Positions 1 to 64,000 of a DNA stretch of 64,000 bases are shown piece after piece; within the stretch, counting starts at the first letter, position 1, and each line of letters begins with the position of its first letter. Source of the DNA: Gordionus sp. m RMFG-2023 (taxonomy: Eukaryota > Nematomorpha > Gordioida > Chordodea > Parachordodidae); NCBI RefSeq assembly GCF_954871325.1, contig NC_088775.1:44307561-44371560 (forward strand), in the 5' to 3' direction. A program made the translations under genes and the position numbers. The notes under the pieces were generated by a model. The model made no database searches, had not been told where the DNA came from, and saw only the letters and a list, made by a program, of their open reading frames with translations.

Positions 1-420
1 AACCATAATTATGATCCTAAGTAGGCGGGTTTAGATTGGGAATGGGAAGGGGGGTAAAAAATACACAACAAAATGTTGATATGGGTATCAAATAAAAGCT
101 ATTTGATATATCTTAACTGAAATAATAGTAGCACTCATGGTTTTAATAAGTATAACTTTGCCTGTGATGGATGGAAGAGGGTAGGGGTGGGGAATATTAA
201 AACATAAAAATTTGATTTGGTTATCAAATAAAATGTATTTAATTATTGTTTTATTGTAATAATAGGTGGACGATTCTAGATTTTAAGGCCAGGAATCTGA
301 ACTTTTTTTATAACATAAATAAACAACATGCATATCAAGTAAGTAAAAGGTAATTAAAATATCTTTTAATTAAAATATTAATCGTATCTCTAAGTGAGTG
401 GGTCTAGGTTATTTTGTTGC
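1..420. repeat. dispersed repeat, copy A
   Basis: Contains two loosely similar stretches, each a G-rich run (GGGAATGGGAAGGGGGG; GGGTAGGGGTGGGG) followed by a phrase like TTGATATGGGTATCAAATAAA, and then TGAGTGGGTCTAGGT near 395. The same phrases recur near 36660-36920, so this is a repeat family. No coding frame or clear ends are seen. The family is not recognised. Confidence 0.4.
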
Positions 421-1809
421 GCTAAAACATATTTTCCTTCGCGAAAATAAAATTGTTAAATATTTACTGGCAAATAATGTATGTGTTAAATATTTAATAG
501 CAAATAATGTATGACATAATAATTTGTATTAGATAAAAACTATTATACAATAGTTTAGATTATAAATGGGGCTAACTGATTTTCCCGTGTATCCAGCGTG
601 CCTCGGTTTCCCCTAATTATATATAATAAGATAATAAGGGCTCATTTATAAATATTCATTCTTCTCTCTTTAATTTCAATTTGCTTCACATAACAATATA
701 AATTACATGTTATTAATTAAGTTCAAACATGCCTGAAAGGAAGGAAATATACTGTATATATAATCCAAATTATAGAGACTATGTAGAAATATCTGTTGAC
801 GATAATTATCATAAAAAAATATTTATTAACTTATTTTATGGATCTTAAAGGAAAATAATTTTTTATTTAAGAATAATTTTCTACTTATTTTTAACATAAT
901 GTATTGGCCATTGCTCCAAATAATAAAATAAGGCATATACATTTTGCCCAATGAATCCGCTATCAATAAGTATTGAAGCAATAAATTTCTAAATTCTAAG
1001 GTAGTGAAGATATTAGAACATTTAAGGAGTAAATTTTTTTTTATTGGGATATTAATTTTTCGTCCAGGATTTCTTATTATATTTTTAGTAAACGAAACAT
1101 TATCGGGAAATGATATTGGTAAACATTCACCAAATCTCTATATTGCATATAATCATAGATATTATTTCCACATAAAACTTTCTGCTATCCCTTTAAATGT
1201 AATTTAAAAAGGTTAAACATTCTCAAAACTCATATATTCATGCCAAACACTATATTATAATAATGCATTCATTGTAAATGAGGGGGTTTTAATTAAATTC
1301 ATGTTCTATAAATAACTCTTTTACGATCACAATATTTTGATAGTCGTTGAGCATTAATAATTTAGGTCATTCTTCTAAAAATATATGAAGAAGTACCATT
1401 ATAATAAAAAAAGTGGATGGAATTAATAATGTGAGATTATCACCTTCGAAAGTGTAGGTTTTTTAGGGGGTAGGTATAGGTTAGTTAGGGTGGTTTGCAT
1501 CCAGTGAAAACCCATAGCGTTGGCCTAAGCACTAAATCATGTCGTAATATTTATGACTAAGCCTTTTAACACTTGGGGGATGGATTCTTATATAAGTTTA
1601 AAATTGGAATTCACGAGTATAGATTTATTTTTAAAATTTTTCCAAAAGCTTAATTATCTTCTCGAACATAGTTTATTTAAAATCATAATAAATTTCAACA
1701 TCTATAATATATATAAAAGCCTTATCACAAAAATAGCGTTACGCTCTCATGTCCCACTTTTCATGTCACACTTTATAATATATATTCAAAAAATCGTTAA
1801 TTTTGAAAA
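421..1809. other. no gene seen, AT-rich
   Basis: Short open frames occur (for example 1004-1207 and 1553-1912), but they start at non-ATG codons or run through repeat sequence and resemble no protein family I know. I see nothing functional here. Confidence 0.5.
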
Positions 1810-1890
1810 GTGCCTATGGCTCAATTGGGCAAGAACTTCGCTTACAAATCTAGATGGATTATTGGACTTAGGTTCGAATCCCGGCAAATG
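1810..1890 (+). repeat. tRNA-derived SINE-like head
   Basis: An A-box-like TGGCTCAATTGG lies at 1817-1828 and a perfect B box GGTTCGAATCC at 1871-1881, spaced as in a tRNA gene. The flanking strands do not pair into an acceptor stem, so this is a tRNA-derived unit rather than a working tRNA gene. It shares the block GCAAGARCTTCGCTTA and the CGAATCCCGG context with the tRNA-like parts of the elements at 50258-50657 and 58156-58542, so the three are related. A T-rich tail follows. Confidence 0.6.
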
Positions 1891-2159
1891 GTTTTTTTTC
1901 TTAATCTGGTAAAATATTTTTTTTTCTTAATCTGACAAAATTAATCAAAGAGAACGATTCAAAGTGTAGTGTAGCTAGTTTAAAATTCAAACTATTAAAT
2001 AGTTATTCTGATATTTTTAAATTTTTTACATTCTTTTTAAAAATCACTACATAATCTTATTAAACAAACCAAACCAAACTGAACTTTAAAATAATAAATA
2101 TTCATACACAATTACTGAACTGAAAAATAATAAATATTCATACACAATTATACATAACT

Positions 2160-3151
2160 AGCTGATTTACAATTTTTATATATAATATATATTTAACCGC
2201 TCCTTTGATTTTCATTTTTTTAGAAGGTACACGAAACAAAATTTTCATTTTTTTAAAATACACGAAAAGGTTATAGGCTATGGTAAATTTTTTGATTTAA
2301 TTACTATTTTATTATATTTTTAGATTCCTGCACAAGATACTTTTCAACAAAAAGATGCTGAAAATCAACAATCAAATTGTAGTACTGAAAATCAATAACA
2401 GTAAATTTTTATAATTTTTACATATAACAGTTCCTTAGATTTTTCATGAAGGCTAAAATAATATACAAAAATTAGTTATTAAATAGTTTGAATATTATCT
2501 TATAAACACTGGCAATAAAACAGACCTTTATCAGCTAAAATTAAAAAATAATACCTATTTTGAATTTTAAATTATAAAAACTAAAAAGCTATGCATAACT
2601 TATTTTTGTAAATTATCTTTTTTAGCACCCATAGAAAAAAAATCAAAGGAACTGTTGTATGTTATAATAATGATTGTCTAAATTTGAAAGTTAATCTTTT
2701 AAAAAATCTAGATATTGTAAAGAAGGCAATAAAACAGACCTTCATGGCAGCTAAAATTAAAAAATAATACCTATTTTGAATTTTAAATTATAAACACTAA
2801 AAGCTATGCATAACTTTTGTAAATTATCATTTTTAGCACCCATAGAAGAAATTTCCAAGGAGCTAATGTATGTTATAATAATTATCTAAATTTAAAAGTT
2901 AATCTTTTAAAAAATCTAGATAAATATATATCTATTAAATAGTTTGAATTTTAACTTATATACACCAAAAAGTTTTGCATATTAATTTTGTAAATTATCA
3001 TTATTAGCCCCCATAGAAGAAAAATCCATGAAAATGTTGTATGTTATAATAATGATTGTCTAAAAAAAATAAGTTATGCATAACTTTTTAGTGTTATAAG
3101 TTAAAATTCAAACTATTAAAAGTATTCTTATATTTTTAAATTTTAGCCATG
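2160..3151. repeat. AT-rich repeat cluster, left part
   Basis: Units of about 215-240 bp recur at roughly 2508-2723 and 2727-2930, with a partial third to 3060. Shared phrases include GGCAATAAAACAGACCTT, TAGCACCCATAGAA and TGTATGTTATAATAATGA. Part of the same sequence reappears in inverse orientation after the hAT insertion (5012-5400), so the cluster is a mixture of direct and inverted copies. The hAT at 3160-5003 was inserted into it. Confidence 0.5.
2323..2399 (+). other. exon-like segment
   Basis: A T-rich tract ending TTTTTAG is followed by an open frame that includes DAENQQSNCSTENQ and then by AACA|GTAAAT, which looks like a splice donor. STENQ also occurs in the exon-like segments at 5396-5533 and 5804-5915. 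It may be a decayed exon of the same unit; a stop lies in the chosen frame just before the donor. The function is unknown. Confidence 0.3.
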
Positions 3152-3159
3152 AAGGTCCT

Positions 3160-5003
3160 CAGGCGCGTACGCAGGAATTTGGTCTGGGGGGGGGGGGGAT
3201 AATAAATTTTTTTAAGAAATAATATTTTTAATTAAAAATACTAAGCATAAATTTATTAGGATTAAAAACTTTTCTAATACACAATTTTAAATTAATGTGA
3301 ATTAAAAAAATTATATATATAAACCGGCATTTAAATATGAATCATAAAATATAAAGTGAATATAACCTACGATATGAATCACTTATGACCCAAAATTGAA
3401 ATTTGAATTTTTTGAGCTTTTAAAATATATAAAGTATAAAAAATTTAAATGTTGTAAATATAAATTAATACACAAAAAGTTTCTTAGGAATAATTGTATT
3501 TTGTATGTTTTGAGCTAATTTTTCAATTATCAATCCTTGCTTGGCGTTAAATGTCTATGAATATTCAAAAGATCCAAATCATTCAATCTACTTTCAGATG
3601 TTGTAATTCATAGGTATGTTTTTCACAGACTTGCAGGCCCGGCACCCGAGCCGGACCGTATTTTAATTTTTTTAAATATACCCGGGCCGGGCTCGTAATT
3701 TTTTTTTTAAAAACACCCGGGCTGGGCCTGAAAATTTTTTAAGAAAATATATCCGAGCCGAGTTGTATATTTTAAAACCAAATATTTGAAATCGCCATTA
3801 TTAGCTATAAATATCAAAAATAAATATAATTTATTTTAAAAAATTCGGGCTGGGCCAGCCGGGCCGGGCCTGAAAATTTTTTTAAAAAAAACCCGGGCCG
3901 GAAAAAATTTTTAAAAAAAATCTGGGCCTGGTCCTGCAAATGGTACCTCTGCAAGGCTCTGTTATTCTTCTTAAAAAAGTGAATGTTCTCTCATTAGTTT
4001 ACTAAAGAGCTGCTAATATATATATAACCATTTTAATAATTGGGAGTATAATCTAAAATGTGTTTGAGATAAAAAGCATCCATAGCATTTTTTGGGACTG
4101 TATCAACCATAGTTAATCTTTTAATCATAGTTATTCAGCTAATAAGGCATCATAAGATATTTTAACATCTTCATGATAAAAATATAACAAATATTTATAT
4201 TTTTTTTCTATCACCATATAATGTTTTATAATACTCTTCTACTGATCCTATATTAATGTTTTGATGATGAGCTTGCTTGCTGCAAGTCGAGGGGGACAAA
4301 TATTTAACACGTATAGCTCTGCTTTTGACTCAACAATAACATATAAAATATGAAATTCTTCAACAACACTAGCTCTATTTCCTTGAGTTCTAATAAAATG
4401 CTCTCCGCTATTCTCATCTTCTTAATCAAGTCAATGTTATGTTTTTGAAAAGTATTATATAAAATAGTTGTATAATTAAATAATACATTCTAATGAGAAA
4501 AAAAATTTGGAATAAGTATTGAATCCAATAATTTTCTTGCTTCTGAAAAAATATTTCTTTCAAGCCATTGTGATATTTCAGTAATAGCATTAATAATCAG
4601 CTCTTCTAACTCCAAAATAGCTGTTACTGTGGCGGAGACTCGATCTCGTTGGACAAGCTTGCAATTTTTTTCTCCCTGTTGGACAAGGAGTTTCAGAGAT
4701 AATTATTATTTTATTAGAAATTTAGATAAATATTACGCCACTAAAATTTGAAAATAATAGGTAAATTACGCCAAGGAAAACTTGAAATCGAAATTGATTG
4801 ATAAAATAACTTAGTAGATGAATGTGATAAATAAATGTAATTAAATATATATATATATATGTATGTATGAGATAAGAATAAATATTAACAAATATAAATT
4901 AATATTAACAATAATATTTTTGAAAAATATAATCCGGCATCTGCATTTTTTGGCTTTGGGGGGATTTGTCCCCCTGCCCCCCCCCCCGCTGCGTACGCGC
5001 CTG
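3160..5003 (-). mobile_element. hAT transposon (TSD AAGGTCCT)
   Basis: The ends are inverted copies of CAGGCGCGTACGCAG, followed by runs of G, and the element is bracketed by perfect 8-bp duplications AAGGTCCT (3152-3159 and 5004-5011). Minus-strand translation gives the hAT dimerisation motif NERTFTFLRR near 3970-4010 and, on the far side of a MITE insertion, SESRLNDLDLLNIHR near 3545-3600. Upstream blocks such as WLERNIFSEARKLLDS are also coding-like. The transposase is broken by stops and by the MITE at 3624-3961. It belongs with the ZMYM/THAP-type hAT transposases on motif grounds. Confidence 0.85.
3624..3961. mobile_element. GC-rich hAT MITE (CAGAGACCTGCAGG family)
   Basis: It starts CACAGACTTGCAGG and ends CAAGGCTCTG, and is filled with CCCGGGCCGGGC-type motifs separated by A/T runs. 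Related copies lie at 53488-53836 and 60604-60869, with a fragment near 15290-15415. The flanking 8-mers match only loosely (about 5 of 8). The insertion sits inside the dimerisation-motif region of the hAT at 3160-5003, so it is younger than that element. Confidence 0.6.
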
Positions 5004-5011
5004 AAGGTCCT

Positions 5012-5395
5012 GTTTTATTGCATGCTTTACAATATCTAGATTTTTTTAAAGATTTACTTTCATATTTAGACATCTTTATTATAACATACAACAGTTCCTT
5101 GGATTTTTCTTCTATAGGGGCTAAAAATGATCATTTATAAAAATAAGTTATGAATAGCTTTTAAGTGTATATAAGTTAAAATTTTACTATTAAATAGATA
5201 TTCATATATTTTTAAATTTTAGCTGAGGTACAGTAAATTTTTGTCTCAAATTTAGACATAACTGATCATTTTTATAACACATACAACTCCTTGGATTTTC
5301 TTCTATAGGTGCTAAAAATGATATAACATTTTAGTGTATATATGTTAAAATTCAAACTATTTAATAGGTATATTTAAATTTTAATAACATATCAG
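5012..5395. repeat. AT-rich repeat cluster, right part
   Basis: This continues the cluster interrupted by the hAT. Phrases such as TAACATACAACAGTTCCTTG and TTCTATAGGGGCTAAAAA are the reverse complement of phrases found at 2600-3050. No coding capacity is seen. Confidence 0.45.
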
Positions 5396-5533
5396 CATAA
5401 GGAAAAAGCCAGACAGAGACAGGAACTTTGTCAAAGCAAAAAAAGACAAGTGCAAAGTCTTATTGCATCAATATCAAAGTGTAGTAGTACTGAAAATCAA
5501 GATCAATGTAATATTGCTTCAACATCCTTAACA
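5396..5533 (+). other. exon-like segment, 46 codons
   Basis: The acceptor-like AACATATCAG ends at 5395 and the donor-like ACA|GTAAAT begins at 5534. Between them is exactly 138 nt with one fully open phase-0 frame. It begins HKEKARQRQELCQSKKRQ and ends STENQDQCNIASTSLT: charged and Gln-rich, then Ser/Thr/Asn-rich. This could be a real exon, or an exon captured by a repeat. A second, less intact copy is at 5804-5915, and the tandem array of similar exon-like units begins 500 bp downstream. I recognise no family. Confidence 0.4.
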
Positions 5534-5803
5534 GTAAATTTTATTATCTCTTTATTTTTTATTAATTAAACTAGTTACAAGTCTGTCCTGATAAAAAAAA
5601 AAGACCTAAATAAATTTTTTATTTTCTGTTCTATTGTCTTCTCTACATTTTACATAATAAATACATATATACTAAATATTTTTTTTACCATAAAACCATT
5701 GCCATCTTATACATCAACATATATATACTAGAACTAATTGATATATTATAGATATTCTTACTATTCAATAGGTATATATTTTTAAATTTTAATAACATAT
5801 CAG

Positions 5804-5915
5804 CCCCAGAAGAAAGTCAAACGGAGAAAGAACGAAGCAAGAAAAGACAAGAGCAAAGTCTTGTAGTAGTACTGAAAATCAAGATCAGTGTAATATTGCT
5901 TCAACATCCTTAACA
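5804..5915 (+). other. second, decayed copy of exon-like segment
   Basis: The acceptor AACATATCAG and donor ACA|GTAAAT are the same as at 5396-5533. The 3' half again encodes STENQDQCNIASTSLT. The 5' half reads EESQTEKERSKKRQEQSL, but in a different frame, so an internal deletion has shifted the phase relative to the 5396 copy. Confidence 0.35.
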
Positions 5916-6029
5916 GTAAATTTTAACTCTTTATTTTTTATTATATAAATTGTTTACAAGTCTGTCCTGATAAAAAAAAACAAGATAATTCTGATTTTGA
6001 TTATATTTTTAAATGCTTATTAATTATTT

Positions 6030-9000
6030 TCTGAAAAACACCCAAAATACCACATCGAGCAAAACCATCAAAGACATGATACCATCACCAGTAAATTCTA
6101 TTTTGCACTTTCAATTTACACGTTTTATTTCAGGTTATTTACGGCAAACTATGAGCAAGGAAATCACATCATCATTAAAATACCACATCGAGCAAAATCA
6201 ACAAAGACACGATACCATCATCAGTAAATTCTATTTTATACTTTCAATTTACAAGCTTTATTTCAGGTTATTTACGGAAAAATACGAGCAAGGAAATCAC
6301 ACTATCAAAATACCACATCGGGAAAAACCATAAAAGACATGACCATCATCATCAGTAAATTCTATTTTGCACTTTCAATTTACACGCTTTATTTCAGGTT
6401 ATTTATGGCAAACTACGAGCAAGAAAATCACACTATCAAAATACCACATTGGGAAAAACCATCAAAGACATGACCATCATCATCAGTAAATTCTATTTTG
6501 TACTTTCAATTTACACGCTTTATTTCAGGTTATTTACGGCAAACTACGTGCAAGGATATCACATCATCAAAATACCACATCGAGCAAAACCATCAAAGAC
6601 ACGATACCATCATCTGTAAATTCTATTTTGTACTTTCAACTTACATGCTTTATTTCAGGTTATTTACGGCAAACTACGAGCAAGGAAATTGCATCATCAT
6701 CAAAATACCATATCGAGCAAAACCATTAAAGGCACGACCGTCATCATCAGTAAATTGTAAATTCTATTTTGCACTTTTAATTTACACGCTTTATTTCAGG
6801 TTATTTATGGCAAACTACGAGCAAGAAAATCACACTATCAAAATACCACATCGGGAAAAACCATCAAAGACATGACCATCATCATCAGTAAATTCTATTT
6901 TGCACTTTCAATTTACACGCTTTATTTCAGGTTATTTACGGCAAACTACGAGCAAGAAAATCACACTATCAAAATACCACATCGGGAAAAACCATCAAAG
7001 ACATGACCATCATCATCAGTAAATTCTATTTTGCACTTTTAATTTACACGCTTTATTTCAGGTTATTTATGGCAAACTACGAGCAAGAAAATCACACTAT
7101 CAAAATACCACATCGGGAAAAACCATCAAAGACATGACCATCATCATCAGTAAATTCTATTTTGCACTTTTAATTTACACGCTTTATTTCAGGTTATTTA
7201 CGGCAAACTACGAGCCAGAAAATCACACTATCAAAATACCACATCGGAAAAAACCATCAAAGACATGACCATCATCATCAGTAAATTCTATTTTGCACTT
7301 TTAATTTACACGCTTTATTTCAGGTTATTTATGGCAAACTACGAGCAAGAAAATCACACTATCAAAATACCACATCGGGAAAAACCATCAAAGACATGAC
7401 CATCATCATCAGTAAATTCTATTTTGCACTTTGAATTTACAAGCTTTATTTCAGGTTATTTACGGATAACTACGAGCAAGGAAATCACATCATCAAAATA
7501 CCACATCGAGCAAAACTATCAAAGACACCATAATCATCTGTAAATTCTATTTTGTACTTTCAATTTACACGCTTTATTTCAATTTATTTACGGAAAACTA
7601 CGAGCAAGGAAATCACATCATCAGAATACCACATCGAGCAAAACCATCAAAGACACGATACCATCATCTGTAAATTCTATTTTGTACTTTCAATTAACAT
7701 GCTTTATTTCAGGTTATTTACGGCAAACTACGTGCAAGGATATCACATCATCAAAATACCACATCGAGCAAAACCATCAAAGACACGATACCATCATCTG
7801 TAAATTCTATTTTGTACTTTCAACTTACATGCTTTATTTCAGGTTATTTACGGCAAACTACGAGCAAAGAAACCACATCATCATCAAAATAATCGAGCAA
7901 AACCATTAAAGACACGACCGTCATCATCAGTAAATTCTATTTTGCACTTTGAATTTACACGCTTTATTTCAGGTTATTTACGGATAACTACGAGCAAGGA
8001 AATCACATCATCAAAATACCATATCGAGCAAAACCATCAAAGACACGATACCATCATCTGTAAATTCTATTTTGTACTTTCAATTTACACGCTTGATTTT
8101 ATGTTATTTACGGCAAACTACGAGCAAGGAAATCACATCATCAAAATACCACATCGAGCAAAACCATCAAAGACACCATAATCATCTGTAAATTCTATTT
8201 TGTACTTTCAATTTACACACTTTATTTCAGGTTATTTACGGAAAACTACGAGCAAGGAAATCACATCATCAAAATACCACATCGAGCAAAACCATCAAGA
8301 CACGATACCATCATCAGTAAATTCTATTTTGTACTTTCAATTTACACGCTTTATTTCAGGTTATTTACGGCAAACTACGAGCAAGGAAATCACATCATCA
8401 AAATACCACATCGAGCAAAACCATCAAAGACACGATACCATCATCTGTAAATTCTATTTTGTACTTTCAATTTACACGCTTTATTTCAGGTTATTTACGG
8501 CAAACTACGAGCAAGGAAATCACACCATCAAAATACTACATCGAGCAAAACCAACAAAGACACGATACCATCATCTGTAAATTCTATTTTGTACTTTCAA
8601 TTTACACGCTTTATTTTAGGTTATTTACGGCAAACTACGAGCAAGGAAATCACATCATCATCAAAATACCATATCGAGCAAAACCATTAAAGACACGACC
8701 GTCATCATCAGTAAATTCTATTTTGCACTTATAATTTACACGCTTTATTTCAAGTTATTTACGGCAAACTACGAGCAAGGAAATCACATCATCAAAATAC
8801 CACATCGAGCAAAACCATCAAAGACACGATACCATCATCAATAAATTCTATTTTGTACTTTCAATTTACACGCTTTATTTCAGGTTATTTACGGCAAACT
8901 ACGAGCAAGGAAATCACATAATCAAAATACCACATCGAGCAAAACCATCAAAGACACGATACCATCATCTGTAAATCCTATTTTGTACTTTCAATTTACA

Positions 9001-10070
9001 CGCTTTATTTCAGGTTATTTACGGCAAACTACGAGCAAGGAAATCACACCATCAAAATACTACATCGAGCAAAACCAACAAAGACACGATACCATCATCT
9101 GTAAATTCTATTTTGTACTTTCAATTTACACGCTTTATTTCAGGTTATTTACGGCAAACTACGAGCAAGGAAATCACACCATCAAAATACTACATCGAGC
9201 AAAACCAACAAAGACACGATACCATCATCTGTAAATTCTATTTTGTACTTTCAATTTACACGCTTTATTTCAGGTTATTTACGGCAAACTACGAGCAAGG
9301 AAATCACACCATCAAAATACTACATCGAGCAAAACCAACAAAGACACGATACCATCATCTGTAAATTCTATTTTGTACTTTCAATTTACACGCTTTATTT
9401 CAGGTTATTTACGGCAAACTACGAGCAAGGAAATCACATCATCATCAAAATACCATATCGAGCAAAACCATTAAAGACACGACCGTCATCATCAGTAAAT
9501 TCTATTTTGCACTTACAATTTACACGCTTTATTTCAGGTTATTTACGGCAAACTACGAGCAAGGAAATCACATCATCAAAATACCACATCGAGCAAAACC
9601 ATCAAAGACACGATACCATCATCTGTAAATTCTATTTTGTACTTTCAATTTACACGCTTTATTTCAGGTTATTTACGGCAAACTACGAGCAAGGAAATCA
9701 CACCATCAAAATACCACATCGAGAAAAACCATAAAAGACACGACCATCATCATCAGTAAATTCTATTTTGTACTTTCAATTTACACGCTTTATTTCAAGT
9801 TATTTACGGCAAACTACGAGCAAGGAAATCACATCATCATCAAAATACCATATCGAGCTGAACCATTAAAGATATACGACCGTCATCATCAGTAAATTCT
9901 ATTTTGCACTTACAATTTACACGCTTTATTTCAGGTTATTTACGGCAAACTACGAGCAAGGAAATTACATCATCAAAATACCACATCGAGCAAAACCATC
10001 AAAGACACGATACCATCATCAATAAATTCTATTTTTAACTTTCAATTTACAGGCTTTATTTCAGGTTATT
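6030..10070 (+). repeat. 130-bp tandem array of exon-like units, about 31 copies
   Basis: About 31 head-to-tail units with a mean period near 131 bp. Each runs from TTTATTTCAG through GTTATTTACGGCAAACTACG and CACATCGAGCAAAACC to CATCATCA|GTAAATTC, then a short T-rich stretch back to the next TTTATTTCAG. Each unit therefore looks like a mini-exon of 87-91 nt between a splice acceptor and donor, with an intron-like spacer of about 43 nt. The phase following the upstream exon-like units reads VIYGKLRARKSHHQNTT and is open in most copies; the other two frames are often open too. Differences between unit types fall mainly at third positions of that frame (TAC/TAT, AGG/AGA, CAT/CAC, CGA/CGT). Some copies carry a stop (GGATAA) or a lost donor (CAATAAAT). 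The three units near 9005-9390 are essentially identical. It could be a repetitive-protein gene, or a satellite that amplified an exon. Confidence 0.75.
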
Positions 10071-10574
10071 AGTTTTAAATAGAAGACAACATACGGTGAT
10101 ATACCCGATGCTAATTCTTAAAAATATTAGATTCCTCTCAATTTTTAAAATATCTTAAATCTCCTTTTTTTGTAAAATTTTTGTTATTATAATTTACTAT
10201 ATTATATTTTTTTAATATGGTTACAAATGCTTATTTGTTGGAATCCGATAATTGTCAAGCCTTGAGGTATATACAATTATTATATTTTCTTATAATTCAT
10301 ATCTTTGTCTCTTTTTTTCTATTTCTTCATTCTTTTTTTTATCTCTTTGCTCCCCTAAAATCCATCTCCTACCTTCAAGCGGTGGGGAGTGAACAGCAAT
10401 GCTGACTAACAGGAGCTCTGGTGGAAAATGTTAGTATTTGGGGTGTTAATAAGAAACATTTTTCCATGTAAAAACTTAATTATTGAATAATCATAAAATA
10501 TAAAAATTTCTGATTCGTTCTTCAATAAAGGTAAAATTTATTATTCATTCATCTTTGAAAAGAAGAAATTTCTG

Positions 10575-10607
10575 ATTCCCCGTCATTCTTAACGGGTTAT
10601 CAACTAG
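10575..10607 (+). mobile_element. Helitron-type 3' end
   Basis: A short hairpin (CCCGT, 8-nt loop, ACGGG) is followed by TTATCAA and then CTAG before a T at 10608. This is the classical Helitron 3' terminus, a hairpin just upstream of CTRR. The same end occurs at 48716-48749. I found no matching 5' end or RepHel frame, so its extent is unknown; it may extend back over part of the 130-bp array. Confidence 0.6.
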
Positions 10608-10639
10608 TAATTAATAATTTTATAAATGACATGAGAATA

Positions 10640-10825
10640 CACGTGTTGTTAAACGGCTTGAATTTAGCCTATTTTTAAAAGGGCTAACTCAAGATTAGCC
10701 AAAAAATATTACTCGAACCTGGATTTTGTTCAAAGATAGCAAAAAGGTTTAGACTTTTATTGAATAAATCTATAGATAGGTAATTGATATAAAGCTGAAT
10801 TAATTGCTTTTTACTAAGTTTAGGT
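10640..10825. mobile_element. possible hAT MITE remnant
   Basis: It begins GTGTTGTTAAACGGCTTGAA, matching the outward ends of the MITE at 35655-35840, and carries an internal GGCTAACTCAAGATTAGCC. The right end is degenerate and no duplication is visible. Confidence 0.35.
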
Positions 10826-10859
10826 TTATACTCTGACGTAGTAATAACCATCGTTGGGA

Positions 10860-13540
10860 TCCTGGGTCCTAGCTGATATCCGGTGCCTTAATTCTTTAAA
10901 GGTAGGGCGTAAGAGTCGAACAATGTTAAAGTCGTGGCGATTATGGGTAGAATGTAGTGTTAGGTAGTGTTGGCAAATTTTTAGCTAGTTTATTCGACTC
11001 AGCGTCTATGAGAGCATCTCTATTTATATCGGATAGGGCAAGAGAATCAATACATAAAAAATCCAGGTTGGAAATTTTTTTTCCCAAGGGATTCCAGTAT
11101 AACATATGGCCATTGGCAACCGGAACTGCATAATGTGGGTTCGAGGACACCATCAGATTTTAAGGCCCTGGCTATATCATTGTGAATATCTAATGAATCT
11201 GCTTCTACAACACTTACAGTGCAGAGAGTGGCAGTTTTTGTAGTTTACCGATGTTAAACAGAGAATACAGTGATAAGGTATCACCATTTAGCAATTAAGT
11301 CTTAGACCAATGTCGTGATATAGTTTATCGTTACTTAGTAGTTGGCCAAGATTTCTTGATGGAAAAACTTTGAAAAATGTAAATAGTCTTCAGATTGGCT
11401 CCTAGATTTAAAGTATGCAATTGAGTTGTTATCTAAAATTATCCCAATCCTTCTGTTGCGCTGAAGAGGGAGGGTCGACTAATGAGAGATTTCCAGAGAT
11501 CAATTGACTGTGGAAGCAAAGGATGAATGTGGCTTATGAGTGAGTGTATATGATGGCCTCGCATGACAGGCGAGAGGATATGAACGCGGTAAAAGAAAGT
11601 AGCGGCGACCTTTTGCCAATGCCACTACCTTGTTTGGTAAGGTGGCCTGTAATCGATAGAACCCCAAATTTAAGATTAATATATTTTATGTAAAGCATTT
11701 AATTTCAAGCTCATGGGTAGCGAGGATAACATCATATTGAAAAATTCGCAAGGATGGGAGTGTATAAAAAATCTTCGGAATTGGAAGGTAGTTCTTCAAT
11801 AAAAGAAAACTTGGTGGACTGGAAAGCGCGATAGTATATCGCATATCAGAGATATATCTTGTAAAATGTCAGCAAGGAACTTGACGAAGAAGTCGTCTCT
11901 ACCTACTGGAGATTCCAGATGTGTCAAAAAAGGTTGAATTTTGTGTGATTGAACATAAGATCGTGGGTGAGATCGTTGATCTCAAGGGTAGGGCTGTTAA
12001 AAAGCCAGATTCGTGTTTTTAATACGATTTTAGCCAAAATATAAGCATGGAGATTTAGCTCATAGATGGCAGAAAGGTTTAAACCTTTATTTGATCTCAA
12101 GCTAATTATTTTGGCAAAAATCTTAATCGGGTCGTTTTTTTAAATTGACCCAAATCGGGCTTTTTAACAAACCTATCTACTGGGACAATGTTCTCTCTTG
12201 TCTGGATGAATTCGCATCCCAATTTGCTCTTGATTTTTTTTATCCTGACTGCCTACTTCACTTCTTTCTGTAGGAGGCTTAATATACCATCGTAAATATA
12301 CCAATTATGGAGGTTTAGCTTGTATTGGTTGTTTATATCCCGAATCAAGCAATTATAGCCTATACAGAATAAAAAGTAGCCTGGAGGGCTACCTTGTTGT
12401 ACTCCATCGTTAGTAGGAATTGATCTTTCTTAAAAATGGAGGTGTCAGGGATAAGCTTAGTAATCAAAGTCAAATTAGGAACATTCTGGGTAGAGGGTCA
12501 TGATAGAATTTAGAAGTGCGCTAACGTCTATAGAGATAAGGAGGTTTGAAAGTATATTTTAATTAGGAAATCGTGTAGGTACACCGAGTCATGTGAAGAA
12601 AGACCTCACGTCCAATACATTGACTAGTAATTGATTCGGACACAGGTAATCTGATATCGTGAATAGTATTCAGTTCACTACTCTTGGTAGTTAGCCAGCG
12701 CCAAGTTTAAATTGAGTTTAGCTCCTTATAACAGTGGAACGGGTTGTATGCTTCCAATAAGCATATGGTTTACGAATTGTTGATTTTTCCCAATACATCG
12801 CATTGTTCTGTGTTGTAGGGTGCGATTAGATATGTGAAACTCATCAAACCAGATGAGAAGGAGAGAATGATATTTCTAACATCACTTGTTGCAAAAGTGA
12901 CTAAAATTAGAGGAGCCTCAGGGTAAGTTGGTTTTTTATTCTTAACATTTAGTGAGCGGTGTTTTAGGAGAAACGCCTGATAAAATGCTTTATCATAGGG
13001 ATCCAGCTATCAGAATTTGCCAGAAGTACAGCAGATTTAACACTGAGGTTATAAAGTATTTTTCACTGAAACCAAACCAGAACCATTTTTGTAGAAGGGT
13101 ACACACTCCTGGATAAAATTTGCGTTACATACGAATATATGATCAAATAAATATTATTATATTGAGTATTCTCAGCCCCAATAAATCAGTTCATTTTTCA
13201 CTAACGCATCATTTCCACTAAAAGAGAAAAGGGTGACTGATATTTCCATTCTCTAGATCTAAGCAGGGATTCGAGGGTGACGTAAAAACGTTATTGAAGT
13301 TGAAGAGGGATATGTCTCTATGACGACGAACGTTATTGGAATAAAATTGGGAAGGAAGAGGGTTTATTATCAATTTGGATTTGCATTTTCGCTAATTTTG
13401 ATTTGGTATGAGGTTAGGGGGTAAAGTTTAAAGATAATAAGGGAGTAACATTTTTGAGGGAGTGAAATTGTAATAGGGTTAGAGAGCAGAAGTCAAATTG
13501 GTATTTTGTTAGGTGTGGAAATACTTTCAACAGTTTAGAT
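10860..13540 (-). mobile_element. degenerate LINE (non-LTR retrotransposon)
   Basis: Minus-strand translation, with many stops and shifts, follows the same reverse transcriptase as the LINE at 51058-58155. In order: FATSDVRNIILSF (compare SEEVRKSILSF there) near 12890; FLHMTRC (compare VLHMTRL) near 12590; GVQQGSPPGYFLF near 12400, the usual GVQQGDPLGP block; and YIYDGI, the palm motif normally YxDDG, near 12290. A C-terminal stretch open at 10941-11153 contains LCIDSLALSDINRDALIDAE. The MITE at 11989-12175 is inserted in it. It is strongly decayed, older than the 51058 copy, and not functional. The clade is not assigned. Confidence 0.7.
11989..12175. mobile_element. 187-bp hAT-like MITE
   Basis: The ends TAGGGCTGTTAAAAAGCC and GGGCTTTTTAACAAACCTA are inverted repeats. 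Internal palindromic phrases (GGCAGAAAGG, AATCGGG) resemble the MITEs at 35655 and 15423. The flanking 8-mers agree poorly, so the insertion is old or the ends are slightly misplaced. It interrupts the LINE. Confidence 0.55.
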
Positions 13541-13898
13541 ATTGTAATATTATTTCCATAACAAATTTATAATAAAGCAATTTATTTATTAATTAGTAAA
13601 ATTTTATTGTTTATTCAAAATATCAATTTTAACAATATATAATGTAACAAAGTAAAAAAAAAAGTATAAAAGCAAAAAAATATGCCACACCAAATGTAAT
13701 ATACATCAAAATATAATATACTTATAAATGTAAAATTTGTTTAAATTGAGCAGGAAGTTCATAAGATTGTTTAATTATCTGTATAAGATATATTTTATTG
13801 CGTTAATATATATTATTAGAAAAATTGTATATATATATTTCGTAATCTATAACAACTTTTATTATACAATTTAAAAACTGATTTGCATATTTAAATAT
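13541..13898. other. 3' flank of prefoldin gene
   Basis: AT-rich with no open frame of note. On the minus strand an AATAAA (complement of 13858-13863) lies about 36 nt past the prefoldin stop and is a plausible polyadenylation signal. Confidence 0.45.
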
Positions 13899-16800
13899 TT
13901 AAGCCTTCATTGCAGCTTTTAATTGCAATTGCTGAATTTGATTCTCAGTTTTTTTGATGTTATCTTCATGAACCTTTCGTTTATTCTCAATTTCCTTGAT
14001 CAGATCATCATTCCTTTTTCTTTTATTTGGTAAATGGAGATTAATTATATATATCTTATGTTGAAAATATTTAGCATATATTATTTACAATTATTTGGGT
14101 TGTGTCGATATTAAATATCAAATATTTATCGTTTTTAAAAAAATATTTTCAAAATTTGAGTATTATTTTGTGATTGTAATATATAATTATATAAAAATAA
14201 CCTAATAATAATAATAACTCAATAAAATTTAATAAATTAAATTCGATTCATTTAAAATATTTTATAAAAATCGGGTTATTAATAAAAGAAAAAATTACTA
14301 TTTTTGTTATTTTCTTTGTAGGAAAAGGATTTAAAAATATTTAACAAGTCATATTCAGCCATAAACATTGCCCATATTTTAAATGAGATGATTAGCTTTT
14401 AGAAACTAAAAAAACAAAATACATTTATCATTTATGATAATGAATCAAATATAGTTTTAGCCATGAGAAATAAAAAAAATTGTTTCTGGTTTTGAAAATA
14501 AAATACTAATAGGTAATCTATGTTAATCCACATATTTTTCGCTGATATGATTAAATATTAGTATAAAATAAATCTGATAACTTATACCAATATTTATAAT
14601 GGATTTTATTTACCATCTATCTATCTTTAAACCAATAATATCAAAAAATTAATATTTTCTATTCAAGAAAAAAGATTCAAACTGTTACGAATATCTGTTC
14701 TTTGAACCTTTAAAACCAGTTTTAAACTTTTAACATACAAGTGTATTAGAATTATGTAAAGAGAAGGCCATTTAAAAAAATTTATTCTTCTCTAAAAAAT
14801 AATTTTGAGATTCACTCCTGTGAAATAATTTCTGTATGGAAAAAGTATAAATTCTATGGTTGAAAACATTTCTATAAAACTTATTTCCTTAAAAGAGTTA
14901 AAATAACAAAAGGTTCTAACCGGTTTACAGACCTTTTTAGAGGTTCTGTTCAGGTGACATTTTTTAACAATTCAGGTTTAGTAAATAATAATGGATAATA
15001 CTAGTTTAAAGGTTCAGGTTTAGTAAATAATAATGGATAATACTAGTTTAAAGGTTCAGATTTTATCCCTGAAAATAACTTTCACAAATGATTATTTGTT
15101 AGGTTAATCGTCTCATTTATAATATGGGGAATATTTATGGCATAATCGTACCAGGTTTAAATTTTTAAATATAATATCATTATATTATGTCAAATAAATT
15201 GATATATTTTTAAATTCCTGCAGGAAACAAGGAGCTAATAATATATTTCATTTGTATAATTTTTTTACAATAAAAAAATTAAATTTAAATAAATTCAGGC
15301 CGGGGAATAATTTTTAATTCGGTCGGGCTTTTGGGACAAAAAAATATTTGTTCAGAATCGGACCAGGAAAATTTTTTTTAAAAAACGGATCGGGCTTGAA
15401 AAACTAGGCCCGATGCAAATTACTAATGTAAATGGTTAAAACAAAGTTTTTATCAAAATATTATTATCTAAGCCTCGAAATTTTGCCAATAAATGTCCAA
15501 ATGTTTAAGCCATCTGTAAGCAAAATTACAAAGCTGGAATAATTTATTTTGAACAAAAATCTTGAATTAGCTGTTATTAAAAATTAGCTAAGTTGTTTAA
15601 CAATTGAATGACTTGCTAAATATTTATAAAAAAATTTTTCTTGTTGCAGACAATATAACAGAAAAATTATCAAATTTTTAGATACTCTCTTTTAAAATAA
15701 TTTGATTTTTTTTAAATATCACAAATAAATTGAATTCTGATTCCTTTCATTAATTTATTATTATATAATTGTGCAAAAAAAATAAAAATATCTGATTCCT
15801 TTCATTAATTTATTATTATATAATTGTGCAAAAAAAATAAAAATAAAAATAATCTTATATATTACAAATATATGGCAATTATGACATATTTTAATTCACT
15901 TATTACTTATTCAACTATTTACAGTATTAATATGATTTGTTGTAACACATTTTCATAATGTGAAAAAACATTCTTATATAGTTAAATAACTTTCCATAAT
16001 TATTGTAAAAAACATTTTGATATAAATTAAATTTTTTTTAAAAGTTTTTAAACTTTAATGAAGACTATCATCAAAGTTATGAATCAAATAGTCTTTTTTT
16101 GACACAAGTTTAAGTGGAAAAAGGAGAATTCAAAAAAAAATTTTTAATAATAAAGTTCTTAAACTTAATGAAAACTAACTTCAAAGTTATGAATCGAATA
16201 TAGTTTTTTTTATGTTTTGGACATAAGTTTAAGTGGAAAAATTAGAATTTTAAAAGATATTATATAAAAAAAAATTTCTAAGATTTTTACAATACCTTTT
16301 TTAAATTTAAAACATTATTCCAATATTTTAATTTTACTTTTAGTTATCCAAAGAATGGAAATCAGGATAAGAAATTTGAATAATTTCTTAAATAAACATG
16401 AGTGAAAACTCGAATTTAGGGTTTTCAGATAATTCTTATTTGTTTATAATTTTTTATGATCAATTCGAAACACCAAAATAAAAAAACCATTTATTATTTA
16501 TTTATTCTTTGTAAATATAATATTACACAATATAAATCAATTACAAATTCAATCATTTAAAGGAATGCATCGAATTCCCTCTTCAATAAACTTTATGGTG
16601 TGAATAAAAATTTGAAAAATTATATGTAAAATAATTGCCTAAAATACTCGTAACAATTGAAATAACTTCATTTCGGTTATTGGGTTTAGGAGAATTTGAT
16701 CTATATTGATTTTTAATTACTCCGAAAAAATTTTCTATCGGATTTAATTGCGGCGAGGAATTTGACGGGATAGGTGAATAACTTTGGTATCTATTTGTTA

Positions 16801-19800
16801 TTTCAGATAACCCCCGAGAGAATTAAAAGTTTCATTAGGTGTATCTAGAATTTTATATATAAGGTTAGTAAATAATAGAATATTTTATTAACAAACCTGA
16901 AACTGGAGATAGATTCAAAATACTAGCGATAGTAAAATTTGACATTTAAAAAAATGGAAATATAGTTTTTATAGAAAAAAAAATTATAAAATATAGAAGT
17001 TTAAAATTAAAATTGTCGCAAATTTAAGAAAGAATTATTATAGGTTTTAATTTAAGTTAATTACCGGAATTTTTTAAAAAATATAATGTGTTTCTCAAAA
17101 TTTTCTTTCAAGTTTTTAAAAGTTTTTTTAAAAAAGGATGTATTTTTCTCAACAAGTTTTTCAATAATTACAGAAAATTAAATTGAAGTGTCGGGGCTTC
17201 CGTTATGGGTAGAATGTTGGTGGCACATCTCGATGATTTTTGGCATGCGTCATTTTAGGAAATTTTAAATTTTATTTAATTTTAAAACCAAAAAAAAAAT
17301 AAGAATTATCTGAAAACCCTAAATTCGAATTTTCTTTCACTTATGTTTATTAAGAAATTATCAAATTTCTTATCCTGATTTCCATTCTTTAGATAACTAA
17401 AAGTAACATTAATATATTGTAATAATACTTTAAATTTAAAAAAATTTATAATGCATTTAAAAAAAAATTATTCTAAAAATCTTAGAAAATTTTTATTCTC
17501 ATTTTCCCACTTAAACTTGGGTCCAAAACATAAAAAAATTATATTCGATTTATAACTTTGACGTAAATCTTCATTAAAGTTTAAAAGCTCTTATTATTAA
17601 AAAAATTAAAAAAAATTATATCAAAAATTTTATCAAAATGTTTTTACAATAATTATGGAAAGTTATTTAACTATATAAGAATGTTTTTTCACATTATGAA
17701 AATGTGTTACAACAAATCATATTAATACTGTATTACTCCTAAACTATTTAACCTTAAACGCTTTTATAAAATTATTATATTTTAATAAATAAAATTTTAT
17801 GTTATTTCATTTTATTTTAAATTTATTTCTATTTTTTTAAGTTTTTCCTTGTAAATGATTTTTAAAATAAGGTAAACTTAATTATGTTTTTTTTCTCTTT
17901 TATTATTCAATTCGTATATTTTCTTATTTTAAATACTTTTTGAAAATATTAGTTATTTGAATATTATTTAACCTTTTTGTAAATAATATATTTTTAATAT
18001 ATATATCAATGCTGTTAAAATTAAAAGTAGCGTTCTCCCTCTAAATAGCGATGCTAAAAAAGTAAGTAATAACACTATAGGAATTGCAAGTTAAGAAATA
18101 TTTTCCATGTTTATTTAAACATTCGATTGAATTAAATTCTTAATTTTTCATATTAAAAGATAATGTGAATTGAAAGTTGTGATAAATTTACCAAATATTT
18201 TTAAACATTTAATTGAATTTTTCATATTGTTAAAATATAATGTAGGGATTCCAAATTGAGATATATTTTCAGCTTATAAACAAAAACATTCAAATGACTT
18301 AAATTTAGCTCTTAATGTAAATAATTTTTCATATTATGGAAAGATAATGTAAGAATTGCAAGTTGAAAAGTATTTTCTAATTTTAAAAAAAACATTCAAA
18401 TAACTGAAATTTAAGTTGTGAAATATTATAATTTTTTAATATTATAATCTTTATACTGATTATAATTTGAAAAGGTAATGTAGAAGTTATAAATTGTTTT
18501 CAACAAATATCTTATAATTTAGTTATAAAATTATTTAATTTCTTTTTAAATAAGTTTTTTATTCTGTTTTGGTAATATATATGTAATTTATAATATAAGC
18601 ATTTTGATTCTTCATGTTTTTTACTTTTAAATAGCATTTAGTGCATGATCATTAATTTTACAACTGAATATTCATTTATTACAATTTATATAATAATGTC
18701 TAATAAGCTGGAACGTTAAAAAAATCACTATAAATATTTTGCCGAATACCATCAAATCAGATGTATTCATTACATTAACAGATGTAAATATCTGATCCAT
18801 CTACACTATGAATGAACTCATATGGTAAAATTGTCTACAATTCATAAGATAGGTATTTTAAACATGCTAGAATTCATTTCTGATAATGTTTGCAACAATC
18901 TGGTCCCGTCTGGTCCCTTTTTTCTAAAAAAGTCAAGTGAGACCGAACCGTGGAACCATTGGTCCAGTCCAACCCAGTGGGTCCAATCCTATCTAAAAAA
19001 AATTATTAAGTTACAAAAGTTTTATTCTACATTAAATTTATTAAAAATGAAAAATATTAAATTATCAATATTTTAATTATATCATCAAATCATTTTTATT
19101 ATATTATGCAATACAAATGCCTAATAGTTCAAAAGAATATTAAAATACAAATTTATTGAATATAATTTAAATCAATTTGTTTATTAAACTAGTTTTTTTT
19201 ATATATATAATGCGATAAATATTTGGTTATAAATTAAATTATATTTATCTTCTAAAAAATCAAAAAAAAAAATTTTTTTCATGAATCACGTGTCATTATA
19301 GATTGAACCATCTTTGGATTCATTCTATTTCGTTTTTTTGTTATTTTATTATTAACTTTAGAAAAGATCCATTCACATGATACAGATATAGTCTGCTGTG
19401 AGAGATAGTCCATTGCTATTATGGCTAGAATTGGATTAATCTCTTCCCACCAATCTAGTATGTTAGAATATCAGATAAATAGCATTGGATTTCATTTATA
19501 TAATCTTTCTCAGCTGTTCTCTACTGATGTCCCAGTTCCCATGAGCCTATCCCTGGCTATCCTCTTATTTCTATTCTTTCTTTAATTTAAACCAATATCA
19601 ATACAAGTAATAGAAAATATTATTTAAACCAATAGCAATATTTTAGACCTAATACCAATACAATAATTTGTTAATCTTGGGTTTTTAATATTGGTTCCCA
19701 GCCCTAATCATTACTATAGTATGTTTATTTGATTAAGGTTTTATTCATATATTTAAAATTTTGAGCTCCATATATATGCATAATTTACTTGTGCTTGAAG

Positions 19801-21205
19801 AATTGGAAAATATTTCTAGACATATATTACATGTTTTCTCAGCATTTTCTTTTTCAAAATATTTCTATAATTCTTTAACATTATGTAAAGAATTTGTTGA
19901 ATTTTTTTCATTTACATCAATAGTCATTCTTTCAACCCTTGAAGAAAGAGTGTGGTGGTTCAATAGTTTTATCAACTTCTATGATAACAATTTCCATTTC
20001 TAAAAATAAAAATAATATACTACCTACCTTACTAAATTAAATTACTTGACAACAAATGAATTGAATTATATGAAGAATATAAAAAGTAAAAGATAAATGA
20101 GATATTATAGTGTTAGGCATTAAATAATCATGTTTTATGTGTTCATGTACATTAACTAAAAAGCAATTCATAGTATAGCAAACTTATATTTTCTTTAATT
20201 GGTCTTGTTGGACCAGACCAGACCATCCCATAAAACCCAAGAGTCTGATAAGACCACCTTGGACTGGACCATGAGTCCAACCAATCTGACCTAACCATTG
20301 AAAACACTAATTTCCAAAATAGGATTTATAAATTTAAAAAAATGTGCTCAAAAAATGATTTAACATTGAAAAAATAACATATTTCCAAGAAAAATATATT
20401 GCTGCTATATAATATATATATAAAATTTAAAAAAGCGAAAAAAAAATAATATAGATTTTGTTTTATATTATTTTTTAAATTGTATTTTTGTTTCTATCTC
20501 TATTCTCATGATGTATATTGAAGTTCACATATAATAACCCAAAATAATAAAAATATAAGATTAGGTTTTTTTTAAATGCTAAATGTCACTATAATATCAG
20601 CAAAGTTCTAGTTGGACATTGGTTCAAAAATGGTAAATAAAATCAATCTAAATATTGGATCAGCGATGTATAAATATTTGATCAATTGATAAAAAATTTT
20701 GGAAGAGCTCAGCCCTAACAATTATATTTACAAATATTACACAAATAATTATTAATTAAAGAACTAAGTATTTTTACTGCATAAGTATAAAAAAAATTTA
20801 CATCTGATCATTAATATAATTTCTACGCTTTGCCACAGTCTCCTTTGCTTCTTTGAGATCTTGCTTGACCAAAACAGGTCCAATTGCTTTGTAAACAGTG
20901 TTATCAGTGTTAAGCAACTTTAATTCCTTTATACATGTATAATTGTAAATTTTTTTAAGTATATAAAAGGAAGCAAATGATATATTAAATAAAATACAAA
21001 TAACATTTATAATTATCAAATGTATACTTCATGTACAGATTCAACTTCATTTAATTGGCCACCCAATTGTTTTTTAATATCAATATATTTTTGATGATCT
21101 ATATAAAAATAATACAAGCATAAATAGCGGGGTAAAAATAATACCTTTGTTAAAGGAATTAAACTTTTCTATTTCATCCTTATGCCGTTTTTTTAATGGT
21201 TCCAT
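13899..21205 (-). CDS. PFDN6: prefoldin subunit 6, four exons
   Basis: Exons on the minus strand are 21205-21145, 21098-21028, 20926-20802 and 14019-13899, with ATG at 21205 and TAA at 13899. All three introns are GT-AG (46, 101 and 6782 bp). The spliced frame is 378 nt, 125 residues; the human protein is about 129. It begins MEPLKKRHKDEIEKF, a coiled coil. The centre carries the family signature: ELKLLNTDNTVYKAIGPVL, then VKQDLKEAKETVAKR. Exon 3 ends YINDQI, completed across the splice as IKR, the usual junction; exon 4 ends QLQLKAAMKA. Prefoldin 6 is a beta-type subunit of the cytosolic hexameric chaperone that passes unfolded actin and tubulin to the CCT chaperonin. All phases fit with no stop, so the gene looks intact. 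If intron 3 were not spliced, a stop would come two codons later. The long last intron holds a Tc1/mariner, a hAT and MITEs. Confidence 0.93.
14963..15058. repeat. 46-bp tandem duplication
   Basis: GGTTCAGGTTTAGTAAATAA through ATACTAGTTTAAA occurs twice in immediate succession, nearly identical. It lies in the last intron of the prefoldin gene. Confidence 0.7.
15290..15415. repeat. fragment of GC-rich hAT MITE
   Basis: The motifs TCAGGCCGGGGAATAATTTT, GGTCGGGCTTTT, ACGGATCGGGCTTG and GGCCCGATGCAAAT match the GC-island style of the MITE at 53488-53836. Both termini are lost or unrecognisable. Confidence 0.4.
15423..15605. mobile_element. hAT MITE, relative of 35655-35840
   Basis: The interior (AAGCCTCGAAATTTTGCCAA, AATGTCCAAATG, AGCTAAGTTGTTTAACAATT) aligns by eye along its length with the MITE at 35655-35840. 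It is diverged and the target duplication is not clear. It lies in the prefoldin intron. Confidence 0.5.
15735..15845. repeat. tandem duplication of about 53 bp
   Basis: CTGATTCCTTTCATTAATTT through GTGCAAAAAAAATAAAAAT is repeated twice almost exactly. Confidence 0.65.
15922..17730 (-). mobile_element. Tc1/mariner element with very long inverted repeats
   Basis: The ends CAGTATTAATATGATTTG and its inverse are flanked by TA (15920-15921 and 17731-17732). Inverted similarity continues for some 450-530 bp on each side (about 15922-16450 against 17280-17730). The minus strand between them encodes SSPQLNPIENFFGVIKNQ near 16690-16770, the C-terminal catalytic block of Tc1/mariner transposases, normally SPQLNPIE. 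The rest of the transposase is missing or decayed, so this copy is not autonomous. It is inserted in the last prefoldin intron. Confidence 0.8.
18065..18520. repeat. degenerate tandem repeat, units of about 100-115 bp
   Basis: Four to five divergent units share GAATTGCAAGTT..., ATATTTTC..., AAACATTCRA and TTTTTCATATT...AAGATAATGT. It lies between the mariner and hAT insertions in the prefoldin intron. No coding is seen. Confidence 0.45.
18884..20309 (-). mobile_element. hAT transposon with decayed transposase
   Basis: The ends TAATGTTTGCAA and the inverse of TAGTGTTTTCAA are inside near-matching 8-mers ATTTCTGA and ATTTCCAA (6 of 8). Both subterminal regions are rich in GGTCCAGTCC-like motifs. 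On the minus strand the C-terminus reads EEINPILAIIAMDYLSQQT then SCEWIFSKVNNKITKKRNRM near 19290-19480. A possible BED-type finger (CNICLEIF) lies near 19790-19840. The middle of the transposase is lost. It was inserted in intron 3 of the prefoldin gene. Confidence 0.75.
20325..20415. repeat. half copy of palindromic MITE
   Basis: TGTGCTCAAAAAATGATTTA and the following AACATATTTCCAAGAAAAA match one arm of the palindrome at 63015-63405 (GCGCTCAAAAATTGATTTA). Only one arm is present. Confidence 0.4.
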
Positions 21206-23600
21206 TATTCGACAAAAAAATAATTTTTTAAATTATTATTTACTTGGTAAACTCATATGAGTGACATTCTGTCACCCGTAAAGCTTTCACATGACAAATT
21301 GGAAAGTTATCTAATATGTCAAAATGTAAATTATGATATTTTTCATCTTTAAATTTGTTTTCTATATTCGAATAGTTTATAATCACAAAGCTGAGATAAT
21401 ACTTTGCTATAGTGAGTATTTATCTGTCAATTTGCAGTTGTCCTTTATGGACGTTTGACAATAATATCTTATATCCTGTTAAATCTGTCAATTTGTAATT
21501 GATATGGGTATTTCCAAAATATATAATATTCCTTTCGAGGAAAAAAGATATTTTATTGTTGTTTTTTTATCTAAATAAATGATTGTCTTGGATTAGTAAT
21601 TCTTTAATATTTACTAATTCTAATTTTGTTTTTATGTAATGGAATTATGGATGGAAATTAAGGATTTTTATAGCAATGATGCTAGTGATTTGCGATGAGA
21701 AACTTTAAAAGTGAGTGCTAATAATAATTACTACAATATACAATTACACAGCCAAATAAAGGGTAAATCCTATTTTAATGAATGTTATAAAAGGGAAAAA
21801 ATAGAAAGAGTGAAATAAATGGATAAGAAAAGGAAAAAAGATGTTTGGAAAAAGGTATTAATTATAGTGTTAAGTTAATTTAAAGGATGTGAAACAAGAT
21901 ATTACAAGGTGAATAATATGAAAATTTGGAATAGATTATTTAAAAAATATATATACATTTTGAAAAGAATTAAGTATGTTATAAAAGGGAAAAATCCAAG
22001 AAATGGATATTGTGATTAAAAAATAAAAGGAAAATATGATAAAAAGAAAAAAAGGGTGAAGTTCCAGAAAGTGTCTTTGTTTTAAATAAAAATATGTAAA
22101 AGTTACATTAAAATAAAAAAAATAGGAATTTAACAAATTAAAAGACAAAATAGACAGTATAGTATGGGTTTATGAGAGTTTAAATTTTCAATTAAGCAAA
22201 TTAAAAGAATTGATAAAAAAATAAAGTATGTATTTAAAGAGTTTATTTTTAGAATAAGTGATGGAGGAACCATTATGTATTATTGAGATATAGGTTAACT
22301 TTTAGAATTTGTGGGCATAAAAATGGAGGGACCATTAAATATTTCCGGAAATGGGGTAACCATTATATATTACATGGATATAGGTTTACTATTAGAAATT
22401 GTGGGCATATAAATTTAAGGACCATTAAATATTGCCGAGTTATTAATAGTTATATTGTATATGTTTTAAAAAGAAGTATTATTATTTTTAGCTTAGACCC
22501 AATGTTTTGAAGATAGGTATTATTTTGTTAATTTTTAGATCCATAGAATGGTGAACAGGCATCCGTCATAGGAACAAAAGGCCTCATAAATATCGGATAG
22601 AAACTTGCCTAATGTTTAAATTTGGATTATAATTAGCAAGAATAAATTTTTTGAAGTATAATGTGAAGAAAAAAAAGGGATAATATACGAATATTTTTAT
22701 ATTAGAAGAAATGATGAAATGAAAACATTTTGTTAATGTTTAAAAAATGGAGAAAATTATGGATATGAAACATTTGTAATGTTTTTTTTAAAAAAAAGGA
22801 AATCATAATTATGGATGGGAAATATTTGTATAATAATGTGATATATATTTTTAAAAAAAGGATAGTTAAATTAAAAACAAAAAAATTATATGATGAAATA
22901 AAAAAGTATGGCATATCTCAGATATAAATTTTAGGATAGACTTATGTTAAAAGTTTATCTATATGCATGCATAATATTGTATATATATTTAAGGTAAATT
23001 AATATAGATATTTTTGATTTTATATGTATGAATGCGGATTTGTGTAAATATAAATGTATAATAATGGAGGAACCATTAGATAATATTTGAATATTGTTAA
23101 TTTTTGAAATTTTTGGTGTAATCAACGAAATTAGCCTTGCATATTATTTTAGACCAAAGGAAAGAGAGAAAGGTACCATAATAGGAATTAAAACCTCATG
23201 AATATTGGGAACAGAAAGTTCGTGTTTAATTATGAAATTTAGGTTTATGAACGATAAAAATGTTTCTGCGTATAATGTTTAATGTTAAATAAAAGAAATG
23301 AATAAAAAAAAACATTTGACTGACTTACTTAAATATTCTTTCCAATTAACAGCAATGAAACTGAATTAATGACACCAACCCTATAATAGAATGGGGAACC
23401 AACAATAGGGAAGGAGACTGAAAGCTACTAAAGTGGTAACTCCTCCAAATGTTTTTATTTCACTATCATAGAGTCATCCTACTGCACAATATTTTGCATA
23501 ATAACCCATATTACGACATTTAAAACACGTTATATCTTCTACACTTCTCTTTTCATATATATTTTTCCCTCATTATTTCTGTATTCCATCGCTGAAAATG
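21206..23600. other. 5' flank of prefoldin, then AT-rich repeats
   Basis: No gene is seen. Two blocks, near 22560-22660 and 23175-23280, are diverged copies of each other (ATAGGAAC..., CCTCATGAATAT, then TATAATGT). Phrases ATGGAGGAACCATTA recur at 22262, 22325 and 23068. These repeats may belong to the LTR-type fossil that follows, but I cannot show it. The prefoldin promoter should lie just above 21205; no clear motif stands out. Confidence 0.4.
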
Positions 23601-24290
23601 CTTTCAAATTTTCCTGTTTATTTTTCTCACACTTATCCTGATTATGCCAAAATTTCCACAAATTTCACACACAACCGTATTTTTTTGTTTTTCATTTAAT
23701 AACTTGTATACCGGAACGTAACACTCTTTTGCATTATGTCCTTTGTTTCCACATCTTTTACAAACTACTGGTAACATTCTTCGATTCATCTCTTCAATAC
23801 ATTCTTTTCTTATATGACCATGTTTCCAACAATTATAACATGCTCTATTCTGCTCCGTCCTATTCCATTGATTCCTTCTATATTCCATTCTATATCCATC
23901 TCCCCCTGTATTATTTCCATAATTTCGCTTTATTCCTTTTCTTCATTTTTCTCCTCCAATTCTTTTATCTTTATTTTCATTTCTGTCATTTCTACTCTCA
24001 ATATTTCCTTTTCCTTTTTTTCTAACTCAATTTTATCCAATTTTTCTTTCTTTTTCCTTTCCAATTCTTCTATATCTTTTCTTTCTTGTTCCCATTCTCT
24101 CATTTATTTTTTCAATTTCAATCTCTTTTTTTATATTTTCTATATCTATATCATCCTTTTCTTTTTCAGAATCTCTAATGATCTCTGGTTTTTAACATAC
24201 TATTCCATTTTTTCATCATTTTTCGTCATATATATTTCTTTACATAAGTTTCTATTTCTACTTGCTTAAGCATTCTTATTTATATCTTTA
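23600..24290 (-). mobile_element. Gag-like fossil of an LTR-type element
   Basis: The minus strand encodes a charged, helical stretch followed by two CCHC zinc knuckles (CYNCWKHGHIRKEC and CKRCGNKGHNAKEC) and a CxxC. This is the layout of a retroelement Gag nucleocapsid region. It is broken, appears as a fragment only, and no LTRs or pol region were identified nearby. Family within the LTR elements is not assigned. It looks old. Confidence 0.5.
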
Positions 24291-24533
24291 TTTTTATTTC
24301 TTTTTTTATACCACAAATAAATTATAATCCCTACAATTAAAATTATCATTCCTAAATAAATATTTAATTGCGACAAATCCTTAATTTCTACATAACGAAA
24401 TGTTCTAATATTCTTTTTATAAAACATTTTTAAAATTTTAATCTTACCTTACAATTTATTCCAAATTAAACCTTACAAAAGGCTAATTAATACCTTTATT
24501 AAAAATATTTTCACAATTTTAATTGATAAAAGG

Positions 24534-27052
24534 CAGTGGCCTCTATACTTTATGAGGGATGGAAGCAGATACCCCCCTAAAAAGTATTCCGCCCACACAC
24601 CACTCCCCTCGAAAAAATGGTTAATTATTTTTCGACACCCATAAATTTAAAAATAAATTTTATTGCATCAATCTTTAATATATAATATAAATAAAATGTA
24701 AAATAAATATATATACTTTAAAAATATATTTTTTAAATTAATAATTTAGATAAATTAGGGGAAGAGAAAGGGCAAGAATTTATAATTTCATCAATATTTA
24801 ATTATCTAAATAAATTTTTCCCATTGATAAAATGGTTAAATTATTGAGAAATGTTTCTTGGTGCTACGAAGTCTTGTTTTAATTAATTTAATTTTACTCA
24901 TGACCCTTTCGGCAGTACATGAGGTAGTAGAAATGTTTAATAAATATTTGTATTAAATTGTTAAATTAGGTAAAGCAGAAAATTTTTAAGTAGAAGATAA
25001 GGTAAAATAAACGAATAGTTTGCTAGTCTGAATAATAAGTATCAGAATTATCATCATCATCAGAAGAAGAATCTAAATAATGTATTAGTATAAAATAAAA
25101 TATTATATATAATGATGAAAGTATATACCTCTCATTTTAGGATTGTATTGTTTGAAGTCTAAAACTTTCAAAATCAAAAGGTAGATTTCTCTATTTCATA
25201 AAATCTTGTGCTTTTGAAAAAACATCCAAAAATTCAGTGTTATTATCTTTTAGAATTAAAAAATAATAAAAGACAATAATTTAAATTATACTTCTCAAAT
25301 TAATCAGGCAATCTTTTGCCAATTGTATTTGATTTATTGCAAACACTATATCCTTCAAGGGTTTGTAATTTTGTACAAGCCCATTATCAACAATATTTTA
25401 TCCAAAACACAGATAAAATAAAATAAAATTTTTCTATTCTAAAGACTATAGCATTAGCCATAGTAGGTAATGGCAGGATCTTCAGAATCCTTTAAATTTG
25501 TCAAAGCTGCCCTCAAGGCATCATAAAGTAGAAAAAAATTTACAATTGCTTTCTATGATGATAGCCAGCTTCCATAAATATAAAATAAATAATTTAAAAC
25601 AAATAATATAATATTATCGAGTGGTATTTTTGATGCGTAGAAATCGTTTCGATTTTGTCAGTACATTATTCTGACATGCTTTGAGCACCTCATATATTTT
25701 AACACCATTAAAATATACAAAAATCTCGTCTAATAATCCTAAAACATTTCGCAGTTCTTTTATTGGCTGACATAATTGAACAATAATTACATTTAATTGA
25801 TGAGAATAGCACCGCCTTTGGCGCCTCCGCTCTAAAGCCTGCACTCCATTGATTCTTTTACTCATGTTTGAGGTGCCAACATAGGTTGGCCCAACTAGGA
25901 ATTCGAGGGGTAGATACATGGACCAAGTTTGGATATTATATTCTTTTTAATATCGAGCCCAATTGTATTTCCGGTAAAATATATGTCTATAAGTCTTTCA
26001 ACGGGCTTAGGCGTCTGACTATTTTCAATATATCTTGCTAACAAAGCTACTGCTTCTGATTTCGAAACATCATATGTGCCATCAACTATGATTGAAAAGC
26101 ACCTGTTTTTTGAATTTTTTTTATAATAATATTTTTCATGGTTTCAATGAGAATATTTATGTTATTATTTGATAATAGATTTGAATATAATTTCGATTCT
26201 TCATTTTGTGGTAAATATTTTGAGAACAGGTTCGGAATCTGCAATGAGTTTAATGAGGCCCATCTGCCTTCTTGTTGCCTGTTCCCCCAGAAGGCTTGGT
26301 TACGAGATATTTAAAAACCTAGACATATATTATTCTTATGATAGAAAGGTTATTGTCCACACATTCTTTCTGGGGTATTATAAATTGTAATATAAAATTT
26401 TTATTGTGAGAAAGCCTTCCATAATCGGTCATCATATGTGCCTGTGAAGATTCATGCACAATAATATCACGATTAATATTTTCCATTTATTTAGACCTTC
26501 AAATGTTCATTAATTGGTGTAGACCTCCAAATAAGAGAAATGTTAATCAAAAAACTTTATTCATTTTGTATGTAATCAAATTTCAAGCAATTTTGCTATT
26601 GTCAATATTAGTTTTCTCATAAAAACTTTCATTAAAAAGGATCTGTTTCCATAATATCTTTGGTAAATAATATTTAGGTTGGAGAGCTCCTAATTCTAGA
26701 TATTTATCATCTCTTATATTATGCGATGTGCAATTTTTAATTAAGCATTTGTATTTTTTTTGGTTAATATTTTTGGGCATATTTTGAAATTGGAAAAATA
26801 ATTTTATGACAAGAAACTCGGATAACAACCTAATTTACTAAACATCGACCAAAGTTTCCGTCAATATATATTAAATTAAATAATAAGGGGGGGGGGGTCT
26901 TATTATTACATTCATAAACTAGATCACTTGGTTATGGATGGATGTAGCAAAACAATAAAAGAATTTAAAAAAATTTATTAAAGTACCCCCACACAAATTT
27001 TTAGAAGCAGTTGCTTTGGGCCCCCCCCCATGCCCCGTTGTAGGGGCCACTG
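24534..27052 (-). mobile_element. hAT transposon, near full length, broken
   Basis: The ends CAGTGGCCTCTA and the inverse of CAGTGGCCCCTA are inside perfect 8-bp duplications ATAAAAGG (24526-24533 and 27053-27060). Minus-strand pieces run in the order expected for a ZMYM1-like hAT transposase. They are an N-terminal part (26828-26583); FSIIVDGTYDVSKSEAVALL near 26080; MSKRINGVQALE, HQLNVIIVQLCQPI and RNVLGLLDEIFVYFN (25919-25614); and the dimerisation block AERVMSKIKLIKTRLRST near 24850-24910. Stops and shifts separate them, so it is not functional. Poly-G and poly-C runs lie just inside the right end. Confidence 0.88.
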
Positions 27053-27199
27053 ATAAAAGGTAAGCTATTACTATTAAACAATACATAAAATTTTATAGAA
27101 CAAAATTTTATCTTATTTCGAATTCTTCATTTTTTACCGTGATCGTATTTTTATATGTACACTGCTTGATTTTCCCAGATATCTTCTCCGTGGTCGAAT

Positions 27200-27626
27200 T
27201 AACTGTAATATATTCTCTAACTGTCAAATATGTCTGTAAAAATGGAATTTTACCTAGTATTTTGTTACCAATTCTATATAATAGAGGAATATCAACTATA
27301 GGTTTACTTACTTTTTATAAATTTCTTATACTTGTTTGGAATAAATAATTACCATGCTTTTATATTAATCTATATACAAGTAATTTATTTTATTTTATAT
27401 ATAATAAAAATATATTATATATTTGTTCCAGGCTTATTTTTTTTATTAAAAATGACCTCTTATATTGTAAAAATATTTTATGACTATATATAAACTAAGG
27501 TAACCCGGCCGAAGGCCGGACAAAAGCAAGCCAAAGGCCCGCCTAATATGGGGTCTTGAGGGCGAAGCCCCCAGAATATTTTTAATTCCCCCACCTCCCC
27601 CTTAGGAAAATCCTGGCTACGCCTAT
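27200..27626. mobile_element. 3' part of a hAT, same family as 48867-50060
   Basis: From AACTGTAATATATTCTCTAA to AAATCCTGGCTACGCCTAT the sequence matches 49637-50059 closely along its length. It includes the CCCGGCCGAAGGCCGG hairpin and the GGGCGAAGCCC motif near the end. The left part of the element is absent, so this is a truncated relative. Confidence 0.7.
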
Positions 27627-28916
27627 ATATATATATATAATTAAATATTATTTATATAAGTAGTTAAATATTGCATAAATTATCATTTTAATTTGTTTTT
27701 AATTATATTAAAACTATTAACAAATTTATAAATATGTTTTACATTTTATAAATAATTAAACTATTAGTAGTTAAATATTGACTAAATTATTATATAAATT
27801 TTTATATATTTATCAAAATTTAAAAAAATGTTATGTCTAGTTTGTATTCACAATCTTTCTTTTATTTTTGTTGCGAAATCAGCTTGGGAATATTTAGGCC
27901 CCGAACCCAAATGGCCTATTAGCAAGAAATAAAAGCTATATACAAAGTTATGAAGGAAGTTAATTTTGCCCAATATTTTTTAATCAAGAAAATGGATGTA
28001 TAAATAATATCGTGAAAGAAATTCAATCACCTCAAAAATTAAATAAAAGTGGTAGACCATTAGGATTCATAGTATTGGATTCATAAAAAGGTACATTGAC
28101 TTTATTTATTAAAAATAATATAGAAAAGGCATACAATTCCTAAGAAAATCATAATTAAAAAGTTAAAATTTCATAGTTAGTTATTTAACTACAACATATG
28201 ATGTTGATTATTAAGAACAAGACCTTAATTTCAAAAACTTTGTTGACCCAAAAATAGTTCTTACCAAAGGTAAATTGTTGATTTTGACAAATTTATGAAC
28301 TTTTTTAATTAGATGATAAAAAATATTCTTTATGCCTTTTGAAGGATCTTCAATGGACCTAGTAGACTTTGTACACTCAGACTCAAAATTAAAAAATTAT
28401 AAGATTTTGTAATTATTTACAGTTAATTGTAATTCTTAAAAATCATGATTTTTTTTTAAATATTTAACACCCTAGATGACTCACTTTTTAAAATCATTCA
28501 ACATATATGTAACATGTTTAAAATCCAACTACCAATATTTGGAAGAAATATGCTTCTCGCAAAAAAAGAAAGTCCACAAAATATTGGAAGGGTGCTAACT
28601 ACTCCATCACAATTGAAGCATATGGGGATTGTTTTTACAGGTAATTTAAAAATGATAAAAAATTTTGCCTGATCATATGGTTTCATATTTTATTTTATAA
28701 ATTATGGTTGTATTTTTTTTACTAATATTTATAGGATATGGTTTTGATTCTTTCATTACCTTAAATTTTAATGATTCTATCCTTTATTAATTCAGAACAT
28801 TTTTTTTTTTAATTTAAATATGTTTATTTCTATAACCAATCATGTTTTAAAAAAATAATTAGATGTATAAGTATGGAGATTCCAGGAAAACAAGACTCTT
28901 ATGATTTGATTAAATC
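27627..28916. other. no gene recognised
   Basis: AT-rich. A few short open frames (for example minus 28686-28498) lack homology that I can see. Nothing further can be supported. Confidence 0.45.
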
Positions 28917-29665
28917 TAGGGCTGTGCCGATCCACAAATTTTTCACCGATCCTATATTTCCCGATATTGGTTTAAACCCGATCCGATATTTATATTGATT
29001 TTTCACCACCCACCTTTGAACCAAATATAATTAAGAAATCAATATTTTTTTATGGAAAAAATCGAATTATGCATTTAATTAATTTTTTTTACAATAATTA
29101 AAAAAGTTTATGGATATTGGTAGTATTAAATGAATTTTTCATTATTACTCTCCGTGAAATTAGAATTCTCCAGAAAACATACTTTCAAAATTATCTTTGT
29201 CTTTTATAAATCCATAATTCCGATATCATATTTAAAAAAATTCTTTTATTTAAAGTATAAATACCTTTATTTGAACGTTGGTCATAGACCTGCTCAAAGG
29301 TAAGCGTACTTGAATTATATGAAGACCCATCCTTCATATAATTATGCCGATTTATACCAACAAACCTTGTAACCCAGATATGAGGTTATATGAGAGTGGA
29401 ACTACATCCGAGCCATAGAAAGAAGTCGAATATAAAAATAAAAAAGAAAGACCTTTCTTCCAAAAACCTATATTTTAATAATCAATTTAATAAATTTAGT
29501 TAGAAATTCGTAAATATTAAATTATAAATAATAAAATTGGCGTTATTATTTAAAAAGATTTAAAATAAATAAAACTTTGGGTGTTCCTTTCTATTTTTAT
29601 AAAAAAAAACTTTTAAAATACTATAAATCTATTTTAAAAAATAAATAAAATTTAAGGGGTGTTGT

Positions 29666-31715
29666 CAGGGTTGCCAGATTTTCTTCACTTGAAAACGTGA
29701 GTTTTCTTTTATAATAATTAATGGGGGACTTCCCCCCCCCCCCCCCCCGGGGAAATTGATGTAGCATACTCATCTAATTTAATATGTTATATTTAATATA
29801 ATAAGGTTTTAAAGACAATAATAATTCTTTATTGATTTACTAATAACAAGGTTTTAAAGACAATAAAAATTCTTTATTGATTTACTAATAACAATTATGA
29901 TATATAATTTTCTCATGTTTATAAATATAGCATAATATTAATTATTATATTTTATGGATGATTTTAAAAGAGGCAATAAAGATTTCCCATAGGCACTGTG
30001 GAGATAGGCTGAAAACTCTTTGCATGAATAGTTATATTTTGTTTAACCATAAGTTCAGCTTCCAATGATGACGTTCTTTTCGCCAAGCAGTAGTCATTAG
30101 ACTGAATATTCTCTCTGATGAAGCAAAAGGAATGCGGAATAGAAAATATAAAATTGCATATTTTCTCTATAAATGGTGAGTTTTTATTAGAAAGAAAATC
30201 CATCCATTTTTCTTGGGTATTCATGTGATAGTTTTTTGATAATTTTTCTTCATAATAGGAATAAAATTGTGAATATTCCTCAAAGAAAATTTCTGTATCT
30301 ATGTTTGGTATTTTATAATTACTAATAAATTTTTGTAATTGTTCAAATTCTGGACATTATTTTAATGTCACTTAGGGCTAAGATATTTCCATATATTATC
30401 TATAATATCATAACGTTTTTCTACATATTCTATAATATTTTTTATAAATATCTTTGATTCATTTTTGAAATTTATTGCCTTTTTTTACATCATTATGTTG
30501 TAAAATATTTTTAGAAATGCTCCCATAAAATTTTGTTAAATTTTTAAATTTAATGAATTCTTTAGTTTTAGGATAAGATCATGTATATATATTGCTAATA
30601 CATCTTCAGATTGCAATTGTAAATTTGTGTTATTGACTAAAGTGCCAACGTTAAGGACAACACCTAAATATGCCTCTGCAAAATCATCTCCAAAAATTAT
30701 TTTCAAAATTGGTGGGGTCTGATAATGATAAAAAATATTCTTTAAGGAGTTGAAAATACTTAAGCATCCGCTTAATCGCTGGGAATAACGTGAGCCAGCG
30801 TGTTGGAACATGGCGAAGTGATTCTGACCATTCTAAATTGCACCATTCTACCAATTCTTTTAAAATTGTAACTCTTTTTGTCGTGCTAAATTCATTATAG
30901 CATTTAATTAATATACTTTCAATATCATATTTAAGAAAAATTATGGCCTTTTTAAACGAATTGTGAAGAATGTGGCATATACAACACATTTAATAATATT
31001 ATTAATATGGCTTTTCAATTCTGTCCAAATACTTTAATTTTTCCCAAAGTTTACAGATGCGTTATCTGCACAATAGGCCGTTATATTAGCAATATCAAGT
31101 TCAGCGAATTTTAGATTTTCTAGCAAGCATCTAGATATGTCTTTAGGGGTTTCACTGTCAGACGAAAAAATTTTAAGTAATTAAACATTTATTTCATTCT
31201 TTTCGTTGAAGTATCTAAGTAATAAGGGAAATTTTATTACCTTTATTCTATGCATCCGTTAGTATTGAAAACGGATGATTGTTTTTATAGATCTAATATT
31301 TGCCCTTAATTTATTTTAAAATTTTACGAGTTTTAATATATGATTTATAAAATCCATAAAAGAAATGTATAGTTATTTAAATTCATATTATAATTATACT
31401 TGATAAACTTTCTAAAAATAGAATTTCTGTTGTGGGTAATTGATCAATGAATATGATTGGTTAGTTGGACTATTAACAAATTCTACAATTTTTTTAAATA
31501 TTTTAATATAAAATTAATTAAAAATTTTATATTTGTTTTTAAAAATATATTGAAAAAATTTAAAAACGTGAGAAAAAGTGTGAGACTAAGTGTGATTATT
31601 TTAATTTACTCAAAAAACGTGAGAAAAGCGTAAAGTGTGAAAAAACGTGGGTAAGTAAAAAATTAGGTATGAAATCGTGAGAATCACGGCTAAATCGTGA
31701 CATCTGGCAACCCTG
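29666..31715 (-). mobile_element. nested hAT transposon (TSD GGTGTTGT)
   Basis: The ends CAGGGTTGCCAGAT are perfect inverses inside perfect 8-bp duplications GGTGTTGT (29658-29665 and 31716-31723). The minus strand carries ICHILHNSFKKA, LRHVPTRWLTLFPAIKRML and LLKEYFLSL (30989-30700), typical of the central part of hAT transposases. The C-terminal ASSERIFSLMTTAWRKERHH follows near 30120-30060. Shifts and stops break the reading frame. A poly-C run of about 17 lies near 29732. It inserted into the outer element at 28917-31915. Confidence 0.88.
29803..29895. repeat. tandem duplication of about 45 bp
   Basis: AAGGTTTTAAAGACAATAAT through GATTTACTAATAACAA is present twice in tandem inside the nested hAT. 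Confidence 0.65.
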
Positions 31716-32029
31716 GGTGTTGTGCATTTGCATTGTATAAAAAAAAATATTTAGTAAATATTATTAATGTAAAATAAATATATATAAAATAACAAAAAAA
31801 AGAAAAGTAAAATGATCGGATCGGTTTTTACAGGTATCGGCCCGGTCCGATATTATTGTAAAATGTTAAATATCGGTGCTAATCCGATCCGATATTTAAT
31901 ATCGGCACAGCCCTAATTATTTCCAACTGATTATTAAATATTGATACAATTATTTACAACATATATGTATCTATTAAGTTATAAATAATATTTAAATATC
32001 ATTATCAATAATAGGTTCATACAAAGTTT

Positions 32030-33010
32030 AATAACTGAAATATAAGATATATACAATTAAATATCTACATATCTTTGAAATATGTCTCATATATTATTAG
32101 AGTTCTCATTTGAGAGATCGTATTGAGATTCAATAGAATCTGGTAAAGGGCATTCTTCATTTGAACTATGTTCTATATTTTGAATGCCTTCTATATCTAT
32201 CATTACATTATGTAAAAGGCAATCTGCCTTAACAATTTGAATTGTATTAACTATGTTAGTTTCAGGATAATTTATGAATGCCTAAATTTGGCAGAAAATC
32301 CCAAAACATCGCTCAATTGAAACTCTAGCACAAGATATTTTATTATTATAATTTATTCTTTGGGCATTTTAATGGTTTTTATATGGTTTCATATGAAGTA
32401 TAGTAAAGGATTCTCATCATCTCCTACAAATACATATGGAGATATTATGTCTGTTGAAGGTAAGAAATTTGGATTAGGTATCTTAATAATTTTATTAATC
32501 ATTCCTTGATAAAATTAACTCTTGGTAAAAATGCTTCCATCTGACATACACCCAGGAAGGAAAGCCAACCCCAATTAATATGAATCTAGAAAAGAATTAA
32601 ATTAATAAAATACATAATAACCTTGCTCTCTGATCATCTACATCTTGTAGAACAAGAGAATTTAAATTTTTTATAATTAAAAAAACAGATCCACTTTTTT
32701 AGGTTGTTTTGATCTCACATGCTTTCCATCAATAGCACCTATATAAAAGAAAAACAGATTCTCTGAAGTATTCTGCTGATATATCAAGCATTTGTTGAAC
32801 TGAACTGTTGCTAAAGATAGATGCTTGGGTTGAAGACTTATCCATAATAATCTACATATAGATGTAACAATAGTAGCTGCTGATGATTTGCCAATTTTTG
32901 CAAATAAGGCTATTTTTCTATAACTTATTCCTGTTGTCAAATATCTAGAAATAATAAGATAATTTATTAAAAAATATAAATCATACATAAAGGTTATATA
33001 AAGCCATTCT
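32030..33010 (-). mobile_element. PIF/Harbinger transposase, decayed
   Basis: Minus-strand pieces follow the HARBI1-like (DDE_4) order: YLTTGISYRKIALFAKIGKS (32945-32880); GAIDGKHVRSKQPK near 32700-32745, carrying the first catalytic Asp; SPYVFVGDDESFTILHMKP near 32390-32450, with the second; and CARVSIERCFGIFCQI near 32290-32335, with the third acidic residue (E), followed by ADCLLHNVMIDIEG near 32180-32230. Frames shift between pieces and stops occur, so it is inactive. Terminal repeats with a 3-bp duplication were not located. Confidence 0.75.
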
Positions 33011-33985
33011 TCATACTAACATTGTTTTTATGTATGACTTTAGGGGTCTCCATTTGCTTCAAATATGTTAGAATATAATTAAAAGTTTCCACATGCATGT
33101 GAAATATCTCACGGAATTTATCAAGATAACAAGGTATAATATCAAATATTTTAAAAGTCCATGACCTCTATAATGATTATATTTATTAATATTCTAATTA
33201 TAATATACACCTGAATTCCAAATTTATATGCCTATTTCTAGGTTCAGTCGTATCTTCAAACAGAATAAATAACTAATAATTGAATTATATCAAGCATTTT
33301 GAAAACTTTAATTTATTATTTTAAAACTTAAATGTGTTTAAAGTGTTTTGTTATTAATTTGCGAAAATTTTAAAATTTTAAGGATTTTTTCAAAACATTT
33401 TGGACACAACCTAAAGAAATAAACTGAAATATTTTGCGCAAGTAATAAAATATTTTTCAATATTTTTTTTGAATAGTATAAAGTAAAATAAAATGGAATA
33501 TTTTAAACATAATAATTGTTTTGAATATCTTTTTAATAAATAAAATATTTATATATATATACAAAAAAAACTAATAATAATTATTTAACTTTATACAAGT
33601 TTCAAATATTTTGTCAAATTCTAGCAACAGCGCAAAATAACAATATCCGATCTCGCCTTAATGTATGATAATCTATTTGAATTATCCAATCTTTCTTTAA
33701 GGCGTCAGGAATGAACAATCATTTCACCTAAAGCTCAAAAATCAAAAAGCCAAAGATTCTTGTTCTAAAATCGTTTAAGGATATGCCTGATATGTTCTAA
33801 ATCTCTTTTATAATGTCTAAATAAATGTTTATTTAATATTTTGTTGCCTGAGAAGTCGGTTATTCCTAGTTTTTGTCAAAAATAACTTTTATAAATCATT
33901 TTCTATAATGATATTAATCTAGTTATATAAAAAACCCATGATATTTATAAATTAAATTACAGCGGTTTTCCTGTGACAAAATTAT
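33011..33985. other. no gene seen
   Basis: AT-rich flank of the Harbinger remnant, possibly including its unlocated end. No coding signal is recognised. Confidence 0.4.
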
Positions 33986-34043
33986 TTCTAATTTTGAAAT
34001 AATGAGCGCTTTAGCACCCAAGCACTTAGGTAGCGACGCCCCT
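33986..34043. mobile_element. solo hAT-type terminus
   Basis: Reading outward on the minus strand it begins CAGGGGCGTCGCTACC, the style of hAT end seen at 61824. No partner end with the adjacent 8-mer TATTTAAC was found. Confidence 0.35.
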
Positions 34044-34065
34044 GTATTTAACCAAGGACCATTTC

Positions 34066-34299
34066 TTAAAATATTGTTGAAATAGTTAAAGCCACGATCA
34101 TTGGTTGTTCAACCATCGGGGAGGGGGAGGGATTGATGGAGTTCGATGATCCGGGATTGTAGGAGATTGGGACTGGAGGACGGGACTTAGCAGGCATTTG
34201 GTCATCGTATTCAACTTCCGTCGCGAATAGACCAGAAAGAAGAAACAATAATTTTATTAAACATACGTTGGTTATAAATAAAAGCGTAAAAAAAATCAA
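34066..34299 (-). CDS. coding-looking segment, unrecognised
   Basis: An open minus-strand frame with an unusually C-rich third position for this window. It includes EVEYDDQMPAKSRPPVPIS and SINPSPSPMVEQPMIV, preceded by a hydrophobic stretch that could be a signal peptide or membrane segment. No ATG begins the frame, since the first codon is TTG. It may be an internal exon, part of an unknown gene, or a transposon fragment; a hAT-type end lies 25 bp away. I recognise no family. Confidence 0.3.
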   Translation of the reverse strand: MIFFTLLFITNVCLIKLLFLLSGLFATEVEYDDQMPAKSRPPVPISYNPGSSNSINPSPSPMVEQPMIVALTISTIF

Positions 34300-34485
34300 A
34301 ATATAAACTTAAAAAAAGAATTATAATTCTTTAAAATAAAAAAAAATCGATCTTGAATATATATTTTTTTGTTCTAATATACTACAAGTTTTGTTTACCA
34401 AACAAAAAAATCCATTGAAGTATTTTTATAAATAATATATATGTGTATTGGCCATCCTTAAAACTAGCTAGGACCAGTATCAAGT

Positions 34486-35335
34486 AGGCCTATTCAAAAA
34501 TAATTCGATTCGAATCTAATCGAATAATTACGAATACGCATAATAAATTATTTGTTTTATCTGAATACGAATAATCATTTATTCGATTCGAATAAAACGA
34601 ATTATTCGTATTATTTAATAAATTGTTTAATAAATCTAACATTTGTCATTTCTATTTGTTGACCTGCCAATCTGACAGGTGATGTGTTTGTGTTTATAAA
34701 GATTCTAGCACAAATTTAAAAATTTCTGAAGTGAAAATTTAAATTTTTATTTGCCACATTTTTTGAATCTCATGAAAAGTTTAATTTTTGAATCTCATAA
34801 TAAATTATATTAAAAATTAAACAAACCAGAGGTATATAAAAAATATATTACATCTCCTACAATAATTATTGTTAGCTAACCTAATTATGTTAGAGGAGAA
34901 TGCTTCTGATAAAATTATGCTTGATGTTGAAGATAAATACAAGGAACATCAACTGCTTGTGAAAGGCTTTTCTCAGTTGGAACTAATTTATTGTCAAAAA
35001 ACAGCATGTCATATAAGGAAGAAAATAAAAGAAAAACTCTTTGCCTTAAAAATTGGCTTAAATTATAAAATAAATTAATAATATACATTTTAATTTTGTT
35101 TATAACTTGATTATATATTATTTATGATCAGATTATTGATTACATATTATTATAATTTTTTCTGTTTAAAATCAAATTTGTAATAAAAAAATTTGCCAAT
35201 ATATTTGAGTATGATTTATTTTATTAAAAAAATTAATTCGAATCTAATACAAATAGTAGATTTTATTATTCGTACGAATTCAAATAGTAAATTATTCGAT
35301 TCGTTAATGCACTATTCGATTCGAATTCGTTTTTC
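34486..35335 (+). mobile_element. 850-bp hAT (TSD TATCAAGT)
   Basis: It is bracketed by perfect 8-bp duplications TATCAAGT (34478-34485 and 35336-35343). Both subterminal regions repeat ATTCGATTCGAAT many times; the terminal inverted repeat itself is weak. The short frame 34869-35078 (AYKEHQ-like, charged) is too short to assign, so the element is non-autonomous or heavily deleted. Confidence 0.65.
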
Positions 35336-35654
35336 TATCAAGTGAAAATCATGTAAAAATAAGCTCTGTTTATAATTTTACAATCGTGTAAAAAAAAGGA
35401 AATACAGTTGTAAGTAAATAAAAATATAATAACAAGTATTTATAATTTACCAATGGAAGTAAAGCATAATAAAATAAATACAACAATTATTTATATTTTT
35501 CTTACTTTTATCTAAAACTTATTTTGATTCTGTTGAACCTGATAGCATTTATTTATTCTAATTTAAATTTTTATTATTTAGCTTAAAACAACTTTTATTC
35601 CAATTTAAATTTATATTATTTAACTTAAAACAACTTTAATCGTTATATTATAGT

Positions 35655-35840
35655 TAGTGTAGTAAAACGGCTAACTCAATATTTTAGCTAGAAAAATATT
35701 GCCTAAGCCTCGAGATTTCGCTAATGGATGTCCAAATCTTTGTGCCACTACAAACAGGCTTGCGTAATATTTTTTCTGGATAAAATATTGAATTGGCCAT
35801 TTTTAAAAATTGGCTTAAAACGAGCCGTTTAACAACACTA
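35655..35840. mobile_element. 186-bp hAT MITE (TSD ATTATAGT)
   Basis: The ends TAGTGTAGTAAAACGGCT and the inverse of TAGTGTTGTTAAACGGCT are flanked by perfect ATTATAGT duplications (35647-35654 and 35841-35848). It is non-coding. The ends resemble those of the large hAT at 53225-57066 (TAGTGTTGTTAATT), which may be of the lineage that mobilised it. Confidence 0.85.
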
Positions 35841-35911
35841 ATTATAGTATTTAACTGTATAGTTTATTCACGTTATTTTTTTGGTAGAACCTATTCTGTT
35901 CTGCACAAGCA

Positions 35912-36282
35912 GCGTCTACATGACAGAATTTTAACTGGATAAAACCCCCAAAAACCTATGTCTACCCCTCTAAAAAAACTTACCGCCGAAACCTGCGATA
36001 TTTCAATATTATTAATTTCCTTTTTAATTATAATGGTATTCCTTTCATAAATTTTAAAAGGAATAATTTATATTATTTTAGCTCTACTACCAAATATCAA
36101 AATATTATGAATATAAAACAATTATTTTTTAGATAATGAATTCAATTAAAAACCTACCTCTTTTAATAGATAACATAATAAATTTATCCTACCCCCTTTT
36201 AGAACGCCTACCCTTCTCAAAAAAATGGATGATGCAAACAATTCCTATCCCCCCCCTCCCCGCGTTTATGTAGGCGCTATAC
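35912..36282. mobile_element. possible hAT-like element
   Basis: GCGTCTACAT and the inverse of GCGCCTACAT face each other, with G/C runs inside. The flanks CACAAGCA and CACAAGAA agree at 7 of 8. The ends are uncertain by a few bases. No coding is seen. Confidence 0.4.
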
Positions 36283-37994
36283 ACAAGAAGCGTCTGTAGC
36301 TAGTCTGTTGTGTGCATGCATCTCCTAGGTTCGATTTAGAAAGAGGTTTTTTTTAAGCCAACTAGTCGGTCTCTACCTAGGAAGGATGATATATAGAATA
36401 TCGGAAGCGAACGCATGGCTCCGTCTCTTAAATATATATCGTAATTAGGGCCCACGACTATCCAGGACCATAACGCGCTTTAAAGGGATAACTAAAAAAT
36501 TAGGGTTTTGAGTTAGAAATGATAATAAGGTATTATCAGCTTTTAACCAATATAAAGGGCTCTTACACCCGCGCGTTTTGTGTTATTCATAATATAATTA
36601 TGAGTTCGTTTTTTTAGCTTTATAAGAGTATACATGTATAATCTAGGTATCAATCGATTACTAATCAAAATATCTCCAACTTGAGGTTTCCCCTTAGTGG
36701 GCGAGTCTAGGCCTGTGGTTCAGGAATATTTTTATCAGCAAAAAACATCGATATGGATAACAAACAAAAGCTAATTTGACGGAAATTATTCACTCTGAGT
36801 CTTAATTAGTTGGGCTTGGTCTAAGGGAAAGAGAGGGTGGGCGAATGTAAAAAAATAATAATTTGATATGGGTATCAAACAAAAGGTAATTAATTTTGAT
36901 TGTAAATTAGTACTAAGAGGGAACAGGTTTATGTAAATTTGGGCATTGCTACTTCGCCTCCAATTAGTAAGCGTAGATGAGTAAATAGAATCATTAAATT
37001 GCAAGCATGGTTCAAATTTTATTAAAATTTGCTAAAAATGCAGAATAAATATTATCTTATAATAAACATTAAGTATAATATAGAAAAAATATGTTAAGTC
37101 CGACTCCAACAACAACCCGTTTTTCAAGCATAAAGTCATTTTAATTGTTTCTAACTCCACAGATATATTTTTTTATATTGTTTTTAGTGAAAATAACCGC
37201 TGGAGCTGGAGATCTTTGATTGTATAATATATCGGTCGTTTTAGATAACATGGGAAAATCCAGCTGGGATTTCTATAACAGACTTTTATTTGAAGTAATT
37301 CATTAAAATATGTTTCATCTCACATAATGAATGAATATTCTGTTTGAACATTTTATTCATAGAAAGGCTAATGTTTGATCAGTGTTAAATTATACTTGAT
37401 TTTTATACATTATACATTTCTTTAAATTTTTCTAATAATGTTGGTATTGATATTATACAAGATGTTGAAAGAATTCTTATATTAACCTGTGATTATAACT
37501 GTTCAATATTTGTTAAATTACAACAATTTTATATTTTTTTCTATTGCGCTGATGGCGTCCATAACATTGTTGTCAAAGGTAGTTTTCGGTAAGATTTTAT
37601 TTTTTTTAAGAAAATCATTGACTGCCATTCTTGTCAGAGATAATGAAAATAGTTTAAAAAACGTAGAATATTTCATCTATATTAATCTTCCAAATAAGTT
37701 GGGCCTTTTGGTTCAACCCGGATAATTAAAAACACAAATTTTGATTCAGTTTGATAGTTCTTATTGATAATAGTTAAAAATAAATACTTTGATTTTTTGA
37801 TCTTTGGGATAGATTTTTTAAATATAATAATTTAAAAAAAATGATTATCTATCATAATATTAAAACAGTATATTATTAAAATACTATAAAATTAAAATAC
37901 GATTTGTTCACAAAAAGGATCCAAAATTATATCTAAAGATTTCTATTTAAATTCCTTGATGAATATATAAAAAACTTAAAATAAAATTAAATTA
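36283..37994. other. dispersed repeat copy B, then no gene seen
   Basis: At 36660-36920 TTAGTGGGCGAGTCTAGG and two TTGATATGGGTATCAAACAAA-like phrases repeat sequence from 1-420. Around 36300-36350 a degenerate B-box-like AGGTTCGATTTAG occurs, too weak to call. The frame at 37489-37725 is hydrophobic and unrecognised. Nothing else stands out. Confidence 0.4.
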
Positions 37995-38603
37995 CAGTGA
38001 AAATATAATGAGAATGGGTATATAATGTTTAAACAAAATTGTTTATTTATAAAATATATTTTACGTTAAAAAAAATCAATTTAAAAAAAATTTTAAATTT
38101 ATTAAATTTTTTAAACTCTTAATATCTTTTGTAAGAACTTTTTTGGGATTTTATGAATAAAAAATCTTTCATGAAATTTTAAATATTAAAATTTTTTAGG
38201 ATTTTTTTCTTTAAATTTAAATCAATTTATTTCGATAGAAATTGACATAAAAAAATTATATATATAATCAAAATATAAAATTATTCCATATGTTGTGGAG
38301 TTCGAAGTTGATATATTTTTAGAATATAAAACAGTAAAAATAATTAATTATAAGGGATTACCTAATTAATCGGATCTCCGCGATAACCCATCTCCAGATA
38401 CTGTTGCCTATGATTGCAAAAGTTCGAGAATCATATGGTATGAATCAACGAAAGAGATCAATAATATTGGTAATAATTTCATCTCGTGAATTAGGTCGAA
38501 GAGTGATTACCCGAAATTTATTTTTGAATATATCAAAAAAATTTCTATGGGATTAAGCTGGGGTGAATATGGTACTAGGTATTCTATCCTCGTATCAGGT
38601 TAA

Positions 38604-41600
38604 TTCAGCAAAATTTTATCGTGAAGGAATTTTATAGCGAAGGTAATATCGCGAAACCAATTCTGCGACACATTTATAGCGAAGACAATAGCGCGAACTT
38701 ATTTCCGCTAAACCTTAACCGTAAATACTTTACGGTTAATATATTTTAGCAAAATTTTTATTGCGAACCCGTTATAGCAAAACCTTTATCGCGAATCCTT
38801 TATAGCAAATTTTCTGCGATATATTTGCGTGAAGTCATTATCGTGAGCGCATTACCGCGAAACAATAAATATATTGCGAATGCATTTATTTAAAGGAAAA
38901 TGACATATTCAATGTTAATTTACCCGCAAAAGTTAAATCATAAATGCTAAATGTTTCATGGATCTTTGATTACCTATTTTGTCTATTAAATAAACATGTA
39001 ACCTTTATCTGGTGTGGTAAAAATAAATTATGAATTTCTCCCTGGTCTCTTCTCATTCATGATTGTGAGTACATTGGGGATTTTTGGATCATATTTTTAC
39101 CCCGATGAATTTACCCATTCCCCTACACCCAACGTAAATTTTTTTTAATGCGCTTTATGCCATTAAAAGTAAATTTTAACAAATATTTGCTTAGAAAATT
39201 TACCAATCAAAATAAAAAATACTGAAAGCTTAGAATTTTTGCTGAGAGACTGGTTTTAAAAATCATAAAGTATTTTGCTAAGTAATTTTATTTTAATTTT
39301 CTCATAATTTTTTTATTACATTTTCCCATTAATGATTAATTTTAAAACTCAAAAAATCATGCTTATGCACTTAAAAATAAAAGAAAATAATTTCTGAGCG
39401 ATATATTATAATTTCTAAGAAATTAAATTTTGAGAAAATTAAAATTTTTACTTAGCAAAATCATCTTTAGGGAATTAAGTATAATTTAAGTAGTTTTGAT
39501 TTTGAGTAATTAAAGGAAAAAAATAATTTATGCTGTAGCATTAACCTAGATGTCTTGTAATTAAGCGTTACATATTGGTTTAAGCTTCAGAATTAGTGCC
39601 TGCCAAAGGCTACGTCTTAATATTAGATTCATGTTCCCATAAAATTTTTTTAACTAATATTTTATATCTAAGTAAACATAAAATATAAAAAATATCTATA
39701 AAGATCGTAAATCATAAGATTCAAAATATTTTTAATTAGGGAAATTCTTTATTTCACTTATATAATTTATTTTTAAATCCATTCAAAATTCGATAGAAGT
39801 CTAATAGCTTATAACTCTATTTTGGTAATGACTGGTAAAACTGATTGATGAATTTATAAATGTTTAGTACTTCAGACAATAAATAATAACGCAACCCAGG
39901 TGTTATAATTGGGGTCATTTTGTTTTATATATTTTTAAAACTTTATTATGTTTTTTTTACACGTAATAATATGGATGTGTAACAACGGCGTACGTATTTG
40001 ACTTTGAATTCAGGCGCATAACCAATGGGGGAGAAAGGGGGAAATCCCCCCCCCCCCATCGTAAATTTGATTATTTTCATAAATATCATTTTAAGCTAAT
40101 AAAAATTTTACCCTCCACCCCCTTCCCCCCCTCAATCAAAATTTTACAAATATTTGAATATCAAATTTCCAACATAAAACTTATTTTTTATATATAAATT
40201 TTATTAAATTTATTTGTGAGTACATTAACATTATTCAAAAATATTAATAAAATAGAAAAATTTTAAGTCAAAGAGATTGAAATCAAATGGTAATTTATTT
40301 TATTATTAATCTATAATTTTTTAAATATTTTATTTTTACTTCGATTTTGTAGAACAGAAGAAATAGAAATACAAAAGTTAAATAAGGCTGAGCATGAAAA
40401 AAAGTAATGTGTCGCCAGAAGCGATATCATTATTGAATTCAATTGATCAATCAGAGTTTATCATTGCTGCTAGTTGCATCAATAAATTATTTTCCTATAG
40501 CTCCCTACTTTGTATACAAATTTAGAATTGGTTCAGGTTATTGATTTGGAGGAAAATATATATGAATAGGTAAATACAGTAAGAATGAATGTAGATGAAT
40601 ATTTTCATATTGATTATATAGACGTAGAATCGAAGGCTAAATTTTATGATATAACACTAATTAAAACTCGTCTAGCAACTAGGCAATTATTGAGATGTAA
40701 AATAAATATTGGCTCAACTGAAGAATATTATAAAATATCCATTTTCATCGCATTCTTAGATACTTTTTTATCGCAAATAAAAGTACGGTTTTTAGATAAA
40801 AAACAAGTCTTTAGCAATCTTCAAGTTTTATTACCCAAAGATCCTTCTTCGTTTTCTAATGCCACTATTGGTAAAATTAAATATTTAGCAAAATTTTTTA
40901 TGATATTGATACTTAAATAAATTTAATCAGTGAATTCGAATTGTTGTATAAATATTTACTACTTTTAGCTATTTTACCTGAGCATGCTATTGATGAACTC
41001 GGTGTAAAGAAACCTTGGCACAAATTCCTAATATTTTGAAGTTGTTTTATATTTTACCATGTTTACCTATTATAACATGTACGAATGAAAGGACTTTCCA
41101 ACTTAAGAAGGTTGAAAACATATTTATGAAGTACTACTTCCGAATCTCCTAAATGGGTTAGCTCTGTTAAATATCCACAGAGATTTGTTTCCTACGACAA
41201 ACAAAATTTTTGATGAATTGGCAACATTCCCACTAAAATTAAAAATCACATTATAAATATAGTATTTAATAAAAAAATTTGTGTAATATTGTATTTGATA
41301 AGAAGTTTAAAAAAACTTGTTTTTTAAATTATTTTCTATATTTTATACACACTACTATTAGTATTTTCAATAAAAAAATTATATTATACTTATATTGTAT
41401 GAGAATTTAAGCTGAGGCTAGTTTTTAAAGCAAAATTTATAAAAAAAATGACATTAAACTTTATTTCAACTTTACATTTAAAAAACTTTATTAAATATAA
41501 TATACCTAACTAAAAATAATAAAAAATAGGCTTCTAATATCCATTAGCACGAATTAGTAAATAATAGTTACAAATAGAAATATAATTATTATTAAATTAT

Positions 41601-42598
41601 GAATAATTTAATGGAATAGCTAAAACATAAGACCTTGCCGAAGGCCAGATAAGGAGGGTCTGGGGGCGAAGCCCCCAAAAATTTCCCCCCCCCCTTTATA
41701 AGAAAATCCTGGATACGCCACTGTTTGAATTATATAATTTGTAAGACTCAGGATGAGTTCTATTCATTTTATTTTGGAGAATTATTTATTTTATTGTAGG
41801 ATATAAAAAGCCGATTTTGGGGTAATATTGGATTATTTTTACGATTTCATATTTATTTTACCAATAAAATTATTTGACATTTTGTGATTTTGGCAAATAA
41901 TTAGCTTTAACAGCTATTCTAGAGGAACAACCACCACGAATACCAGATATCAATTTCGTCAATAAGTTTGTAGGTCTAATGAACTCAATGATGAATATAT
42001 TAATAGAACCTGAGTTCCTTGTGCGCGCTTATAAAATAAGACTTCGAGGAAAAGCATAGAGCAGGATAGCAAAATAATGTTATTCCAATAATCAAATTTA
42101 TAACCAAATAGTTCATTAATCACTATATAAATTTATTAAGGCCTAAAGAATATTAAAAACTATCATTAATTCAATCTTGTACCTATTTTTTCAAAAATAT
42201 TTTCATAAAAATAAATGTTTCAAAATAAAATAATCATTAACATTATCGCCATATTGACCTCATGATATTAAATTAAATTGCTATAATATCTTCGCGAAAT
42301 AGTTTTCGCTATTTTGTCTTCGCGATAATGATTTGATATAAAGTTTTCGCTATTATGTCTTCGCGATAATGATTTGATATAAAGTTTTCGCTATTTTTTT
42401 CGCGATAATGATTTGATATAAAATTTTCGCGATTATTGAATCGCCATAAAAGTTTCGCTGTAATGTATTCGCTTTAAATGTTTCGCTATAAAAAATTCGC
42501 GATATTGTCTTCGCGGAATAGTATTCGCTAATATAAATTCGTAATAAAAGTTTTGCTATAAAATGCATTAGAATACTTTCGCGAAAATTTTCTCTGAA
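38604..42598. mobile_element. 4-kb element with GCGAA-rich ends inside the mariner
   Basis: The ends TTCAGCAAAATTTT and the inverse of TTCAGAGAAAATTTT are preceded and followed by TAA, a possible 3-bp duplication. Some 280 bp at the left (38604-38890) and 310 bp at the right (42290-42598) are packed with GCGAA / TTCGC motifs, in the same sense on the left and complementary on the right. A 3-bp TAA would fit PIF/Harbinger, but no transposase is recognised inside. A hAT (40011-41723) is nested within it. Confidence 0.55.
40011..41723 (+). mobile_element. nested hAT transposon (TSD TTTGAATT)
   Basis: Perfect 8-bp duplications TTTGAATT (40003-40010 and 41724-41731) enclose ends CAGGCGCATAACCA and the inverse of CAGTGGCGTATCCAGG. 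A plus-strand transposase fragment is open at 40585-40920 (VESKAKFYDITLIKTRLATR; FLDTFLSQIKVRF). It continues in broken frames through ILPEHAIDELGVKKPWHKF near 40970 to the dimerisation motif CTNERTFQLKKVENIFMK near 41070-41130. It is of the ZMYM/THAP-type hAT group. The right end carries the GCCGAAGGCC and GGGGGCGAAGCCCCC hairpins. Not functional. Confidence 0.85.
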
Positions 42599-43045
42599 TA
42601 AACATAGAATCATTGATCCAATCTTTGTAGGCATTTATTAAATGTTTATGAATAGATGCATTATTCATTACAATAATTATATCAAGTGGAAAAATTTCAA
42701 TAAGCTTTCGCATATAATAATACACCAGCTCCCTCTATAATTTTATAATGATCATTTGTTGTTTTTCCGGTAGAGTCAACATTTTACTAACTATGTCTAT
42801 TTTTTTCTTTATTCCAATATTTGTATATTTTTCTGGGTCTTGAAATAATAGACGAGGATTGAGAGTTTAGATTTAAGTTAGAATTGATAGAATTTGTTAA
42901 TATATTATTTATAGTAATATATGAAAAGTCAAATTAGGAAGTTAATTAAAAATCTTTTTTATTTCACGTAAAATATATTTTATAAATAAAAAATAGATTT
43001 TTGTATAAACATTATATACCCTTTCTATTTTTCATTATATCCTTT

Positions 43046-43729
43046 AATCGAATAATAAGTGCTTTGTATCATTTTTTTTGTTTTTAATTAATATACTACA
43101 TATTTTTCATTATAGTTAATAAAGATTTTTTATTAGATTCAGAAATGGATTTGGCCAGGATAATGGTAATGCCAATAAATAAAAATCTAACTTAGAATTT
43201 TATCCTCTCGCCAATTATTTACAAACCATGAATGCTAGCTTATTTACATTTAAGGTACTAAAACTCAAGTGAGAGAATTATTATATATAATAAGATATTC
43301 GATAAAATAATTCAAGTTATAATTATATACATAGTTAAATGCGAAAATTTAAAAGCCGTTTGTAGTTTAGAAAAAAATGAATACTTTTGTAAATATTTTT
43401 TCTTACCTAATAATAATAACTACATTTTGAAAATGGGACCCCCTATATAAAATATAGGTTGCCTTATATGGGGGGGGGGGGCTTATTATTGTTTTTTATT
43501 TTATTTATTTTTAATGTTATTGTATTTTTTTTGCCATAATTACCATTGGCTATCTTTTATTTATTTATCTGTCATATCATTGTTTTTTATTTATTTTTTT
43601 TTTAATATTTTTTTGTTGAATGACATTTTTATTATAGAAAATAATTTAGCCATTTTTTTGTAAGATAAATAAAAATGAGATATTCAATAAAGAGTAGGGC
43701 AAATGGGCTTTATTTTATTTTTTTATGTT
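43046..43729. other. no gene seen
   Basis: T-rich, with a run of 13 G near 43470 and ATTTATTTATTTTTAATGTT-like simple sequence. The left edge of the Merlin-like element may lie here. Confidence 0.4.
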
Positions 43730-44945
43730 ATTTTTTTAAGATATTTTAAAAAAGTATTTTCTTCAAATTTTTATTTAAGATATTTAAAAAAGTTTTTTGT
43801 ACAAATTTTTATTTAAGATATTTTAAAAAAGTATTTTCTACAAATTTTGATATTTTAAAAAAGTTTTTTATACAAATTTTTATTTAAGATATTTTAAAAA
43901 AGTTTTTTCTATAAAATGTTGTATTAGGGGTAAAATATAGCAATTCTTAATTCGCAGCGTTTATATATGGGGGAGGGAGGTAGAAGAATTTTGCCTACAA
44001 ATTAAATTTTTTATTTAAGATATTTTAAAATAGTTTTTTCCACAAAATTTTTGGTAGGTGAAATTTGCATTTTAAATTTTTTTTGGTGATAATACTATAA
44101 TTAGAGGAAGATCCCATAAATAAAAAAATATTTAGAGTAAGACTACTAAATGCTAACAAAGTTTTTAAAGGGAGTATAGGGGTAAGGTAAATTTTTGATA
44201 GATGAAACTTTGCATTTTAAATTTTTTTTGGTTATAATACTATAATTAAAGGAAGATCCCATAAATAAAAAAATTTAGGCAACTTTAGGAAATAACATTT
44301 TTCTGGAAATAAAAAATAATCTAAAATTTTGTATTAGGGGTAAAATAGACCCCTCCTTTGAAGTTTAAGTGATTTTTTTAACCTTTGTAGTGAAGCGTTG
44401 AATCGAAATATAGTATTAAATGACGCAATTAAACAGAGTATTAAATTTTATACACGAAATATAGTAATAAATGACGCAATTTTATTCATTAAATTGAAAT
44501 ATATACAATCAGTAATAAAATGAATAAAAATATCAAAACGATTTAATAATCGATATTTTCGAAAATATCAATATTCAAGAAGATATTCATGAATATTATC
44601 TCGATCCCCATGTCTTTTATAGTTTGCTTTTAGATCCCACCACAGCCTTTCGCCTTTTTGGGTGTGGATCGATCTGTCATTTGGATCAACAAAATCTTGC
44701 GAATGATTGACCCGATAGTGGAAATAATTTGTTTGTTCTAACCGATTATATCTAAAATAAATTTATTTAATTTATTACCACTAAATAAAAAGTTTAATTT
44801 GTAGGCAAAATTCTCCTTCCCCCTTCTCCTCCATATATAAAAGAATTCCTATATTTAACCCCTAATACAAAATTTTGTAGAAAAAACTTATTTAAAATAT
44901 CTTAAATAAAAATTTATAGAAAAAACTATTTAATATATCATTTAT
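43730..44945 (-). mobile_element. Merlin/IS1595-like element with long inverted arms
   Basis: The minus strand at about 44770-44545 encodes VNHSQDFVDPNDRSIHTQKG followed by ERLWWDLKANYKRHG. This is the conserved NHS.NFVDP...IE..W...K block of IS1595/Merlin (ISXO2-like) transposases. On either side lie inverted arms (about 43860-44050 and 44795-44940) built of TTTTTATTTAAGATATTTTA units followed by TTGTATTAGGGGTAAAATAT and a G-rich TATATGGGGGAGGGAGG. A further internal duplication is at 44045-44140 / 44190-44280. Only the end of the transposase is recognised, and it has lost the N-terminal half. Exact termini and duplication not found. Confidence 0.65.
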
Positions 44946-45084
44946 AATCAAACCAAATAGTATTATATTTTATATTAATATCTTATATATTTAATCTCCA
45001 TAATCATAACACGATCGTTTTCGTATCTCCCTAATGTATTTTAAATTTAAGGAGACTATATAGTGTAATGTTAATTTTTTGCTC

Positions 45085-45160
45085 TCTACGAGAATCGAAG
45101 TCGACCTCCCGTTTCAAAGGCATATGCTTTACCGCATGCACCAACTTGAATATAAATAAA
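45085..45160 (-). repeat. degenerate tRNA-like sequence
   Basis: On the minus strand TTGGTGCATGCGG fits an A box and CTTCGATTCTC a weak B box, with CTTTGAA between them. No acceptor stem forms. A second copy of the first 15 nt (CATGCACCAACTTGAATATA on the plus strand) follows at 45198. Probably a tRNA-derived repeat remnant. Confidence 0.35.
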
Positions 45161-45239
45161 TTTAAAATATTAATTATATATATATTAAAGTTTCACGCAT
45201 GCACCAACTTGAATATAATTAAATTTAAAATATTAATTA

Positions 45240-45650
45240 TATAGATGTTGAAGGGTAATTATTTAGTTTGTGTGTATGGTATTAAAAATATTTTATTAAT
45301 AAATTTTATATAAATATTAAAATTTAAGAGTAAAAGAGGTAAAATTGTTGCAATGTATACTGTGAGCATGTATTAGAAATATCAAAATTTAAAAATGTGA
45401 TGGAAATCATATTGAATAAAATTTAAAATAGAGGTGCTTTAAGATTTTTGAATTTTAAATATGGGTTATAGATTGATCTGAAATTTTTTTTGCAGACATA
45501 GCCAGGCCTGATATAAAAACCATGGGTTGAAGGGTAATTATTTAGTTTGTGTGTATGGTATTAAATATACTTTATTAATTAATTAATTTTATATAAATAT
45601 TAAAATTTAAGAGTAAAAAAGGTAAAATTGTTGCAATGTATACTGTGAGC
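45240..45650. repeat. direct duplication of about 290 bp
   Basis: TTGAAGGGTAATTATTTAGT through TGTATACTGTGAGCATGTAT begins at about 45247 and again at about 45530. The second copy is split by the hAT at 45651-47489 and resumes with CTGTGAGCATGTATTA at 47490. Confidence 0.7.
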
Positions 45651-47489
45651 TAGAGAACTGCAAAGTAATTTTTTCGCAACCCGAGCCCGACCCGAGCCCG
45701 AATTAAAAAAAAAAATTTTGTCCGAGCCCGACCCGAGCCCGAGCACACATTTTTTAGTCCAACCCGACACGAGCCCGACCCGAATAAAATTTTGCAATTT
45801 AAGTTTTAATATTATAATAACCAAAAAATAATTTATGTGTATTTATTCAGTTCAGCCACCTTAAATAAAAATTTATTTGACGGCCATAATCTATTCAAGA
45901 TATATATTAAGTTGCATTTTATTAAATTTGTAAAAAATATTATAAAACGATTAATATACAAGCGAATTTAAAAATTATAACGATTATATAATACAATAAG
46001 CATCATTTATGCGAATATAGAAATGATATAAAAGTTAATAAATATATAAAAAATATAATGAACATATTATATTATATTGACTTCATCAATATCATTATCA
46101 AAATTAACACAAAGTGAATAATTATGATATATAAATAAAGAGGCGTCCAGTTTATCTGGCTTAAAACGAGTCCTTCTCTCCTCAAAGGCCCTACCAGCAG
46201 CTGAAAACGCCCTTTCACTGCTAGCCGCCTAAAATAATTTAATAAGATCATATTTTATGTATAAATATCTAACCTGTTGTTATTGAATTATATACATAAA
46301 TAAATTTTCATATAATACAAATGACATAATTAAGTTTTTCTTTATTTTCATCATATATAAATGAAAATTTCTTCCATACATCGGATTTTCCATTAAGATT
46401 CTCCTTACTTCATACTCTTTTATCTTAATCTTTTCACCAATTTTTTTTAATTTTGCATCCATTGAGATATTTTTTTTAATATGGCTTTGTCTAAAATCTA
46501 AAAAAAATATTTAAAATGACTTTAATCAATTAGACTGAAATAAACAGAGTTGGGCAGTACTGCGAATACTTGTATCTAAAGATACATGATACAAGATCCC
46601 TTTATATCTTGTACTCAGTATATTTTGACATTTTTAATAAGAAACTGATATCTGTATCTAAGATCCTTAATTCTGAAAAGAATCTTTTTCATTTTCTTGA
46701 CAAAAGATACAGATTTTTTTTAATATTCATGTTTTAAATTTTACATATCACAGTATACATCTTATTTTCTTTGAGAATCTTGTATTAATTTCCTAATTTT
46801 TTTCTGCCATATTTTAAAATATTGACAACCAAAATTAGCTGGAAAATTTACAACTCATATTAAGGTAGATAGATAAAAAAATAATAATACCAAAACGAAA
46901 TAAGTAAAGATTATATTTTATATATAAATGTAACTTAGAATATAATTACCAATTTTATATAATATTTTTTAATTTCTAGGATGATTAATATTTATGGTAG
47001 TGAAATTTAAATTAGAAATAAGTTCCCCTGAATCAAATCCCAATCTTAAATTTTATATGGAAATTTTTTAAAACAAATGTTAAAAAAGACAATGTATAAT
47101 AGGCTAGATAAATAATAAATAATGAATAAAACTTATCTTTAGTACATAAAATATGTCTTATCTTGTAATTCACGGGAAACACACAATTTAGTGATAAAAT
47201 AGTTTGGTATCCGGTTGTTAGGTTTATAAAATAATAATTAATCATGACATGTTAATATGATTGTCATTTTAATCCTAAAATGTGATAAATATTAAATAAT
47301 ATGATTTTATAATTAATATTATAAATTATACTGACTATTTAAGATATTATTATTTATTGTCGGGTCGGGTTTTCGGGTCGGACAGCTTTTACAACCCGAC
47401 CCGAGCCCGAACCCGAGAAAAAATTTTTTTGATGTCCGAACATGACCCGAGGCTCGGGTCGGGCTACGGACAGCCCGTGCAGTTCTCTA
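45651..47489 (-). mobile_element. hAT transposon (TSD CTGTGAGC)
   Basis: The ends TAGAGAACTGCA are exact inverses inside perfect duplications CTGTGAGC (45643-45650 and 47490-47497). Both subterminal regions are arrays of CCCGAGCCCGACC. The minus strand near 46130-46230 reads AASSERAFSAAGRAFEERRT then FKPDKLDASLF, a clean hAT dimerisation domain. The rest of the transposase is reduced to fragments (for example 46462-46280). Not functional. Confidence 0.88.
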
Positions 47490-47579
47490 CTGTGAGCATG
47501 TATTAAGAAAGAAAATTTAAAAATGTGACAGATTTAATTCTTATAAAACCCTTACATCAGACCTATTTTTCTGGATCAA

Positions 47580-48640
47580 AATAAATTATTTGGGTTTTCC
47601 TGGGCTTGGGAATTATTTTTCACCATTAATATGGACTTGGACATAGCTTGAGAAACATTTTTCATAATTATTATAGTCTAAAATTCCTGTAAATTTTTTA
47701 ATTTTAAATATGGGCTAGAAATTGGCCTGAAAATTTCTTTTGAAAGGCCTGATGAAAAACCAAGGCCCATGCAACTTTCATATTATGATTGTATTTTTAA
47801 ATGCATTGTGACTTTTTATATATTTTATTTCAGTCCTCAACTATCAAAATTATTATGGTTTTTTGCGGGTTTGAGAAAACCAAGTGCGAGGACCTGGCTT
47901 GGGAATTTTTTTAATATTAGGCATAGGTGTAACATTTAACACAGAATATTTATATGGCCCTCAGGTAAAATCTAATTTAAATATATTTTTATTCAAAAAA
48001 ATAGTATTCACTTTTAGTCCTAATGGGTTGGCCTTGGTTGGGGTGAGCTGGGTTAAAATAGACTAAAAAATAGATATGGTTTTTAGAGATTTACCTATCT
48101 CCAGGCTTGGGAAAAAAATTTTAAATTACTATCGGTTGGCCAGGTTTGAGAAAATTTTTTATAAAATTATTATGGGTTGGGCTGGGCTTGGAAAATATTT
48201 TTATAAATTATATTAAGCTGGGCTTGGGGAAAATTTTTCAAAATTATTATGAGCTTGGATGCTTGAGAATTTTTTTATTATTAATTATAGGTCAGACATT
48301 GGCCCAAAACAAATTTTTTTGCAGGCCTAGGCTTGACCTGTTCAAAAAACCAATCTGAATTTTGATTGTATTTTTAAATTCATTATGAATATTTAAATAT
48401 TTTATTTCAGTTCTTAACTACCAAAATTATTATGATCTTTCATTGGGCTTGGAAAATTTTTCATAATTAATATGGCTTTGGACTTTGCCTGGGAATTTTT
48501 TTTAATATTAAATATTAGGTATAAGTAATCAGTAATATTTAACAAATAATATTGGTATTATCAAGTAAATGCTTTAAATTTATTTTTACTCAAACCATAG
48601 CACTTAGTTTTAATGGATTAAACCTGGCCTGAAGGGATGA
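47580..48640. repeat. divergent minisatellite-like region
   Basis: Loosely repeated phrases such as GGGCTTGGGAAAATTTTTCA and ATTATTATGGGCTGGGCTTG recur along about 1 kb. The motif style is that of hAT subterminal repeats. The open frames here (47884-48066; 48146-48358) are by-products of the repeat. Confidence 0.45.
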
Positions 48641-48715
48641 GTGGGTAAGAAGAATAAAAATTGGATATTATTTTCAAATAACAGGTAACATGCATAAAAA
48701 TAAGAAGAAAATTTT

Positions 48716-48749
48716 CATTCCCCGTCATTTTTGACGGGCTATCTACTAG
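48716..48749 (+). mobile_element. Helitron-type 3' end
   Basis: The hairpin CCCGT-ATTTTTG loop-ACGGG, spacer CTATCTA and terminal CTAG followed by T match the end at 10575-10607. The upstream AGAAGAAAATTTTCATTCCC also matches, so the two are copies of one family. Confidence 0.6.
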
Positions 48750-48866
48750 TAATATATAATAATAAACAAATAAATACATATATTAGTAATAAGGGAAAAA
48801 AACAAAAGAGGGGGGGGGGGGTCACAAAAAGTATTTAGGTTAAAACAAATCATCTTGTGGGATGAG

Positions 48867-50060
48867 CATAGACGTAGACGAGGGGGGAGCAATGGGAAAT
48901 TTTTTTTCCTCTTTAGAAATGTATCACTTTTTGTGAATATCATTTTAAGCTAATAAAAAATATTCCCCTTAGTCCTCCCCCAACTTCATGACCCCCAAAA
49001 ATGTATCTTAAACAATAATTTGAAAGAAAGAATATAAAATTTGATATTTTTTTAAACTAAAACTATTCATAATTTATACATTTTTGGAAAAAAGCATTTA
49101 TATATAAAAAAGTGAGCCAAAAGTGTTTTTAAAGAAATGGAACATAAGCCATAGATAAGTCTTAAGACAAAAATGAAATTTATTATAATTATAATAATAG
49201 ATCCATAAAATTAGTAAATAATATAATATATCAAATATAATTTTTTATAAAGTAAGTAATTTTAATTTATTTATCCTAATAAATGTAAAATATAATTAAA
49301 AACTATTGATAAAATTAAATCATAAATTAAATAAAAAAATTAAAGCACAATAGAAACAGTGGAATATTATATGTCGTAGATTTACAGTATATCTAATTTT
49401 ATCAATTATCATATGACAATTTACCAATATAGCGAATTATATATTTTACAGAAAACTATAAAATATTGATAAGGACATCAGAAAATATCTTTTAAAGACA
49501 TTGTGGGATGAATAATATAACGATTAATTTTTAATATCATTTTTTATTTAAAGTAAATAGATGGCGTTAAATAATTGTATTGCAAATTGTTGCTATATTT
49601 ATTATCAAGAGCATTGATTAGTAAGATTTGTTAAAATATTAACTGTAATATATTCTCTAACTGTCAAATATGTCTGTAAAATGGAATTTTACTTAGTATT
49701 TTTTAACCAATTCTTTATAATAGATATCAATATATGTCTACTTACTTTTTATAAATAATAATTCTTATATTTGTTTGGAATAAATTATTACCATGCTTTT
49801 ATATTGTATATACAAATAATTTATTATATTTTAAATAAACTAATAAAAATATAATTCATATTTCTTCCAGGCTTTTTTTTTAATTAAAATTAACCTCCTA
49901 TCTTGTAAAAATATTTTATGACTATATATAAACTAAGGTAACCCGGCCGAAGCCCGGGCAAAAGCGGGTCGAAGGCCCGCACAAAATGGGGTCTGGAGGT
50001 GTAACCCCCAATAATTTTTTAATTACCCCCACCCTTAGGAAAATCCTGGCTACGCCTATG
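48867..50060. mobile_element. 1.2-kb hAT element (TSD GGGATGAG)
   Basis: Ends CATAGACGTAGACGAGG and the inverse of CATAGGCGTAGCCAGG lie inside perfect 8-bp duplications GGGATGAG (48859-48866 and 50061-50068). The right 420 bp match 27200-27626. No transposase is recognised, so it is non-autonomous. It inserted into the detached 3' part of the LINE (50069-50257). Confidence 0.85.
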
Positions 50061-50068
50061 GGGATGAG

Positions 50069-50257
50069 GCTGCCTATGAAGCTAATATAATTTGCCTTGT
50101 GTATCGTTATGGCGAGTCTTTGTCTTAAGAAGAAGCCTTTGCGAGGTTCACCTGTTAGTTGAGCTCGTTTTGGTTCAGTTGTAATTGCAAATTAACAGAA
50201 GGAATAGCTTCAAGGAACTCATGGCCTGAACCATTAAGCAGTGTGGAGAATAAAGGA
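50069..50257 (-). mobile_element. detached 3' part of the 51058 LINE
   Basis: The minus strand reads PLFSTLLNGSGHEFLEAIPS then VNLQLQLNQNEL before stops. It begins at the octamer TCCTTTAT (complement of 50250-50257), which also precedes the tRNA-bearing element at 58156. Joining this to the end of the plus-strand LINE frame continues LSDRPL as LSDRPLFST in phase, so the two pieces are probably one LINE copy separated by an inversion. Confidence 0.7.
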
Positions 50258-50657
50258 GGTTAATGATGCTTACTACCAAGTGCATGTATGGAAATATTCT
50301 AAATACCAACCTAATTTGCTAAATACCGACCAAAATTTATTAAATGTAATAAGACTTATTATTTAATATATTATAATGGAATCACGTGGTCGAGTCCGGC
50401 CTCCTATATATCATCCCCCCAAGGATGGAACCACCAAGTTTAGAATAAGAAAAAAAACATAATTATTACCGGGATTCGAACCCGTGACCATAGGATCAGT
50501 AAGCGAAGCTTTTGCCGACTAGGCCATAGAGGCTTGCCAAAAATCACGATTTTTCAAATATATATAATAAATATATTTGGTAGTGCCTATCCAAATGAAA
50601 AATAAACAAAATTCAAATTTGATAGGTAGTACCTTAAGGTAGTAAGCATTATTAACC
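50258..50657 (-). mobile_element. 400-bp inverted-repeat element carrying a tRNA-like unit, copy 1
   Basis: The ends GGTTAATGATGCTTACTACC and the inverse of GGTTAATAATGCTTACTACC are terminal inverted repeats. The minus strand holds a tRNA-derived unit: A box TGGCCTAGTCGG (50526-50515) and a perfect B box GGTTCGAATCC (50482-50472), with CCCGG after it. A second inner hairpin (GGTAGTACC...GGCACTACC) lies next to one end. It is nearly identical to the copy at 58156-58542 in opposite orientation. The mixture of transposon-like ends and a Pol III promoter makes it neither a plain SINE nor a plain MITE. Confidence 0.75.
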
Positions 50658-51045
50658 TTCGTAAAGCGACAGTATAAAGTATAATTCGAGACTACGGGAC
50701 GATACGTTTAAAGACGGGATACCCCATTTTCGGGGGGTATATTATTTTATTATTATTTTTTTGTTATTTTTTTTATGTTACTTTTTTTGTTATTTTTTTT
50801 ATATGTTACTTTTTTTGTTATTTTTTTTTTAAAATTATTATATAAATTTTTTATTTAAGATATTTTGAAAATGTTTTTCCTACAAATTTTTATTTAAGAT
50901 ATTTTAAATAGTTTTATCTACAAAATTTTGTATATTAGGGGTAAAATATTTGAATTCTTAATTCCGCAGCGTTTATATATATAGGGGAGGGAGGGGGGTG
51001 GAGAATTTTGCCTAGAAATTTAATTTTTTATTTAAGATATTTTAT
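50658..51045. repeat. one arm of the Merlin-like repeat
   Basis: From about 50840 the sequence repeats TTTTTATTTAAGATATTTT units, then TATTAGGGGTAAAATATTTG and TATATATAGGGGAGGGAGG, matching 43790-44020. The preceding 50720-50840 is T-rich simple sequence. The arm ends within a few bases of the LINE's first codons. Confidence 0.55.
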
Positions 51046-51947
51046 ATCATCATCTTTATGTCTTCATCACAAATCTGTCCCTTATGCCAAAAATTAGTGC
51101 ATATTAGAAAAGATGGATGTTTACAAGTTCATGGACCTCCTTCACTCAGATGTCCACACTCTGGCTCTGTCCCTTATCAATCTTTCGATTATCCCTTCAG
51201 AAAATTCTGTTCCACTTCTCCACAATTCAAATTCCAGTTTCTCAGATTTTTTTTCTTGACCATCCCAAACCAAATATTATTTCATAGGATCCCCAAAAGT
51301 GCCAGATTGCCCGTTGCTAAATCTTTTGCTGAATGTCTATCCTCTCTATTGCTAAACTTTAGCAATGAGCATGAATAGCTAAAATTTCTATTCTATGGAT
51401 ATAATACCTTCAGAGTACCTGACAAAAATTCACATAAATCCCTTACCCAGTAAATCAAGGATGCTGCTTCGATTAAGATTCCTCATCTTCATGAATACAA
51501 AATGCCACAGCCTAAATAAAAGAAAACACTCACCTATTGAGATGAAGGCCAATCTGATTTGCAAGAAAATTGACTATCTCAGTATTAAAGGTGCACTCAG
51601 ATTGGGGTCCACGCGTGACTCTCTGGCTGAGCCTTCCATGTCCACTTATATAAAGTTATGTCAAAAACACCCCACAGCTAACATTATCCCAATTTCCCCC
51701 TAACCTCACTCAACTTGTGCTTCTCTTTTTACTTCAGAAGAAGTGAGGAAATCTATTCTTTCCTTTCATCGTGATTCTGCTCATGGTCTTGATGGCATAC
51801 GCCCTATTTTTCTCCAGGACATCACTTTCCCCTCTACATGCTCACAAACATCCATTCTTTCTAAATTAACAAACTTCTGAAACAAAATTTTAAACGGTGA
51901 AGTTCCAAGTTTTGTTTCTCCTATCCTCTTTGGTGCTAAGCTAATCG

Positions 51948-53166
51948 CAGAGTTGTTAATCGCTACTATTAAAAGTATCGCGCTACCGCTATCGCTATTT
52001 GTCAAAAAAAGTAGCACACTATTAGCTACTATTTTTTAAAAGTAGCTTTAGCTACTCTTTAAGCTACTTTTTATAGAAAAAAATTTAGAAACAAATTTGT
52101 TTTATTTTTTGCTTATGATGTTATTGTATAGTAAATATATAAAAATCAACATTTATAAATATTAAAATATAGTTAGTTTATTATAAAAAAATTTATGTAA
52201 TAAAAATAAATATTTATGGTAATTTATTGCATTTTATAAGTTTTTACCTAGTGTTATGTGTCCAACTATCTGCCGTGGTGCATATATACGATATCTCTGA
52301 TAACTCAACTATTAGAGCATCTTTCATCACTTTAAAGTTATCTGCTATTTTATTCATTAGTGTCTGGTGACCTAAAATTGTTGTATCAGGGGATAGAGTT
52401 TTAATCATCATGGTAAATGATGGATTATCAACCAAGGACATTCGCTGATCTGTATCAATTGTAAAATCAACAATAACTTTATCAGCCAATATCTGATAAA
52501 TATTGGCATTCAATTATTAATTAATTTGGTTTGAATTGAATTAGTCTTTTTGGATGTAGAGTCGCCTATACCAAAATTATTTAGATGTTTCTCCATTTCC
52601 TTAAAACTATTGGCATGAACAGTCTTATAAAATAAATACCATTAGAATGTAAAAATGACAATTTACCTTTTGGTGTTTCTTGAGGTTATAACTGGATTGA
52701 TTTGAGGAAATATTTTTTTTACATTTTAAACAAATAAATTTGAAGCCAGTTTTGGTTTTTATATTTATTTTAAAAAATTTTTCAAATCTAGGGAATGGGA
52801 AATTTGTATTATAGATATTAAGGATATTTTCCTCCCTGGTATCTTCCATTTCATTAATATCATTCAATTTCAACGATTTGGATATTCATAGGCGATGACA
52901 TTTTAAATTATTGAAACGTGATTTTTATAATACAAATGAAAATATATATTACAAATTGAAAATATATTTCAATTTCAAAATTTAATAATAAATTATAAAA
53001 TAATAATTAATTATTATTATATTTAAATTTTCATGTTTAAACTTACCTTCATTATATTAAAAAGTAGAGTGCTAAAAAATTAAATAATTACAAAAAAAGT
53101 AGCCGCTATTAGTTATAGCTACAAAAAAGAAAAAGCGCTAAGTAGCGCGCTACTTTAACAACTCTG
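51948..53166 (-). mobile_element. hAT transposon inside the LINE (TSD GCTAATCG/A)
   Basis: The ends CAGAGTTGTTAA are inverse copies flanked by GCTAATCG (51940-51947) and GCTAATCA (53167-53174). Subterminal regions repeat GTAGCGCGCTAC-like motifs. On the minus strand a BED-type finger (FICLKCKKNISSNQSSYNLK...H) lies at 52873-52625, followed by the start of the transposase core, IADNFKVMKDALIVELSEI then CTTADSWT (52513-52244). The remainder is deleted. Removing the element and one repeat restores the LINE frame at LIA...LQKPNN. Confidence 0.88.
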
Positions 53167-53487
53167 GCTAATCACACTTCAAAAGCCCAATAATGATATC
53201 AGACCAATTACCATCGGTTCTACCTAGTGTTGTTAATTGGTTGGTTGTGTAGTGCTCAGACCCGGGGTTTGGGTCTAAAATATCGACTAAACCAGCTCTG
53301 AGCACGAACCCCGAGCACAGACCCGGGGTTTGTGCTCGGGGTTCAGACCCGAGGATTTTTTAATTATTATATAGTCCTGCTCCTGCAAAAGCTAGTTAGC
53401 TTCGGGATAAAAAAAATTTATCTCGGGTCGTTTAATTATAATTCCATATATTTTATAATTCCCCATTATTGGTCTTAATAAATTAGT

Positions 53488-53836
53488 CAGAGACCTGCTG
53501 GTCCGGCTCAGCCCGACCTGAGTACACTGGCCCCTATTTTAATAATTTTTTTAAATTAACCCAGGCTGGGTCTGAAAATTTATTTTAAAAATAATCCGAG
53601 GCGGACCGTATATTTTAAAACCAAATATTTTAAATCGCCATTATTAGCTATATAAATATAATATAAGTATAATATTTTTAAAAAAATCTGGGCCTGGTCT
53701 GAAAATATATTTTTTAAAATAGAGTCAGGACTGAAAATTTATTTTAAAAAAGCTGAAACGGGACGGGCCTTTTCGAAAAAAAATTTGAGAAAAAATCCAG
53801 GCCGGGCCGTGCAAATGGTACCTCTGCAGGTCTATG
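53488..53836. mobile_element. 349-bp GC-rich hAT MITE (TSD AAATTAGT)
   Basis: The ends CAGAGACCTGCTGG and the inverse of CATAGACCTGCAGAGG are inside perfect duplications AAATTAGT (53480-53487 and 53837-53844). The interior alternates GGGCCGGGC-type islands with A/T runs, as in the copies at 3624-3961 and 60604-60869. Non-coding. Confidence 0.85.
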
Positions 53837-56399
53837 AAATTAGTGCCGAAAGTTTTTAAAAAGTAATGTTTCTGGCCAGCAGCCCAGAGGGCCTAATATC
53901 ATATTATCTAGCTGTCATAAGTTTTTAAAACGTTTTTAATAAGCTTTGGCTTACAATGATTAAATTTAGAATATTTAAAACAAAAAAATATTGCCTTTTT
54001 TCCTAATAATAAATTTCAGTATTGTAAACAAAACGATTGCCTAAATATATTTAAATATTGTTTATTTTCATTAAATAAAATCGCAAAAAAAAATTTTTTG
54101 TTTATTTATTTAAAAAAATATGGGAAAATTTTTTTTGATAAAGTAAAAAATAAAATGAAGGATAAATAAAAAATTTAAAGAATAAAAATTTTTGCTAAGT
54201 ATTATTTGTCTTAAATTTTCCAATCCTCCTCCCCACACCCCCCCCCCCCCTAATTTCTCTTGTTTTCTTGTTCTTTAATATTATTTTTTAAAATTTACCA
54301 ACCCCCCTAATTTCGATTGTTCATAATTATACTTCTCTTTTTTTTTTAAATTTTGAACTTTTTTCCCCCCATTTTTCTTGTTATAATTTTATCTAACTTT
54401 TTATGAGCCATATTAAGCGAAAATAATGGGGGGAGAAATTTGTTTATAAAAGAAAATATTTCTTTACATAATTACTAAAAATAAATACTTCCGATTTTTT
54501 ATAAAATTATTATATGAATATTTCTAAATATAATATTTATGTAATGTGTTATTTGAATAAATATAATTATTTAAATGAAATTCGTTAAATCGATCACGAT
54601 TTGGCCGACCCCTTTTCAACAGGGTTTCGAACCATTAAGTATAGAGGTTCGGTTCGTTACGGTTTTTAGTTTAAAATTTTATAAAGGTTTTGTTCCATTT
54701 CGGTTTTTTTTTGAAAAAATTTAAATCGGTTCGGTTTATAATTTATAACGGTTCTTTTCGGTTTGTTCCGGTTCTTAAAATTTGATTTAAAAAAATTTAA
54801 TAATAAACCATATATATTAATATTAGAGAAAAATCTTTTTATAATTTCTTATTTAATTTAACCATGATAATCTAATAGATATTTTTATTAAACTTAGTAA
54901 ATATAAATTAGACAAATCAATTTTTTTTATTTTATATATAAATAAGATAAACACAAACATGCGCAAATACAATGAGGAATAAAATAACACATAAATATAA
55001 TGAAATTTATATTATTTATTTTTAAAAAGAGAATTAGAACGGATAACTAAAATCTTTTCTAATATTTCAGGATTTAATTTAGTTCTCTGCGCAGAGAGTA
55101 TAAACTTAAGGCTAGAAAATGCTCTTTCTACGGAACTAGCACAGTTATAGCTAACTTATAAAGTTCTGGCATACTATTCTTTACATTTTCCCAATAATTC
55201 GAAAGATTTGTATCTTTTTCTAATCTCTCTATATTATCAAATGACCGAATTATATATTCTCTTTCTATACATTTATTATAATTTTCTATGCCCTGCTGAG
55301 ATTTATTCTTATTAAGGCTTTCATGCGACTTTAATAAATCTTCAAAATCATTATCTAAGTTATCTTTCGAATGTGAACACATAGGAATAGTATCTAAAAT
55401 TTCAATATCATATACCTCTTAAACAATAATAATTTTTAAGAAAATTTTAAAAAATAACTAGTTTTTGTCACATGACTCTAAATCTAAAATAATGTGTTAA
55501 ATACTATTTTTGAGGCTATTATGTTTAGAATTAAGAAAATTAATAATGATACAATACTCATATTTTAAGAAATGCAGTTAAAATCATTGTTATCTTCTAG
55601 TTATTTTAGCATCAATAGTTCTTTTTAAAAGTAAATAAAAAAAATTCCTACAATTTATAGTGGGCTGATCTATTTTATATTTAGTTAAGTAAAATTAAAG
55701 AGTTTATCGTTCGTATGTCGTAATCATAATCAGTTTTGTCAGTCAATATTTTGCTTTGGCAATCCTGACTGAGACTCATCAGGACTACTTAATTATTTTG
55801 GATAAAAATTTTCCTGCCCCTTCTAAGCCCTATATTAGCTTACAGAGTCGAGCGAGACTCGAGAGGGAACGCTAAATCATATATATTATATACTTTCCTG
55901 GTAGATTTATAATAAAATTAAAAATAAATGGGTTTTTGTCCCGCTTCTGGACTAAACATAATTTATTTTAGAGATTTTATTACCTACAACAATATGATAG
56001 ATTATATTTTTTTTGCTATATAAGTTTTTGAGATATAAGCATTTTAATAATCTTAAAGATTATTACTAAGGGGTGACTATAAATATAATTTATTATATTA
56101 GTTTATGATTTTAAAGGAGAAAATTAATTATTTATATCAAACATCTCAGACTCCTATTTTTATTAACTTAAGATAAACTAATGATGTATGGGTTGCCCTT
56201 GCCAGGTTTATAACTGCTGCTTTCTTATTATATTTATAATATATAAATATATGCATTCTTTACCTGAATAAATTACATAAAAGGTATTTAAGTAAAATAG
56301 ATGAAGCGGCATTAAAGAACAAAAAAATCTTAGATGTTTTTTGTTTTTAATATTTTCTTAAAATGTATATTATTTAAAAAACTAAAATCTGAATATACA

Positions 56400-56690
56400 A
56401 AGCACGGACTGACTGAGTTTAGGGATACGCCGGCATGGCAGCCAAGAAGCCGGCTTGGCTCAGCCGTTTAGCAACACTAGTAAGCCAAGAAGCGGGTTTG
56501 GATCATCCGTTTAACAACACTAATCACAAATAAATAAATTTCGGCTTGAGCCAACTCCTGTACCGACTCGAGCAAGCCAACTAATTCGGCTCAATGAGCC
56601 GGCTTGAGTCTGAGTCTAATCTTCGGGTCAAAAACTGGCTGAGTTTAGGGCTAAGCCGGCTTGACTCAGTTTTTTAACAACACTAATACC
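56400..56690. repeat. cluster of three hAT-type outward ends
   Basis: AGCCGTTTAGCAACACTA (about 56462-56479), ATCCGTTTAACAACACTA (about 56504-56521) and CTCAGTTTTTTAACAACACTA (about 56665-56685) all point the same way. Each is preceded by AAGCCGGCTTG-like palindromes. CTGAGTTTAGGG...GCCGGC occurs at both 56416 and 56638, suggesting a duplicated or nested terminal region. Confidence 0.5.
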
Positions 56691-58155
56691 TATTGATTTT
56701 AAGGCACTACTAGCACCCTTTTCCTTTCTTTAACTCAGAGTCTGAAAATATTTAAATAAAAAGAATTTTAATTTTTATATTAAATTTAATACTATTTGTC
56801 CTCTTTGTTTTATTCTCAGCAATAATTTTGGGGGTTTTTAAATTAAACGACCTGATATAAATTTTTTTATCCCGAAGCTAAATAGCTTTTGCAGGAGCAG
56901 ACTATATAAGAATTTTAAAAAAAACCCGGGTCTGAACCCCAAGCACAAACCCCGGGTCTGAACCCCGAGCACAAACCCCGGGTCTGTGCTCGGGGTTCGT
57001 GCTCATAGCAAGTATTAGCACAAATTTGGGTCGTATATATTACGACCAAGCAAATTAACAACACTAGTTCTACCTTCGTCATTTAGTCGCCAAGATGATA
57101 TCATCTCGAATTAAGCATGATGCTTCACGTCTCTTAAGCCCCTTCCAACTTGGTGTTGGGATCCCAGGTGGCTGTGAAGCCGTGTTACATATGACTAGAT
57201 TATATCTTGAAAATCTACCCTCTAATGAATCCTTAGTTAAAATAGACTTCTCTAATGCCTTACACTCTCCCGGACTCCTTCCTGAGTTCCTCTAGTACTC
57301 TTTTTCCCGGTTACACAAAGTTCTTTTATTCTTGTTATCAACAGCCTTCCACCCTACAATTTGATAAAATTCCTTCCATTGACGGCATTCAACAAGAAGA
57401 CCCTCTAGATTCCCTATTTTTTTAATTTAGGTATTAATGACATTATTAAATCCATTAATGCGATCTGCTCATTATCCTTTCATGCTTGGTATATCGATGA
57501 TGGTATCCTTGGTGGTTCCAATGATGAGGTAAAAAAGCTGTGAATATTATCAAGGAGGCTGGATCTGCTATCGGACTCTCCATCAATCCTGAGAAATCTG
57601 AGTTTATACCTATAAATTCTATCGAACCTAATTTAAATAAATTCATAATAACTACCCCCTTCAGTCCACACTTGAAACACTTTTTGAGTTGGCTAATTTA
57701 TTTTCCCTACTTCATAAAGCCTTTTTCCTCGTGAAAAATTTTTCAATATTCCCCGTATTCTTTATGCGCTTCGTTTAACCGCCATTTTTAAATTCCCCAT
57801 TCCTCTCGGAGTTTATGAAATTGGGATTAAGGCCCTTATCGAAAATATTCTAAATTTTTAAATTCGATACACAAGCCTCCTTACCCACCAAGATGGGAGG
57901 CCTTGGTTTTAGATCTCTGTTCGATCTCGCCTTAACAGCCTTCATAACCAGTTGTTTTTTAACAAAATATATAGTAAATTCTCTTTCGTTAAAATCTATG
58001 CTTCTTAATGATGCAATCATCGAATGTAAGGCAGGAATTATTGCTGATCACCCTCTTCCTGAATCGAATAGGCAGAAGGACTGGGATAGGCCTATTATTG
58101 CATTCTGCGTTGAATCACTACTTTCCAGAATGCAATTATCTGACCGTCCTTTATC

Positions 58156-58542
58156 GGTTAATGATGCTTACTACCTTAAGGTACTACCTATCAAATTTGA
58201 ATTTTGTTTATTTTTCATTTGGATAGGCACTACCAAATATATTTTATAATATATATTCTAAAAATCGTGATTTTTGGAAAGCCTCTATGGCCTAGTCGGC
58301 AAGAGCTTCGCTTACTGATCCTATGAATCCCGGTAATGATTATGTTTTTTTTCTTATTCTAACTTGATGGTTCCATCCTTGTGGGGATGATATATAAAAG
58401 GCCGGACTCGACCACGTGATTCCATTATAATATATTAAATAATAAGTCTTATTACATTTTAATAAATTTTGGTCGGTGTTTAGCAAATTAGGTAGGTATT
58501 TAGAATATTTCCATACATCACTTGGTATTAAGCTTCATTAAC
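58156..58542 (+). mobile_element. inverted-repeat element carrying a tRNA-like unit, copy 2
   Basis: Nearly the reverse complement of 50258-50657. It has the A box TGGCCTAGTCGG (58288-58299), but the B-box region is deleted (CCTATG joins directly to AATCCCGG), so this copy could not be a Pol III gene. The left end GGTTAATGATGCTTACTACC is intact; the right end (TAAGCTTCATTAAC) is slightly diverged. It is preceded by TCCTTTAT (58147-58154), the LINE target octamer. Confidence 0.75.
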
Positions 58543-58579
58543 TTATATTATCTTAGTAAATTAAAATAAAATAAAAAAT

Positions 58580-58621
58580 TTCATCATGGGGGGGGGGGAG
58601 GGTTAAAACCTTAACGCCACT
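58580..58621. mobile_element. solo hAT-type terminus
   Basis: Reading outward on the minus strand it begins CAGTGGCGTTAAGG and is followed by a run of about 10 G on the plus strand. The partner end was not found. Confidence 0.35.
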
Positions 58622-60603
58622 GATAATATCTTATCTAGTATAATATAGAACATAGATCAAGTGTATATTTTGTCTACGAGGCCTCGAGAAAATGTCGTTT
58701 TTGAGACCGATCAGAAAAAAAAATGAAAAATAGAGGTTGATCAGGAAAAAAAATTATGACTTTTCTCTTATCATTTACATATAATTTATAGCCTAAAGTT
58801 ATGGTATTTAGAATATCATATTAATATTTTTTTTGATGATTATCCTTTACATATTACACTTTTATGAGTTTTTTCCAAAAAAGAAGACGTTTTCGTTTAA
58901 GTGAAAGTCAAGTTTTGTTGATTTATATTTTTATACATTAGTTTGTAATTCATTATTAAAATAGATTTCAATTGGTTTTAAAATAATAAATGAAAAGAAT
59001 CTACAGATTCTCAATAATATCCATGTAACAATACATTAAATTTGTTAAATCATATGAATTTTCTTGAAATGATATGAATTATATAAAAAAAATAATAAGT
59101 TATTAGAAAAACGTACAAAAGGAAATCTGAAATATTGACAGATCAAAATCCAATGGAAGAAGTTCTCCAATAACTTTGTTGTCTTATATAATCGTTAATG
59201 AAGTCATTAATGTTGTTCCAGGATAAATAGGGAATTTAATATTAAAAAAAGGGGGATAAATAGCAAACGATATAGATTGTAAATATATGGAAAACAAGTC
59301 ATCAGTACTTGATGAATCAAATAAAATGGTACTCAATCCTTGTAAATATTTCACCTGGCTTTGGCGACAAGTGAAGTAAGGCACACGTAAAAACCCCTTA
59401 GATTGTTATATGGTAAAGAAAACTTACTCCCGATAACTATAAGTTTGCTAGAGTATATAATTAATAATAAATTGCTTGAGGTGAAAACTTTATTAATAGT
59501 TAAATCTTTGATTGAGAATCTTTGTAAATTTCAAATGTTAAATTAGCTCTAATTTTTTTGAAATAATGGGGCAACTCTTTTTATATTTTTAAATTAAAAA
59601 TTTGAATATTTTATCATCTTGGAATCTAGGAATCAAGTATTATTTATCTTTTACATCCTCCACATCCTTTCAAAAAAAACTATAAAAATGATTACCAATT
59701 TAAATTAAAAAATTTCTGATTCAAAATTACCAGATAGTATCTGGGAGCAAGATGAATTGCTAAAAAATGGAACAGATGGAACAAGGATTAACAGTGATGA
59801 ATGCAAATAGAACGCCCTCAATGATTGACATCTATGCTGTAAAAGTATTTCGTATAATTGATCAATTTATAAATATTTTGACTCAACGGTTTTAAGTGAA
59901 TAAAAAGCTTATAAAAAATGTGCAATATTTGTATTCAAAGCGTATAAATGAAATAAATATCAAATATATTTCTGAAAAGCCTTAAATAATTTCACAATTG
60001 GAAAAGATTTTCAGTGACAAATTACGACATTAATCGTTTCCATTAGCCCGCATTTACAATATTTAATAGTAGAATCAAATGTAAATGCTGACGATATAAT
60101 TTATGCGAATGAGGAGTCTAATAAACGAAAATAAAATAATAAAAGATACAACCAACCACAATAACAAGTGTAAACATCTATGAGATACTTCAATACTATA
60201 ATATGAGCACAACCAGGGTTGGGCACCTTATTTGAAAAAATTAACGTTTATGTTACCTTTATTTAAAATTGTAAAAGTTACCAAAAGTTTTCGTAAAAGG
60301 TGATAAATTTTATTGATTCTATGTAAAGTTTAAAAAAAACATCAGTATTATAAATTATTAATATCTTATTGTCTAATTTAAAATAATAACAATCTAAGAT
60401 TATTATTTTATAGATTCTCTAAAGGACTGATTTTTAAAAGAAAACATTATTTTCGTCTCCTGTTTGGTTTATTAATTAAATTCTAAGGGAGTAAAGTAAA
60501 TTTATACGGTAACAAATAAATATTTATTCGAATATTTATATTTTATGATGCTTATTGATTTCAGGTGATGGATAGTGAAGATGTAAGATTACTTCATTGA
60601 AAT
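58622..60603. other. no gene recognised
   Basis: AT-rich. The minus-strand frame 59384-59184 (RQSQVKYLQGLSTILFDSSS, then TDDLFSIYLQSISFAIYPP) is moderately coding-like but begins at no clear exon boundary and is not recognised. A plus-strand stretch near 59735-59800 (DSIWEQDELLKNGTDGTR) is likewise short. Neither is supported as a gene. Confidence 0.35.
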
Positions 60604-60869
60604 CAGAGACCTGCAGAGGTACCATTTACACGACCCTGTTTTTTTTTAAAAAAAATTTTAGGCCCGGCCCGGATTTTTTAAAAATATTTTATATTTATTT
60701 ATGATTTTTATAGCTAATAATGGCGATTTTTGGTTTTATAATATATAGCCCGGGCCGGATATTTTTTTAAAAAAATTTTAAGACCCGGCCCAGCCCAGGT
60801 ATATTTAAAAAAATTAAAATACAACCCGGCATGTATACCCGGGCTTAGGGCCGGCCCTGCAGGTCTCTG
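60604..60869. mobile_element. 266-bp GC-rich hAT MITE
   Basis: The ends CAGAGACCTGCAGAGG and the inverse of CAGAGACCTGCAGGG are inverted repeats, and the interior has GGCCCGGCCCGG islands. Same family as 53488-53836. The flanking 8-mers do not match, so one flank has changed or been lost. Confidence 0.7.
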
Positions 60870-61149
60870 GAATTTATAGTGCAATATGTAATAATTTTAT
60901 ATGTGCAATTAATAAGATTTTACAGGTGAAATATTATTTTATATGTGCAATTAAAATAATTTTACAGGTGAAATATATTATTTTATATAAGCAATTATAT
61001 TTCTATATGTGTAATGAGTATGATTTTAAATGTGCATTTCTTAAAATAAAATATATGGCTACCGTAAAAATGCAATAGCTGCAATAATTGTTAACACATC
61101 GTTTTAGACATTTTTGTCCTAAAATATAAGAAGTAATTAGAATAGAAAT

Positions 61150-61243
61150 AATGCCGAAGGCCTGCAAAATAGAGGGTAAGAGGGCGAAGTCCCATAAAAA
61201 TGAGACCGCGAGAATAAAATGCCCACGAGGGCCATCTAGCTAG
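61150..61243 (+). mobile_element. Helitron-type 3' end, second family
   Basis: The hairpin GCCC-ACGA-GGGC (61221-61232), spacer CATCTAG and terminal CTAG (61240-61243) followed by T have Helitron 3' geometry but a different stem from the ends at 10607 and 48749. Upstream at 61152-61190 are GCCGAAGGCC and GGGCGAAGTCCC, the same motifs that lie at the ends of several hATs here. Confidence 0.45.
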
Positions 61244-61823
61244 TTCACCCACGACCAAATATATATCTTCCGTAATCTATATATATCATTTTCATATCAA
61301 ATTCATGTTTAAATTTTTACATCAAATTAATTAACTAAGCATATGCCGAAACGAGTAAATTATGAAACCGTAGAAATAATTATAAACTGGCAAAGAATTA
61401 TATTGATTAAAAGAATCTTCGTCTAAAAATAAAAAATATTGATCTACAAAAATTGAAGGTTTTTTTTAAAAAAATATAATTTTGAGCATGTTTAAAAAGA
61501 TTTTTGTTCAAAATTTAAAATCTTCTTTTATAAAAAATTTTTGTGAGTAAATCTTTTGAACTACCCCTCATTCATGCGCGAATCACGGCGAATTATAAAA
61601 AATATGCTGTATTTTTGGATTCTCGGCCTCGAATTTGCGTTAATTGAAAATATTAATGGTGAAATTATGTGAACATAATTTAAAAGATCTATGATCAAAA
61701 AGTCTTTTATGAAAATTTTTTATTTTTTTGATCTTCAAATATTTGTCGTAAAACAAATATATATATCTTTATAAATATTCATAATCTCCATTTACCATTT
61801 TTTCTATGTGAAATAAGTAAAAA

Positions 61824-61993
61824 CAGGGGCGTCTCTAGCTTTTATAGTTTCAGAGGGCTCAAAAAAATTATAAATTATTTTCAAAATTACCATTCTTAAG
61901 CGTTATTTTAAAAAATCCAAAATTTTAAGTAGGCTCTTCATATTTTTAATTGGCTCGAACCCCTGCACTCCCCCCCCCCTAGTGACACTACTG
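61824..61993. mobile_element. 170-bp hAT MITE
   Basis: The ends CAGGGGCGTCTCTAG and the inverse of CAGTAGTGTCACTAG are inside near-identical duplications AGTAAAAA and AGTAACAA (7 of 8; 61816-61823 and 61994-62001). Non-coding. Confidence 0.7.
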
Positions 61994-63014
61994 AGTAACA
62001 ATGTTTATTTTAAAGGTGTTTTGATAATTACAATGCATTTAAAAACTATTGGCTAACGTTTTAATATTCATAAGGAGCTAAATATTACTATTTTACCGAG
62101 CACCAGAATAGGCATTATCCATCTCTTAAATTGTTGAATGATCCTTCTCAGAGAACTTTTGGAGGATCAATAATGGAATGCTTCTTAAATTAATTAAGGA
62201 TGGATATGGGAAATATAGAATTCCTGTTTTGAGATATGCAGAAATCTGACCATAGTTTGATTTTATTAATATCAGCCAAATCTGAAAGTGTGAAATATCT
62301 TTTTTAAAGCAGAAGCAATATCATTACCAGATCTGACAGGTACTCTTTCACAACATATGCTTAGTATATCTATTTGATTCTACTGCAACAATAATGTTGT
62401 AACAGTTTAATTTTCTTTTGTGCAAAATGAATATATTTGATTGAAATAATGCAGTTACATTTTCTAAGTCTAGCATATTATTGCATGAATAGGAAGTTTA
62501 TTTTCTCTATCTAATTTCCTTTCTTTTTTAGTTTTATTTATTTATTATAATCTGATATTTTTTTTATCTTCACATGTATCACATTGATCCTTTTTTAGTC
62601 TGGCAAATCTAATGTTAATAGGAAATTAAACATATGTCTAAAGATAATATTCAGGATCAAAGTGATGATCTTTTCAATAATTTAAATATGGATCATACAT
62701 CATTTGTAAATTCAGTTGGAATTCTAATTACTCCCTTTAAGTATTGGATCTACTTCAATGAGATTGAAGGGTCAGTGAAGCTGTTAATTAGTTGTATAAC
62801 AGCTTATTTTTTTCAAAACAAGGTATTCTTATCTGACTAATATCTGACCTGGATTAAAAAAAATTTTGCATACTTTATTATTATTGACATAAAAATGATA
62901 GCCATATGAATAAAATAATTACTTTTGAAAGACCAGTAGATTTGTTAAATTATATAAATTTGATTTTTATCATCATCTATCAAAATTTATTTTTCCCTTT
63001 ATGGCTGATAAAAG
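61994..63014. other. no gene recognised
   Basis: Frames at 62634-62840 (MSKDNIQDQSDDLFNNLN) and 62906-63109 are short and unplaced. The first has an ATG and acidic composition but no neighbouring splice-supported exon that I could connect. Left as unassigned. Confidence 0.3.
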
Positions 63015-63405
63015 ACCTAGCCATGTTCGTTGTATATGTTAGCGTCAATGTGTTTTTCCCAGCAATGTGTTATTTTTTCAACTATTATTTTTTGAGCGCG
63101 TTTTTTTAAATTTAAAAATCTTATTTTACCTGAAATGTATGCCGTCATGTTTGGAATACCTACCCTTTGAATTTCAGACAATTTTCCCATGAACTTTTAA
63201 AATAATTTATATTAAATTATACATATATTTTTTATATAAATTATAAATGATTCAAAGGTGTAGGTATTCTAAAAATGATAGAATATATTTCCAGTAATTT
63301 CCGATTTTCATATTTTAAAAAGCGCGCTCAAAAATTGATTTAAAGTTGTAAAAATATCACATTGCCGGAAAAAACCCATTGACGCTAACATATATATTAT
63401 AACAA
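63015..63405. mobile_element. 390-bp palindromic (foldback) MITE
   Basis: The two halves are inverse copies centred near 63210: TATGTTAGCGTCAATGTGTT, CAGCAATGTG, TTTTTGAGCGCG and GGAATACCTACCCTTTGAAT on the left all recur in reverse on the right. A half copy is at 20325-20415. No target duplication was identified. Confidence 0.65.
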
Positions 63406-64000
63406 TGCGTAATTTTCTTAAAAAACTCGTTAAACTGGGAAACAAAATTAAGGGATATAATTATGAGAAGGACGGTCAACGTTTTTTGCTAGCCGCAATT
63501 ACCTATACGCTAAACCTATTTACATAAACAAGGTGGGAAATAATAAGACAGATAAAAGGTCTATGCCCGATTAAATTGATTATGGGGAGTTTTGGCTAGG
63601 TTATTTTTACTATTTAACAATGCAAAGCAGAAATTGAGTTCTTAGAATAAAAATATAAGGTTAAATAAAAGAGACCTACGAAGACAATCACTAACTTCTC
63701 AATTAAATTAGTGCTTATATCCAAACTTTGAAGATAATCAATAATCCATATTATAGATTCAATATCCATTTACACCGAGGTAATCCTAACCCTTTATCAT
63801 ATTAAAATATTCCATTTTATAAAAAAATCATATATTTCATGTATTGATTAATTTTTCTATATGGAATATTATATTTACAAATAAGAAGAAATAATAGATT
63901 GAATAATCCTATATTGGATATAATTTATTTTATATTTAAAAGTTTAGATTTTTTAATGTATAAATAGATAAATAAATTCTTTACAAATAATTGTATGAAA
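63406..64000. other. no gene seen
   Basis: AT-rich flank with no coding or repeat signal that I can identify. Confidence 0.45.

Follow-up and report, generated by a model that had tools for sequence, protein, structure and literature searches.

A 64,000-nucleotide stretch from the hairworm Gordionus (hereafter the window) holds a tandem array in which every unit seems to carry a short exon between an acceptor-like and a donor-like site. A first-pass annotation of this DNA left two readings open: a gene for a repetitive protein of variable length, or a satellite in which an exon had been multiplied along with its splice sites. We asked what the array belongs to, whether it is translated, and whether its units may be spliced. 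The features to which we refer, in window coordinates, are the following.

6043-10070, plus strand: tandem array of ~130-bp cassettes, each a putative exon and mini-intron; 30 complete units and a partial first one (TRF and segmentation).
1701-10607, plus strand: non-autonomous Helitron without the Rep/helicase core; starts with TCTATAAT after an A and ends in CTAG before a T; aligned copies have unrelated flanks, and there is a 3' hairpin.
2324-2400, plus strand: remnant of a first N-terminal exon (IPAQDTFQQKD...), interrupted by an in-frame stop; 14 copies at the loci examined, that of the window being 77 nt.
3160-5003, no strand assigned: nested younger element with TIRs CAGGCGCGTACGCAG...CTGCGTACGCGCCTG and an 8-bp target duplication, AAGGTCCT (sequence read, ends checked).
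5396-5533, plus strand: copy of an N-terminal Rep exon (HKEKARQRQELCQSKKRQ...) with donor AACA/GTAAAT; matches the start of the Rep frame at locus L068 and copies at other loci.
5804-5915, plus strand: second copy of the 5396-5533 exon, internally frameshifted, with the same donor.
10071-10607, plus strand: 3' region of the Helitron, in which the AATAAA terminal exon of relatives is partly deleted.
10579-10607, plus strand: 3' terminal hairpin and CTAG end (DNA fold of 10570-10607).

TRF recovered a single head-to-tail array (period 130, 30.7 copies, 91% matches), and segmentation gave 30 complete units of 128 to 141 bp each. The acceptor AG is intact in 26 of these units and the donor GT in 28, with both sites in 25, which confirms the claim of about 31 splice-framed units. 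When 82 units from eight loci are pooled, the spacer between exons (GTAAATTCTATTTT...TTTATTTCAG) is 43 nt long in 69 and 38 nt in 10. Exon length is less uniform. Within the window it is 87 nt in 14 units, 88 nt in 8, and 85, 86, 90, 91, 93, or 98 nt in the other 8. The length of 87 nt, previously given as the usual one, does not hold for the family: across the 82 units the commonest exon has 91 nt (34 units), and this length predominates outside the window (32 of 52).

The array unit, the kilobase upstream, and the half-kilobase downstream are all dispersed repeats in the 287-Mb assembly. Aligned copies, whose flanks are mutually unrelated, have sharp borders: TCTATAATATATATAAAAGCC after an A at position 1701, and TTATCAACTAG before a T at 10607. 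By eye, an A precedes the TC in all 10 copies with an intact TCTATAAT at the 5' end (those that begin differently do not enter this count), and a T follows CTAG at 10 of 11 3' ends, the exception being a G at L032. The fold of 10570-10607 has a z-score of -3.44, a stability reached by 0 of 200 shuffles, and its hairpin has a 5-bp stem (CCCGT/ACGGG) 11 nt from the CTAG end. With TC/CTRR ends and insertion between A and T without target duplication, the element containing the array is a Helitron of Gordionus. That the array forms part of such an element had been missed. The window copy is without everything between the N-terminal exons and the array, and the loci L031, L032, L045, L046, and L048 are further deletion derivatives with other junctions. 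The window Helitron is a passenger, and moving it would need the enzyme of another copy.

Other repeats were found in and around these Helitrons. The element nested at 3160-5003 is presumably hAT-like, judging from its TIRs and 8-bp duplication. Positions 1797-1880, in the 5' region of the Helitron, resemble tRNA A-box/B-box sequence; a pol III or tRNA origin for this region was considered, but ARAGORN (bacterial setting) and Rfam found nothing there. At L022 (contig C1) and L045 (C3), the 3' CTAG of a Helitron adjoins TAATATATATAAAAGCC, a Helitron 5' end without TCTA, an arrangement that resembles insertion of one copy at the A/T within the 5' end of another. The 3' end of another Helitron, ...GTCATTTTTGACGGGCTATCTACTAG followed by T, lies at position 48749 of the window. 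Finally, minus-strand open frames at 23604-23942 and 55128-55418 are remnants of other transposons, with a zinc-knuckle match (E = 7.8e-5) and a weak match to a hAT dimerisation domain that is below the cut-off (E = 0.0021).

The core that the window copy lacks can be read in relatives, which have the Rep (HUH) and PIF1-type helicase domains of autonomous Helitrons. PF14214 was found at L046 (E = 1.3e-36), PIF1 (PF05970) at L049 (E = 2e-19) and L047 (E = 2.6e-21), and Pif1_2B (PF21530) at L049 (E = 9.3e-13); the assembly as a whole has at least 151 matches to PF14214. Locus L068 has an open frame of 1059 aa that matches 5713 proteins. Among the best 120 of these, whose sources include frogs, lizards, springtails, and a pseudoscorpion, those from outside Gordionus are 46-56% identical over 87-100% of the frame. 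The C-terminus of the helicase is readable in five relatives: NIVYQDVLNSAPTN at both L047 and L049, NIVCNEILN at L053, HGQLYVALTRCRF at L068, and NIVYNEILNSIEI at L069, each followed by a stop. This stop precedes the array in all five. Its distance upstream of the first donor-like site is 58 nt at L047 and L049 (decayed copies, where the frame was followed locally to the stop), 93 nt at L053 (where that site is mutated to AT), 169 nt at L068, and 127 nt at L069. At the far end, a last unit with AATAAA closes the array in L031, L045, L046, L047, and L048; the one of L045, which was viewed whole, has an acceptor and no donor. Since the helicase stop precedes the cassettes and the AATAAA unit lies beyond them, the array of full-length relatives occupies what reads as the 3'UTR of the transposase gene. 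One deposited gene model runs counter to a purely untranslated array at its own locus: P0015 (LOC135926873) departs from the helicase before the stop and enters the array. Its C-terminus reads VALTRC and then YLQQTTSKKITTSSSKTKLH, a segment that shares 6-residue words with the array frames.

The segments upstream of the array also derive from this gene. Both 5396-5533 and 5804-5915 end in AACA/GTAAAT, and thus share the array's donor as had been claimed. In relatives, short exons upstream of Rep end in this motif, and the two segments, together with 2324-2400, are copies of them. At L068, the exon sequence HKEKARKRQALCRSKK... continues in frame into Rep (...EHYCGPLNIL...). Of the 14 copies of the first N-terminal exon, 10 have a length divisible by three (96, 102, 105, or 108 nt); the window copy is not among them. 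Differences in the 5396-5533 exon, counted over matches in 14 sources, fall 36/98/76 on the three codon positions, without excess at the third. The exon thus bears no mark of selection for coding in these copies, most of which are defective, and this speaks against regarding the derivatives as coding.

Could translation nevertheless continue from the N-terminal exons into the array exons, so that the protein would vary in length? Two of the six Gordionus proteins examined contain array exons (P0001 and P0015) and four do not. P0001, a protein of 216 aa that maps to L032 on contig C2, consists of two N-terminal and five array exons, except for residue 1 and one codon that a junction interrupts, and the exon joins of this gene model coincide exactly with the sites first proposed. 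P0015 ends in one array exon. In addition, 34 of the 82 units have no stop in any of the three frames, and the same holds for 130 of 5000 shuffled versions of the exon, which is T-poor. Against these points, exon lengths do not keep the frame: modulo 3 they leave 1 in 55 units, 0 in 23, and 2 in 4, in contrast to the first N-terminal exon of this gene, whose copies are mostly divisible by three. The stop lies ahead of the array in the five relatives described above. Distinct base changes in array exons give 22/28/25 by codon position, with no position signal, versus 222/152/514 in Rep/helicase between L068 and L069, although a frame rotating through the three phases would blur the array counts, which are not final alone. 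The Rep/helicase counts are weaker against the decayed copies (24/11/38 for L046, 68/54/104 for L047, and 51/42/70 for L049). The window copy is itself broken, with the stop and the frameshift in its upstream exons and a frame that, on entering the array, stops at codon 7 of the first full exon. Protein searches with the array peptides, which the first-pass annotation had suggested as a check, revealed no relative outside this assembly, the sole hit being P0001, which comes from such an element. The array is, on these grounds, unlikely to encode a repetitive protein, and we give very little credence to a gene for one at this locus; the stop, the lost frame, and the lack of a codon-position signal leave the proposal unsupported.

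The same searches bear on the origin of the unit. As passages of PMC12628747 describe, Helitrons do capture pieces of host sequence, frequently along with tandem repeats, and this one might have acquired from a host gene an exon complete with splice sites and then amplified it. Yet the cassette is found at the same post-helicase place in diverged subfamilies, and the array peptides matched no host protein, only P0001. We regard such a capture as highly improbable.

If the array is untranslated, is its spacer an intron? Genuine introns of this size exist in the genome. Six introns in pieces of myosin genes measure 41, 43, 45, 49, 57, and 66 nt; the myosin reading frame stays open across each of them, and one has the donor GTAAAT; they were picked at short gaps and show existence, not frequency. 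Both GT and AG are present in 72 of the 82 pooled units, and the spacer has a length within the range of real introns (41-66 nt). A single splice-framed unit is only mildly unlikely by chance: when the unit was shuffled with dinucleotides preserved, 93 of 3000 sequences held an acceptor-like and donor-like pair framing 50-110 nt. The architecture is lifted above chance because it recurs in diverged relatives. Helitron subfamilies that have diverged and retain the same 3' end carry a cassette of donor, ~43 nt, and acceptor in one to ten or more copies. It was present in 24 of the 24 sources scanned, with 146 hits. The window's own 31 are among them, as are three units from a neighbouring element in L045, and the units of C213 are counted twice because L049 reaches beyond a single copy of a 4.8-kb repeat. 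L068 and L069 added 14 hits, 4 and 10 respectively, and GT and AG are intact in every one of these.

These cassettes could still be those of an ordinary satellite internal to the Helitron, whose splice-like motifs arose by chance in AT-rich sequence, were passed on from a single ancestral unit, and have never served in splicing. The shuffles favour this reading, and so does the conservation of the sites. Within arrays (82 units), the essential splice bases are not specially kept, with the acceptor G at 0.91 and the donor G at 0.95 versus 0.98-0.99 for most adjacent bases. Between groups of cassettes, GT and AG do not stand out, most spacer bases being conserved, including the intron interior. 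Several relatives have broken donors, among them the single cassettes of L053 and L008. Furthermore, no processed, intronless copy of the array was found in 292,786 bases searched, where seven matches were ordinary unspliced acceptor sites, nor was the intronless junction found assembly-wide with one pattern at up to 3 mismatches; this absence counts weakly against splicing. A satellite of this kind does not, however, account well for the spacer. It is 43 or 44 nt in 94 of the 108 measurable cassettes (of 131; the measurement required an A before GT, which undercounts window donors and left 14 of 30 window units unmeasured, and one acceptor in L054 was missed as well), whereas units vary from 119 to 163 bp, and the constant length is that of real introns in this genome. 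The 146 cassettes covering both sites form six groups that differ in interior bases, and group F (26 cassettes) is ~10 nt shorter near the usual acceptor, which it has lost, and has a different AG that gives a spacer of 44 nt. Array exons also appear in the two deposited models. We consider the unspliced satellite a weaker reading, although one to be taken seriously, and lean towards unit boundaries that are spliced in the animal, as judged from the sequence. The second of the original suggestions, amplification of an exon and its flanking splice sites as a satellite, is supported by the intron-length spacer, the upstream copies of Rep exons, and the two models.

The arrays differ in size among copies. 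There are 30 complete units in the window, 18 on C3, 12 in the stretch analysed at C1:21.45 Mb, 7 on C5, and fewer elsewhere, so that, as in other Helitrons with internal repeats, the array lies between conserved ends and its number of units varies by copy. Units are 92.5% similar within a locus versus 88.2% between loci, and for 65 of 82 units the closest relative lies within the same array, where 17 would be expected. Therefore, the arrays expanded locally. The N-terminal coding exon offers a parallel. It is found in tandem, with three copies in L033 and two in L037, as an in-frame exon of 96 nt with a predicted 54-nt intron between copies. Because this exon too is repeated with its intron, duplication of an exon and a mini-intron appears to be recurrent in this Helitron lineage.

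Larger tandem structures also involve this sequence. In G000, the contigs C211, C212, and C213, the region C3:27616282-27621571, and L049 carry a tandem macro-repeat of 4765 bp, each period of which holds Helitron helicase sequence and five cassettes, i.e., a Helitron-derived satellite. A separate long tandem array, on the minus strand of G000:C1:5168616-5187018, has TTTATTTCAG every ~945 bp over ~18 kb.

Our main reading, to which we assign a probability of roughly 75%, is that the array is a VNTR in the 3'UTR region of the Rep/helicase gene, in which a block of exon and mini-intron was amplified locally. We regard as firm the identity of the Helitron, the position after the stop, the recurrence of the cassette, the intron-like length of the spacer, and the loss of frame. 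A short exon segment of the 3'UTR and one 43-nt mini-intron would have been duplicated head to tail, and the block would then have expanded locally in different subfamilies and copies, possibly by slippage, unequal exchange, or rolling-circle replication. Because each unit has both sites and a spacer of normal intron length, a transcript could join or skip any number of units and leave the coding part untouched. Such splicing would let the array grow almost unopposed and may be the reason why long arrays are tolerated. A bolder version, which we find rather unlikely, is that the lineage keeps a splice-competent cassette behind its transposase gene and that tandem duplication turns it into long series of functional mini-introns. 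Variable splicing would then yield many related transcripts and, from deletion derivatives, fusion proteins of the P0001 type, and these products could regulate or interfere with transposition.

How does this array compare with known systems? Host genes contain arrays of tandemly duplicated exons, e.g., mutually exclusive exons, which also lie head to tail with splice sites of their own; in contrast, the Gordionus units are past the stop, out of frame, and in a mobile element. Tandem arrays inside Helitrons are already known. In the parts of the literature consulted, DINE-TR1 of Drosophila and Helitron satellites of Crassostrea are described with conserved ends and internal repeats of ~130-160 bp in variable number (PMC9957191, PMC12628747). 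Gordionus shares with such Helitrons and Helentrons the rolling-circle element, the conserved ends, and the variable-number internal array, but its repeats have splice-like frames and an intron-length spacer, and sit just past the helicase stop. Intron gain by tandem genomic duplication, where the duplicated segment carries splice sites that yield new potential introns (passages of PMC3443670), differs in that here an existing, putative mini-intron was multiplied with its exon in a transposon and no coding exon was split. Our search of titles, abstract openings, and passages (including PMC11408602 and PMC7376646) yielded no account of Helitron units framed by splice sites.

These results call for caution with deposited gene models of the P0001 type, which are transposon-derived. 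They also give a hairworm satellite a concrete origin, in the 3' end of a transposon gene. If the units are spliced, a single genome would hold many natural constructs with 1 to 30 near-identical units of mini-exon and mini-intron, which would test how the spliceosome deals with runs of equal sites, how blocks of exon and intron are duplicated, and how satellites inside transposons are tolerated.
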